Shown: positions 1 through 45,537, counted from the stretch's first letter. The stretch is 45,537 bases of DNA from Alphaproteobacteria bacterium (GCA_028706255.1 JAQWBS010000010.1:1-45537), one strand, 5' to 3'. Notes: generated by a model from the sequence alone, not told the origin. Translations and numbers: made by a program.

Positions 1-58
1 TGAAGCTTGAACAAAAAAGCAAAAAAGCTCCCAAAAAGATGAAATATGACTTCTTCAT
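1..58 (-). CDS. Exported protein, N-terminal fragment (cut by window edge)
   Basis: The minus strand has an ATG at 58-56 followed by 19 open codons running off the left edge. The peptide begins with M-K-K and continues into a hydrophobic stretch (IFLGAFLLFC), which looks like the start of a signal peptide or lipoprotein leader. An SD-like AGGAGG lies about nine bases upstream on the minus strand (around 68-73). Everything beyond the leader is outside the window, so no function can be given. It is divergent from nrdD. Confidence 0.55.
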   Translation of the reverse strand, partial: MKKSYFIFLGAFLLFCSSF

Positions 59-366
59 GGCACGAATCCTCCTAGTTATAAGAAAAAATCTTCCTATACA
101 ACCAATGATAATCCTCTTTTTTTTTTTTTGCAAGAAGAAATGAGTCTTGTGATGTTTTTGTTTTTTTATTTTAGGTAACTTTTTGGGATATGGTTTTTTC
201 ATTAACTTAGGTTAATAAGGTTATCCACTTTTGCAAAAAAAAATTACATATAAAAAATAAAGAGATAGAGCTTTTTAAAATTTTTTTTGTTTTTATTAGT
301 TGTGGTGAAATGATTAATTTATCATACTCTTCCTCATAGCGAAGATTAAATCCAAACTTATAGAAA
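59..366. other. AT-rich intergenic region upstream of nrdD
   Basis: This non-coding stretch separates the left-edge exported gene from the nrdD control region. It is strongly AT-rich and includes a run of 13 T at 117-129. I see no ORF with an SD, no RNA gene and no convincing hairpin. It probably holds the promoter for the leftward gene, but I cannot place it. Confidence 0.4.
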
Positions 367-412
367 GCACTATATATAGTCTTTTAAATTTTTATTAATC
401 TATATGTGGTAT
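367..412 (+). promoter_or_regulatory. Tandem NrdR-box-like sites upstream of nrdD
   Basis: Two sites resemble the NrdR consensus (core C-W-A-T-A-T-A-T-W-G). Box 1 spans 367-382 with core CTATATATAG at 370-379, a perfect core match. Box 2 spans 397-412 with core CTATATGTGG at 400-409, matching 8 of 10. Their centres are 30 bp apart, about three helical turns, as is usual for paired NrdR boxes. NrdR is an ATP-cone repressor of ribonucleotide reductase genes, so repression of the nrdD operon is expected. The nrdR gene itself is not in the window. Confidence 0.7.
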
Positions 413-473
413 ATTTTTTAAATATTAATTGAGGTTGCCAAACAGGTGAAACCACTGGGAGATATTGTTAGAT

Positions 474-2531
474 ATGTCAGATGCAAACACAAATAAGATT
501 TTAGATTTTGAAAAAGTTCCTTTTGAAAACATAAAAAAACGTGATGGGACTTTGTCTCCTTTTGATAGTAACCGAATTTTCAACGCCATTCTCAGAGCCG
601 GAACTTCAACCTCCGAATTTACAGAACAAGAAGCTTGGTTGCTCACCGCTCAAGTTTTGAAAGTTTTGAAACATAAATTTGCGGAAAGTTTGCCAACGAT
701 TGAACAAATTCAAGATGTTGTTGAACAAACTCTAATCTCTGCGAATCACTTTTTGACAGCAAAGGCGTATATTTTGTATCGTGACCAAAGAAGTCGCACC
801 AGAAGTGACCGTAAGGTTATGGTTGATGTTGAGAGTTCAATCAATGAATATTTGGAAAAATTAGATTGGCGTGTGAATGCAAATGCGAATCAGGGCTATT
901 CTAACGGAGGCTTAATTCTTAATGTTTCCGGAAAAGTGATGGCGAACTACTGGCTTAGTCACGTTTATCCTTCTGAAATTGGTGAAGCTCACCGCAATGG
1001 TGATATGCATATTCATGACTTAGATATGCTTGCTGCTTATTGTGCGGGTTGGTCACTCAAAAACTTACTTCATGAAGGCTTCAATGGTGTCCCTGGTAAG
1101 GCTGAAGCCGGTCCGGCAAAACACCTTTCTGCCGCCGTTGGACAGATGGTTAACTTTATGGGAACTTTGCAAAATGAATGGGCAGGGGCTCAGGCTTTTT
1201 CTTCCGTGGATACTTATCTTGCACCTTATGTCAGAAAAGATAATCTTTCTTACGAACAAGTTTTGCAACAAATTCAAGAATTAATTTATAACTTGAATAT
1301 TCCTTCTCGTTGGGGGTCGCAAACTCCTTTCACAAACTTCACTTTTGACTGGGTTTGTCCGGAAGATTTGTGTGATAAGCACCCGATTATTGCCGGTGAA
1401 GAGCAATCTTTCACATATGCAGATTTGAAACCTGAAATGGATATGATTAATAAGGCCTATATTACGGTAATGATGGGTGGCGATATTAAAGGACGTCCGT
1501 TTACGTTCCCAATTCCAACTTATAATATGACCCCAGATTTTCCGTGGGAAGATGAAAACACCGAGCTTCTTTTTGAAATGACTGCAAAATATGGCTTGCC
1601 ATATTTCCAAAACTTTATCAATTCTGTTTTAAAGCCAGGGCAAATTCGTTCAATGTGTTGTCGTTTGCAACTTGACTTGCGTGAACTTCTCGCCAGAGGA
1701 AATGGTTTGTTTGGGTCTGCTGAGCAAACAGGCTCTGTCGGCGTGGTCACCTTCAACTGTGCAAGACTTGGTTTTGTTTATAAGGGAGATGAAGCCGGTT
1801 TATTTGGACGCATTGACGAGTTAATGCAAATTGCAAAGACAAGTTTGGAAATTAAACGAAAAGTAATTACACGTTTGATTGATAATGGACTTTTTCCTTA
1901 TACAAAACGTTATCTTGGCACATTGCGTAATCACTTCTCCACGATTGGCGTGAACGGAATTAATGAGATGATTTTGAACTATACTGACGGAAAATATGAC
2001 ATTGCCTCTCCATTTGGTCAGCAATTTGCAGAGAAATTCTTAGATTATATCCGTGCGAAGATGGTTAAAATTCAGGAAGACACAGGACATATGTATAACC
2101 TTGAAGCAACACCTGCCGAAAGTGCGACTTATCGTTTCGCTCGTGAAGACAAGAAAAGATTTAATGGTATTATCCAAGCGGGAACGCAAGAAAACCCATA
2201 TTACACTAACTCTTCTCAACTTCCTGTTGGCTACACAGATGATCCATTTGAGGCTTTAGATTTGCAGTCTACCTTGCAGTCTAAATATACAGGAGGAACA
2301 GTGCTTCACCTTTATATGAGCCAAAGACTTTCTTCTGCCAAAGTTTGTCGTGATTTAGTTAGAAGAGTGCTTACAAACTATCGTTTGCCATATGTGACGA
2401 TTACACCAACTTTTTCGGTGTGCCCAAAACATGGCTATTTATCTGGGGAACATAAGTTTTGCCCAATTTGTGATGAAGAGAAAAAAGCTGAAAAATTGAA
2501 AGCTTTAGAAAATAATAAAGAAATTGCATAA
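474..2531 (+). CDS. nrdD: Anaerobic ribonucleoside-triphosphate reductase, large chain lacking the glycyl-radical domain
   Basis: Class III ribonucleotide reductase catalytic chain, which reduces ribonucleotides to deoxyribonucleotides under anaerobiosis. An ATP-cone domain occupies about residues 15-110. The 10-stranded barrel follows, with the active-site motifs CAGWSL and CCRLQLD. A zinc site is visible at the end (C650, H653, C663, C666). The protein stops about 20 residues after the zinc site, exactly where family members continue into the RVxGY glycyl-radical loop; that loop is encoded by the next gene. I prefer ATG 474 over an in-frame TTG at 465, because GGGAG at 457-461 is too close to the TTG. 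It is followed by the glycyl-radical gene and nrdG, and preceded by NrdR-like boxes. Confidence 0.95.
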   Translation: MSDANTNKILDFEKVPFENIKKRDGTLSPFDSNRIFNAILRAGTSTSEFTEQEAWLLTAQVLKVLKHKFAESLPTIEQIQDVVEQTLISANHFLTAKAYILYRDQRSRTRSDRKVMVDVESSINEYLEKLDWRVNANANQGYSNGGLILNVSGKVMANYWLSHVYPSEIGEAHRNGDMHIHDLDMLAAYCAGWSLKNLLHEGFNGVPGKAEAGPAKHLSAAVGQMVNFMGTLQNEWAGAQAFSSVDTYLAPYVRKDNLSYEQVLQQIQELIYNLNIPSRWGSQTPFTNFTFDWVCPEDLCDKHPIIAGEEQSFTYADLKPEMDMINKAYITVMMGGDIKGRPFTFPIPTYNMTPDFPWEDENTELLFEMTAKYGLPYFQNFINSVLKPGQIRSMCCRLQLDLRELLARGNGLFGSAEQTGSVGVVTFNCARLGFVYKGDEAGLFGRIDELMQIAKTSLEIKRKVITRLIDNGLFPYTKRYLGTLRNHFSTIGVNGINEMILNYTDGKYDIASPFGQQFAEKFLDYIRAKMVKIQEDTGHMYNLEATPAESATYRFAREDKKRFNGIIQAGTQENPYYTNSSQLPVGYTDDPFEALDLQSTLQSKYTGGTVLHLYMSQRLSSAKVCRDLVRRVLTNYRLPYVTITPTFSVCPKHGYLSGEHKFCPICDEEKKAEKLKALENNKEIA

Positions 2532-2556
2532 TTAAATATTTATAAGGGGATGTGAA

Positions 2557-2766
2557 ATGAACGTGATTAGTTTTGATGAGATTAAATTGAGTGATGAAGA
2601 AAGACAACCTTGTGAAGTTTGGACCAGAGTGATGGGATATTGCCGTCCTGTTTCAGAATTTAATAAAGGTAAAAAGTCTGAATTTTATTCAAGAGTTTGC
2701 TTTACGGAAGAAAAAGCAATGGTTAGAATTACGGAAGAAGCTGCTTTGGCATATGCCGCTGAATAA
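2557..2766 (+). CDS. Stand-alone glycyl-radical domain of class III ribonucleotide reductase
   Basis: A 69-residue protein whose centre (EVWTRVMGYCRPV, then FNKGKKSEFYSR) matches the C-terminal glycyl-radical segment of NrdD enzymes; G27 is the expected radical site. It begins 25 bp after the nrdD stop, in a different frame, with its own SD (AAGGGG) and ATG, so it is translated separately. NrdG, encoded next, would generate the radical. The remainder (about 1-18 and 48-69) is a short acidic linker and an alanine-rich tail. The arrangement resembles the idea of GrcA/YfiD, a free glycyl-radical subunit for pyruvate formate-lyase, but here no other radical domain for NrdD is visible. The domain identity is clear; the split-enzyme function is inferred. 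Confidence 0.88.
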   Translation: MNVISFDEIKLSDEERQPCEVWTRVMGYCRPVSEFNKGKKSEFYSRVCFTEEKAMVRITEEAALAYAAE

Positions 2767-2802
2767 GGCTTTCTTCTAAATTAAACAATGGAGTTGTAAC
2801 TC

Positions 2803-3555
2803 GTGTCATCAGTTTTGGAATTTGAGAATAAATGTCTTAAGGCTGATGCAGGAAAGTGCAGCTCCATTTTTATTGGGGGCATTGAAAAGTTTAGTGTCGT
2901 GGACTATCCAGGGAAAATTGCCGCCGTTGTTTTCTTAAAAGGGTGTCCTTGGCGTTGTCCTTTTTGTTATAATACACATCTTCAAAAACTAGACAATGAA
3001 ACCAATTTCTTTTGGCATGAATTTAAGCATTTTTTAGAGAAGCGAAAAGGGGTTTTAGATGCTGTTGTTTTCAGCGGTGGTGAACCTTTGATGCAAAAGC
3101 GAATCGTTGAAGCTATTGTCGAAGTGAAAGCTTTGGGTTTTGAGATTGGGGTTCACACGGGCGGTTTTTATCCCGAAATCTTAGCGGAAACTTTGCCACT
3201 GGTTGATTGGGTTGGACTTGATATTAAAGCACCGTTTGAGAGCGAGCATTATAAAAAAGCTGTTGGTGGTGTTGAGAGCCTGCCTAAGGTTTTGCAAAGT
3301 TTGGATATCTTACTTAAAAGTCGAATCAATTTTGAAACAAGAACAACGTGCGATCCAAGGCTTTTGACTGTTGAAGATATTTATTGCATTGCCAAAGCGT
3401 TAAGCGCTCGAGGTGTTAAGAAATATAATCTGCAAAGATATCGTCAGGTTGAAGGTGACACAACTTCTGATGAAGCATGTGAAATATTTTTCAAGGATGA
3501 AAAGTTGATAGATTTTTTAGAAGCCAATTTTGAAGTTGTTGAGTTTAGAAAATAA
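2803..3555 (+). CDS. nrdG: Anaerobic ribonucleotide reductase activating protein (radical SAM)
   Basis: A 250-residue radical-SAM activase that uses a 4Fe-4S cluster and S-adenosylmethionine to abstract hydrogen from the reductase glycine. The cluster motif C-x3-C-x2-C is C48, C52, C55 (GCPWRCPFC). The SAM-contact motif FSGGEP follows around residue 98. Size and the GIEKFSVVDYPGK opening fit the NrdG2 type. The start is GTG 2803 with GGAG at 2790-2793. It lies 36 bp after the glycyl-radical gene, so nrdD, the radical-domain gene and nrdG probably form one operon. Confidence 0.93.
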   Translation: MSSVLEFENKCLKADAGKCSSIFIGGIEKFSVVDYPGKIAAVVFLKGCPWRCPFCYNTHLQKLDNETNFFWHEFKHFLEKRKGVLDAVVFSGGEPLMQKRIVEAIVEVKALGFEIGVHTGGFYPEILAETLPLVDWVGLDIKAPFESEHYKKAVGGVESLPKVLQSLDILLKSRINFETRTTCDPRLLTVEDIYCIAKALSARGVKKYNLQRYRQVEGDTTSDEACEIFFKDEKLIDFLEANFEVVEFRK

Positions 3556-3570
3556 TCAAAAGGAAGTGTG

Positions 3571-3984
3571 ATGACAGGAAAGTTAAGACCAATTGCCGTG
3601 GCCTTGCTAAAATGTGGTAGTAAGCTTTTGGCAATGAAAGGATATGACAAAGTCAAAGACGAAGTGTTCTATCGTCTTTTGGGCGGTGGAATTGAATTCG
3701 GCGAGACATCTGCTGAAACAATCAAAAGAGAATTTATGGAAGAGCTTGGACTTGACGTGGAAGTTCAAGAACGGCTCGATGTTGAAGAAAATCTTTTCAC
3801 ATTTGAAGGGAAGCTTGGGCATGAAATTGTGTTTTTATATAATGCTAAATTTAAAGATGAAGCTCTTTATGAAAAGACTGATTTTGAGTTTCTTGAGGAA
3901 GGTGCAACAATAGAGACTGTCGGTTGGGTAGAGATAAGTGATGATGTGCTCATTTATCCTGAAATTGTAAAAAAATATTTATAA
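3571..3984 (+). CDS. Nudix hydrolase
   Basis: A 137-residue Nudix pyrophosphohydrolase. The Nudix box G-x5-E-x7-REUxEExGU is intact (GGIEFGETSAETIKREF, then MEELGL), so the metal-binding glutamates are present. The substrate cannot be predicted; the short form resembles ADP-ribose or (d)NTP-cleaving members. I chose ATG 3571 over the adjacent GTG 3568 because AGGAAG at 3561-3566 is better spaced. It sits 15 bp after nrdG and may be co-transcribed with the reductase genes. A strong hairpin follows. Confidence 0.85.
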   Translation: MTGKLRPIAVALLKCGSKLLAMKGYDKVKDEVFYRLLGGGIEFGETSAETIKREFMEELGLDVEVQERLDVEENLFTFEGKLGHEIVFLYNAKFKDEALYEKTDFEFLEEGATIETVGWVEISDDVLIYPEIVKKYL

Positions 3985-4026
3985 ACATAAAGAAAGGCTC
4001 TCACCTGAGAGCCTTTCTTTATGTTT
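3983..4026. terminator. Bidirectional terminator between convergent genes
   Basis: A perfect 21-bp inverted repeat (3983-4003 and 4006-4026) with a 2-base loop. A-rich and T-rich ends make it usable on both strands. It separates the nrd/Nudix transcript from the leftward cysteine-rich gene. The AAAGAAAGGCT core recurs in the rpsU terminator at 39618-39653. Confidence 0.9.
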
Positions 4027-4042
4027 AAGTGTCAAGAAACGA

Positions 4043-4861
4043 TTAAGGGAGGTATTTTCTTTCTAGTTTTTGTGTCTCAGTACAGAGTTCCAAATTAGAT
4101 GTTATCCCTCTAACAACCGTTGGGCTTTGGTAACAGAAATAGTTTGCAATTGAATAGTCACCTTCTGCCATACATTTGTAGCATAGGTTTTGGTTGTCTT
4201 TGGTCGTAACGGAAGAGATACCACTTCCACAAGAACTTCTTTGCCAAGCCACACATATTTTGCCACCGGCAATTTTTGTTCCGACTAAGGTTGCTCCGCA
4301 ATCGGTGCTGGTGTAAACTTTAACACTAGATGAAAAATATTTCAAAACTTCAGAGAAATAAGATTCAGGTAGTCTTGTTGCAGAAGGACCATATCCTGCG
4401 TAAGTGCAACTTCCTGCCTTTTTAAGATTACATGTTCCATCACTATTTGAAGAAACTTCAATTTTAGCATCTGCTCCGATATTTCCTTTTCCAAGAACAC
4501 TTGAACATTGTGGGGCATCTGTACAGTTTGTATAACAACTTGTGCCAGAAGCTAAATCAGGAACTTGTATAGATGTACATTTTTTAGCATTATATGCGAC
4601 ACTATTATATGTTGCAGTATCTATATAACCCTTGTCTTCACATGTTCCTTTTGATGGTTCAGGTATTACAGGCACCTCGACAGGGTCGCCACAGAAGAAA
4701 AGGCTTTCGTTTGTTGGGCAAGCAACTTTGTTTTTGCCCTGACAACTTGCAGCAGTTTCTGTGTATCCTAGTGCGGAGCAACTTGGAGCTGTTTGTGCAT
4801 TTGCATTACTCACTAGAAAAGCCAAGAATGTAAATGCTGTTATGGTAATTGTTTTTTTCAT
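4043..4861 (-). CDS. Secreted cysteine-rich protein (272 aa)
   Basis: The N-terminus is a signal peptide (MKKTITITAFTFLAFLVSNANAQ, cut probably after ANA). The mature part has about 18 cysteines. Recurrent units have the pattern C-x4-GY-x-T-x-C, later CP and FC, for example CSALGYTETAASC and CEDKGYIDTATY; the larger upstream neighbour has the same units (CQLMGYLHTEKTC). The SD AAAGGAAC precedes the ATG. No catalytic motif is recognised. The disulfide-rich design suggests an exported surface or periplasmic protein; binding or adhesion is only a guess. The gene is tandem with its larger neighbour, 42 bp apart, so they are likely co-transcribed. Confidence 0.8.
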   Translation of the reverse strand: MKKTITITAFTFLAFLVSNANAQTAPSCSALGYTETAASCQGKNKVACPTNESLFFCGDPVEVPVIPEPSKGTCEDKGYIDTATYNSVAYNAKKCTSIQVPDLASGTSCYTNCTDAPQCSSVLGKGNIGADAKIEVSSNSDGTCNLKKAGSCTYAGYGPSATRLPESYFSEVLKYFSSSVKVYTSTDCGATLVGTKIAGGKICVAWQRSSCGSGISSVTTKDNQNLCYKCMAEGDYSIANYFCYQSPTVVRGITSNLELCTETQKLERKYLP

Positions 4862-4903
4862 TTTATTGTTCCTTTTATTATAATGAGTATTAATAAATAA
4901 AGC

Positions 4904-6202
4904 TTATCCCGCACTAGGGCAAGTGAACCCCTCTGTTCTTCCATATCCTTCATATGAATTGGCACATCTTACACAGTGTCTGCCATAGTCTGCTTGTTCT
5001 GTATAGCGAACAATACAACGCATTGGGCTTGGGAAATCTCCAGCATACATAAACGGACAGTTAAGGAAATTTGAGTCGGTTTCATAGCTTCCAGGATTAA
5101 ATCTCCAATATCCACTAGGGCAGCTGGTTGGAGGGTTTCCACCAATCATACAGCTTGTGAATTTTGGATTCATATTATCCTCTGCACAACCTGCGCCCAT
5201 TAAGTCCCCAAAACAGTTTTGATCATCATATCTGAATTCTGAACCACAAGTGCAGTTTGCATAGCAATATTCATCAGGATTTGTTGGGTTTTTAATTTTA
5301 TCGCACATTTTTTCAGGTGAAGGCAATGATGCATATCCTTGTTCATAGCAACTTTTTACAGGAGCTTTAATACAATATTCTTTTGTGGTGTCAAAAGGAC
5401 ATTTGATAGATTTTAATCCATCACAATTCATGTTAAAGCCAAGCTCAGCACAAGGTGGAATGATGACACACGTTTTTGAGCCAACAATAGAATGTTTTCT
5501 TTTGTTAACGTCTAGGAAATATTTCAAATCTCCATTCGTCCAATAAGTGTTCAAATTGACAGTTCCTGTTGGACAGTTTGCTTCTTCACAAGAGGTGAAC
5601 CAATCGCCATTAGTGTCTGTACATTTTTGTGAACCTGCAGCTCCTTTGTTTGTAGAACATTTTTGGAATATGGCAGGGTCACAGGCACATTTTTCATATT
5701 TTCCATCACAAGATTCTCCCATCCCAACCATACCAGTAGGGCAAAAATCGTAGTCTTCAGGACAGTTACATTCAGGGAAGTTTGTGTTGTCACAATTTGT
5801 GTCGCCTGACAAAACTTTTGGTGCAGGGCAATTTTCTTTAGTATATGGGAATTTATCTTCGTCACAGCCACATTCGGTGTAGAGTATATTATTGCAAATC
5901 TCCCCTCTGAGCTTGTCAGCAGGGCAGTTATGTAAGCCATATTGAAACTTTGCAGCACATGCACAGAACTTCCAATAAGTTCCATCACTTGGACATTGAC
6001 CTGTCAGTTCTCTGCCTAAAGTGCAGGTTTTTTCGGTGTGAAGATATCCCATTAACTGACATGGTTTTGGCATATCGCTGCCTTGTAAGTCAGTTTTTTT
6101 GGTAATGAAGTGTACCGCTGCTTGGGCTTTATCTATATTGGTGAAAAAGAGAGCAAGCATCATTAGGAAAAGACATATGTTTCTATTTTTTATTTGTTTC
6201 AT
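4904..6202 (-). CDS. Secreted cysteine-rich repeat protein (432 aa)
   Basis: A signal peptide (about residues 1-28, ending AQAA) is followed by a mature chain with about 40 cysteines, close to 10 percent. Residues about 65-200 contain four degenerate units of the form CxC-x(5-11)-C(P)-x-G-x2-C-x(5-9)-C, with a fifth near residue 320 (starting CTCGSEFRY). Interspersed are C-x4-G[YF] units shared with the downstream gene. EGF-like or toxin-like folds are possible by cysteine density, but I do not recognise a named family. The function is unknown; export and multiple disulfides are the supportable statements. Confidence 0.8.
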   Translation of the reverse strand: MKQIKNRNICLFLMMLALFFTNIDKAQAAVHFITKKTDLQGSDMPKPCQLMGYLHTEKTCTLGRELTGQCPSDGTYWKFCACAAKFQYGLHNCPADKLRGEICNNILYTECGCDEDKFPYTKENCPAPKVLSGDTNCDNTNFPECNCPEDYDFCPTGMVGMGESCDGKYEKCACDPAIFQKCSTNKGAAGSQKCTDTNGDWFTSCEEANCPTGTVNLNTYWTNGDLKYFLDVNKRKHSIVGSKTCVIIPPCAELGFNMNCDGLKSIKCPFDTTKEYCIKAPVKSCYEQGYASLPSPEKMCDKIKNPTNPDEYCYANCTCGSEFRYDDQNCFGDLMGAGCAEDNMNPKFTSCMIGGNPPTSCPSGYWRFNPGSYETDSNFLNCPFMYAGDFPSPMRCIVRYTEQADYGRHCVRCANSYEGYGRTEGFTCPSAG

Positions 6203-6405
6203 TGCAGCCCCCTAATTATATTAATAGTTATTATTTCATTGTAGAAGACATAGTTTGTTTAGACAATCTTGACCTTAGTTAATTTTTACTCTTAATAAAT
6301 GTAATCTGTGAGATTATATTTTAAACAGGATGATAAAAAACTTGTAAAAGTTTTTGAATTTGATAAATATGTATAGATGTGTGTTTTAAAAAGGATTTTA
6401 GGTTG

Positions 6406-7443
6406 ATGTCATCAAAAGAGAATAAGTTAAAGGTTAAGCGTTTAATAAAAAAAATGGTTTCTTGGGCAGGAATTTTCTTCTTTGCTCTAGCTGCCTATAT
6501 GATCTATCTTCAATTGTCAAAATATGAGTTAGATGATATTAAAAATGCCTTGTTGAGTATTCCAACACATAATCTTATTTTGGCTTGTGTTGCCTCATTT
6601 TTGGGGTATGTTGCACTTTCTGTTTATGACTTTTTAGCAATTACTTATATTAAGCGAAAACTTGAACCTTGGAAATGGATTTTAGCAGGGTTTGTTGGGT
6701 TTTCTATTAGTAATAATGCTGGACATGCGATTATTTCAGGTGGTTCTGTTCGTTATCGTTTCTACACGAGATGGAGATTTCAAGGAACAGAGATTATTCG
6801 TATGGTTACCTTTTCTGGGTTTACCTATTTGTGGGCTTGTTTTTTTCTAATCATTTTGGGATATATCTTAACGCCTGACCATGCTTTTGGAGATGGTTCT
6901 GTTTCAAAGTTCACTACAACAGCCACAGCAATTGTTGCGGCAGTGGGTTTGACAATCTATTTTTCTGCAGTTATTTTCTATAAAAAACCAATCTTTATTA
7001 AAGGGGTGGAGTTTTCAATGCCAAGCCTGAAAATGGCTCTCGCTCAAGTCTTTATTGGTGGTGCAGATATTTTGCTTGCGTCTTTGGTGCTTTATTTTGT
7101 TTTAACGCCATTCGTTGAAATTCCATTCCAAACGTTTATAGGGGTTTATTTAATTGCTCAAGTATTGGGGGTTTTCAGTCAAGTCCCTGGTGGGCTGGGA
7201 ATTTTTGAAAGCTTGTTCCTTTATATTATCCCTGGAGATCATAATCAGGCAGTTTTGTTTGGGGCATTGATTGCTTACCGAATCATTTATTATCTCTTGC
7301 CTTTGGTTGTTTCTGCGTTTTTACTTATTTTCTATGAAAGACATCTTTCGGTTTTGAAGGCAAAAATTATTGCTAAAAGAGATAACTTGATGCAAAAGAT
7401 TAAAGATAAAGATATCAAGTTGCATCGTAAAAAAGAAAGCTAA
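6406..7443 (+). CDS. YbhN/MprF-N-like integral membrane protein (LPG synthase TM domain family)
   Basis: A polytopic inner-membrane protein of about 345 residues with roughly eight hydrophobic segments. It has hallmarks of the lysylphosphatidylglycerol synthase transmembrane family (UPF0104): SNNAGHAIISGGSVRYRFY near the middle and QVPGGLGIFE near the C-terminus. The soluble aminoacyl-transferase domain of full MprF is absent, so it resembles E. coli YbhN or a lipid flippase half. Charged tails lie at both ends. ATG 6406 is preferred over GTG 6379 because AAGGA lies at 6391-6395. A terminator follows immediately. Confidence 0.8.
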   Translation: MSSKENKLKVKRLIKKMVSWAGIFFFALAAYMIYLQLSKYELDDIKNALLSIPTHNLILACVASFLGYVALSVYDFLAITYIKRKLEPWKWILAGFVGFSISNNAGHAIISGGSVRYRFYTRWRFQGTEIIRMVTFSGFTYLWACFFLIILGYILTPDHAFGDGSVSKFTTTATAIVAAVGLTIYFSAVIFYKKPIFIKGVEFSMPSLKMALAQVFIGGADILLASLVLYFVLTPFVEIPFQTFIGVYLIAQVLGVFSQVPGGLGIFESLFLYIIPGDHNQAVLFGALIAYRIIYYLLPLVVSAFLLIFYERHLSVLKAKIIAKRDNLMQKIKDKDIKLHRKKES

Positions 7444-7450
7444 TCTACAA

Positions 7451-7480
7451 AAACACCCTGCTTGAAAAGGCAGGGTGTTT
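7451..7480 (+). terminator. Rho-independent terminator after the YbhN-like gene
   Basis: An 11-bp perfect stem (7451-7461 with 7470-7480), an 8-base loop, then T residues to 7483. It begins 8 bp after the stop codon at 7443 and lies between convergent genes, so it may also serve lexA. Confidence 0.88.
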
Positions 7481-7496
7481 TTTGAGGGTTAGTTTT

Positions 7497-8153
7497 TTAA
7501 TTATATCTGCGTAATAAACCAGAGAGCGTGCCTTGAACTTTGACACGGGAAGCATGAAGCTTTCTGGTTTCATATTCTCTATTCTGAGGGATGAGCGAAA
7601 TTTCATCTCCTTCTTGCTTGAAAATTTTAAGGGTTGCTTCAGCATCGTCCACCAAGGCAACAACCGTTTCCCCATTGCGTGCAGTTTGAGCCTTTTTGAT
7701 GATGACAGTGTCGCCGTCCATAATGCCACCTTCAATCATTGAATCTCCTTCGATGGTTAACGCATAATATAGGCCTCGTTCAACCATCTCAAAAGGAACT
7801 GAAACAACTTCAAGTTCGTTGGCAATGGCTTCAATTGGTGTTCCGGCAGCAATTTTACCATAAAGCGGAATTTGTGCCGCAGCATTTTGCAAGGCTTCTT
7901 CTTTTTTTCTTTCTTCTTCAATGATTGCGGAAGGTTTGAGTTTTGGCAGGCGAACAATTTCTAAGGCTCGTGCCTTATGAGGAAGCTTTCGAATGAAATT
8001 TCTTTCAATGAGAGATTCCAAAAGGGAGTGAACCCCAGACTTAGATTTTAGTCCGACAGCTTCTTTCATTTCTTCAAAAGAAGGGCAACAGCCGTTTTCT
8101 TTGATAGATTTATTGATGAACAGCAATAAGTTATATTGGCGTGGGGTTAGCAT
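7497..8153 (-). CDS. lexA: LexA repressor, SOS regulator
   Basis: A 218-residue SOS repressor. The N-terminal winged helix (about 1-65) binds operators. The C-terminal S24 peptidase-like domain self-cleaves when stimulated by RecA. The cleavage site is A103-G104 (KIAAGTP). The catalytic pair is S138 (EGDSM) and K176 (EATLKIF). The start is ATG 8153 with AAGGA upstream. An alphaproteobacterial SOS box lies 34 bp before the start, so autoregulation is expected. Confidence 0.96.
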   Translation of the reverse strand: MLTPRQYNLLLFINKSIKENGCCPSFEEMKEAVGLKSKSGVHSLLESLIERNFIRKLPHKARALEIVRLPKLKPSAIIEEERKKEEALQNAAAQIPLYGKIAAGTPIEAIANELEVVSVPFEMVERGLYYALTIEGDSMIEGGIMDGDTVIIKKAQTARNGETVVALVDDAEATLKIFKQEGDEISLIPQNREYETRKLHASRVKVQGTLSGLLRRYN

Positions 8154-8186
8154 GATTTCATTCCTTAAAATATATTCTTTATAAAT

Positions 8187-8201
8187 GTTCTACTTTAGTT
8201 C
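8187..8201. promoter_or_regulatory. Alphaproteobacterial SOS box (LexA operator)
   Basis: GTTC at 8187-8190, seven bases, GTTC at 8198-8201: the direct-repeat operator GTTC-N7-GTTC recognised by LexA in Alphaproteobacteria. It lies between divergent lexA and lysS and is positioned for lexA autoregulation. It differs from the CTG-N10-CAG palindrome of gammaproteobacteria. Confidence 0.85.
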
Positions 8202-8305
8202 TTTTGAAAAGTCAAATTCATTTTGATGAAATCTAAAATAGCGGTTGAAAAATAAAAAGGATAGAAGTATATTTGAGGCGAATTTTAAATGTTTTTCAGA
8301 AATGA

Positions 8306-9808
8306 ATGGAATTAGATATGACAACAGACACAACGGCTAAAGAAAGCAACAACATTCACAGAGACTCTCGAATCGTCAAACTCAAAGCTTTACAAGAAAA
8401 AGGATATAATCCTTATCCTTATTGTTTTAAACCAAATGCTTTGGCAAATGACCTTCAAGAAAAATATAAAGACTTAGAAGCTGGTGTCGACACTGAAGAT
8501 AGATATATTCTTGCTGGACGTGCAATGGCTGTTAGAAATAGCGGAATGTTTATTGATTTGAAAGATGAATCAGGAAAAATTCAAGTGTTTTGCCATAAGA
8601 ATCATTTGTCTGAAGAAAACCTAGAACTATTGAAAAATCTTGACTTTGGTGACATTGTCGGTGTTTATGGTTACATTCGCAGAACCCCTCGTGGTGAACT
8701 TTCTTTAGCAGCAGAAAAATTTGATATCATTTCAAAATCACTTCTGCCTTTGCCTGAAAAATTTCATGGCTTAACAGATATGGAAGCAAGATATCGTCAA
8801 CGTTATGTTGACTTCATCGTGAATGATGATGCAAGAGATATTTTCAAAAAAAGATGCCAAGTTGTTTCGGCTGTTCGTCGATTTTTGGATGAGAGCAAGT
8901 TTTTGGAAGTTGAAACGCCAATGTTGCACCCAATTATGGGTGGGGCGAATGCGAAACCTTTTGTAACGCATCATAATACGTTAGATATGGACTTATTCTT
9001 GAGAATCGCGCCTGAACTTTATTTGAAAAAATTAGTTGTTGGTGGATTTGATAGGGTTTTCGAAATTGGTAGAAACTTCAGAAACGAGGGTATTGATAAA
9101 AGTCATAATCCAGAATTTACGGGTATGGAACTTTATCAAGCTTATGCTGATTATAATGATATGGCAGATTTGATTTCTAATTTGTTTGCATCCGTTACCA
9201 AAAGTGTGTTGGGGACGACAACTTTTGAACTTAATGGGCAGACAATTGATGCTTCAAAACCTTTTGCAAGAAAATCTATCATCGATTTAGTTAAGGAATA
9301 TGCGGGCATTGATTTGCTTGAAGCACAAGATTTGGAAACAGCTAAGAAAATGGCTAAATCTGTTGGCGTTGATGCTGATGAGTGTATTTCTTGGGGCAAA
9401 GTTGTTCAAGAAGTGTTTGATGAAAAAGTTGAAGCACATCTTATTCAACCAACTTTGGTGATGGATATGCCAAGAGATATTTCTCCGCTTGCTAAAACCC
9501 ACAGAAGTAATCCACGTTTGGTTGAACATTGGGATGCTTATGTTGGCGGAATGGAGCTTGGTTGTGCCTATTCCGAACTTTCAAATCCTTTGGAACAAAG
9601 AGAAAGATTTGAATCTCAAGGTGATGCTCGTGAGGCAGGAGATGATGAAGCTCAAATGTTGGATGAGGATTTCTTGACAGCTCTTGAAATTGGTTTCCCT
9701 CCATCAGGTGGTATGGGAATTGGAATGGATAGACTTGCTATTGTCTTGAGTGGTGCAGAAACTATTCGTGACGTGATTGCATTCCCAACCCTTCGTAAAA
9801 GAGATTAA
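8306..9808 (+). CDS. lysS: Lysyl-tRNA synthetase, class II
   Basis: A 500-residue class II LysRS that attaches lysine to tRNA-Lys. An N-terminal OB-fold anticodon-binding domain (about 60-150, with [15 protein letters not shown]) precedes the catalytic core. Motif 2 is [11 protein letters not shown] and motif 3 is [12 protein letters not shown] near the C-terminus. Length matches the family. ATG 8306 has only a weak SD; ATG 8318 (12 bases downstream) is an equally possible start. The gene following 36 bp later may be co-transcribed. Confidence 0.96.
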
Positions 9809-9844
9809 TTTCGAATAAATCCATAAAATTGAAAAGAGCTAGAA

Positions 9845-10957
9845 ATGATTAGAAGCGTTTTTAAAGAATTGTTTGGGTTCACAAAACATTTAGTTGTTCT
9901 TGCGGTGTTTCTGGTTCTTACCTTTTTTATTTTAGAATATTTAAAGGCTTACCAAAAAGGTGAGGAATTTAGTTTTCAAAAAGTGATTATTGAATTTTCC
10001 GAGCCTTCTCAAGTTTCTGTTCCTGAAAAACTTTCTGATGAGGAAGTCTTTTTTAATGAAGCTCATGATTTATTGAGTGAAGTTAAAGATGTGCCAGTTG
10101 AACAAGAAGTCGTCGATGCTAAAGATGAAGTTGAATATGAACTTTATGAGGAAGAACTTCCACATGATATCATTTTAGATGTGTTGCACGCTGAGGAAAA
10201 GCCTCAAGAAAAGCCAGTGGTTGTTGAGAAAGTGGTGAAGGATATCAAACCCGAGCCTGTTAAGAAACAACCTATTCATTTTGCAAAAGAACCTGTGATT
10301 GCCATTGTCATTGATGATATGGGCATTAGCAAGAAAAGAACCAAAGATATTAATTTATTACACTTCCCAATTACCTCTTCTTTCTTAACTTATGGAACAG
10401 ATTTAGACGGGCAAGTTGCTTCTTCTATGGCAGCAGGGCATGAAGTGATTGCACATATTCCAATGGAAGCCAAAAGCAATGTTGATGCGGCACCGGATGT
10501 CTTGAAAACTTCAATGAGTAATGAAGAAATTAATAAGGCTTTTAAGACGATGCTTGATAAGTTCAAAAATATCAAAGGCATTAATAATCATATGGGAAGC
10601 AAATTTACCGAGAATGAGTCTAAACTTGATGAAGTTATGAAAATTTTGAAAGAAAGAAATTTGTTTTTTTTGGATTCCAGAACTTCCAGCAAATCTGTTG
10701 CGGGAAAAGTGGCAAAAGCTTATGGCGTGCGTTATGTTAACCGTAATATTTTCTTAGATAATATTAATGAATATGAATATATCAAAGGACAATTAGAGGC
10801 AACAGAACGTGTGGCACGAAAAAGAGGCTATGCCATTGCTATTGGTCATCCAAAGTCGCAGACTTATCAAGTGTTGAATGATTGGCTTCCAACGGCTGGA
10901 AAAAAGGGCTTTAGACTCGTTCATTTGAGTGAAGTTGTCGATGTTTTGAATAAATAG
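9845..10957 (+). CDS. Divergent polysaccharide deacetylase (YibQ-like), membrane-anchored
   Basis: Residues about 15-35 form one N-terminal transmembrane anchor. An acidic and proline-rich linker (about 45-145) precedes the catalytic-like domain from about residue 150. Family signatures are IAIVIDDMG, INNHMGSKFT, FFLDSRT and IGHPKS, typical of the divergent polysaccharide deacetylase family (PF04748, E. coli YibQ). The active-site region is thus probably periplasmic. Substrates of the family are poorly defined; a cell-wall or polysaccharide N-deacetylation role is inferred. An SD-like GAAAAGAGC precedes ATG 9845. Confidence 0.85.
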   Translation: MIRSVFKELFGFTKHLVVLAVFLVLTFFILEYLKAYQKGEEFSFQKVIIEFSEPSQVSVPEKLSDEEVFFNEAHDLLSEVKDVPVEQEVVDAKDEVEYELYEEELPHDIILDVLHAEEKPQEKPVVVEKVVKDIKPEPVKKQPIHFAKEPVIAIVIDDMGISKKRTKDINLLHFPITSSFLTYGTDLDGQVASSMAAGHEVIAHIPMEAKSNVDAAPDVLKTSMSNEEINKAFKTMLDKFKNIKGINNHMGSKFTENESKLDEVMKILKERNLFFLDSRTSSKSVAGKVAKAYGVRYVNRNIFLDNINEYEYIKGQLEATERVARKRGYAIAIGHPKSQTYQVLNDWLPTAGKKGFRLVHLSEVVDVLNK

Positions 10958-10988
10958 CAAATTTTTCAAATTATTTTGGAAAAAATGC

Positions 10989-11017
10989 TTGACCTTGTGA
11001 TTTTTTGCCTGTATACA
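10989..11017 (+). promoter_or_regulatory. Promoter of tRNA-Glu
   Basis: A near-consensus sigma-70 promoter: TTGACC (10989-10994), a 17-bp spacer, then TATACA (11012-11017). It ends 28 bp before the tRNA. Confidence 0.8.
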
Positions 11018-11045
11018 CATCTTCGTAAGTTATGACTTGCACATT

Positions 11046-11121
11046 GGTCCCATCGTCTAGAGGCCTAGGACACGTCCCTTTCACGGATGAGACACGAGTT
11101 CGAATCTCGTTGGGATCACCA
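11046..11121 (+). tRNA. tRNA-Glu (anticodon TTC)
   Basis: A 76-nt cloverleaf with encoded CCA end. The acceptor stem GGTCCCA pairs with TGGGATC (one G-T wobble). The anticodon loop CTTTCAC gives TTC. The T arm ACGAG-TTCGAAT-CTCGT is intact. It has its own promoter and a terminator directly after the CCA. It is the only complete tRNA in the window. Confidence 0.96.
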
Positions 11122-11159
11122 ATAACAAAAACCCGCCTTTTTGGCGGGTTTTTGTTATT
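11121..11159 (+). terminator. Terminator of tRNA-Glu
   Basis: A perfect 17-bp stem (11121-11137 with 11143-11159) with a 5-T loop and a T-rich 3' arm. It starts at the last base of the tRNA CCA end. Confidence 0.88.
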
Positions 11160-11286
11160 GATATGTTCCCCGAGATTTGAACTCGTGTGACACGAGTTTG
11201 AAACCGAGGAGCAGGTGAGACGGGAGTATCACCGAACCTGCGACGAAGGTTCGGCGTTAAGAAAATTGCGTAGGCAATTTTTAGCC
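11160..11286 (+). other. Hairpin-rich island between the two tRNA-Glu tails
   Basis: This stretch is richer in GC than its surroundings and contains three perfect inverted repeats: 11180-11188/11190-11198 (9 bp, 1-base centre), 11232-11239/11247-11254 (8 bp) and 11262-11269/11274-11281 (8 bp). The first is an inverted and a direct copy of the tRNA T-arm half ACACGAGTT. The segment 11211-11224 resembles the tRNA sequence just before the T loop, so the island looks like a second tRNA-Glu 3' half interrupted in the T loop by about 60 bp. No convincing ORF. Confidence 0.6.
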
Positions 11287-11315
11287 AATCTCGTTGGGAT
11301 CACCAATAACAAAAA
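11287..11315 (+). repeat. Direct repeat of the tRNA-Glu 3' end
   Basis: These 29 bases are identical to 11103-11131, which covers the T-loop side, acceptor strand, CCA end and the start of the terminator stem. The copies are 184 bp apart. tRNA 3' ends are common integrase attachment sites, so this could be an att-like scar; a partial tandem tRNA duplication is the alternative. Confidence 0.85.
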
Positions 11316-11344
11316 GCACCCTTTTATGGGTGCTTTTTGTTATT
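11305..11344 (+). terminator. Second terminator following the duplicated tRNA tail
   Basis: A perfect 17-bp stem (11305-11321 with 11328-11344) and 6-base loop. The outer 11 bp are the same as in the tRNA-Glu terminator, while the inner 6 bp differ (GCACCC with GGGTGC instead of CCCGCC with GGCGGG). Confidence 0.8.
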
Positions 11345-11474
11345 GGTGTCCCTCCAATCAAGCATCGCACGTTGTGCTTGCTTTCTTGGAACGAGCGAGA
11401 TTTCTGTAAAGCTCAAAAGCTTCCTTACAGAATCTTTTTCATTTAACACAAATCCGTGATACGCTTTTTAAAAT

Positions 11475-11498
11475 AAGACCATCCGATTGGGTGGTCTT
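11475..11498 (-). terminator. Terminator of the orphan minus-strand gene
   Basis: A 10-bp stem with one G-T pair (11475-11484 with 11489-11498) and a 4-base loop. On the minus strand it is followed by ATTTTAAAAA. It lies 27 bp beyond the stop of the 11525-12070 gene. Confidence 0.6.
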
Positions 11499-11524
11499 GG
11501 AACACTTAACTATTTGAAAGCAAC

Positions 11525-12070
11525 TTATCTTATTGCAATGGCAACTTTGTTTTTAAATTTTAAGACTGTCACTTTAAACACTTTGTCTTTAGGGTGTTTG
11601 GGAAAATGGATGCTTTTTGCAACATCTTTATTGTTCTTTTTAAAGTGAGAAACACTATTGTTTTTCTTTTTCAAAAAGGAATATTCATTAATCACAAAAT
11701 TAAATGATATAGATCCATTTTCAAGATATGAGGTTAATCCTATCGTACGTTGATTTCTTGATGACTTTTCAAGATATTTTTCCAACTTCATATAAGCTTC
11801 TGCAGATACAAAAGACACAATTCCATAGGTGCGGATAGTCCTATAAACTTCTATTTCTAAAATAAAATTGAAAGAAAAGTTTAACTTCCAGTCATTTGGC
11901 AAATGATAGCCCCCGCTATAAAAATATAGCTTTATAAGCTCACCATCATTGGAATTTGCCAATTCTATTTGAAATGCTTCTGTTTTTATGACAGGGTCTA
12001 ATGACTTGATAAGTCTTATCACTTTCCTTCGGTTTTTGAGATAAAAACGTGTTTCCTTTTTGCTTTCCAT
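11525..12070 (-). CDS. Hypothetical protein, lysine- and asparagine-rich (181 aa)
   Basis: I do not recognise a family. The product is soluble and basic, with no signal peptide or transmembrane helix, and is rich in Lys, Asn, Phe and Ile. No clear SD precedes ATG 12070. It is isolated: the tRNA-Glu hairpin island lies on one side and AT-rich DNA on the other (12071-12243). A terminator-like hairpin follows the stop. The location beside a tRNA tail duplication makes acquisition by transfer possible, but nothing in the protein proves it. Confidence 0.55.
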   Translation of the reverse strand: MESKKETRFYLKNRRKVIRLIKSLDPVIKTEAFQIELANSNDGELIKLYFYSGGYHLPNDWKLNFSFNFILEIEVYRTIRTYGIVSFVSAEAYMKLEKYLEKSSRNQRTIGLTSYLENGSISFNFVINEYSFLKKKNNSVSHFKKNNKDVAKSIHFPKHPKDKVFKVTVLKFKNKVAIAIR

Positions 12071-12243
12071 AAGAATAATATTTAAATTGTTAATATTAAA
12101 AATTTATTTCAGCTTTTCTTATAATATATTTTGTCTATTTACGCAATAAAAATAAATGCCATGTAAATTAATTAATTTTGTGTGTCAATTTTATTATTTT
12201 ACAGGTATGTTTTATAAAGTAGTCTTTACTTGGAGAATTTCAG

Positions 12244-12792
12244 ATGTCAGTCATTGATGAGATTGTGAGTTTTAATAAAAGTTTTGTTGAGCGAAAGGAA
12301 TATAAAGAATTTTCAACGGATAAATTTCCGAATAAAAAATTGGCTATCCTCTCCTGCATGGACACAAGGTTAATTGAGCTTATTCCTGCGGCACTTAACA
12401 TCAAAAATGGCGATGCAAAAATCATTAAAAATGCGGGAGCTTTGATTTCTCATCCTTTTGGAAGTGTGATGAGAAGTTTGCTTGTCGCCGTTTATGAATT
12501 GGGCGTGGAAGAAATTATGATTTTAGGACACACCGGTTGTGGCATGCATCATCATGATACGGATAAGCTTGTTGATAAAATGATTCATCGTGGGATTTCA
12601 AAAGACAAAATAGAGATGTTGGAATATTGCGGGGTTGATGTTCATCATTGGCTTAAAGGATTTGATTCCGTTGAAGAATCAGTCCGGAATACGGCAAAAA
12701 TTGTTAGAAATCATATTTTGATGCCGAGAGATATTAACGTTCATAGTTTTGTGATTGATGTTGAAACAGGAAAACTCACAGAGGTTAAGTAA
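12244..12792 (+). CDS. Beta-class carbonic anhydrase
   Basis: A 182-residue enzyme interconverting CO2 and bicarbonate. Zinc ligands are visible as C38 and D40 (SCMDTR), H96 and C99 (GHTGCGM). The length matches the compact beta/epsilon-like type of Firmicutes and Actinobacteria. GGAG lies about ten bases before ATG 12244. It heads a likely three-gene transcript (carbonic anhydrase, Nudix, HAD) with 15- and 25-bp gaps. Confidence 0.92.
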   Translation: MSVIDEIVSFNKSFVERKEYKEFSTDKFPNKKLAILSCMDTRLIELIPAALNIKNGDAKIIKNAGALISHPFGSVMRSLLVAVYELGVEEIMILGHTGCGMHHHDTDKLVDKMIHRGISKDKIEMLEYCGVDVHHWLKGFDSVEESVRNTAKIVRNHILMPRDINVHSFVIDVETGKLTEVK

Positions 12793-12807
12793 CAGGAGCA
12801 TTTTTTG

Positions 12808-13365
12808 ATGATAAAACATAATCCGTGTGTTGTTTGCTTACTTGAAAAAGATGACCAAATTTTGATGGTTAAAAATTTACGAGGCATTCAAAAAGATTTA
12901 TATAGCTTCCCTGGGGGGAAGTTGGAAGAAGGCGAAAGTCTTTCCGATTGCGTTTTTTGTGAAGTTAAAGAAGAAACAAATTTAACGCTTAAAAAAGCGA
13001 CTTGCCTTGGGAGATTTGACATTGAATCCGTGGAACATGTTGATTCTCCCGATAGGTTTTCCGTTGGAGAGAATATGCACGTTTATGTTTTTGTTTCCAG
13101 TGAGTTTTCAGGAGAGCTTGTGCCGGCAAAAGGAGAAGTTGAAGCTTTTTGGGTGAAGAAAGATGAAGTTCCTTATGATAAAATGCAGGAAAATGACAAA
13201 GCTTGGTTGCCTTTGGCATTAAAAGGCGAACGATTTCATAAGAGCTTTTTGAGAGATAAGCAAGGTAAACTTAGTCTTGTTGAACATGATGATAAAGATG
13301 TCGAAAGCCTGCTTGGACTTCGTTTGCGTCAATATGAAATGATGAAAGGGATTACGGGAAGGTAA
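12808..13365 (+). CDS. Nudix hydrolase with variant Nudix box
   Basis: A Nudix-fold protein of 185 residues. The box reads G-x5-E-x7-CEVKEExN, so the usual arginine is Cys and the last glycine Asn, while the metal-binding glutamates are kept. FPGGKLEEGES precedes it as in MutT/ADP-ribose types. A C-terminal extension (about 135-185) is not part of the core Nudix fold. ATG 12808 is preferred over TTG 12805, given AGGAG at 12794-12798. The substrate is unknown; the role could be nucleotide-pool clean-up. Confidence 0.82.
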   Translation: MIKHNPCVVCLLEKDDQILMVKNLRGIQKDLYSFPGGKLEEGESLSDCVFCEVKEETNLTLKKATCLGRFDIESVEHVDSPDRFSVGENMHVYVFVSSEFSGELVPAKGEVEAFWVKKDEVPYDKMQENDKAWLPLALKGERFHKSFLRDKQGKLSLVEHDDKDVESLLGLRLRQYEMMKGITGR

Positions 13366-13390
13366 TCTATTCTTTATAGGAGTTAATCGT

Positions 13391-13996
13391 TTGAGTAAAA
13401 TAAAGTTTTGTGTTTGGGATATGGGTGGAGTAATTTACGATTGGAGCCCACAGCCTTTTTATGATTGGTGCTTTGAGATAACAACTGATAAAGGCGAAAT
13501 GAAGAAAAATCTTAATTTTCTTGATTTTGATACGCACATGAGTGGTTTGGAGAGTGTTACGGATTTTGCTTTGAAAATGTGCGACTGTTATAAAATATCT
13601 TATTTTGATGGAATTGAAAAAGAAATTGAGCGAAAGATGATGGAGGGAAATGGTGCCGAATTTTCCGTTACACTCAAAATGATGAAAATTTTGAGGGAAA
13701 AGGGGGTGCAAAATGCTCTGCTTTCAAATGCTTTTCCAATGTTCAGCAAAGCTTGGAGAAATGATGAATTAATGTCCAGTGAAAATAGCTTCTTTTCTTT
13801 TAATCTTGGTTTAGTTAAGCCTAACCCAAAAATCTATGAAGTTGTTAGAGAGAGATTAAATGTTTCATTTGAAGAACTGATTTTTGTTGATGACAAACAA
13901 GAGAATGTTGATGTTGCTTGTGCTTTAGGAATCAAAGGAATTGTTTTTAATGAGGCAACAATTGAAGAACAGATAAAACAGATTGCATCTCTATAA
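13391..13996 (+). CDS. HAD-superfamily hydrolase (subfamily IA-like)
   Basis: A 201-residue phosphatase-like protein. Motif I is D10 in WDMGGVIYD (the form D-x-G-G, as in YihX-type HADs, where the second Asp is replaced). Motif II is LLSNAFP, motif III the Lys of GLVKPNPKIYE, motif IV FVDDKQENV. A helical cap lies between motifs I and II. The start is TTG 13391 with AGGAG at 13378-13382. The substrate is likely a small sugar phosphate or nucleotide, but cannot be specified. Confidence 0.88.
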   Translation: MSKIKFCVWDMGGVIYDWSPQPFYDWCFEITTDKGEMKKNLNFLDFDTHMSGLESVTDFALKMCDCYKISYFDGIEKEIERKMMEGNGAEFSVTLKMMKILREKGVQNALLSNAFPMFSKAWRNDELMSSENSFFSFNLGLVKPNPKIYEVVRERLNVSFEELIFVDDKQENVDVACALGIKGIVFNEATIEEQIKQIASL

Positions 13997-14024
13997 ATGT
14001 AACAAAGGGTTGTACTTTGGTTGT

Positions 14025-17000
14025 TTACCAATTATAGTTCAGCCCAAGAGTTGCGGAGAAAGCGTCATATTTGTTGCTGCCCATATAACTCACATTTCCA
14101 TAAGTTGAGAGATTGTTTGTGAGGTAAGTTCTGCCTCCAAATTCAATTTTTCCAAATAAGCGGTCATGATAGCCTTTGGTCTTTTCTAAGCCCGTGATAT
14201 AGATGTTATCTTCTGCTGTGAGTGTTTGGATAAGGCTTGGTTTGAAATATAGTAAACTCTTGTTGCCGTTTAAATCAAAGTATTTTTCAAGCATGAGGGA
14301 AGCCTCAATCTCGCCATGGTGTAAGGCATCATATTTTGCTTGCTTGCCATAATTATCTTCAATTTTATTCAAGTCTAAATAAGTGTAAGAAAGGGCAATG
14401 GCCTTTGAAAGTTTCCAACTTGGCGCAAGGTCATAAGTTTGTCCGAGTTCAATGTCTCCACCAAGTTGAAGCGCATTGTTTTTGGCGTGAAGATTATCTT
14501 CCGTTCTAATTTTTGCTCGTTGCATGCCACCGTAAATGGAACTTAAGAGCCAATAATTATTCTTGTCACGGCGATAATAAATTCCTGCTAAATAACTATT
14601 GATATTTGTTTCACTTGAGTTGGAAGAAAAATATTTTTCACCTCTGCCATTAAATTTATGTTCTCCGTTTCGGAAAGAAAGGAAAAGCCCGAGTTTGTTA
14701 TATATATCATTTTGCAAATCAAAGCCGGCATCAAGCCCACTAATTTCGCTTTTCATATCAACTGGGTTATGTTGGCTTGAATTGTAAACAACAGGGTTGA
14801 CCCAACTTTGAAGCATTCTCATCTTGTCACAAGTTCTGCCGTTATAAGTTAATACACATTTAGTGACCTCTGGTCTGCTGATTGCGGTTTTGTGTTTGAG
14901 AGATGATTGCAAGGTGCGGGTTTGTTCCAAAGAAGCACTCATCATTCCCAGATATGGAATAATCTCTGCAGAAGCAACAGGGGTTGTATTTTGAGGAAGT
15001 GCTAAATACCAAGACATAGTGGTTGCATCAAAACTTGTAAACCATTCATATGGTGAACCGATAATGCGGTAAATTGAGAAAGTTCCTGAAGTGTTTAAGT
15101 TGTCATTCAGCACTTCTGCAAAGAGAATTTTATCATTTGTTGAGCTATTATTCATTGTTCCAAAAGAAAACCCTGAATTTCCTTGAGTGTCTAAGGCATT
15201 CAAAACGAGACTCACGTTTCCTTCAAAATCGCCAGAAATTTTGAGAAGGTCTGAGGTGAGGGCATCAGGATTAAAGTTGATGTTTAATAATCCACTTCCG
15301 CCTTGGAGAGAGTTAAAGAGAATATCACCTATTTCGTTGTTGGCAAAGTTGAGTGTTCCTGAGGTGAGTTCCACATCAAGATTTTGGAGGTAGTCGTTTT
15401 GTGCCACGTTCAAAGTTGCCCCTGAAAGTTTTAAGCTACTGACATTTTTCGCTTGGCTATTGAGATTGATGTTGCCGTCATCACTTCCTGTGACATTAAG
15501 TTTGTAATTATTTCCATCGATACCACTGTTAAAACTGAGTGCTCCGCCGCTTGTTGCACTTAGGGTTAAGGTTTTACCATTGTCAACATAGACATCATTC
15601 GCAGAACCATTGCTTTGGGTGTTATTGTTGAAAGAGCTTGTGATAGAATCTGAAGCTGAAATTGAAAGGTCTTCTGCGGAATAGATTGCTCCGCCAAGTC
15701 CTTCAGCAGCATTGCCTGAAAAGGTGCTGTTTTCAACGGAGAGAAGTCCGTTTGTGTTGTTCGCAATCACCCCACCATTCCCTTTGGCATTGTTGCTTTC
15801 AAATGAGGAATTGATAACCATTAAATCTTTGTTGTTCAAGATGACTCCACCGTCACCAGCAATTGAATGTGTGTTTCCATTGTTGCTGTTGTTGTTGAAG
15901 CTACTGTTGGTGACAGTGCCAACATCATCATTGACGATGACCCCTTCATTACTCGTTCCATCCATTGTTGTGCTGTCAATGCCCGTTGTTGTTTCAATAT
16001 AAATTGGATAGACATCACCTAAATCATAGGCAATTTTCAGTGTGCCTGCATCATAGCTCAATCCATATTTATGGGCATTATGAATGAGTACAAAACTGTC
16101 TATGTTGCCAATGTCGAGATATCCTGAAGTTTTATTGTTAAAGAGTGTAATTTCTTTGTCCATTTGAACAGCACCATCAATTTTGATGGCTCTTAAATTG
16201 ATAGATTGAGAGGCATCAGCAGTGGTTGCTGTAATTTGGTCTGAAGTGCCGTTCTCAAAATTTGCGCCAAAGATGATCGAGGAATTGTTTGTGGAAACAA
16301 TAGAGGCAAGTTTTAAGTTTTGATAAGTGTCATAATTTAGATGTAAAACAGAATTATTCAGGCTTAAAGTTGTCATCGCTGTTGTGCCAGAGGCTGGTAA
16401 AAATAATCCATGTCCTTCATTATTTGTGAAAGAACTATTGCCATGATTATATGACCCGAGTTTTAAGATAGCATCTTTCACATTCACTTGTGCGGCGTTG
16501 ATGACGGAAGCATTGAAAGCAACTTCACCGGTTGGCTTGCCATTGCTGTCTTGTTCGCCTGTGATATTAATTTTATAAGTGTTGCCATAGAGCACTGATT
16601 GTCCAGAAACTCGCCCGCCGACAATTTCGTCATTAAAGGTTATGCTTCCGCCTTGATTGGCGAGCATGCTAATTGTTCGGTCGTTGGTTGTTGACGTGTC
16701 GAGGAAAATTGAATTATAACTTTTTGTTCCATTATTATTCAGATAGTTGCCGGTGAATTCAATGTTCTTTCCATTTGTTGAAAAAACAAGGTTATTATTT
16801 GCATATATTGCCCCGCCAACAACCAAGCGTCCCACTCCCTTTGTTTCAACATAGTTGTTAAGGAAACTGGCACTAATATTTTCAAGAATGCCATTGGTGT
16901 AAATTGCTCCACCTCTTGCATCTCTAACGGCTGAAGAAGCATAGTTGCCGTCAAAAACACCTTCAAGAAAAGATATTTTATTGTTGTTATTGGTCAAATG

Positions 17001-19121
17001 AATTGCTCCGCCGTAAGCATAAGCTTGAGCTAAGGCTGAGGTGTGATTTCCTTTGAAATTTCCTGAAATGTTATTAATTGTGCCGAGGGATATGTGAATT
17101 GCACCGCCTGTGGCACTGCTTGAACTTGAGAGTTGGGCATAGTTGTTGATGAAGTTTCCTTCAATTGTGCCTATTTTGGCATCATTACTGTTTAAGGAAA
17201 TTGCCCCCCCATTGGAAACGCCTGTTGAATAAATATAGTTTTCAATGAAATTTGCGTAAATGCTGGTGATTTCCCCTTTATCAAGGTAGATTGCTCCCCC
17301 TTGAGACGTTTTTCCTGAAAGATAGCTTATGGCATAATTATTGATGAATGCCCCTCTGATTGACCCAATTTTTTCACCTGTACCTGTTGCATAAATCGCT
17401 CCACCTTTGGCGTTGTTTTTCTCTGAGTAAGCATAGTTTCCCGAGAAAGTTCCTGATAGTGATGTGATTTTTTTTGTTGCATCGCCAGTGGTATAAATTG
17501 CTCCTCCGAAAACCTCTGAATCTTGGCTTCGGGCATAGTTACTGATGAAATCGCCTTTAATGTTGCCAATGTTCCCTTCTTCGTTATAAATTGCACCGCC
17601 TTGTGTTGCTCCCATTGTAGAATTAATGAAGTTTCCAATAAAGTTGCCGTTGATGTCTCCGATTTTAGAAGAATAGATAAAAATTGCTCCACCTTTGTTT
17701 CTTGTGTAACCAAGTGTTCCTGTGTAAATTGCATAATTATTTATGAAATCTCCGGTGATTGAAGCGATGCCGTCGGGGTGGCTTAAAATATAAATTGCAC
17801 CGCCTTCAACATTTCGATTTCCGATGATTCCATTATTAATGAAATCCCCTTTAATATGACCAATTTTACCCATGTTGTGAATGGCTCCGCCTTGGACATC
17901 GTCTATTTCGGATTCTGCTGTGTTACTAATAAAATCACCGGTGATATTGCCGATGTCAGATGTGAGGCTTGTGGCATAAATTGCGCCGCCTTGAGCCTTG
18001 GCGGTGGTAGATAGAACATAGTTGCCAATGAAATGACCAATAATCTCGCCAATGACACTTCGGTTATAAATTGCTCCGCCTAAGGATGATGCTTGAGAGA
18101 ACGTATAATTTCCTAAAAAATTAGAGGTGAGTTTGTTAATGATTGCTTCATTTCCTAACGCCCCACCCATAGCAGTGGAAGAGGTTTGAATATAGTTGCC
18201 GATGAAATCTCCATTGATGTTTTTGATGGTGCTATTGCCTCTGTTGAAAATTGCTCCACCTTGTCCGGTATGTGTGCTTGAGATAATGCTATTGCCGATG
18301 AAGTTTCCAAGAATGCTTTCAATGGTGCTGGTAAAGGAATAGATTGCCATCCCAAAAGCTTGACCTGAAGATGTTTCTTTTCTGAATTGGTTGTTAATGA
18401 AGTCGCCAACAATATTTCCTGCAACACTATTGAGTATGTGGATGCCTATACCTGCACTAATGGTTGAAGATGAACCGTTTTTGTTGTTAATAAAGTCACC
18501 ATATACGTCGCCAATTCCGATAGCACTTGTAATCTGGATGGCACCGTTTTCTTTATTATAAAAATGATTTTCAATTGTTGTTGAACTGGCAATAATTGGT
18601 GTTGTTCCAGTGTAAATATTTCCTGTTTGTTCAGCTTTTTCTATGTAATTTATTTTATAGTAAGTTTCTACCAGTTCTCCACGAACGATACTTGGTATTT
18701 TGAAATGATAGTCGTCGAAAGTTTCCCAATCAATGACCTCACTTGTGTCAATAACAAAGAAAAGCTCTGTATTGTCATAAAGGCTTTTTATGGTGGACGG
18801 ATAGCTGGTTAAATCTGTTCTGTTCAGAGTTGGTGTAAAACCCGTGAAGTCATATGGCGTATAGGTGTAAGTATAATGGGTCGTTGAAAGAACATCATCT
18901 TCAAAGGTGTAATTTGTGAATTTTCTAAACAGATTTGGATTTTCATATTCAATTGGAAGCAATGGATCAAATGAAATTTCGTAAGCACTTTCTTGGCTGG
19001 ATTCGCCTTTTTCGTAGAGTTTATCAAGTGTTGTTTCAGGATTGGAAAAATCCACACTTGCGAATGCTGGTATGGTACTAAAAGTCAGTGCTAGAATTAG
19101 TATAATAGTATTTAATTTCAT
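14025..19121 (-). CDS. Giant autotransporter (type Va) with beta-helix repeat passenger
   Basis: A signal peptide at the N-terminus (from MKLNTIILIL; cut near AFAS) precedes a roughly 1400-residue passenger. Residues about 270-800 hold 16 near-regular repeats of about 30-36 residues, each with a GGAIY/GGAIH turn and a G-x-F-x-x-N-Y strand, typical of a right-handed beta-helix. A later region repeats GGVI/GGAI. The last roughly 260 residues are an autotransporter barrel ending in LGLNYNW, the usual aromatic terminus. The function is likely surface adhesion or interaction. An in-frame ATG at 19148 would add nine hydrophilic residues before the leader; neither start has a strong SD, and I chose 19121 for the leader. 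Confidence 0.9.
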   Translation of the reverse strand: MKLNTIILILALTFSTIPAFASVDFSNPETTLDKLYEKGESSQESAYEISFDPLLPIEYENPNLFRKFTNYTFEDDVLSTTHYTYTYTPYDFTGFTPTLNRTDLTSYPSTIKSLYDNTELFFVIDTSEVIDWETFDDYHFKIPSIVRGELVETYYKINYIEKAEQTGNIYTGTTPIIASSTTIENHFYNKENGAIQITSAIGIGDVYGDFINNKNGSSSTISAGIGIHILNSVAGNIVGDFINNQFRKETSSGQAFGMAIYSFTSTIESILGNFIGNSIISSTHTGQGGAIFNRGNSTIKNINGDFIGNYIQTSSTAMGGALGNEAIINKLTSNFLGNYTFSQASSLGGAIYNRSVIGEIIGHFIGNYVLSTTAKAQGGAIYATSLTSDIGNITGDFISNTAESEIDDVQGGAIHNMGKIGHIKGDFINNGIIGNRNVEGGAIYILSHPDGIASITGDFINNYAIYTGTLGYTRNKGGAIFIYSSKIGDINGNFIGNFINSTMGATQGGAIYNEEGNIGNIKGDFISNYARSQDSEVFGGAIYTTGDATKKITSLSGTFSGNYAYSEKNNAKGGAIYATGTGEKIGSIRGAFINNYAISYLSGKTSQGGAIYLDKGEITSIYANFIENYIYSTGVSNGGAISLNSNDAKIGTIEGNFINNYAQLSSSSSATGGAIHISLGTINNISGNFKGNHTSALAQAYAYGGAIHLTNNNNKISFLEGVFDGNYASSAVRDARGGAIYTNGILENISASFLNNYVETKGVGRLVVGGAIYANNNLVFSTNGKNIEFTGNYLNNNGTKSYNSIFLDTSTTNDRTISMLANQGGSITFNDEIVGGRVSGQSVLYGNTYKINITGEQDSNGKPTGEVAFNASVINAAQVNVKDAILKLGSYNHGNSSFTNNEGHGLFLPASGTTAMTTLSLNNSVLHLNYDTYQNLKLASIVSTNNSSIIFGANFENGTSDQITATTADASQSINLRAIKIDGAVQMDKEITLFNNKTSGYLDIGNIDSFVLIHNAHKYGLSYDAGTLKIAYDLGDVYPIYIETTTGIDSTTMDGTSNEGVIVNDDVGTVTNSSFNNNSNNGNTHSIAGDGGVILNNKDLMVINSSFESNNAKGNGGVIANNTNGLLSVENSTFSGNAAEGLGGAIYSAEDLSISASDSITSSFNNNTQSNGSANDVYVDNGKTLTLSATSGGALSFNSGIDGNNYKLNVTGSDDGNINLNSQAKNVSSLKLSGATLNVAQNDYLQNLDVELTSGTLNFANNEIGDILFNSLQGGSGLLNINFNPDALTSDLLKISGDFEGNVSLVLNALDTQGNSGFSFGTMNNSSTNDKILFAEVLNDNLNTSGTFSIYRIIGSPYEWFTSFDATTMSWYLALPQNTTPVASAEIIPYLGMMSASLEQTRTLQSSLKHKTAISRPEVTKCVLTYNGRTCDKMRMLQSWVNPVVYNSSQHNPVDMKSEISGLDAGFDLQNDIYNKLGLFLSFRNGEHKFNGRGEKYFSSNSSETNINSYLAGIYYRRDKNNYWLLSSIYGGMQRAKIRTEDNLHAKNNALQLGGDIELGQTYDLAPSWKLSKAIALSYTYLDLNKIEDNYGKQAKYDALHHGEIEASLMLEKYFDLNGNKSLLYFKPSLIQTLTAEDNIYITGLEKTKGYHDRLFGKIEFGGRTYLTNNLSTYGNVSYMGSNKYDAFSATLGLNYNW

Positions 19122-19505
19122 TCTGTTATGTTCTTGGTTCTTGTTCATGTTTTCTACACTTTAAACCTTTAACATTAGATTAATTTCAAACGATATTCTT
19201 TATCGTTATTATTCTCAATCCTTGAGAATACTATATTATTATATATTGTTTTTTGAAATATTTAAAGGTTTTTTTGAATGGTTTGGTGGTTTTGATTCGG
19301 ATTCTTTTTTTATATAGATAAGGGCCAAAAATTTCAGAAATTCTGCTCATCTTTTCCATTTTTTATAGTAATTTGATTGTTAATAATATTTATTTCTATT
19401 AATAAATAGATTATTTAGACAAAAAAGTAAAGATTTTTTTTGTCCTCTTTAATATTTTAACAGGGCTATTATCTTGTTATCAGAAAGCTTATTGGAGGAA
19501 AAGAG
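19122..19505. promoter_or_regulatory. Divergent intergenic region with two adjacent inverted repeats
   Basis: About 360 bp between the leftward autotransporter and a rightward membrane-protein gene. It holds AACGATA-TTCTT-TATCGTT (19189-19207) and ATTCTCAA-TCC-TTGAGAAT (19211-19229), 3 bp apart. They sit 40-80 bp upstream of the autotransporter, where operators or promoter elements are expected. The remainder is AT-rich with no ORF. Which promoters lie here I cannot say. Confidence 0.5.
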
Positions 19506-20207
19506 ATGTCTGAAAATGTTGATATTCAAATTACGAAAGAAACCAAAGAAGACCTAATCTATAAAACAGGTTGGTTGACAATTCTGCCAATTGGGATTTG
19601 GTATGTTTTTTATTATCTTTTTAATGTTGGAGCATTAAGCTTTTACGGCATTATCTCTGGTTATTCCGAGATGCGGGTGGAAATTGATTTTTTCTCAACA
19701 ATTTTTATTGGAGGTCTTTTCTTTGCTTGTTTGATTCTCATCTATAATTTGGTTCAAGAAAAAATTAGAGTTTATAAGCTCTTGGTTATTGCTAGTATGT
19801 TTTTCATTGATATTGTTTTGTTTCTTTTTAATTGGATATTGGGTTTAGGAGTGGCGGTTTGTTTGGGATTTAGTTTGTCTTTTCTTTTGAAAAAAAATGT
19901 GCTCAGAGGAATGTCGCAATATCGTAAGAATATTATCATCATTACTTCTTTTATTGCCTTGTTTGTTTTTTCTTTTGGAACAGGATATTTTTATTCTAAA
20001 AAATATTCTGATTATTACTGTGTTAACAGTTCTTTTGAAACAGGAAAAAAATTGGTGCTAGTTGCCAGACTTAATCAGCTAACAGGTGTCTTCGTAGATT
20101 CTGAAGATATCCATAATAATTTTTTTGATAAAAATAAGTATTATGTCAAAACCTTGATTGGGCAAGAGCTTCATCGTTGCGATATTGAGGAAAATGATGG
20201 AGCTTAA
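19506..20207 (+). CDS. Integral membrane protein of unknown function
   Basis: A 233-residue protein with five predicted hydrophobic segments (about 22-48, 62-85, 92-112, 112-128 and 143-165), followed by a C-terminal soluble stretch of about 65 residues. I do not recognise a family. A strong SD (GGAGGAAAAGAG) precedes ATG 19506. The stop overlaps the stop of the convergent flagellin gene by 3 bp (20205-20207 against 20204-20206 on the other strand). Confidence 0.7.
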   Translation: MSENVDIQITKETKEDLIYKTGWLTILPIGIWYVFYYLFNVGALSFYGIISGYSEMRVEIDFFSTIFIGGLFFACLILIYNLVQEKIRVYKLLVIASMFFIDIVLFLFNWILGLGVAVCLGFSLSFLLKKNVLRGMSQYRKNIIIITSFIALFVFSFGTGYFYSKKYSDYYCVNSSFETGKKLVLVARLNQLTGVFVDSEDIHNNFFDKNKYYVKTLIGQELHRCDIEENDGA

Positions 20208-22075
20208 GAAAAGAGTTTTAGAATGGAATTTGCAGCTTCTGAGGCAAGCGAAAGCGAATTAATGCCAAGCTGTTGGCGAACTTGTAAGGCTAACATATTT
20301 GCAGATTCTTCGTTCATATCGGCAAGGGTTAATTTATCCGAACCTTCTTCCAAAATGTTGATAAGATTTTCAGTGAAGCTTAAACGATTGCTGATGGTGC
20401 TATATGTGTTGCTGAAATTTTCTGAGAAAATTCGCAACTTATTAATAGCTTCATCAACTTGATTAATAGTTATGGTCACATCTTCCACGCCATACCAATT
20501 CACTTCTTCAAGCCCTAGTCCTTGTGCTGTGGCATCTTTGCCTTCAATGGTTAAGCTAGAACTTCTATTTTCGTTGAAAAATAGTTGAAGGTTTTGGTTA
20601 AGAAGCAAATTAACGCCATTATAACTGCTGTCTGAAATGAGCATATTATATTGCTCAAGAAGTTGGTTGTAAGCCAAAGAAGCCTCGGGGTTAACCACTT
20701 CAAAAGTGCCTATGTTGTGTGTTTTTTCTCCTTCTTTAAGCTCTTCCAAAAATTTGTCATAGCTATATGTCGATGACGTGAAATTGCTATTACCACTGAG
20801 GCTATTGATATTTCCAGTAAGCAGGTTTGAAGTTGTGCTCTGATAAACTTCATATGAAGTTTGTCCACTGTTTTTGATGCCAATGATTGCTCCTGCAGAA
20901 ATATTTGAATTTGTGCCTTCAAAGGTGTACCAGTCACTTTCAATGAAGACTTTGGCTGTGCTTAGAAAATTTAAGTTTCCACGAAAGCCACGGGCATAAG
21001 TTCCCGTCACTTGAATATCAATTTCTCCTGATAAACTGTTATTATTTAAATGTTCAATTCCATGAGAAAGTGAACCTGAGGTTTTGATGTTGATTGTTCC
21101 TTGAGAATATATATTTCCAAATCTTAAAGCAGAAGAGGAATTTCCGGTTGTCTCAATATTAATGATAGCACCTTGTGTGATGTTGAGTGTTGGAATGTTG
21201 TTATAGCCATTGTGAAAAATGCCTTGCACAGAACCTCCTGATGCTTTGATGTTGATTGTGCCGCTCATTTCCACAACAGAATTAATTTTACTGGAAATTG
21301 CTCCAATGTATGCACTTTGATTATTTGTGCGATGACTTGTTAGTGTTACATCAAGATTTCTAAGTTTTACGCCTGTTTTGTTGTTGATGTAAACGACTGC
21401 AACATCTTCCCCCGTATATTCCGTATTCATTGAAAGAGTTAAGTTCTCAAGCGAGGAATTGTTTCCCATAGTGACACCACTTTTAAACTGACTTCCCATA
21501 TCAAAAGAAAGAGAGCCAGTGTTACTTGCATCAAAATCTTCGTCATAACCATGTTCTTCAAGATATGTTTGAATTCCCGCAAGTTTCACACCGTCTTTGA
21601 CGGTTAATGCTTCATCTCCCATATCAATGTCCCCGAAAACATAAATTGTTTCTCCAGCAACAGCTGAATTAAGCTTGGAAATCAGAGAGGCTTTAGTAGT
21701 GGCAACTTTGTTCATATTAATGTTGCTATCTTCAAGCCAATTCAAATCAATGGTTGTTTTTTTGGTTGTGTTTTCTTGTCCCGCAATTGCTGAGGCTTTC
21801 AGAAGTTGTAGAAGTTTTTCGCCACTCTTAAGTGTGGTTGCTGCTGTTTCAATCGTTTTTGCTCCTTGTTCCATTGTTTCAAGAAGAGCGGAAAGATCTT
21901 GCGAACGATTTTCTAAGTTTGCAGCGGTGAAAAAGGAATTTGGATTATCAATTGCAGAAGTAACTTTTTTACCTGTTGCTAATCTTTTTTGAGTAATAGC
22001 AAGTAAGTCTGTTGTTTTTTTATTCGACAACAGATTATAACGCATTGCAGATGATAGAGTTACGTTATTTGATAA
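20204..22075 (-). CDS. Flagellin-like protein with large beta-helix-like central insert; apparent TTA start
   Basis: The N-terminal part matches alphaproteobacterial flagellin D0/D1 (NLLS, then RLATGKKVTSAIDNP and NLENRSQDLSALL). The last about 165 residues match the C-terminal D1/D0 (YNQLLEQY, SYNGVNLL, ending ANSILKLFS). Between them, about residues 115-450, lies a beta-rich, Thr/Asn/Gly-rich insert with repeats such as TINIKASGG, INIETTG and TINIKTSG, resembling a beta-helix. The first ATG is at 22045, but homologous coding (LSNNVTLSSA) continues upstream to a TTA at 22075, seven bases after AAAGGAG (22084-22090). Either UUA initiates or the start was mutated. No other flagellar gene is in the window. 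Confidence 0.78.
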   Translation of the reverse strand, partial: LSNNVTLSSAMRYNLLSNKKTTDLLAITQKRLATGKKVTSAIDNPNSFFTAANLENRSQDLSALLETMEQGAKTIETAATTLKSGEKLLQLLKASAIAGQENTTKKTTIDLNWLEDSNINMNKVATTKASLISKLNSAVAGETIYVFGDIDMGDEALTVKDGVKLAGIQTYLEEHGYDEDFDASNTGSLSFDMGSQFKSGVTMGNNSSLENLTLSMNTEYTGEDVAVVYINNKTGVKLRNLDVTLTSHRTNNQSAYIGAISSKINSVVEMSGTINIKASGGSVQGIFHNGYNNIPTLNITQGAIINIETTGNSSSALRFGNIYSQGTINIKTSGSLSHGIEHLNNNSLSGEIDIQVTGTYARGFRGNLNFLSTAKVFIESDWYTFEGTNSNISAGAIIGIKNSGQTSYEVYQSTTSNLLTGNINSLSGNSNFTSSTYSYDKFLEELKEGEKTHNIGTFEVVNPEASLAYNQLLEQYNMLISDSSYNGVNLLLNQNLQLFFNENRSSSLTIEGKDATAQGLGLEEVNWYGVEDVTITINQVDEAINKLRIFSENFSNTYSTISNRLSFTENLINILEEGSDKLTLADMNEESANMLALQVRQQLGINSLSLASEAANSILKLFS

Positions 22076-22083
22076 AGTTCTTC

Positions 22084-22090
22084 TCCTTTA
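22084..22090 (-). promoter_or_regulatory. Shine-Dalgarno that decides the flagellin start
   Basis: AAAGGAG on the minus strand lies 7 bases before the TTA codon at 22075 and about 38 bases before the first ATG (22045). The spacing fits translation from the TTA codon, not from the ATG. Confidence 0.7.
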
Positions 22091-22184
22091 GTTATTGATT
22101 CATAATAATATACGAATGAAAGTATAGCATTTTTTTTAGTCCTTGTGCGGAATTTCATTGAGTTGTCAACGTATTTTTATAAAG

Positions 22185-22224
22185 TTTAGCCTATGTGTGC
22201 TATTATTTCACGACATAGGCTAAA
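22185..22224 (-). terminator. Hairpin downstream of tolB (possible terminator)
   Basis: A perfect 12-bp inverted repeat (22185-22196 with 22213-22224) with a 16-base loop lies about 33 bp past the tolB stop. On the minus strand it is followed by AAACTTTAT rather than a T-run, so terminator function is uncertain. Confidence 0.4.
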
Positions 22225-22257
22225 GTTATTGAAACCGAAAAGGTCTTTTTCTAAGTC

Positions 22258-23574
22258 TTAACGACCAAGTAAAGGCGACCAAGCTGGATCTGAGGCATCG
22301 GAAGGCGTGACAACTTGTCTTTCATTATATCCTGTTAAGTCGATAGAATATAATTTGACAGAGCTTGTGCGCGTAAATCTTCCAGGCTGTTCTTGTCTAA
22401 AGAACATTAAAACACGGCCGTTAGGAGACCAAACAGGTGCTTCCACGAGATATCCGCTGGCAAGTTGACGTTCTCCAGTTCCATCAGGATACATAACACC
22501 GATGAAAAACTGTCCGCCAGACATTTTTGTGAAGGCAATATAATCTCCACGAGGTGACCATGTTGGCGTTGCGTAGCGTCCTTGTCCAAAACTAATTCTC
22601 TGAACATTGCTGCCGTCAGCATTCATAATATAAATCTGCTGATTTCCGCCGCGATCGGAGTTGAACACAATCTTTGAGCCATCAGGTGAATAGCTTGCAG
22701 ATGTGTCAATGGCAGGATGTTTTGTGAGTTGTTTAGTTGCTTTTGTTCTCAAATTCATTTCATAGATTTCGGAGTTTCCATTAGCAGCATAGCTTAAGAG
22801 AAGCTTGTTGCCGTCTGGAGAAAATACCGGTGCAAAAGTCATGCCTGGAAAATGTCCGACAAGCTCTTGACGTCCGGTTTCAATGTCCAAAAGATAAACT
22901 CTTGGAGTTGAACCTGCATATGACATATATGTAATCTTTTGTGAGTTTGGAGAAAATCTTGGGGTTAAAGCCATAGATGCTCCTGAGGAGAGATATTTAT
23001 GGTTTTCTCCATCTTGATCCATAATTGCCAATCTTTTAACTCTTTTTGTTGCTGGACCGCTTTCTGCAATATAAACAACACGAGAGTCAAAGTAACCTTT
23101 TTCCCCTGTCAATCTTTCATAAATTGCGTCTGCAATGATGTGTCCAACACGTCTCCAATTGCTTTTTGGGGTGGTGAATGTTTGTGCAAAAAGTTCTTGT
23201 CCAGCAGGGATATCCCACAGGCGAATGTTTACACGATAGTTATTTCCACTCTCAGAAATTGAGCCTTGGATGAGGGCGTGAACTTTAATTGCACGCCAGT
23301 CAACAAAATTCGGATTTTCATCGATGTTTGAGAAAACTTGAATGTAGCTTTCTTCCTTAACCATTCTGAACAAGCCTGAGCGTTCCAAGTCACCAACGAC
23401 AACTTTCTTGATTTTATCTCCTTGCATTCCAAGTAAAAAGCCGTTATTAGACATTTCAGGAAAGGCGATTGGCATTGGATCGCTTTGAGCACCAACAACA
23501 TCAATTGTGAGTTCGGCTTTGCTTAAACTTGGAAGAAGACAAAGAAAAAGGGTTAACATATATCTGATTTTCAT
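22258..23574 (-). CDS. tolB: Tol-Pal system protein TolB
   Basis: A 438-residue periplasmic beta-propeller protein of the Tol-Pal envelope-integrity and cell-division system. A signal peptide (about 1-20, ending SKAE) is followed by the N-terminal domain (about 21-165) and six WD40-like/PD40 blades with [18 protein letters not shown] and [10 protein letters not shown] signatures. Length matches the family. The usual pal and tolQRA neighbours are not present here; tolB is divergent from ruvX across 86 bp. Confidence 0.96.
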
Positions 23575-23660
23575 TTTGAATTTTTCCTTAAAAAAAGAAT
23601 CTTACAGTTGTAAAAATCATATAGAAAAAGTATTAAAAATAGATTAGTGTTTATTAAAAT

Positions 23661-24143
23661 ATGCAAGAAAAGGAAGAAATTTTGGAAGTTTTAGAATTTA
23701 AAAATAGTTTGAAGAAAAACACGGCTATCCTTGGTTTTGATTATGGTTCAAAGCGGTTGGGTGTTGCAGTCTCCGACTTGTTGCGAATCATTGCAACTTC
23801 TTACAAAATTGTTTATCGAACAGATTTTGAAAAAGACATTCAAGAAATTAAAAAGATTATTGAAGCAAAAGAAGTTGGTGGAATTGTTTATGGGCTTCCG
23901 CTTCAAATGAATGGAGAAGAGGGCGACATTGCCAAAGAAGTAAGAACATTTGCTGAGAAAGTTTTTCAAGCCACAAATTTGCCTTACACTTTTTGGGACG
24001 AAAGACTTTCCTCCTCTGCAATGGAAAATTTTTTAATTAAAGAAGTGGATATGAACCGCAAACGTCGTAAAGAAGTTTTGGATTCCTCAGCGGCTTCTTT
24101 CATTTTGCAAGGCTTCTTAGATAGATTAAGTTTTATTTCGTGA
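23661..24143 (+). CDS. ruvX: Putative Holliday-junction resolvase RuvX/YqgF
   Basis: A 160-residue RNase H-fold protein of the YqgF family, linked to 16S rRNA 5'-end processing and possible junction resolution. Key segments are GFDYGSKRLGVAVSD (about 25-40), VYGLPLQMNGEEGD (about 77-90) and WDERLSS (about 113-120). The N-terminus has a 20-residue extension before the first strand. It overlaps the convergent amidase gene by 11 bp at the end (24133-24143). Confidence 0.92.
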   Translation: MQEKEEILEVLEFKNSLKKNTAILGFDYGSKRLGVAVSDLLRIIATSYKIVYRTDFEKDIQEIKKIIEAKEVGGIVYGLPLQMNGEEGDIAKEVRTFAEKVFQATNLPYTFWDERLSSSAMENFLIKEVDMNRKRRKEVLDSSAASFILQGFLDRLSFIS

Positions 24144-24864
24144 GGCTGAACCGATAAGCAACAGCTCTCAGTGTTTTGAAAAAGAGTTCACCCGTTAGGA
24201 GCTCTTTTTTTCCGACAGGATAAACATTGTCAACAAGGTGCATGACATCTTCATCAAGTTCAACCTCTTGAGGCAAGAAACGACGGCGGAAAGCGTAAGC
24301 CGACGCAATTTTTCTTTCTTCATCTCTGGTGTCATAACCAATTATTTCTAAGAGTTCATCTGCGTCATTACTATCAATTTTGTCAGAATCATCTAAGTCA
24401 TACCAAAGACTGATGCTTTTTTCCGCAAGTTCTTCCCATGGAAAACAAAGATTAGGGTCTGGTTTTCGAAGTGGTGCAATGTCTGAATGAGCAACAATGT
24501 TTTGTGGCTTAATTTTATGTCTTTCAATGATATCTTTTAGAAGGAGCACAAGCGATTCAATTTGCTTTTTGCCATATGCTGATTGTCCTAATGTTTCATT
24601 AGAAAGCTCAATTCCGATGGAGCGGTCGTTGATGTTTTCTTTCTCATTCCAAAAACTAATTCCTGCGTGGAAAGCTTTTTTTTCTTCTTCAACTGTTTGA
24701 ATAATCTCTCCGTTATAGCCAATGATGTAATGGGAGCTTAGGTTTAACTCATCAAGAAGTCGAGCCATCTCATCACTGCTTTGTCTCGAGCAGTGCAAAA
24801 CAATCATATCAATATATGAATTTCTGTCGCTAAAATGAGGAAGTGGTCTTTTTATGATTTCCAT
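24133..24864 (-). CDS. N-acetylmuramoyl-L-alanine amidase, AmpD-like
   Basis: A cytoplasmic amidase_2/PGRP-fold enzyme, expected to remove peptide from (anhydro)muropeptides during cell-wall recycling. Zinc ligands are H24 (VLHCS), H126 (AHSD) and D136 (KPDP); catalytic E86 and K134 are in the AmpD positions. H66 lies in the conserved FHAG loop. No signal peptide. A C-terminal domain (about 165-235) looks like the helical peptidoglycan-binding-like tail seen in alphaproteobacterial AmpD homologues. The downstream end overlaps ruvX. Confidence 0.85.
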   Translation of the reverse strand: MEIIKRPLPHFSDRNSYIDMIVLHCSRQSSDEMARLLDELNLSSHYIIGYNGEIIQTVEEEKKAFHAGISFWNEKENINDRSIGIELSNETLGQSAYGKKQIESLVLLLKDIIERHKIKPQNIVAHSDIAPLRKPDPNLCFPWEELAEKSISLWYDLDDSDKIDSNDADELLEIIGYDTRDEERKIASAYAFRRRFLPQEVELDEDVMHLVDNVYPVGKKELLTGELFFKTLRAVAYRFSLTK

Positions 24865-24962
24865 AAAAACGCTCTCTGAAAATTTGGGTTACATCACTTA
24901 ATTTGTCTTATTTTACTCTTTAAGTGTTCAAAAAGAATTAATGTGGTTTAAAATTTATATAT

Positions 24963-25901
24963 TTATCCTCTTGTTTTATTTATTTTATTTGTGATTATTC
25001 TTGGTCTTTGAGCCGGCTCTTTAAGATAGGTATAAATTTCACTGACATCTTTTATAAAGGCTTGGTTTTCATTTTGCGGGGTCATTTCCGCTTTAATATG
25101 GTTGAAAATGCCGTTCATATATTGTTTTGCAACGGTTTTGCTGGCTTCAAAGTCTAAGTTTTTGGTCCAAGTGGCAAATCTAGCAAGGGCGTCTGCTCTT
25201 GTTGTTTCGTCTTCTCTATTCGGATTTTCACCTTTCAAGATTGCTTCTTTAACTTTTGGAGAGATTTTAGCTTCAGGTTTATATTTCGGGTCCATCAATT
25301 CCAATCTGCCAAGGAGACCTTTTTGAGAAACTTCAAGAATGTTCGACATCTTGTCCGCATCAGTCAAAATTCGGCTGAAAAATAATACCTTTTCTTTTTC
25401 AGGTTTGCTGAGGTTTTGAAATTCTGAATCTTGATTAATCGCTTCGTCAAAATTTCTGGCATCGTGATATTTAATGGGGAGCAAAATGTTCGGGTCTTTT
25501 TCTCCAAGTTCTTTTAAGATTACATAGCTTTCTCTTGCATGTGTGAAGTTTGTTTGCTTTTTCTGTTCGTTATTCAAGAAAAGCCCCGTAGAAAAGTCCA
25601 CTTCACGAAGGCGGCCAATGTCGTGGAGGTAAGCATTAATATCCATCACTTCAAAAGCTCTTTTTTGGTCAAGTCCTAAGGTGTCAATTTTTGACAGAAG
25701 TTCATTTTCTTTTTTCAAATCTTGGGTGCATTGATAAACCATATAGGGATGAGGAAAAGATTTTCTATAAATCCATTTTTTCACTTTAAGTTGCTCTTCC
25801 GCAGTTTTAGAATCCGCCGAAGTTGTTGCTTCAAGTTTGAGACGTGTTTCTCGCAACATTGTTTTGAGAATGCTTTTAGCCTTAGGAAGAGAAAGTGTCA
25901 T
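24963..25901 (-). CDS. HD-domain phosphohydrolase-like protein
   Basis: A 312-residue cytoplasmic protein. HD-superfamily metal motifs are visible: LHDIGR (about residue 92), H of FTHARESY, YHDARN and LTDADKMS. The fold is that of nucleotide phosphohydrolases and HD-type phosphodiesterases. The substrate is unknown. The C-terminal 60 residues are helical and charged, with a basic end. It is followed 63 bp upstream on the same strand by the DjlA-like gene. Confidence 0.78.
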   Translation of the reverse strand: MTLSLPKAKSILKTMLRETRLKLEATTSADSKTAEEQLKVKKWIYRKSFPHPYMVYQCTQDLKKENELLSKIDTLGLDQKRAFEVMDINAYLHDIGRLREVDFSTGLFLNNEQKKQTNFTHARESYVILKELGEKDPNILLPIKYHDARNFDEAINQDSEFQNLSKPEKEKVLFFSRILTDADKMSNILEVSQKGLLGRLELMDPKYKPEAKISPKVKEAILKGENPNREDETTRADALARFATWTKNLDFEASKTVAKQYMNGIFNHIKAEMTPQNENQAFIKDVSEIYTYLKEPAQRPRIITNKINKTRG

Positions 25902-25964
25902 CTTTTTAAAACCTCTTATGTTTGATTTTTTGTTTCCCTATTATACAAACTTTCAGATTTTTGT

Positions 25965-27131
25965 CTATCTTTTTTGATTTCTTTGTTTCATAATTTGTTG
26001 ATAGGCTTCATTGATTTCTGCCATACGCATATTGCTCATGGCGATATCATATTCACTGCCACCTTTTGCCATAACTTTATCAGGGTGGTTCGCCGTGGTC
26101 AGCTCACGCCAAGCAATGCGAATGTCATTGTTGCTGGCGGAATAAGAAACACCAAGGGTTTTGTAATAGTCTTTAATTTCATTGTTTGAAGTGTCTTTAA
26201 TTTCATACCTCTTGCGAATGGCTTCAAAATTTCCTTCAGGCAGGTCAATAATCTTTGCAATATTTTTTAAAATATTTAATTCTTCGAGGCAAATGCCATC
26301 GGCGGAGATGATTTTGAACAGATTGTCAATGACATCTTCTTTTTGGTCAAGGTCGTCTTTGATAATGTTTTTAATCTGCTTGGCATAAGGTTCATAGCCT
26401 TCAGATGTTTCTTGAGCTTCTTCAAAAATTTTCTTAAGTTTATGGTCGTCGGAGGAGATGAAAAAAAGTTTTTTGAAGGTGTTGACTTCGCCTCTGCTGA
26501 CAATGCCGTCTGCTTTTGCCAGTTTTGCGGCAAGAACCGTCATCGCTTGAATAAAAGCAACTTTCTTCGCTTCTTGAGAATGGCTTGCCATTTTTAGAAA
26601 ATTGGCTCTTGGCCAAAGCACATTCAAGGGCTTAATTTTGCTGATGAGTCCACTATCAGAACGCAAAAAATCAATGAAAAACCCTAAGATAATTCCGGTG
26701 AAAAGCAAAATTTTGCTTTGCAGACTAAATCCTAAAGTGAAGCCTAAAAACTTAAACAGATTATCATCAAAAAAGGTTTTGAAATGACATTTGAAATGTT
26801 TGATCTTTTCATTGTCTTGCATATCAAAAATGAAATGTCCAAGCAACGCCAAAGCAATTGCTCCAATCCATCCAAAAGCCCAAGCGCCTAAAACAATTCC
26901 CCAAACTTTTCCAAAAAAATGTGAGAAAAATTTGTCATATAAATTATAATATTTATATGGCAACATCAGACGCATATTGTCATCAAGATTATTCAACCGG
27001 TGAAACAAGAACTTTAAAATAACGGTGCGGTCTAATAGAATATGCCCTAAGCATAATCCCCAGAGGAAACCTGAGATTCCAAAAAGTTTAAGTCCAATAA
27101 CAGAAAATGTTAGTTTACCCAAGGGCGACAT
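25965..27131 (-). CDS. Membrane-anchored TerB/DnaJ-domain protein (DjlA-like)
   Basis: The N-terminal half has several hydrophobic segments (about residues 8-30, 73-102 and 125-150). A TerB-like helical domain follows (about 185-290, with AAKLAKADGIVSRGEV and ISADGICLEE). The C-terminal J domain (about 320-388) contains the HPD motif (NHPDKVM), so DnaK stimulation is expected. The order TM-TerB-J matches DjlA, a membrane co-chaperone, though the membrane part is longer than in E. coli. Confidence 0.85.
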   Translation of the reverse strand: MSPLGKLTFSVIGLKLFGISGFLWGLCLGHILLDRTVILKFLFHRLNNLDDNMRLMLPYKYYNLYDKFFSHFFGKVWGIVLGAWAFGWIGAIALALLGHFIFDMQDNEKIKHFKCHFKTFFDDNLFKFLGFTLGFSLQSKILLFTGIILGFFIDFLRSDSGLISKIKPLNVLWPRANFLKMASHSQEAKKVAFIQAMTVLAAKLAKADGIVSRGEVNTFKKLFFISSDDHKLKKIFEEAQETSEGYEPYAKQIKNIIKDDLDQKEDVIDNLFKIISADGICLEELNILKNIAKIIDLPEGNFEAIRKRYEIKDTSNNEIKDYYKTLGVSYSASNNDIRIAWRELTTANHPDKVMAKGGSEYDIAMSNMRMAEINEAYQQIMKQRNQKR

Positions 27132-27198
27132 AAAATCCTCGATATAAATTTTCGCAATGGGGTGATTTTACTCTCTTTAAAAGCAAAAACAAAGTCTT

Positions 27199-27951
27199 TT
27201 ATAGTTTAATGGTTGATAACTGCGTCGGAAAGTCGTTTTGTTGCTTGATTTCCTTGTTATGTCCACTTCGGCGATAGCTGAAAAAGTTTTTATCTGTGTA
27301 AGTGTCAATGTCAGAAAAAGTCACCGAGTTGAGAGAATATCTTTTGAGAATGTCTAAGATGAAGCTTTTGCTATCAAACTTAAATTTATCTCCAAAGGCA
27401 GGGAAGTATTTAACAAAATCTGGGCTTTTAGCGGCAAATTCATCGACCATATCTTGTCCCGCATCAAAGGAATTTTTAAGCAAGCAAGGGCCGACGGCGG
27501 CGTCAATATTTTCTATTTTTGCCCCTTTTTCAAGCATGAGACTGATGGTGTTTTCAATGACTCCTCTTAATGCACCACGCCAACCAGCATGAGCCGCACC
27601 AATAATGCCATTTTTCCAGTCGGCAAGCAACACAGGGGCACAATCTGCTGTTCTGAGGCAAAGGATAACGTCTTTTTTGTCGGTCACTAAGCCGTCGCCA
27701 ACGGTTTGATAAAAACCTGTTTGTGTGACGTAGTTGGCAATGTTGGAAACGCCTTGTCGTTGCAAGCATAAATTTTCTTTAGAAAGGTTCAAATGCTCCC
27801 CAATGATTTGATAGTTTTTTGCAATACTTTCTTTGTTATCTAAACTAAAATCATTCGTGTTTAGGCTTGAATAAACGCCTGTTGAGACGCCTCCATGAGA
27901 GCCAAAAAAAGCGTGTTTTTCTTGAGGGAGATTTTTTGCTTTATAAATCAT
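27199..27951 (-). CDS. pgeF: PgeF/YfiH family (LACC1-like) purine nucleoside-active or editing protein
   Basis: A 250-residue protein of the multicopper-polyphenol-oxidoreductase-like (DUF152) family. Metal-ligand motifs are [12 protein letters not shown] and [10 protein letters not shown], and a conserved Cys lies in GPCLLKNSF. Family members edit peptidoglycan precursors (PgeF) or act as purine nucleoside phosphorylase/adenosine deaminase (LACC1, YlmD). It overlaps deoB by 4 bp and is the last gene of the nucleoside operon, which favours the nucleoside role. The choice between roles is inference. Confidence 0.82.
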
Positions 27952-29144
27952 AGAAAAGATTTCCCAACTTTAAAAGGTTCTAGCTTGAAATAAGCCGCAA
28001 TGGTTTGAGCAATGTCTGCAAAAGTTTGTCTTTGCCCAATGTTTTCTTCTTTCACCTTATGCCCAAACATAATCACAGGCACTTGTTCTCTGGTGTGGTC
28101 TGTGCCGATATATGAAGGGTCGCAGCCATGGTCGGCAGTGATGAACACGAGATCATCTTCTTTGAGTAATGGTTCAATTTCAGGGAGGCGTTTGTCGAAA
28201 TATTCTAAACCTTTGGCATAGCCTTCAACATCTCTTCTGTGTCCCCACATCATGTCAAAATCTACAAAATTGGTGAAAATAATTGAGTTGTTAGGAGCTG
28301 TTTTTACTTCTTCCAAGGTCACGTCCCAAAGTTCTTCTAAACCACTTGCTTTGAGGGCTTTGGTGATGCCACAATTGGCATAAATATCGGCAATTTTTCC
28401 AATAGAAATCACATTGCCACCACTTGTTTTCATCTTATCTAAAACAGTTGGAGCAGGCGGGGTAACGGAATAATCATGGCGATTTTTCGTGCGAACAAAT
28501 TCACCTTTTTTCTCTCCCAAAAAGGGACGAGCAATGATGCGGGCAATGTTATACGGCTTTGCAAGTTCAAAAGCAATTTCACAAAGTTTGTAAAGATTTT
28601 CTAATCCAAATTTTTCTTCGTGGGCGGCAATTTGAATGTTGCTATCGGCAGAAGTATAAAAAATGGGCTTTCCGCTTTTGAGATGTTCTTCGCCAAGTTC
28701 TTGAATAATCTCTGTCCCTGAGGCGGCTTTGTTGCCTAAAATGCCTTCAATTTTGGCTCTTTTACAAATTTCTTGCACAAGGCTTTCAGGAAAAGAAGGA
28801 TATGCTTTCGGAAAATATCCCCAATCTTTGAGCACAGGAACACCAGCCATTTCCCAGTGACCAGAAGAAGTGTCTTTAGCAACACTCAATTCGCTCATAT
28901 GTCCGAATTTTGAAGGAAGCGTGATTTTTGCAGGGCTGTCTTGAACACCAAGCACAGGGTAAAGTCCACAAGCCCCTTTTGCTACTTGAGCAAGTCCGAG
29001 TTTCTGAAGATTAGGAATCTGAAGTCCACCACTCAGGTTGGCAATGTGCCCAAACGTGTTGGCCGTCAAATCACCAAATTTTTCAGCATCTTTCGCCCCA
29101 CCAATGCCAAAGCTGTCCATCATCAAAATAATCACACGTCCCAT
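27948..29144 (-). CDS. deoB: Phosphopentomutase
   Basis: A 398-residue alkaline-phosphatase-superfamily enzyme that interconverts (deoxy)ribose-1-phosphate and the 5-phosphate. It opens with the metal-binding [12 protein letters not shown]. Later it has SGHWEMAG and [18 protein letters not shown], the family metal motifs. It links the phosphorylases (PunA, DeoA) to the aldolase DeoC. It lies 23 bp after deoA and overlaps pgeF by 4 bp. Confidence 0.96.
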
Positions 29145-29167
29145 TTTTCTTTCTTCCTTTTATATAT

Positions 29168-30481
29168 TTATTTAATTTCTTCCAAGATAGCTGATTTTGG
29201 TTTGAGTTTTTTTGTGCCAAGGCGGACAAGAAGTTTGAGTTCTTCTTCGGCTTGTTTAAATTGTTCCTCTGTTTGAGCATGAATTGTGGCAATTGGTTTG
29301 CCTTTGGGAATGGCATTACCAATTTGACAGAAATCACTATATCCTGTGGCAAAGTCTAGCTTTTGGTCTGGGTGACTACGTCCACCTTTCATCCCAACAA
29401 TACTCATGCCGATTTGATAAGTATCCATTTCTTCAACATAACCTTCAACTTCGTCAAACACGGGGCGAATGATTTTTGCTTTTGGTAAATAGGTTTCATA
29501 TTTTTCAACAAAGTCTGTTGGTCCACCAAGGGCGGAAACCATTTTTGCAAAAATTTCTAAAGCCGCACCAGAATCAATTGATTTCTGCAATTTTTCTTTA
29601 GCTTCTTTTTCATTTTTAGCAAGTTTTGAAGCAACTAATAAATTTGCACAAAGCCCAAGGGTGATTTCGTGAAGTCTTTGGTCAACTTTTTCGCCTTTGA
29701 GATATTCAATTGTTTCTGCAACTTCCAAAGCATTTCCAACGTTTCGACCAAGCACTTGGTTCATATCCGTAATAATTGCTTGTGTTGGCATACCTGCACC
29801 TGTTCCCACACGTGCAATCGATTTTGCCAAAGTTCTGGCGTCATCAATGTTTCTCATAAAAGCACCATTGCCACATTTCAAATCCATCACCAGATGTTGA
29901 AGACCAGCAGCAAGTTTTTTAGAAGTGATTGATGCCGTAATTAAAGGGATTGATTCAACTGTTCCGCAAACGTCACGAATGGCATAAATCTTTTTATCGG
30001 CGGGAGCAAGATTTCCCGTTTGCCCAATGATGGCACAGCCTACTTCTCTGACAACTTTTTTGAATTTGTCATTGTCAGGTAGCGGATTATAATTTGGAAT
30101 TGCCTCTAATTTATCAACTGTTCCACCAGTGTGCCCCAAGCCACATCCTGCAATCATTGGAACATATCCGCCACAAGCAGCGAGCATTGGCGCAAGCATT
30201 AAACTCACTTTATCACCAACCCCACCAGAAGAGTGTTTGTCAATAATTGGTCTGTCTGAAAGGTCTGCCCAGTTCATAATATCGCCAGAATCTCGCATCG
30301 CTAAAGCTAGATTAACGGTTTCATCCTCATTAAAGCCATTTAAAAAGATTGCCATGGTTAAAGCTGCAACTTGACTATCAGCAATGTCACGAGAGGTAAT
30401 TCCTTTGATGAAAAAGTCGATTTCTTCTTTCTTTAAAACTTTTTTATTGCGTTTATTGAGAATCACTTCTTGAGGAAACAT
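29168..30481 (-). CDS. deoA: Thymidine (pyrimidine-nucleoside) phosphorylase
   Basis: A 437-residue enzyme that splits thymidine with phosphate into thymine and deoxyribose-1-phosphate. The signature DKHSSGGVGDKVSLMLAPM (about residue 75-95) and the RDVCGTVESIPL region are typical of family-3 glycosyltransferase-type phosphorylases. The start is ATG 30481 with AGGAG ten bases upstream; an in-frame TTG at 30502 overlaps deoC and has no SD. The gap to deoC is 4 bp. It is co-transcribed within the deo operon. Confidence 0.95.
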   Translation of the reverse strand: MFPQEVILNKRNKKVLKKEEIDFFIKGITSRDIADSQVAALTMAIFLNGFNEDETVNLALAMRDSGDIMNWADLSDRPIIDKHSSGGVGDKVSLMLAPMLAACGGYVPMIAGCGLGHTGGTVDKLEAIPNYNPLPDNDKFKKVVREVGCAIIGQTGNLAPADKKIYAIRDVCGTVESIPLITASITSKKLAAGLQHLVMDLKCGNGAFMRNIDDARTLAKSIARVGTGAGMPTQAIITDMNQVLGRNVGNALEVAETIEYLKGEKVDQRLHEITLGLCANLLVASKLAKNEKEAKEKLQKSIDSGAALEIFAKMVSALGGPTDFVEKYETYLPKAKIIRPVFDEVEGYVEEMDTYQIGMSIVGMKGGRSHPDQKLDFATGYSDFCQIGNAIPKGKPIATIHAQTEEQFKQAEEELKLLVRLGTKKLKPKSAILEEIK

Positions 30482-30485
30482 AAAA

Positions 30486-31223
30486 CTACACTCCTGTTTC
30501 AATGGTTTTGATGAGGTCGTCTAAGACGGAACTTGCCCCAATTCTCAAATTTTTAGGAGAAATCCAACGACTTCCCATAATTGAGTTAGCAAGAATTAAA
30601 TATTTTTTCACGTCATATGCCGTTTTAATGCCGCCACTTGCCTTGAAACCTACAGCTTTTTTTCCTGTGGAAATTGTTTCTAAAATCGCATTTGCAACTT
30701 CTGGTGTGGCGGAAACTTCGGTTTTGCCTGTTGAAGTTTTAAGGAAGTCAATCTCAAAATTAATACACATTTTGCTTGCTTCAATAATGAGAGAAAGTTT
30801 TTTTAGTTCTCCCGTTTCCAAAATGATTTTTGAAACGTGTTTTTTGCCACACTCTTCCGTCACCATCTTGAGAAAGTCTTTACAAAAAGAAAAGTCTCCT
30901 GCCATAAATTTTTGATAAGGGAAAACAGCGTCGATTTCATCTGACCCAAAATTGATTGCTTTTTGAATTTCTTTTCGTGTTTCTTCAATGCTCATTTTGC
31001 CTTCTGGGAAATTGACAACTGTGGCGGTTTTAACGCCTGTGCCTTTGAGATAGTCAATGGCAAAAGGAATGAAGCGAGGATAAACGCAAACAGCAGCCAC
31101 ATTCCCATAAGGGGTGACAGCTTTTTTGCATAAGGCTTCAATTTTGGATTCAGTGTCGTCTTTGTTTAAAGAAGTTAAGTCTAAGAGTTTAATTGCTAAT
31201 TTTGCAGCAGTGACATCATCCAT
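30486..31223 (-). CDS. deoC: Deoxyribose-phosphate aldolase
   Basis: A 245-residue class I aldolase splitting deoxyribose-5-phosphate into acetaldehyde and glyceraldehyde-3-phosphate. The Schiff-base region FLKTSTGKT and the second lysine in VGFKASGGIKT are present. Length and fold match the DeoC family. AAGGAG lies nine bases before ATG 31223, and the gap from punA is 2 bp. The C3 product can feed the glycolysis supported by pfkA. Confidence 0.96.
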   Translation of the reverse strand: MDDVTAAKLAIKLLDLTSLNKDDTESKIEALCKKAVTPYGNVAAVCVYPRFIPFAIDYLKGTGVKTATVVNFPEGKMSIEETRKEIQKAINFGSDEIDAVFPYQKFMAGDFSFCKDFLKMVTEECGKKHVSKIILETGELKKLSLIIEASKMCINFEIDFLKTSTGKTEVSATPEVANAILETISTGKKAVGFKASGGIKTAYDVKKYLILANSIMGSRWISPKNLRIGASSVLDDLIKTIETGV

Positions 31224-31225
31224 TT

Positions 31226-32032
31226 CTATATCTCCTTAAGAGAAATTTTAAGAAGGCTGATGAGATTTTGCGAAGCTTTGTTGCCTTCTTTCATTGTTTC
31301 ATCATGGCTTTGAGCTTGTTTTTGTAAGCCTGTGCCAAGATTTGTAATGACGGAAAAGCCTAAAACTTTCATACCCGAATGAACGGCTGAAAGCACTTCT
31401 GGAACGGTTGACATGCCAACTGCGTCAGCTCCCAAAACTTTGAATGCTCTGATTTCAGCGGCTGTTTCAAAGTTTGGTCCAAGCACCATAAGATAAACCC
31501 CTTCATAAAGTTTGATGTTTTCTTGTTGAGCAATTTTTTTGATTTTTGAACGTATGTCACGGTCGTAAGCATTACTGACATCTGGAAATCTTGGTCCAAG
31601 GGCATCGTTATTCACACCAATTAATGGGTTTTTGCCACTGAAGTTGATGTGGTCAGAAATCATCATAATGCTTCCTGCAGGCATATCTAAATTGAGAGAG
31701 CCAGCGGCGTTGGTGACAATAAGTTGTTCAATGCCAATTTTTCTAAAAGCCTTGATGATGAGGTCAATCTTTTGTGGTTCGTGTCCTTCATAAAGATGAA
31801 TTCTGCCTTGCATACAAAGAATTTCTTTGCCTTCAAATTCGCCAATGATGAGTTTTCCTGCATGACCACTGACTGTGCTCCTTGGAAAACCATCAATTTC
31901 TTCATAGCCTATGGTGACTGGATTTTTAATTTCTTCAGCAATTTTTCCTAAACCACTGCCTAAAATGAGGGCAATTTTGGGTTTTTTGTTGCCAATTTTT
32001 GCTTGAATTTGCTGTGCAATTTTTTCAATCAT
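31226..32032 (-). CDS. punA: Purine-nucleoside phosphorylase (trimeric PunA/XapA type)
   Basis: A 268-residue phosphorylase releasing purine base and (deoxy)ribose-1-phosphate. Family signatures are LGSGLG, RIHLYEGHEPQ, TNAAGSL and GMSTVPE. The base-contact Asn is in SVITNLGTG. AAGGA precedes ATG 32032. It is the first gene of the operon punA-deoC-deoA-deoB-pgeF. Its promoter should lie in 32033-32185, a divergent AT-rich region also serving the AsmA-like gene. Confidence 0.93.
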   Translation of the reverse strand: MIEKIAQQIQAKIGNKKPKIALILGSGLGKIAEEIKNPVTIGYEEIDGFPRSTVSGHAGKLIIGEFEGKEILCMQGRIHLYEGHEPQKIDLIIKAFRKIGIEQLIVTNAAGSLNLDMPAGSIMMISDHINFSGKNPLIGVNNDALGPRFPDVSNAYDRDIRSKIKKIAQQENIKLYEGVYLMVLGPNFETAAEIRAFKVLGADAVGMSTVPEVLSAVHSGMKVLGFSVITNLGTGLQKQAQSHDETMKEGNKASQNLISLLKISLKEI

Positions 32033-32185
32033 TCGTTAAAATCCTTGTTTTTTTGAAAAATTTTCAATAATTTTCATAATTGCTTTTTTTCCTTAAAAGT
32101 TTTATTAATTAATTTATGTTTATAATATATTGATTAATATATGATTTAGCAAAGATTATTTTGAGTTTTTAAAAGGAGAGAGAAC

Positions 32186-35100
32186 TTGAAGAAAATCATT
32201 TTAGCGGTTGCAGCCCTGATAGTGGTGGTGATGACCGGATTTTTCTTATATGTTTCAATGATAGATTGGAACTTGCATAAAGACAAAATTGCCAATCAAT
32301 TCTCAAATGTGACGGGTAAGAAAGTTGTCTTTAGTGGACCAGTGAGTTTTAATGTCTTTCCATCGCCTTATCTTAAAGCTCAGAATGTTAAGATTTATCA
32401 TGAAGAAGACACAACTTTGCAAACTCCTTTGGCAACGATTAAAGAACTTGTTGCTGAACTCTCTCTTTTCCCTTTAATTAATGGCAATTTTGATGTTAAA
32501 AAAATGTCGCTTCTTGAACCTGAGATGCTCATTGAACTTTTGCCTGAAGGAAAAATTAATTGGCAAAGCAAAAAAGAAATTATTGACTATGATAAGCCAG
32601 TTGAAAAAATCGAAGTTTCGCTTGATAGTGTGATGATTGAGCAAGCCAAGTTGAATATTGTTTCAAAAGAATATGGCGTTGATTTGAAATTTGATAAGCT
32701 TAATGCTGAAGTTGTTGCAGACAGCATTTTTGGTCCTTATCGCATTGAAGGAAGCTATATGAATGACAATAGCCCTGAAGGATTTGCTTTGTCTTTGGGG
32801 CAACTTTCAGATAGCTTTGCGACTTCACTTAATTTTGTTATTAGACACCCAAAATCTGATTCATATTTCAGATTTGATGGCTCTTTTTTCTTAAAGAATA
32901 GTGTGTTGAATGGAAGTGCAATTGTTGAATCTGCTCGTCCGAGCGATTTTATTTCGTCATATTATCCGCATTTGAATTTTGACAAGGCATATGAATTTCC
33001 TTTGGCTTTATCTATGGAACTCAACACGAATAAAACTAAAATTGATGTTTCCAATTTTGTTGTTAAATATGGTGGCACGGTTGGTGCAGGAAATGTGTTG
33101 ATTCCGCTTAAGGCAGATGAATTTAACACGGATGATAGCGAAGAATTGGAACGTAAAAAGGTTGAAGTTGCCTTTAATATGACAGATTTAGATCTTAATC
33201 CATTTGTGTCATTGTTGATGAATTTTGCTAAAAATCAGGCAGATTATAAGAATAATCTTCCATATGATGTTTTGTTTGATTTGAAAGCTGTTAAAACAAT
33301 TTATAAAGACCAAAACATTAGAGATTTTGCTTTGAGCTTTGATATTTTACAAGACAAATTTGCTGTTAATTCCCTGACAGCAATTTTGCCTGGAGAAACG
33401 AGCTTGAGCACACAAGGAAATATTTTCTCTAAAGAAGAACAGCTCACTTATAACTTTGATGTAACTGCAAATAGTTTGGATTTCTTGAAACTTTCTGCTT
33501 GGTTGGGATATCAAATTCCAACGGTTAATAATTCCACTTACCGAATTGCAGAATTATCTGCTGGGATTTCTGGAAATAAAAAACTTTTGAAAATTTTACC
33601 GTTAAAAGCAACTTTGGATAAAACAAATTTGAATGGCGAGATTGGGGTGATTTTGGATAGTCGTCCTAGCATTTATGCTGATGTGACAATTGATAGTTTG
33701 AACTTTGATAATTATGCTCAAAAACTTCCTGAAGACGTTGCACAAAAAGGATTTGTAGCAAGTTTGAAATATTTAAGTTCAAAGTTTTTATTCTTAAATG
33801 ATTATGATATGAAAATTAACACCTCTTTAGGCTTAGGAATTTATAATTCCATTCCTTTTGAAAATGTGGATATGGCATTTTCTTTGGAGAAAGGAAATCT
33901 GAATTTAGAAAAATTGCATATTTCTAGTGTTAGAAATTCGGGCGTTGATTTGAATGGTAAAATTTATGGACTTTCAAATGATGGATTTATGTTTGAAAAC
34001 TTGAAATATGATTTGAGTACTCAAGATTTTTATTCACTTTTTGTAAAAGACAAAGTTTCTCACTTCATTCAAAAGGCTAAAGATTTGAAAAAGTTTGAGG
34101 CGAAAGGGGTTGTTACTGGAAATTTGGATAAATTTGCAACAAAGAGTGCTTTTAAAGCAGATGACCTTGACGTTTATTACACTGGTGAAGTTCAAAAAGA
34201 AGGACAGAACTATAATCTTGATGGTAAAATTGGATTAAAATCTCCAGACTTTATCAAATTTGCCAATCGTTTTGGAATGGCTTATACCCCAGATGTGCTC
34301 ACGATGGGAATTTTCAGATTAAATAGCCAACTTTCAGGAAATGATGAAAAGTTTTTTATGAAAGATATGAATTTGCTGATTGGAACAAATAGATTCAAAG
34401 GAACAGTTGAATATAATAAAATTGAAGATAAAAATAATCTCACCTTTGATTTAAACGTGAACAAGTTGGAATTGGATAGGTTCTTTTATAATCAAGCAGG
34501 GGTTAAGGAAACAGGTCCGAAAATTTCGCTTGAAACGGCAAACGTTGCAGATTTTATCGTTAAACCAATTTGGGATAAAACGGTGATTGATTATTCCCCT
34601 TATAAAAATTACACACTTGGTGGAAAGCTAGCGGTTACAGATTTAAGCTATGGAAATGGCACTGTTTCTGATGCAGTGATGGTTATTTCACTTGATAATC
34701 AGTTGTTGAAAATTCAGAATTTTTCAGGAAAATATCAAGGCGGTGAGCTTTCTTCAAAACTCATTGAACTTTCTATGTTGGGAAGCACTTTCTTACGAGG
34801 GGATGTCACTTTAAAAGAAGTTGAAGTTCGTCAAAATTATTTCTCTGGTTTGAAATATGGTTTATCTGAAGGCGTTTTGACAATGCTGATAAACTTTGAC
34901 ACCTTGGCTTCTTCTTGGAATGATGCTTTTTCAGCACTTAGCGGAAATGTTGCGTTTGAAATTAAAAATCCAAAAGTTAAAGGTTGGGATTTTGCAGGAA
35001 TTAGCGAAGATTTGAGTAAGCGAAAAGTTTCCGAAGGCTTGGCTGTGTCTGTTACAGAGAAGTTGCAAACAGGCGAAACACCTTTTGATACTTTTGCAGG

Positions 35101-36421
35101 TAAAATTGTTTTAGAAAAATCTGCTTTTAGATTTGTCGATAGTTCTTTTAGTGGAGATAATTTGCTTATTGGGTTGATTTCATCTGGCAGTCTTTCGACT
35201 TGGGAAATGAAGTCCGATTTTATGGCAGAACTTTCTTTGGAAAAAGCGAAATATTTAATTAATTATAGTTTTTCTGGTCCGATTTCTAATCCGAGTTTGT
35301 TCGTTGATATTAATCCAACAAGCAAGGTTTTTGATGATGCTAACAGAAAAATTGAGGAGGAAAAGAAGGCCGCAGAAAAAGCACTTCGTGAAAATCGTTT
35401 GTTCCTCATTGATAAGCAGAAAGAAAAGGCTAGTGCATTTCTCACTGAAATTGAAACGAAAAGACAACAAATTGAGAAGCGAAAAGCGTTGAATAAAAAT
35501 GAAACCATTCTTTTAGGATATGACAAGCTTTTGAAAACTTTAGGTAGTCAACAACAAAGCTTGGAAGGGCTTTTGCAAAAAACTGCAGATTTACCGTCTA
35601 TGGAGCTTTCTGAAGAATTGGTCAAAGAGGTTAAAGCAGTTAATGATGTGGCAGAAAAGAGCCTTAGTTCTTTTGATAAGGAATATAATAGTGTTTATTA
35701 TCAGGATGCGAAAGGACTTTTGAATTCTAAATATAATGAGATTGCTGATCGGTTTGTGAAAAATCGTAATTTAGTTGTTAAATTTAGAGATGATTATTAT
35801 CAATATCCTGAGCGTATGACAGTTGTTGGAAAAACGTTTGTTTTAGATAATGATTTACAAGTTGATGATATGAAATTGAAAATTGAAAACACTTTCACAG
35901 AGATGAATGCACTCTATGATGTTGCGAATAAAGATTATGTTTCTCTTCAATCTTTGAATAATATTGATGAGATTAATTCATACACTTCAAAGGTCAATCG
36001 TTTGCTGACAGATTTTGATGAAAAAGAAAAAGAAATTAGCAGTTCTGTTGAGTCACTCTTTGACTATCTTGAAGCTTTAGTTTCTGGATATGAAAAAGAA
36101 TATGATGAACAAGCTAAAACAGCAGAGATTCAATATAAGATTGAAGAGAATAAAGGAATGATTTCATCAAACGGCAAAACCACAACACTCGTTAGGGAAA
36201 TTGATGAAATTCAACGTTCTGAAGAAGCCGCTCTTTCTGAGGGCGTGAGAGTTCTTGATTTCTCTCAAAATGTCAAAAAATCACCCGAAAAAGTGACGGC
36301 TCCGATAGTGGTTAATCGAGAAAAAATCAATCAGATTTTAATTGAAAAACAAGAGGGTGGAATTCTTAAGAAAATAGACGATGAAGTTTCTTCTTCAGGT
36401 GGTGTCATTATTAAGAAATAA
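32186..36421 (+). CDS. AsmA-family protein with long coiled-coil tail (1411 aa)
   Basis: An inner-membrane-anchored periplasmic protein of the AsmA family (bridge-like lipid-transfer superfamily). A single N-terminal transmembrane helix (about 4-26) is followed by the AsmA N-terminal domain (GPVSFNVFPSPYLKAQNV) and repeated beta-structure. The AsmA C-terminal domain lies about 870-1040 (MLINFDTLASSW, GWDFAGISEDL). Unusual is a further about 360 residues (1052-1411) rich in Lys, Glu and Gln, which look like long periplasmic coiled coils. TTG 32186 is the start, with AGGAG seven bases upstream. Its role in envelope lipid homeostasis is inferred from the family. Confidence 0.88.
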   Translation: MKKIILAVAALIVVVMTGFFLYVSMIDWNLHKDKIANQFSNVTGKKVVFSGPVSFNVFPSPYLKAQNVKIYHEEDTTLQTPLATIKELVAELSLFPLINGNFDVKKMSLLEPEMLIELLPEGKINWQSKKEIIDYDKPVEKIEVSLDSVMIEQAKLNIVSKEYGVDLKFDKLNAEVVADSIFGPYRIEGSYMNDNSPEGFALSLGQLSDSFATSLNFVIRHPKSDSYFRFDGSFFLKNSVLNGSAIVESARPSDFISSYYPHLNFDKAYEFPLALSMELNTNKTKIDVSNFVVKYGGTVGAGNVLIPLKADEFNTDDSEELERKKVEVAFNMTDLDLNPFVSLLMNFAKNQADYKNNLPYDVLFDLKAVKTIYKDQNIRDFALSFDILQDKFAVNSLTAILPGETSLSTQGNIFSKEEQLTYNFDVTANSLDFLKLSAWLGYQIPTVNNSTYRIAELSAGISGNKKLLKILPLKATLDKTNLNGEIGVILDSRPSIYADVTIDSLNFDNYAQKLPEDVAQKGFVASLKYLSSKFLFLNDYDMKINTSLGLGIYNSIPFENVDMAFSLEKGNLNLEKLHISSVRNSGVDLNGKIYGLSNDGFMFENLKYDLSTQDFYSLFVKDKVSHFIQKAKDLKKFEAKGVVTGNLDKFATKSAFKADDLDVYYTGEVQKEGQNYNLDGKIGLKSPDFIKFANRFGMAYTPDVLTMGIFRLNSQLSGNDEKFFMKDMNLLIGTNRFKGTVEYNKIEDKNNLTFDLNVNKLELDRFFYNQAGVKETGPKISLETANVADFIVKPIWDKTVIDYSPYKNYTLGGKLAVTDLSYGNGTVSDAVMVISLDNQLLKIQNFSGKYQGGELSSKLIELSMLGSTFLRGDVTLKEVEVRQNYFSGLKYGLSEGVLTMLINFDTLASSWNDAFSALSGNVAFEIKNPKVKGWDFAGISEDLSKRKVSEGLAVSVTEKLQTGETPFDTFAGKIVLEKSAFRFVDSSFSGDNLLIGLISSGSLSTWEMKSDFMAELSLEKAKYLINYSFSGPISNPSLFVDINPTSKVFDDANRKIEEEKKAAEKALRENRLFLIDKQKEKASAFLTEIETKRQQIEKRKALNKNETILLGYDKLLKTLGSQQQSLEGLLQKTADLPSMELSEELVKEVKAVNDVAEKSLSSFDKEYNSVYYQDAKGLLNSKYNEIADRFVKNRNLVVKFRDDYYQYPERMTVVGKTFVLDNDLQVDDMKLKIENTFTEMNALYDVANKDYVSLQSLNNIDEINSYTSKVNRLLTDFDEKEKEISSSVESLFDYLEALVSGYEKEYDEQAKTAEIQYKIEENKGMISSNGKTTTLVREIDEIQRSEEAALSEGVRVLDFSQNVKKSPEKVTAPIVVNREKINQILIEKQEGGILKKIDDEVSSSGGVIIKK

Positions 36422-36446
36422 AGCTTGAGAATAAAATCAATTATGC

Positions 36447-36490
36447 TATAAAACTCCTATATCAATTTATTATTAATTAGGAGTTTTATA
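36447..36490 (+). promoter_or_regulatory. Hairpin burying the GalU Shine-Dalgarno
   Basis: A perfect 13-bp inverted repeat (36447-36459 with 36478-36490) and an 18-base AT-rich loop. The right arm contains AGGAG at 36479-36483, the SD for ATG 36493. In RNA this would block ribosome access, suggesting translational control or a thermometer-like element. It also lies 26 bp past the AsmA stop and could act in termination, though no T-run follows. Confidence 0.6.
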
Positions 36491-36492
36491 TA

Positions 36493-37389
36493 ATGAAAAA
36501 AAGACCTGAAGTTTGTATTCTTCCTGTTGCTGGACTATCCACGCGTAATTTGCCTTCCACAAAGGCTTTGCATAAAGGATTTTTGACCTTAAATAGCAAG
36601 CCGATTATTCAGTATGCTGTTGATGCTTGCGCTGAAATCGGCATTAAAGAGATTGTGTTCATTTATAGTGACCAGTCTTGTAAGCACCTTTTTGAAACGC
36701 ACTATGCGACAAACGAATGGTTAGAAAACCATCTCCTTGAAAAAAATAAGTTAGATATTTTAAAAACACTTCGTGACATTGTTCCAGCAGGAATGAAATT
36801 TTCTTTTGCTGAACAAAAAGAGCCAAAAGGAAATGGACATGCTGTTTTAATGGCGAAGGACATCGTTGGTGATAGAGATTTTGTGGTGATGTGGGTTGAT
36901 GATGTTTATGTGCCTAAAAAAGGCTCTGAAGGCGTTTTGAAGCAACTTCTTCACGTCTATGATGAATTTGGTGGCATTGTCCAAAACACTGGTGTTTTCC
37001 CAGATAGCGAAATTGTGCGTTATGGTGTTTTAGAAGGTGCAAGAAGAGAAGGGAATATCATTCATGCAAATGGCTTAATTGAAAAACCAGCTGCTGATAA
37101 AATTCCTTCAAATTTTGGCGTTTTAGGGCCATATCTTTTGCCGAATGAAATTATGAGCGTTTTACCTGAAGTGACAAAAGGCACAAATGGTGAAATTAAC
37201 TTGGCAGATGCAATTGGGTTGGCTGCGAAACGTGGGATGAAGATGACTGGTGTGATTACGGACGTTATGCGTATGGATTGTGGCACAAATGAAGAGTTGG
37301 CAAAATCTAATATTAAGCTTTCTTTGATTCATGATGAAGATTTGCGTCATTATGCCAAAGAAATTATCAAAGAAATTGAACAAGCATAA
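36493..37389 (+). CDS. galU: UTP-glucose-1-phosphate uridylyltransferase-like protein
   Basis: A 298-residue nucleotidyltransferase of the GalU type, expected to make UDP-glucose for polysaccharides. The N-terminal signature is degenerate: PVAGLSTRNLPSTKAL and KGFLTL, against GLGTR and KEMLPL in ordinary GalU. The later motifs are better conserved (GNGHAVL, EKPAADKIPSN, GEINLADAIG). It sits between the AsmA-like gene and a terminator, alone. UDP-glucose could feed surface-polysaccharide genes such as glf at the right end. Substrate specificity is less certain because of the motif changes. Confidence 0.8.
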   Translation: MKKRPEVCILPVAGLSTRNLPSTKALHKGFLTLNSKPIIQYAVDACAEIGIKEIVFIYSDQSCKHLFETHYATNEWLENHLLEKNKLDILKTLRDIVPAGMKFSFAEQKEPKGNGHAVLMAKDIVGDRDFVVMWVDDVYVPKKGSEGVLKQLLHVYDEFGGIVQNTGVFPDSEIVRYGVLEGARREGNIIHANGLIEKPAADKIPSNFGVLGPYLLPNEIMSVLPEVTKGTNGEINLADAIGLAAKRGMKMTGVITDVMRMDCGTNEELAKSNIKLSLIHDEDLRHYAKEIIKEIEQA

Positions 37390-37420
37390 TGTTTAAGGTT
37401 ATCTTGATTGGATAACAATA

Positions 37421-37457
37421 AACGAAAAAGGTTTGCTGAAGGCAAACCTTTTTCGTT
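37421..37457 (+). terminator. Terminator after galU
   Basis: A perfect 16-bp stem (37421-37436 with 37442-37457) and a 5-base loop; the 3' arm holds TTTTT. Confidence 0.85.
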
Positions 37458-37472
37458 ATGAGAAGATGGTTT

Positions 37473-37742
37473 TTAGTGAAAAGCTTTCTTTTTTCTCCAG
37501 CCTTGTTCAGGGGGAGTGGAAAAGCCTTTTCCTGTTTTCATTTGATTTACAAGCATTTTGTTGCGTTGGTACGCTGCTTGTGATAAATTTGATTTAATTT
37601 TTCGTATTCCTATAGCTTATTTATTTTTACGGCTGTCATGCTTTTTGTTTTGTGACTTTACTCCGTTAGTGTTTCCAATTGTTTTTGGAACGAACGGTGT
37701 TGGTAAGTTTTTAACGGGAGTTTGAATTTTTACGCTACTCAT
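37473..37742 (-). pseudogene. Possible interrupted small basic-protein ORF
   Basis: On the minus strand an ATG at 37742 opens 41 codons (MSSVKIQTPVKN...) and stops at a TAA (37619-37617). The same frame then stays open for 47 codons (ending GWRKKKAFH) to a TAA at 37475-37473. The two parts together would be an 88-residue Lys-rich protein. There is no SD before the ATG and none before any start in the second part. It could be a decayed gene or chance. Elsewhere in the 37458-37822 gap I see no other gene. Confidence 0.3.
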
Positions 37743-37822
37743 AATTTGTTAAATTTAAAATTGTTAATAAAATAATTTGAATTGAAAAAACTTTATATCT
37801 TAATTTGACAAAAAAATCAACA

Positions 37823-37852
37823 AAAAAAACTCCAAGAATTTTGGAGCTTTTT
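37823..37852 (-). terminator. Terminator after pfkA
   Basis: On the minus strand, AAAGCTCCAA-AATTC-TTGGAGTTTTTTTT forms a stem with one mismatch and a long T-run. It lies about 20 bp past the pfkA stop. Confidence 0.8.
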
Positions 37853-37873
37853 AAGTGTTTTTATTTGAGAAGC

Positions 37874-38956
37874 TTATTTCACTTCGCCGATATACATACC
37901 AACGGCTTCAGCCGCTTTGACATAGTCACTGTTCACATTGAGCAATGTTGTGCCTTCTTTGACCACATCATCAATTTTGAACGAATCAACTTTGCCGTTT
38001 TTCCAAACAACCATTTTATGGTTTTCACCACTTGCCAATAAGTCAATAGCTTTTGCACCAAAGAGAGACCCAAGAAGTCTGTCAGAAGCTGTTGGGTGAC
38101 CAGAACGTTGGATGTGTCCTAAAGTTGTTACGCGTGTTTGAAATTCTTTATATCTTGAATTGATTTCTGCACTGAGATATTCACCAACTCCGCCATAAAC
38201 GGCTTCACCAACGAGATTTTCTTTGTGGCTGATATGTCCGCCTTTTTCTGTTTTCACACCTTCGGAAACAACGATAATTGCGTGGTTACGACCAGTTGCT
38301 TTAATTTCTTTCAATTTTTTAACAATCGAATCGATGGAATATGAAATTTCGGGGATGATACATACATCTGCAAAGCCTGCAAGTGCAGAGTGAAGGGCAA
38401 GGTGACCCGCATCACGACCCATCACTTCAACAATCAAAGCACGGTTGTGTGAGCGAGCTGTGAGCTCTAAGCTGTCAATTGCATCTGTACAAACTTGACA
38501 AGCTGTGTCAAAGCCAACAGAAGATTCTGTAATTGGAGTGTCATTATCAATTGTTTTAGGAATGCCCACAACTTTAACATCTGTGCCTTTGCAATAGTTG
38601 CTGACAATGTTCATTGAACCATCACCGCCGATGACAACAATGGCATCAAGATTCAAATCTTTAACCCCTTGAGCGAATCTTCTTGTCATTTCTTCAAGTG
38701 AGTCCATTTTAACTCCTTTGTTAAGAGAGCCGAGATATGAACCGCTCAATCTTGGCCATGGCGTTGTTGAAAAATTGTCAACGGTCAAAATTTCATAGGC
38801 GTGTGGATTTTCTGTGATGCCATCTGTTCCGTTTTTGATGCCATATACTTCCCAACCTTTCTGTGTTGCAGAATTAACAACGGATCTGATGATTGCATTT
38901 AGACCTGCACAGTCACCGCCACTGGTTAAAACACCTAATCTTTTTATGTTTGTCAT
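37874..38956 (-). CDS. pfkA: 6-phosphofructokinase
   Basis: A 360-residue kinase converting fructose-6-phosphate to the 1,6-bisphosphate in glycolysis. Motifs GVLTSGGDCAGLN, VIGGDGS and PKTIDND are clear. Donor-specificity positions are mixed: Gly113 (GGDGS) is ATP-like while Lys134 (PKTIDND) is usual for PPi-type enzymes. Some ATP-dependent enzymes, including the trypanosome type, carry this combination. Many free-living alphaproteobacteria lack PfkA, so its presence suggests fermentative sugar use. It is single-gene, with a terminator after it and a divergent DUF465 gene before it. Confidence 0.93.
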   Translation of the reverse strand: MTNIKRLGVLTSGGDCAGLNAIIRSVVNSATQKGWEVYGIKNGTDGITENPHAYEILTVDNFSTTPWPRLSGSYLGSLNKGVKMDSLEEMTRRFAQGVKDLNLDAIVVIGGDGSMNIVSNYCKGTDVKVVGIPKTIDNDTPITESSVGFDTACQVCTDAIDSLELTARSHNRALIVEVMGRDAGHLALHSALAGFADVCIIPEISYSIDSIVKKLKEIKATGRNHAIIVVSEGVKTEKGGHISHKENLVGEAVYGGVGEYLSAEINSRYKEFQTRVTTLGHIQRSGHPTASDRLLGSLFGAKAIDLLASGENHKMVVWKNGKVDSFKIDDVVKEGTTLLNVNSDYVKAAEAVGMYIGEVK

Positions 38957-39079
38957 AAAACACTCCTATATTATGTTGAAACTTTTCTAATTTTGTTGTA
39001 TAGTAATACAAATTTTATTTGATAGTTTCCACTAAAAAAGTAAAATTTTCATATCTTTTTTAACAAAAGGGTTAAATAA

Positions 39080-39292
39080 ATGAAAAATAATGACAGTTTG
39101 AACAAGTTGCAGTTGCATTTGTGTGAACTTAAGCTTGAAGAACGCCGTGTTAACTCTGAAATTCGTAGCATGTTGAATCAGAGCAACCGTGTGGACTTTT
39201 TCCAAGCACAGAAGCTTAACTCAACAAGAGTGGGCTTAAAAAATAAGATTAAGACCGTCGAATCCAGCATTATGCCTAATATTATTGCCTAG
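39080..39292 (+). CDS. YdcH/DUF465-type small protein
   Basis: A 70-residue helical protein. Its layout (ELKLEERRVNSEI, then a D-x-x-x-A-Q-K-L-N stretch, then LKNKIKTVESS and the ending PNIIA) matches the DUF465 family of short alphaproteobacterial proteins, which usually end in PDIIA. It is probably an antiparallel helical hairpin; the cellular role is unknown. AAAAGGG lies nine bases before ATG 39080. It is 101 bp upstream of rpsU on the same strand. Confidence 0.8.
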   Translation: MKNNDSLNKLQLHLCELKLEERRVNSEIRSMLNQSNRVDFFQAQKLNSTRVGLKNKIKTVESSIMPNIIA

Positions 39293-39393
39293 AAAACGTT
39301 TTTTCTTGCAATCTGCTTTTTGCTGTGATATTTATTTCGGGAATTTTTAATTCAAATAAATCAAAAACTAAAATTGAAAAGGTGGTGATTTAA

Positions 39394-39600
39394 GTGGTTC
39401 AAGTTACTGTTATCGGTAATGATGTAGGGCAATCTTTGAAAGTTTTGAAAAAGAAAATGCAAAGAGAAGGCGTTTTCCGTGAGATGAAATTAAGACGTCA
39501 TCATGAAAAATCTTCAGAGAAGAAAGCTCGTCGCCAAGCGGAAGCTGTTAGACGTGCTCGTAAGCAACTACGTAAACGCTTAGAAACTGAAGGATATTAG
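39394..39600 (+). CDS. rpsU: Ribosomal protein S21
   Basis: A 68-residue, strongly basic 30S subunit protein. The pattern [20 protein letters not shown] and the Arg/Lys-rich C-terminus are typical. Its start is GTG 39394, preceded by a very strong SD (AAGGTGGTGA), as expected for a ribosomal gene. A terminator follows 17 bp later. Confidence 0.96.
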
Positions 39601-39617
39601 AATTTTTTCTAATTGAA

Positions 39618-39653
39618 AAAGAAAGGCTTAGATGAAAATCTGAGCCTTTCTTT
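39618..39653 (+). terminator. Terminator after rpsU
   Basis: A 13-bp stem with one G-T pair (39618-39630 with 39641-39653), a 10-base loop and a T-rich 3' arm. The AAAGAAAGGCT core is the same as in the terminator at 3983-4026. Confidence 0.85.
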
Positions 39654-39703
39654 GTATTTTATGAATTTATTTTATTGCATCTTTAATTTTTACATTATAC
39701 CAT

Positions 39704-39720
39704 ATACCCGTAGAGGGTAT
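39704..39720 (+). promoter_or_regulatory. CsoR/RcnR-like operator palindrome
   Basis: ATACCC-GTAGA-GGGTAT is a perfect 6-bp inverted repeat with a 5-base centre. It matches the TACCC-N(4-6)-GGGTA pattern of CsoR/RcnR/FrmR-family metal- or aldehyde-sensing repressors. It lies 32 bp before the first gene of the ABC operon, overlapping the expected promoter. No such repressor gene is in the window. Confidence 0.55.
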
Positions 39721-39751
39721 TCTTTGTTTGGTTAAATTTTGGAGATTTGAT

Positions 39752-40141
39752 ATGAAAAAAATTAAATATATGACTTTAGCATTCGTCGCATTTTTGTTTT
39801 CTGCCACAACTTCAGCGCAACAAGCTATGGCTGTTGAAGCACAAGCAGAAACTTATAGCATTAAATATGAATGGCCACAAAAACCAAAAGTTGGTGATCA
39901 TGTGCTAAAAGTTAAAGTGTTTCAAGAAAAAGAAATGGTTACAGATGTTGAGGTGGTCGTGAGCTATGACATGCCTTCCATGAGAGGACATCATGACACC
40001 ACTGCTAAAATGATGCAAAATAAGAAAGGCGAATTTTTGCTACCAATCAACTTTGCAATGAGAGGTGGTTGGGAAATTGTTTTAACGGCTGAAAAAGACG
40101 GCAAAATAGTGGCTAAAGAAATCATTTTGTTGGATATTTAG
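39752..40141 (+). CDS. Exported YtkA-like domain protein
   Basis: A 129-residue exported protein. A signal peptide (about 1-22, ending TSAQ or QAMA) is followed by one beta-sandwich domain resembling the YtkA/FixH family. Its most conserved-looking stretch is DMPSMRGHHDTTAKMM, a Met/His cluster that could bind copper or another soft metal, and MRGGWEIVL follows. The start is ATG 39752 with GGAG at 39741-39744; an in-frame TTG at 39728 is upstream of the SD. It is the first gene of a five-gene operon, 2 bp from the next. Confidence 0.75.
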   Translation: MKKIKYMTLAFVAFLFSATTSAQQAMAVEAQAETYSIKYEWPQKPKVGDHVLKVKVFQEKEMVTDVEVVVSYDMPSMRGHHDTTAKMMQNKKGEFLLPINFAMRGGWEIVLTAEKDGKIVAKEIILLDI

Positions 40142-40143
40142 AA

Positions 40144-41121
40144 ATGAAGAAACTCCTTTATACATTTTTTGGTATAGTGTTTTTATTGCCAACCTCAGTT
40201 AAGGCTTCAAACAGTTTGTTGTATCTTGAGGCTCAGGGAATCGTTGGCTATTCATCAATGGATAAGGGAGTTGTTTATCGTTCTGCTCATCAACATGATA
40301 CAATGCAAAAAAACGGTGTTGGTTTTGACTATCTTCAAAAATTTTCGGGTGATTATGGAGACATTGGCACTGGTGCTTTGCAGATGAGAGTTGTTTGGGA
40401 TGATGATAAACAAAAATTTCAGGCACAAACTTATAATGCTTACCTCAAAGGAAAAACAGAACTTGCAGATGTTTGGGCGGGACATAACCGAATTGCTTAT
40501 GGGTTAAGTTCTTATTGGGATACGCATGCTGATTTACTTCAACCTCTTTCGATGTATGGGTTTGGAGAAGATAGAGATTGGGGCGTGGGGCTAAACAGAG
40601 ATTTTGAGAAAAGCGATTTTGCTTTTGCGTTGACCACAGGTTCTGGCATGGGCTTGCGGACGAAGGGAAATTGGTTGGTCACCTCACGAACTTCTTACGG
40701 GGTTTTGTCACAAGATAATTATAATATCGGCTTGTCAGCAATGGTTGGTGAAAAACTTGATACAATGGGTTATAAACTGATGAGTTCTGACTCTAAAAAA
40801 ATTGCACTTGGGGCGTTGGATTTTGCCTATAATCATGGTCGATTTGAACATAAGGTTGAGGCTGATTATGGGCAAAAAGCTTCTTCAGAGGCATATGCAG
40901 GGTTTTATCGATTAGGTATTAACTTTTTAGATGAGAATCGCCTGAAGCTAGAAGGGCAATATGCTTATACGCATGAAGAAGGAAAAAACAACCAAATTCT
41001 TGGTGCAGGCACAACCTATAAAATTAATGCCGATTTAACGACAAGATTAATGTATCAAAAAGAAAGAGAAATGAATAATGAAACAGTGGTTTTTCAACTT
41101 TACTACTATTTTCGTTATTAG
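40144..41121 (+). CDS. Outer-membrane beta-barrel protein
   Basis: A 325-residue protein with a signal peptide (about 1-21, ending VKAS). The remainder is made of alternating amphipathic strands. It ends in YYYFRY, an aromatic-terminated strand expected for BAM insertion. No family is recognised beyond barrel/porin-like. The YtkA-like gene is 2 bp upstream and an exported FMN-binding-like gene 8 bp downstream. The barrel could pass the substrate handled by the operon across the outer membrane. Confidence 0.7.
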   Translation: MKKLLYTFFGIVFLLPTSVKASNSLLYLEAQGIVGYSSMDKGVVYRSAHQHDTMQKNGVGFDYLQKFSGDYGDIGTGALQMRVVWDDDKQKFQAQTYNAYLKGKTELADVWAGHNRIAYGLSSYWDTHADLLQPLSMYGFGEDRDWGVGLNRDFEKSDFAFALTTGSGMGLRTKGNWLVTSRTSYGVLSQDNYNIGLSAMVGEKLDTMGYKLMSSDSKKIALGALDFAYNHGRFEHKVEADYGQKASSEAYAGFYRLGINFLDENRLKLEGQYAYTHEEGKNNQILGAGTTYKINADLTTRLMYQKEREMNNETVVFQLYYYFRY

Positions 41122-41129
41122 GGAGAGGA

Positions 41130-41735
41130 ATGATGAAAAAAATATTACTGACATTGTTTTTTTTGATTGGCGTTCAATCGAATGTTTTTGCTGCGGTGGG
41201 CTGTGATTTGAATGACCCTGACCGAGATGTTAAAAGATTATTTCCAACATCAACGGGGTATAAAACAGATTATAAATCTTTAGATAGAATGGGCGGAGAG
41301 GAAACACTGAAAGAAGTTGAGGCTAAACTTGGCGACAAATTTAGTGGTATTTATGAAACGATTGATGTGCCATATACTGTTTATACTATTTTCAAAGGTA
41401 AGGAAATTATAGGTTATATTCATGGGATTAACCAAAAGGGAAAATATGGCGGTTTACAAGTTTTTCTGGCATTTGACCCAAAGGGAAATGTTTTAGATTT
41501 TTATTATCAGAAACTCACAAGTCGTGAGGCTGTTCAGATGCGTTCGAAAGAATTTGCAACTCAGTTTAAGGATTTATCTTTTGTAGATTTTAAAACATAT
41601 AACCCAACAACTCAAGCAAATATTCCAGCCCAAATTTCTAAAGTTGAAAATGTCGATTTTTATTCAACTTTGCGTGCGGTTAAGAAAAATTTGATTTTGA
41701 TGAATATTTTTGTTTATGACAATCAAGGAGAATAG
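41130..41735 (+). CDS. Exported FMN-binding-like domain protein
   Basis: A 201-residue exported protein with a signal peptide (about 1-22, ending VFAA). The region GYIHGINQKGKYGGLQVFLAFDPKG resembles the FMN-binding domain of the RnfG/NqrC type (periplasmic, flavin attached at Thr). The motif for covalent flavin attachment is not obvious, so flavin binding is unproven. A GGAGAGG-type SD precedes the two tandem ATGs (41130 and 41133). The gene is 2 bp before the FtsX-type permease. Confidence 0.6.
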   Translation: MMKKILLTLFFLIGVQSNVFAAVGCDLNDPDRDVKRLFPTSTGYKTDYKSLDRMGGEETLKEVEAKLGDKFSGIYETIDVPYTVYTIFKGKEIIGYIHGINQKGKYGGLQVFLAFDPKGNVLDFYYQKLTSREAVQMRSKEFATQFKDLSFVDFKTYNPTTQANIPAQISKVENVDFYSTLRAVKKNLILMNIFVYDNQGE

Positions 41736-41737
41736 AG

Positions 41738-42919
41738 ATGAATGTGTTTCAACTCTCATACAAAAACCTATTTCGCCGCAAAGTGAGAACTTTGTTCACG
41801 ATTATAGGCATAACCCTTTCAACTTGGGTTTTAGTGACCCTTCTTGGCTTTAATAAGGGTTATGAGAACTCTCTTAATGATAATATTGAAGGCATGGGCT
41901 TTCAGATTGTTTTAACCGCCAAGGGCTGTCCTTATGAAGCAGCAACACTAATGCTCAAAGGTGGAACAGGACTTCGCTATATGCCAGAAGAAATGGTTGC
42001 AGATGTTGCTTCTCGTAAAGAAGTGGCACAAGCAACGGCTCAGTTGATGCACGTTGAATTTGACCCGAACAAGGGAGAAAATGGGGGTTCAGTCGTTTAT
42101 TTGGGAATTGACCCGACAACTTTTGCAGAAATGAAGCCATATCTTGAATTTACGCAAGGGAAATGGTTTGAACAACAAACAGGAAATGTTGTTGTGCTCG
42201 GCTATGAAGCAGCAGAATTGGAACAAAGAGAAGTCGGTGACTTAATGTTACTCTCAGGAAGTGAAGCTGAATATGAAGTTGTTGGTGTTTTGAAAAGAAC
42301 AGGAACGCAAGATGATGGGATGATTTTTTTGCCGTTACAAACTGCTCAAAAAGCTTTCAATAAGCAAAATGAACTTACCATGCTTGGTATTAGACTTAAT
42401 AAAGATGTCAACCAAACAGCCTTTGAAGAAGAACTTTATAAATTGCCAGATGTTCAAGTCGTTTCAATGGCACAAGTGAAAAATACGATTATGGGCTTGG
42501 TTTCTAGTGCAAAAGTGATTGTGCTTTCCATTGCCTTTATTGCCTTTATTATTGCAATGTTCGGGGTTTTGAACACGGTTTTGATGAGTGTGTTTGAAAG
42601 ATATCAAGAAATTGGCATTTTGAAAAGCATGGGGGCAATGCCAAAAGATATCTTCAAGATGATTTTGATTGAAACAACCATTTTATGTTCTGCAGGTGGA
42701 CTCTTGGGAATTGGTTTCTCTTATCTGTTCTCAGGGATTTCAGAAGTCGCAATTAGATATTTCTTGCCTTTTGCCCCAAATGGAAAACTCATCTTGATTG
42801 ATAGTCAAATTGCTTTGTTTGCCTTTGTTTCAATTACGTTGATTGGTATTGTTGGTGGAATGTATCCTGCGTGGAGAGCTTCCAAGGTTAGACCACTAGA
42901 TAGCATTAGGAGTGAATAA
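41738..42919 (+). CDS. FtsX/MacB-type ABC transporter permease
   Basis: A 393-residue type VII ABC permease. An N-terminal transmembrane helix (about 18-40) precedes a large periplasmic domain (about 45-255). Three transmembrane helices follow near 258-288, 310-335 and 350-378. The core after the first C-terminal helix (GVLNTVLMSVFERYQEIGILKSMGA) is the FtsX signature. Family members couple ATP hydrolysis to periplasmic mechanical work or lipoprotein release rather than crossing the membrane. It is followed 2 bp later by its ATPase. Confidence 0.9.
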   Translation: MNVFQLSYKNLFRRKVRTLFTIIGITLSTWVLVTLLGFNKGYENSLNDNIEGMGFQIVLTAKGCPYEAATLMLKGGTGLRYMPEEMVADVASRKEVAQATAQLMHVEFDPNKGENGGSVVYLGIDPTTFAEMKPYLEFTQGKWFEQQTGNVVVLGYEAAELEQREVGDLMLLSGSEAEYEVVGVLKRTGTQDDGMIFLPLQTAQKAFNKQNELTMLGIRLNKDVNQTAFEEELYKLPDVQVVSMAQVKNTIMGLVSSAKVIVLSIAFIAFIIAMFGVLNTVLMSVFERYQEIGILKSMGAMPKDIFKMILIETTILCSAGGLLGIGFSYLFSGISEVAIRYFLPFAPNGKLILIDSQIALFAFVSITLIGIVGGMYPAWRASKVRPLDSIRSE

Positions 42920-42921
42920 AA

Positions 42922-43602
42922 ATGAAAAGCATTATTTCTGTAAAAAACTTGACCAAGATTTATGAAAGAGGTTCAGAAAAAATCCATGCAGTTGACGGGG
43001 TTAATCTTGAAATTAATCAGGGCGATATTGTTTCTGTGATTGGTGAATCTGGAAGCGGGAAAACAACGCTGGTCAATTTGATTGGGTGTCTAGACAATCC
43101 AACCAGTGGAGAGCTTTATCTTGATGGGCAACAGATTTTTGCTCAAGGTGTTGAACTTAGTGAAAGCAAGTTGACGAGAATCAGAAGTGAATTTTTTGGA
43201 TATGTTTTTCAAAAGTTCTTTCTCATTCCGACCTTGACGGTTAAGGAAAATATTTTGCTTCCAAGTATTTTCCAGTCAAAGGTCAAAACTTCTGAAAAAG
43301 AGCTTGATGAGATTATGACGTTGCTTGGCATTTTGAAGCGAAAGAATCACTTACCAAGTGAGCTTTCAGGAGGTGAAATGCAACGTGTGGCAATCGCGAG
43401 AGCGTTGGTCGGCAAACCTAAGATTTTAATTGCTGATGAACCGACAGGAAACTTGGATAGCAAAAGAAGTCAGGAAATTAAAGACTTGCTGATTAAGCTA
43501 AACAAGGAATTTGGGATTACTATTATTATGGTGACTCATAGCCCCGAACTTGCAAAAATCGGCAATCGAATGATTGAAATTAAAGACGGTAAAATAAGTT
43601 AG
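42922..43602 (+). CDS. ABC transporter ATP-binding protein (LolD/MacB type)
   Basis: A 226-residue ATPase partner of the FtsX-type permease. Walker A is GESGSGKTT with K47, the signature is LSGGEMQR and Walker B plus catalytic Glu is ILIADEPTGNLD. The H-loop is VTHSPEL. Length and motif context match the LolD/MacB/FtsE group. It closes the five-gene operon begun by the YtkA-like gene, with gaps of 2-8 bp throughout. Confidence 0.93.
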   Translation: MKSIISVKNLTKIYERGSEKIHAVDGVNLEINQGDIVSVIGESGSGKTTLVNLIGCLDNPTSGELYLDGQQIFAQGVELSESKLTRIRSEFFGYVFQKFFLIPTLTVKENILLPSIFQSKVKTSEKELDEIMTLLGILKRKNHLPSELSGGEMQRVAIARALVGKPKILIADEPTGNLDSKRSQEIKDLLIKLNKEFGITIIMVTHSPELAKIGNRMIEIKDGKIS

Positions 43603-43604
43603 AA

Positions 43605-44060
43605 TTATTTCTTATTAATTTTTGCAAAAGCGAGTAAGGAAAAGATAGTTTGGTTGATTATCTTTTCTTCTTTTTTTACATACAAAGTATGGTTGTTTGC
43701 TTGTGTGCCAAGATAATCATAAATTTTGAGATGCTCTTCATTAATGATAGACTCATATTGATTCGGCTTCAAATTAGGATTACTTCTTAGATAAAGTAAG
43801 TCTATTTTATTTTGATAAACTTTATTTGCTTTATTTACAAGCGTTACAATCTTTTTGAGAGGTGTTGGTTTTGTGTGTCTGGTTTCTGCGTAAACAACAA
43901 GAACTCTATTTCCTTCATTGTCTGGTAAAACAATAAGAGGATTAACATAATACTTATCTTTCAATTCCTTAATCATATCAACCATTTGCAAAAATGCACC
44001 TGAAGCTGCATAATTATCACTTGGAGTATAAAGGACATTTATTTTTTTATTATTTCTCAT
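43605..44060 (-). CDS. Short glycosyltransferase-like ORF, probably truncated
   Basis: A 151-residue ORF. The first 50 residues (VLYTPSDNYAASGAFLQMV, then NPLIVLPDNEGN) resemble the N-terminal Rossmann half of family-4 glycosyltransferases. The remainder does not continue into the expected nucleotide-sugar domain. No SD precedes ATG 44060. It follows glf by 22 bp and ends 3 bp from the convergent ABC ATPase. The likeliest reading is a truncated or chimeric remnant of a surface-polysaccharide gene; activity is unlikely. Confidence 0.5.
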   Translation of the reverse strand: MRNNKKINVLYTPSDNYAASGAFLQMVDMIKELKDKYYVNPLIVLPDNEGNRVLVVYAETRHTKPTPLKKIVTLVNKANKVYQNKIDLLYLRSNPNLKPNQYESIINEEHLKIYDYLGTQANNHTLYVKKEEKIINQTIFSLLAFAKINKK

Positions 44061-44082
44061 GTTTACAGGCCGCTATATCTCA

Positions 44083-45198
44083 TTATATGATTTTTATCTC
44101 CTCAAATAATTCCAATGCTCTGTTTATGGCTTTATCCATATCATAATATTTATAATCACCCAAACGACCTAAGAAATATACATTATTTAATTTCTTTGCT
44201 TCTTCCAAATAGCGAGCATATAATTTGGCATTATCATCATTAGGTATTGGATAATATCTTTCGTTCTTACCTCTTTCAAAACTTTCGGAATATTCTTTGG
44301 CAATAACAGTCTTTGAAGAAATATCATCAAGATAATATTTGTATTCATGAATACGTGTAAAATCATAATTACACGGATAATTTACCACCGCATTGGATTG
44401 ATAATATTCTTTGTCATATTCTTCCATTTTGAAATTAACGCTTCTATATGGAAGTTCACCAAATTTATAATCAAAAAATTCGTCAATTGGTCCCGTATAG
44501 AACAAACGATCATATTTTTCATTAAAATCTTCAAATTTTGTGTTTAATCTAACCTCTATATTTGGATGATCTAACATTTTGTTAACCACCGCAGCATATC
44601 CGTCTAGAGGTATTCCCTGATATTTGTCTTGAAAATACCTTTCGTCACAACTAATATATACCGGCACACGGGCTGTTACTGCTCCGTCAACTTCGTCCGG
44701 TTTTACCCCCCATTGTTTAGTTGTATAATGCAAAAATACCTTTTCATATACATAATTGGCTAAAAACTTCAAATCTTCATCGTCTTGTTTTTGAAATTCA
44801 AGAATTGGAACCTTTTTGTTATATTCAAAGCTCTTTAACAGCTTTTCTTCCATTCTTCTTGCCATTGTTTCTGGAAATACATCATATAATGTACGAAAAT
44901 TAAATGGAATTGTTGTTTCAATACCATCAATTATAGCAATAACTTTATGCATATAGGTATTAAAGCCGGTAAAACGTGTTATAAAACTCCAAACATTCTC
45001 AAGGTTTGTATGGAAAATATGAGAACCATATTTGTGGATCATAATTCCATTATTATCTCGATAATCATAAGCATTTCCGCCAATATGATCTTTGGCATCT
45101 ATTACAATAACTTTTTGATTTAATTCTTCAGCTAGTTTACGAGCTATTGTTGCTCCACTAAAACCTGCTCCTACTATGAGATTTATTACATTTTCCAT
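44083..45198 (-). CDS. glf: UDP-galactopyranose mutase
   Basis: A 371-residue flavoenzyme converting UDP-galactopyranose to UDP-galactofuranose for surface glycans. The N-terminal dinucleotide fold is GAGFSGATIARKL followed by IDAKDHIGGNAYDY. YGSHIFHTN and the C-terminal FLGRLGDYKYYDMDKAI are GLF signatures. Length matches the family. It overlaps the upstream DUF4422 gene by 13 bp, so both belong to one polysaccharide cluster. Confidence 0.95.
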   Translation of the reverse strand: MENVINLIVGAGFSGATIARKLAEELNQKVIVIDAKDHIGGNAYDYRDNNGIMIHKYGSHIFHTNLENVWSFITRFTGFNTYMHKVIAIIDGIETTIPFNFRTLYDVFPETMARRMEEKLLKSFEYNKKVPILEFQKQDDEDLKFLANYVYEKVFLHYTTKQWGVKPDEVDGAVTARVPVYISCDERYFQDKYQGIPLDGYAAVVNKMLDHPNIEVRLNTKFEDFNEKYDRLFYTGPIDEFFDYKFGELPYRSVNFKMEEYDKEYYQSNAVVNYPCNYDFTRIHEYKYYLDDISSKTVIAKEYSESFERGKNERYYPIPNDDNAKLYARYLEEAKKLNNVYFLGRLGDYKYYDMDKAINRALELFEEIKII

Positions 45199-45537
45199 TT
45201 CTTTTTCCCAAAACCTATTGCTGTTAAAATTTTTCGTTTTATTTGCTTAAATTTATATTTTCGATACTCTTTCTTATTTTCTTCCACAAAAAGTATTGGA
45301 AGTTGTTTAACCTTCAAGTTCTTATGCGTTGCAATAAACACTCCCATTAAACGTTCTGCTAAAAAGCCATAAACTCGTTGCTGATAAGCATCTCGTTGTA
45401 AAACATCAGCTTGAATTTGTTTTTCTACTTCAAATAAAATACTGAATAACCATTCTGCATAAGCATCAAATGTCGGCTTACTGGCAATCAACACATTCCC
45501 TATGAACATTTGAGAATTGTTTTTAAGTTCGTTTTCC
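45186..45537 (-). CDS. DUF4422 glycosyltransferase, C-terminal part (cut by window edge)
   Basis: An open frame from the right edge to a stop at 45186. The visible segments (ASKPTFDAYAEWLFSIL and YQQRVYGFLAERLMGVF) match the C-terminal end of the DUF4422 capsular polysaccharide glycosyltransferase family. An internal ATG at 45509 is not the start, because the frame stays open for nine more codons to the edge. The basic tail ends about 8 residues before glf begins its overlap. Partner of glf in cell-surface glycan synthesis. Confidence 0.8.
   Translation of the reverse strand, partial: ENELKNNSQMFIGNVLIASKPTFDAYAEWLFSILFEVEKQIQADVLQRDAYQQRVYGFLAERLMGVFIATHKNLKVKQLPILFVEENKKEYRKYKFKQIKRKILTAIGFGKKKWKM

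Follow-up and report, generated by a model that had tools for sequence, protein, structure and literature searches.

The five-gene operon at 39752-43602 (+ strand) of the window, the whole 45,537-nucleotide stretch of alphaproteobacterial DNA analysed here, reads with a little better than even probability as a horizontally acquired, Cu(I)-inducible copper-defence system of the cell envelope, built around a single-permease type VII ABC module. A function of the operon in copper handling is likely.

Organization of the operon and its gene products

The operon contains five ORFs separated by gaps of 2, 8, 2 and 2 bp, in line with the 2-8 bp spacing given in a preliminary description of this DNA. 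Read from the sequence, genes 1, 2 and 3 start with signal-peptide-like N-termini. The small ribosomal-protein-S21-like gene upstream of the operon (39394-39600) is followed by a strong hairpin terminator at 39618-39653, so the operon needs a promoter of its own; a consensus sigma-70 promoter was looked for at the operator box and none was found. The G+C content of the operon (37.4%) is near that of the window (36.4%), and base composition thus does not mark the operon as foreign.

Gene 1 (39752-40141, + strand, 129 aa) encodes a secreted YtkA-like protein, matching PF13115 with 48.1 bits against a cut-off of 25.9. The segment YDMPSMRGHH is invariant in gene 1 of the three close operons, which agrees with the Met/His cluster described earlier for this YtkA-like product. 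The protein offers Met and His but no Cys, a Cu/Ag-like ligand set, and its profile has a weak match (E 8e-4) in the structure 9ll2, solved as a 'Copper resistance protein'. In B. subtilis, YtkA domains function in copper handling (PMC13344008); the gene 1 product is likely a periplasmic copper binder. Gene 2 (40144-41121, + strand, 325 aa) has no accepted Pfam family. Its secreted product is predicted, at low model confidence, to be an outer-membrane β-barrel with porin-like matches, and the quality of the model supports no fold assignment beyond 'barrel'.

Gene 3 (41130-41735, + strand, 201 aa) encodes a predicted periplasmic protein, for which no Pfam match was obtained. The best matches of its AlphaFold model (pLDDT 63, three sequences) are the FMN-binding RnfG/NqrC chains, and the model, with a pLDDT of only 63, aligns with 7zc6_G at Z 7.5 over 131 residues at 3.7 Å. 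The closest ordinary relatives of gene 3 in the phylum sample, from genomes G382 and G444, are true FMN_bind proteins, located in operons that comprise barrel, FMN_bind, ApbE-like and cytochrome-b-like genes. Both carry the SGAT-type flavin-attachment motif as ISGATLS. This motif is absent from gene 3, and the gene-3-like protein of a Massilia plasmid has DGADLAS, with Asp replacing Thr of the motif. Conversely, Cys25 is common to all four ABC-linked versions of gene 3 and absent from the G382 and G444 proteins. The loss of the motif makes covalent flavin on gene 3 unlikely, and the protein may still bind FMN loosely; an ApbE gene is present elsewhere in the genome. The FMN-binding-like assignment of the preliminary description may hold for the modelled RnfG/NqrC-like fold but not for flavin attachment, and its suggestion of redox assembly is weakened by the same loss.

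Gene 4 (41738-42919, + strand, 393 aa) encodes a permease with MacB_PCD and FtsX domains (Pfam), a full-length relative of MacB, whereas gene 5 (42922-43602, + strand, 226 aa) encodes an ABC ATPase (Pfam ABC_tran) that is nearest to LolD by NCBIfam comparison. A MacB_PCD/FtsX permease together with a LolD/MacB-type ATPase is the combination that defines a type VII (MacB-like) ABC system, and the pair had been recognized as FtsX/MacB-type before. Particularly, the periplasmic domain of the permease bears a GCPxEAA loop containing Cys64, which is found only in the clade comprising the window, the family genome G505, an Elusimicrobiota genome and Massilia (support 96/95); the Vibrio permease has its Cys one residue later. 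Assignment to LolCDE was rejected, as gene 4 scores 77.1 bits against 362.45 (TIGR02212) and gene 5 scores 226.1 against 307.75 (TIGR02211). MacAB-TolC was rejected as well, since permease and ATPase are separate genes, no MacA-like adaptor is found among the five products, and the scores are far below the MacB cut-off.

A putative CsoR operator and the visible regulon

The putative CsoR-type operator CATATACCCGTAGAGGGTATTCT (39701-39723, no strand assigned) is located between the terminator and gene 1. It contains the dyad ATACCC-GTAGA-GGGTAT, of the extended form ATACCC-N5-GGGTAT, 32 bp 5' of the gene 1 start codon, with the core TACCC-N5-GGGTA at 39705-39719. The palindrome reported earlier is therefore present before the operon, but its spacer is five nucleotides and not one. 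We scored the site with a matrix built solely from the csoR loci of relatives, leaving out the window's genome and G505. The operon site is the top of the window with 22.7 bits, the runner-up reaching 6.7 bits. In 20 Mb of first-order random sequence with matched dinucleotide composition, no site scores as high, and 0.06 occurrences of the extended perfect box are expected per genome from base composition. Only boxes within one mismatch of the pattern entered the matrix, which makes its core partly circular, and the independent part of the evidence is the count of perfect boxes: 13 of 29 csoR loci of relatives, these being the best-scoring loci and not a random draw, against none of the 29 for the reversed control. 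The usual order at these loci is box, metallothionein-like ORF, csoR.

The genome itself (1.62 Mb, 16 contigs) has one CsoR gene; CsoR is present in 74 of 152 genomes of the family. In a pattern search of this genome, perfect TACCCN5GGGTA occurs at two places only, namely the operon and position 163676 on contig 11, the latter with a one-mismatch second box 26 bp away. Both contig 11 boxes, which score 30.8 and 22.8 bits with the same matrix, precede a Cys-rich metallothionein-like ORF, a small membrane protein gene and csoR. The check proposed earlier, for a CsoR gene with similar boxes elsewhere in the genome, thus yields a single csoR with a perfect box at its own promoter. Sites with at most one mismatch number 10 genome-wide, compared with 11 for a backwards control, and only the perfect sites and their context therefore carry weight. 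The weak site C15:7083 is intragenic and was set aside. In the CsoR proteins of this genome and of G505, the Cu(I) ligand positions (C-H-C) retain Cys and His-xxx-Cys, and the best solved relative of both is 4m1p, annotated as a copper-sensitive operon repressor.

The operon is very probably under CsoR-type, copper-responsive control, as suggested by the csoR gene in the genome, the box at csoR promoters of relatives, and a csoR gene heading the operon in one relative, which together bear out the CsoR-box control proposed in the preliminary description. The genome also encodes a heavy-metal P-type ATPase and, near csoR, an RND-like system. The genome-wide pattern search found no perfect box at either promoter, so that the metallothionein-like operon and the five-gene operon constitute the visible CsoR regulon.

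Several features of the csoR region were observed in addition. The metallothionein-like ORF, of the MAKCNNPNCKCGENCSCG... type, precedes csoR family-wide, often behind tandem CsoR boxes (L012:6702-7700, G000:C11; loci L039-L068), and reaches no Pfam cut-off. Between it and csoR lies a Cys/His-rich small membrane protein (L012:7013-7432, G000:C11), which has no Pfam match and resembles a mercury/metal transport protein. About 3 kb from csoR, an RND metal efflux operon contains CzcC-, CusB-fragment- and CzcA-like genes (L012:9704-14466, G000:C11), the CusB-like protein comprising only 136 residues.

Carriers of the operon and its acquisition

In a first survey, gene 3 was absent from 70 other genomes, a same-genus genome included, and a profile search located it in two of the 152 family genomes, the present one and G505. 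In G505 the five genes are all present and in unchanged order, with identities of 44-69%. A 92-residue CsoR gene lies immediately 5' of gene 1 and is thus the first gene of the G505 operon, and the promoter region contains a degenerate dyad of the same length, which at 11.5 bits is the best site of that contig. Two G505 contigs, probably strain variants, contain the locus with near-identical flanks. Genes resembling those for phage terminase and portal proteins are located 2-5 kb from the G505 operon (L023:1989-5025, G505:C66).

A contig of an Elusimicrobiota metagenome-assembled genome contains genes 1-4 in the same order at 50-78% identity and ends inside gene 4, with neither a CsoR box nor a csoR gene beside the operon. 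A type IV pilin-like gene on this contig belongs to a kind presumably common in Elusimicrobia, and we therefore lean against a binning error. A contig search with a single permease sequence as query returned one close relative. A phylum-wide permease search of 398 genomes, covering at most four candidates per genome, gave no other carrier at 1e-35, and a tblastn search of plasmids with gene 1 found nothing.

More distant versions are located on plasmids. On the Massilia mine-tailing plasmid the order is ArsR, barrel, gene-3-like (23% identity, E 1e-11), an ORF that stands where YtkA would be and is unrelated to gene 1, permease (34%, E 2e-65), ATPase and a protein with a DsbD N-terminal domain, with recombinase and transposase genes beside it. 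In the Tn3-linked metal island of a Vibrio campbellii plasmid (L016:3661-10747), a Tn3 transposase is followed by ArsR, a small ORF, an FtsX permease with a KGWCAYE motif (27%), ATPase and TlpA, with an SMR pair and a P-type ATPase nearby. These contexts indicate a permease-ATPase core that moves with mobile DNA and is accompanied by metal regulators from two families. Conservation of the palindrome in relatives, which had been put forward earlier as a check, accordingly has two sides: the box is kept at csoR promoters across the family but not before the operon in other carriers, where G505 has its degenerate dyad and own csoR, Elusimicrobiota has none, and Massilia has ArsR instead. As Elusimicrobiota lacks the box, and Massilia and Vibrio have ArsR, the metal may not be copper in every carrier.

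Collinearity between the window and the same-genus genome G001 runs through S21 to window base 39668, where similarity stops; the next genes of G001 are SPFH- and NfeD-like, as named from sequence, and the operon sits right after the break. From this distribution, the operon is a horizontally acquired accessory shared by distant bacteria. Scattering of its genes in relatives had been named as a finding that would speak against the earlier proposal, and gene order is kept in the closest carriers, G505 and Elusimicrobiota.

Proposed mechanism, alternatives and related systems

In the copper-defence reading, CsoR would repress the operon until cytosolic Cu(I) fills its C-H-C site and releases it, derepressing the operon jointly with the metallothionein-like operon that carries csoR. 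The YtkA-like protein would bind periplasmic copper through its MPSMRGHH cluster. The gene 4-gene 5 pair would form a homodimeric type VII ABC machine across which no substrate passes the membrane; instead, its ATP-driven strokes would load or release periplasmic cargo at the periplasmic domain of the permease. Cys64 of the permease and Cys25 of gene 3 are likely copper or thiol contact points, and the gene 2 barrel, at a guess from its model, might serve as the outer-membrane exit. The net effect would be clearance of copper from the periplasm without an RND pump. Several observations stand against copper defence: the operon has no membrane-fusion protein or TolC-like channel, the CsoR box is missing in Elusimicrobiota and replaced by ArsR control in Massilia and Vibrio, YtkA is missing in Massilia, and a heavy-metal P-type ATPase and an RND system are encoded in the genome already. 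More tentatively, with a probability well short of even, the operon may represent a new class of ATP-driven envelope copper pump, in which a type VII ABC machine with a Cys loop, a YtkA carrier and a flavin-less FMN-fold adaptor drive copper from the periplasm to the outer-membrane barrel, the whole spreading as a cassette with an exchangeable regulator (CsoR or ArsR).

The earlier proposal of metal-responsive export or delivery, with copper as a possible metal, gains from the copper-type CsoR control, while the choice between export and delivery is not decided by sequence. Delivery is nevertheless rather unlikely. It would mean that periplasmic or outer-membrane copper sites are assembled or repaired as by NosDFY/NosL or CtaK/Sco, the ABC pair giving mechanical or maturation work, and it draws on CtaK, a YtkA protein that serves CuA assembly in B. 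subtilis (PMC13344008), and on NosFY, an ABC pair required for CuZ assembly. However, an operon controlled by CsoR should be expressed when copper is in excess, the other operon with this operator encodes a metallothionein-like protein, and no cuproenzyme gene is found in the operon or directly beside it. Lower still is the probability that the operon protects from other thiophilic metals (Ag, Cd, Hg, Pb, Zn) and uses copper sensing as a local switch only: the two nearest family carriers have a Cu-type linked sensor and gene 1 has the Cu/Ag-like set, although ArsR regulators and a metal P-type ATPase lie beside the distant plasmid versions and the Massilia strain comes from mine tailings.

Two further explanations disregard copper defence altogether. 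The dyad could be a terminator or a palindrome arisen by chance, and the operon could encode an exporter of LolCDE-like or MacAB-like type that has nothing to do with metals. We regard this as the least probable reading of all, since a strong terminator for the upstream gene already exists at 39618-39653, the dyad agrees with the csoR operator seen across the family, the G505 operon includes csoR, and the scores of genes 4 and 5 are far from reaching the LolCDE and MacB cut-offs; the dyad does score as terminator-like, and gene 5 is nearest to LolD. It is also improbable that the operon is a Fet/P19-like iron-uptake auxiliary, whose FtsX permease, LolD-type ATPase and FMN-binding protein aid metal import by redox work. 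Fet clusters do unite FtsX permeases, a LolD-type ATPase and FMN-binding or thioredoxin proteins, the latter acting with the transporter on iron (PMC8238504, PMC10783030). Membership in this group was rejected because P19 (PF10634) occurs in none of the 152 family genomes, the present one included, and because the operon has one FtsX-type permease, not two; the lost flavin-attachment motif and the CsoR operator argue against it as well.

The five-gene operon has its nearest described counterparts in the Fet/P19 group and in MacB-like modules. With Fet/P19 systems (C. jejuni fetMP-fetABCDEF, FMN-binding variants) it shares probable metal regulation and an FtsX-type permease and LolD-type ATPase, which adjoin a periplasmic metal-binding protein (putative here) and an FMN-binding or thioredoxin protein (here a candidate FMN-binding fold). 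It differs in its single permease, its barrel gene, probable CsoR instead of Fur control, a gene 3 devoid of the flavin-attachment motif, and the absence of P19 and, within the operon, of FTR1 or DUF2318 genes. Beside a Fet-like cluster of Fusobacterium vincentii (L083:9419-12229), we observed an FMN-binding lipoprotein with an SGAT motif, a small membrane protein, a third FtsX permease and an ATPase, possibly a sister arrangement; this permease has a similar KG...LLKGE loop and no Cys64. The type VII systems MacAB-TolC, LolCDE and FtsEX share the MacB_PCD + FtsX permease architecture and the LolD/MacB-type ATPase, whereas here the permease and ATPase are separate, the operon has no MacA-like adaptor, and the permease has an extra Cys loop.

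CsoR-controlled copper operons such as copZA of B. subtilis share the operator type, a Cu-type CsoR and a copper-binding accessory protein (putative here), but their transporter is a P-type ATPase and not an ABC machine reaching to an outer-membrane barrel. The likeness to CusCFBA lies in the proposed role only, bringing periplasmic copper outwards with a small Met-based copper protein; an ABC motor replaces the RND pump, the barrel is porin-like, and the operon has no CusB or CusC relative. Finally, flavinylated FMN_bind-ApbE operons for extracytosolic electron transfer, as in G382 and G444, place a barrel gene beside an FMN-binding-fold gene, an arrangement that the predicted products of genes 2 and 3 resemble, but the present operon has no ApbE or cytochrome-b-like gene and no flavin-attachment motif.

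In Gram-negative bacteria, the copper exporters characterized so far are chiefly P-type ATPases and RND pumps. ABC transporters appear as copper exporters in a copper review only as part of a list, and its text mentions neither MacB nor YtkA. No paper on an operon of such composition was found in the literature searched, in agreement with the earlier remark that no characterized system of this exact make-up was known. If the proposal is true, a copper-controlled type VII ABC operon adds a different motor for periplasmic metal. It would also serve as a tractable example of the many metal-linked clusters, Fet/P19 among them, in which FtsX/LolD genes accompany those for FMN-binding or thioredoxin proteins, and it would make it possible to test cleanly if these machines work through mechanotransmission to proteins that carry metal.
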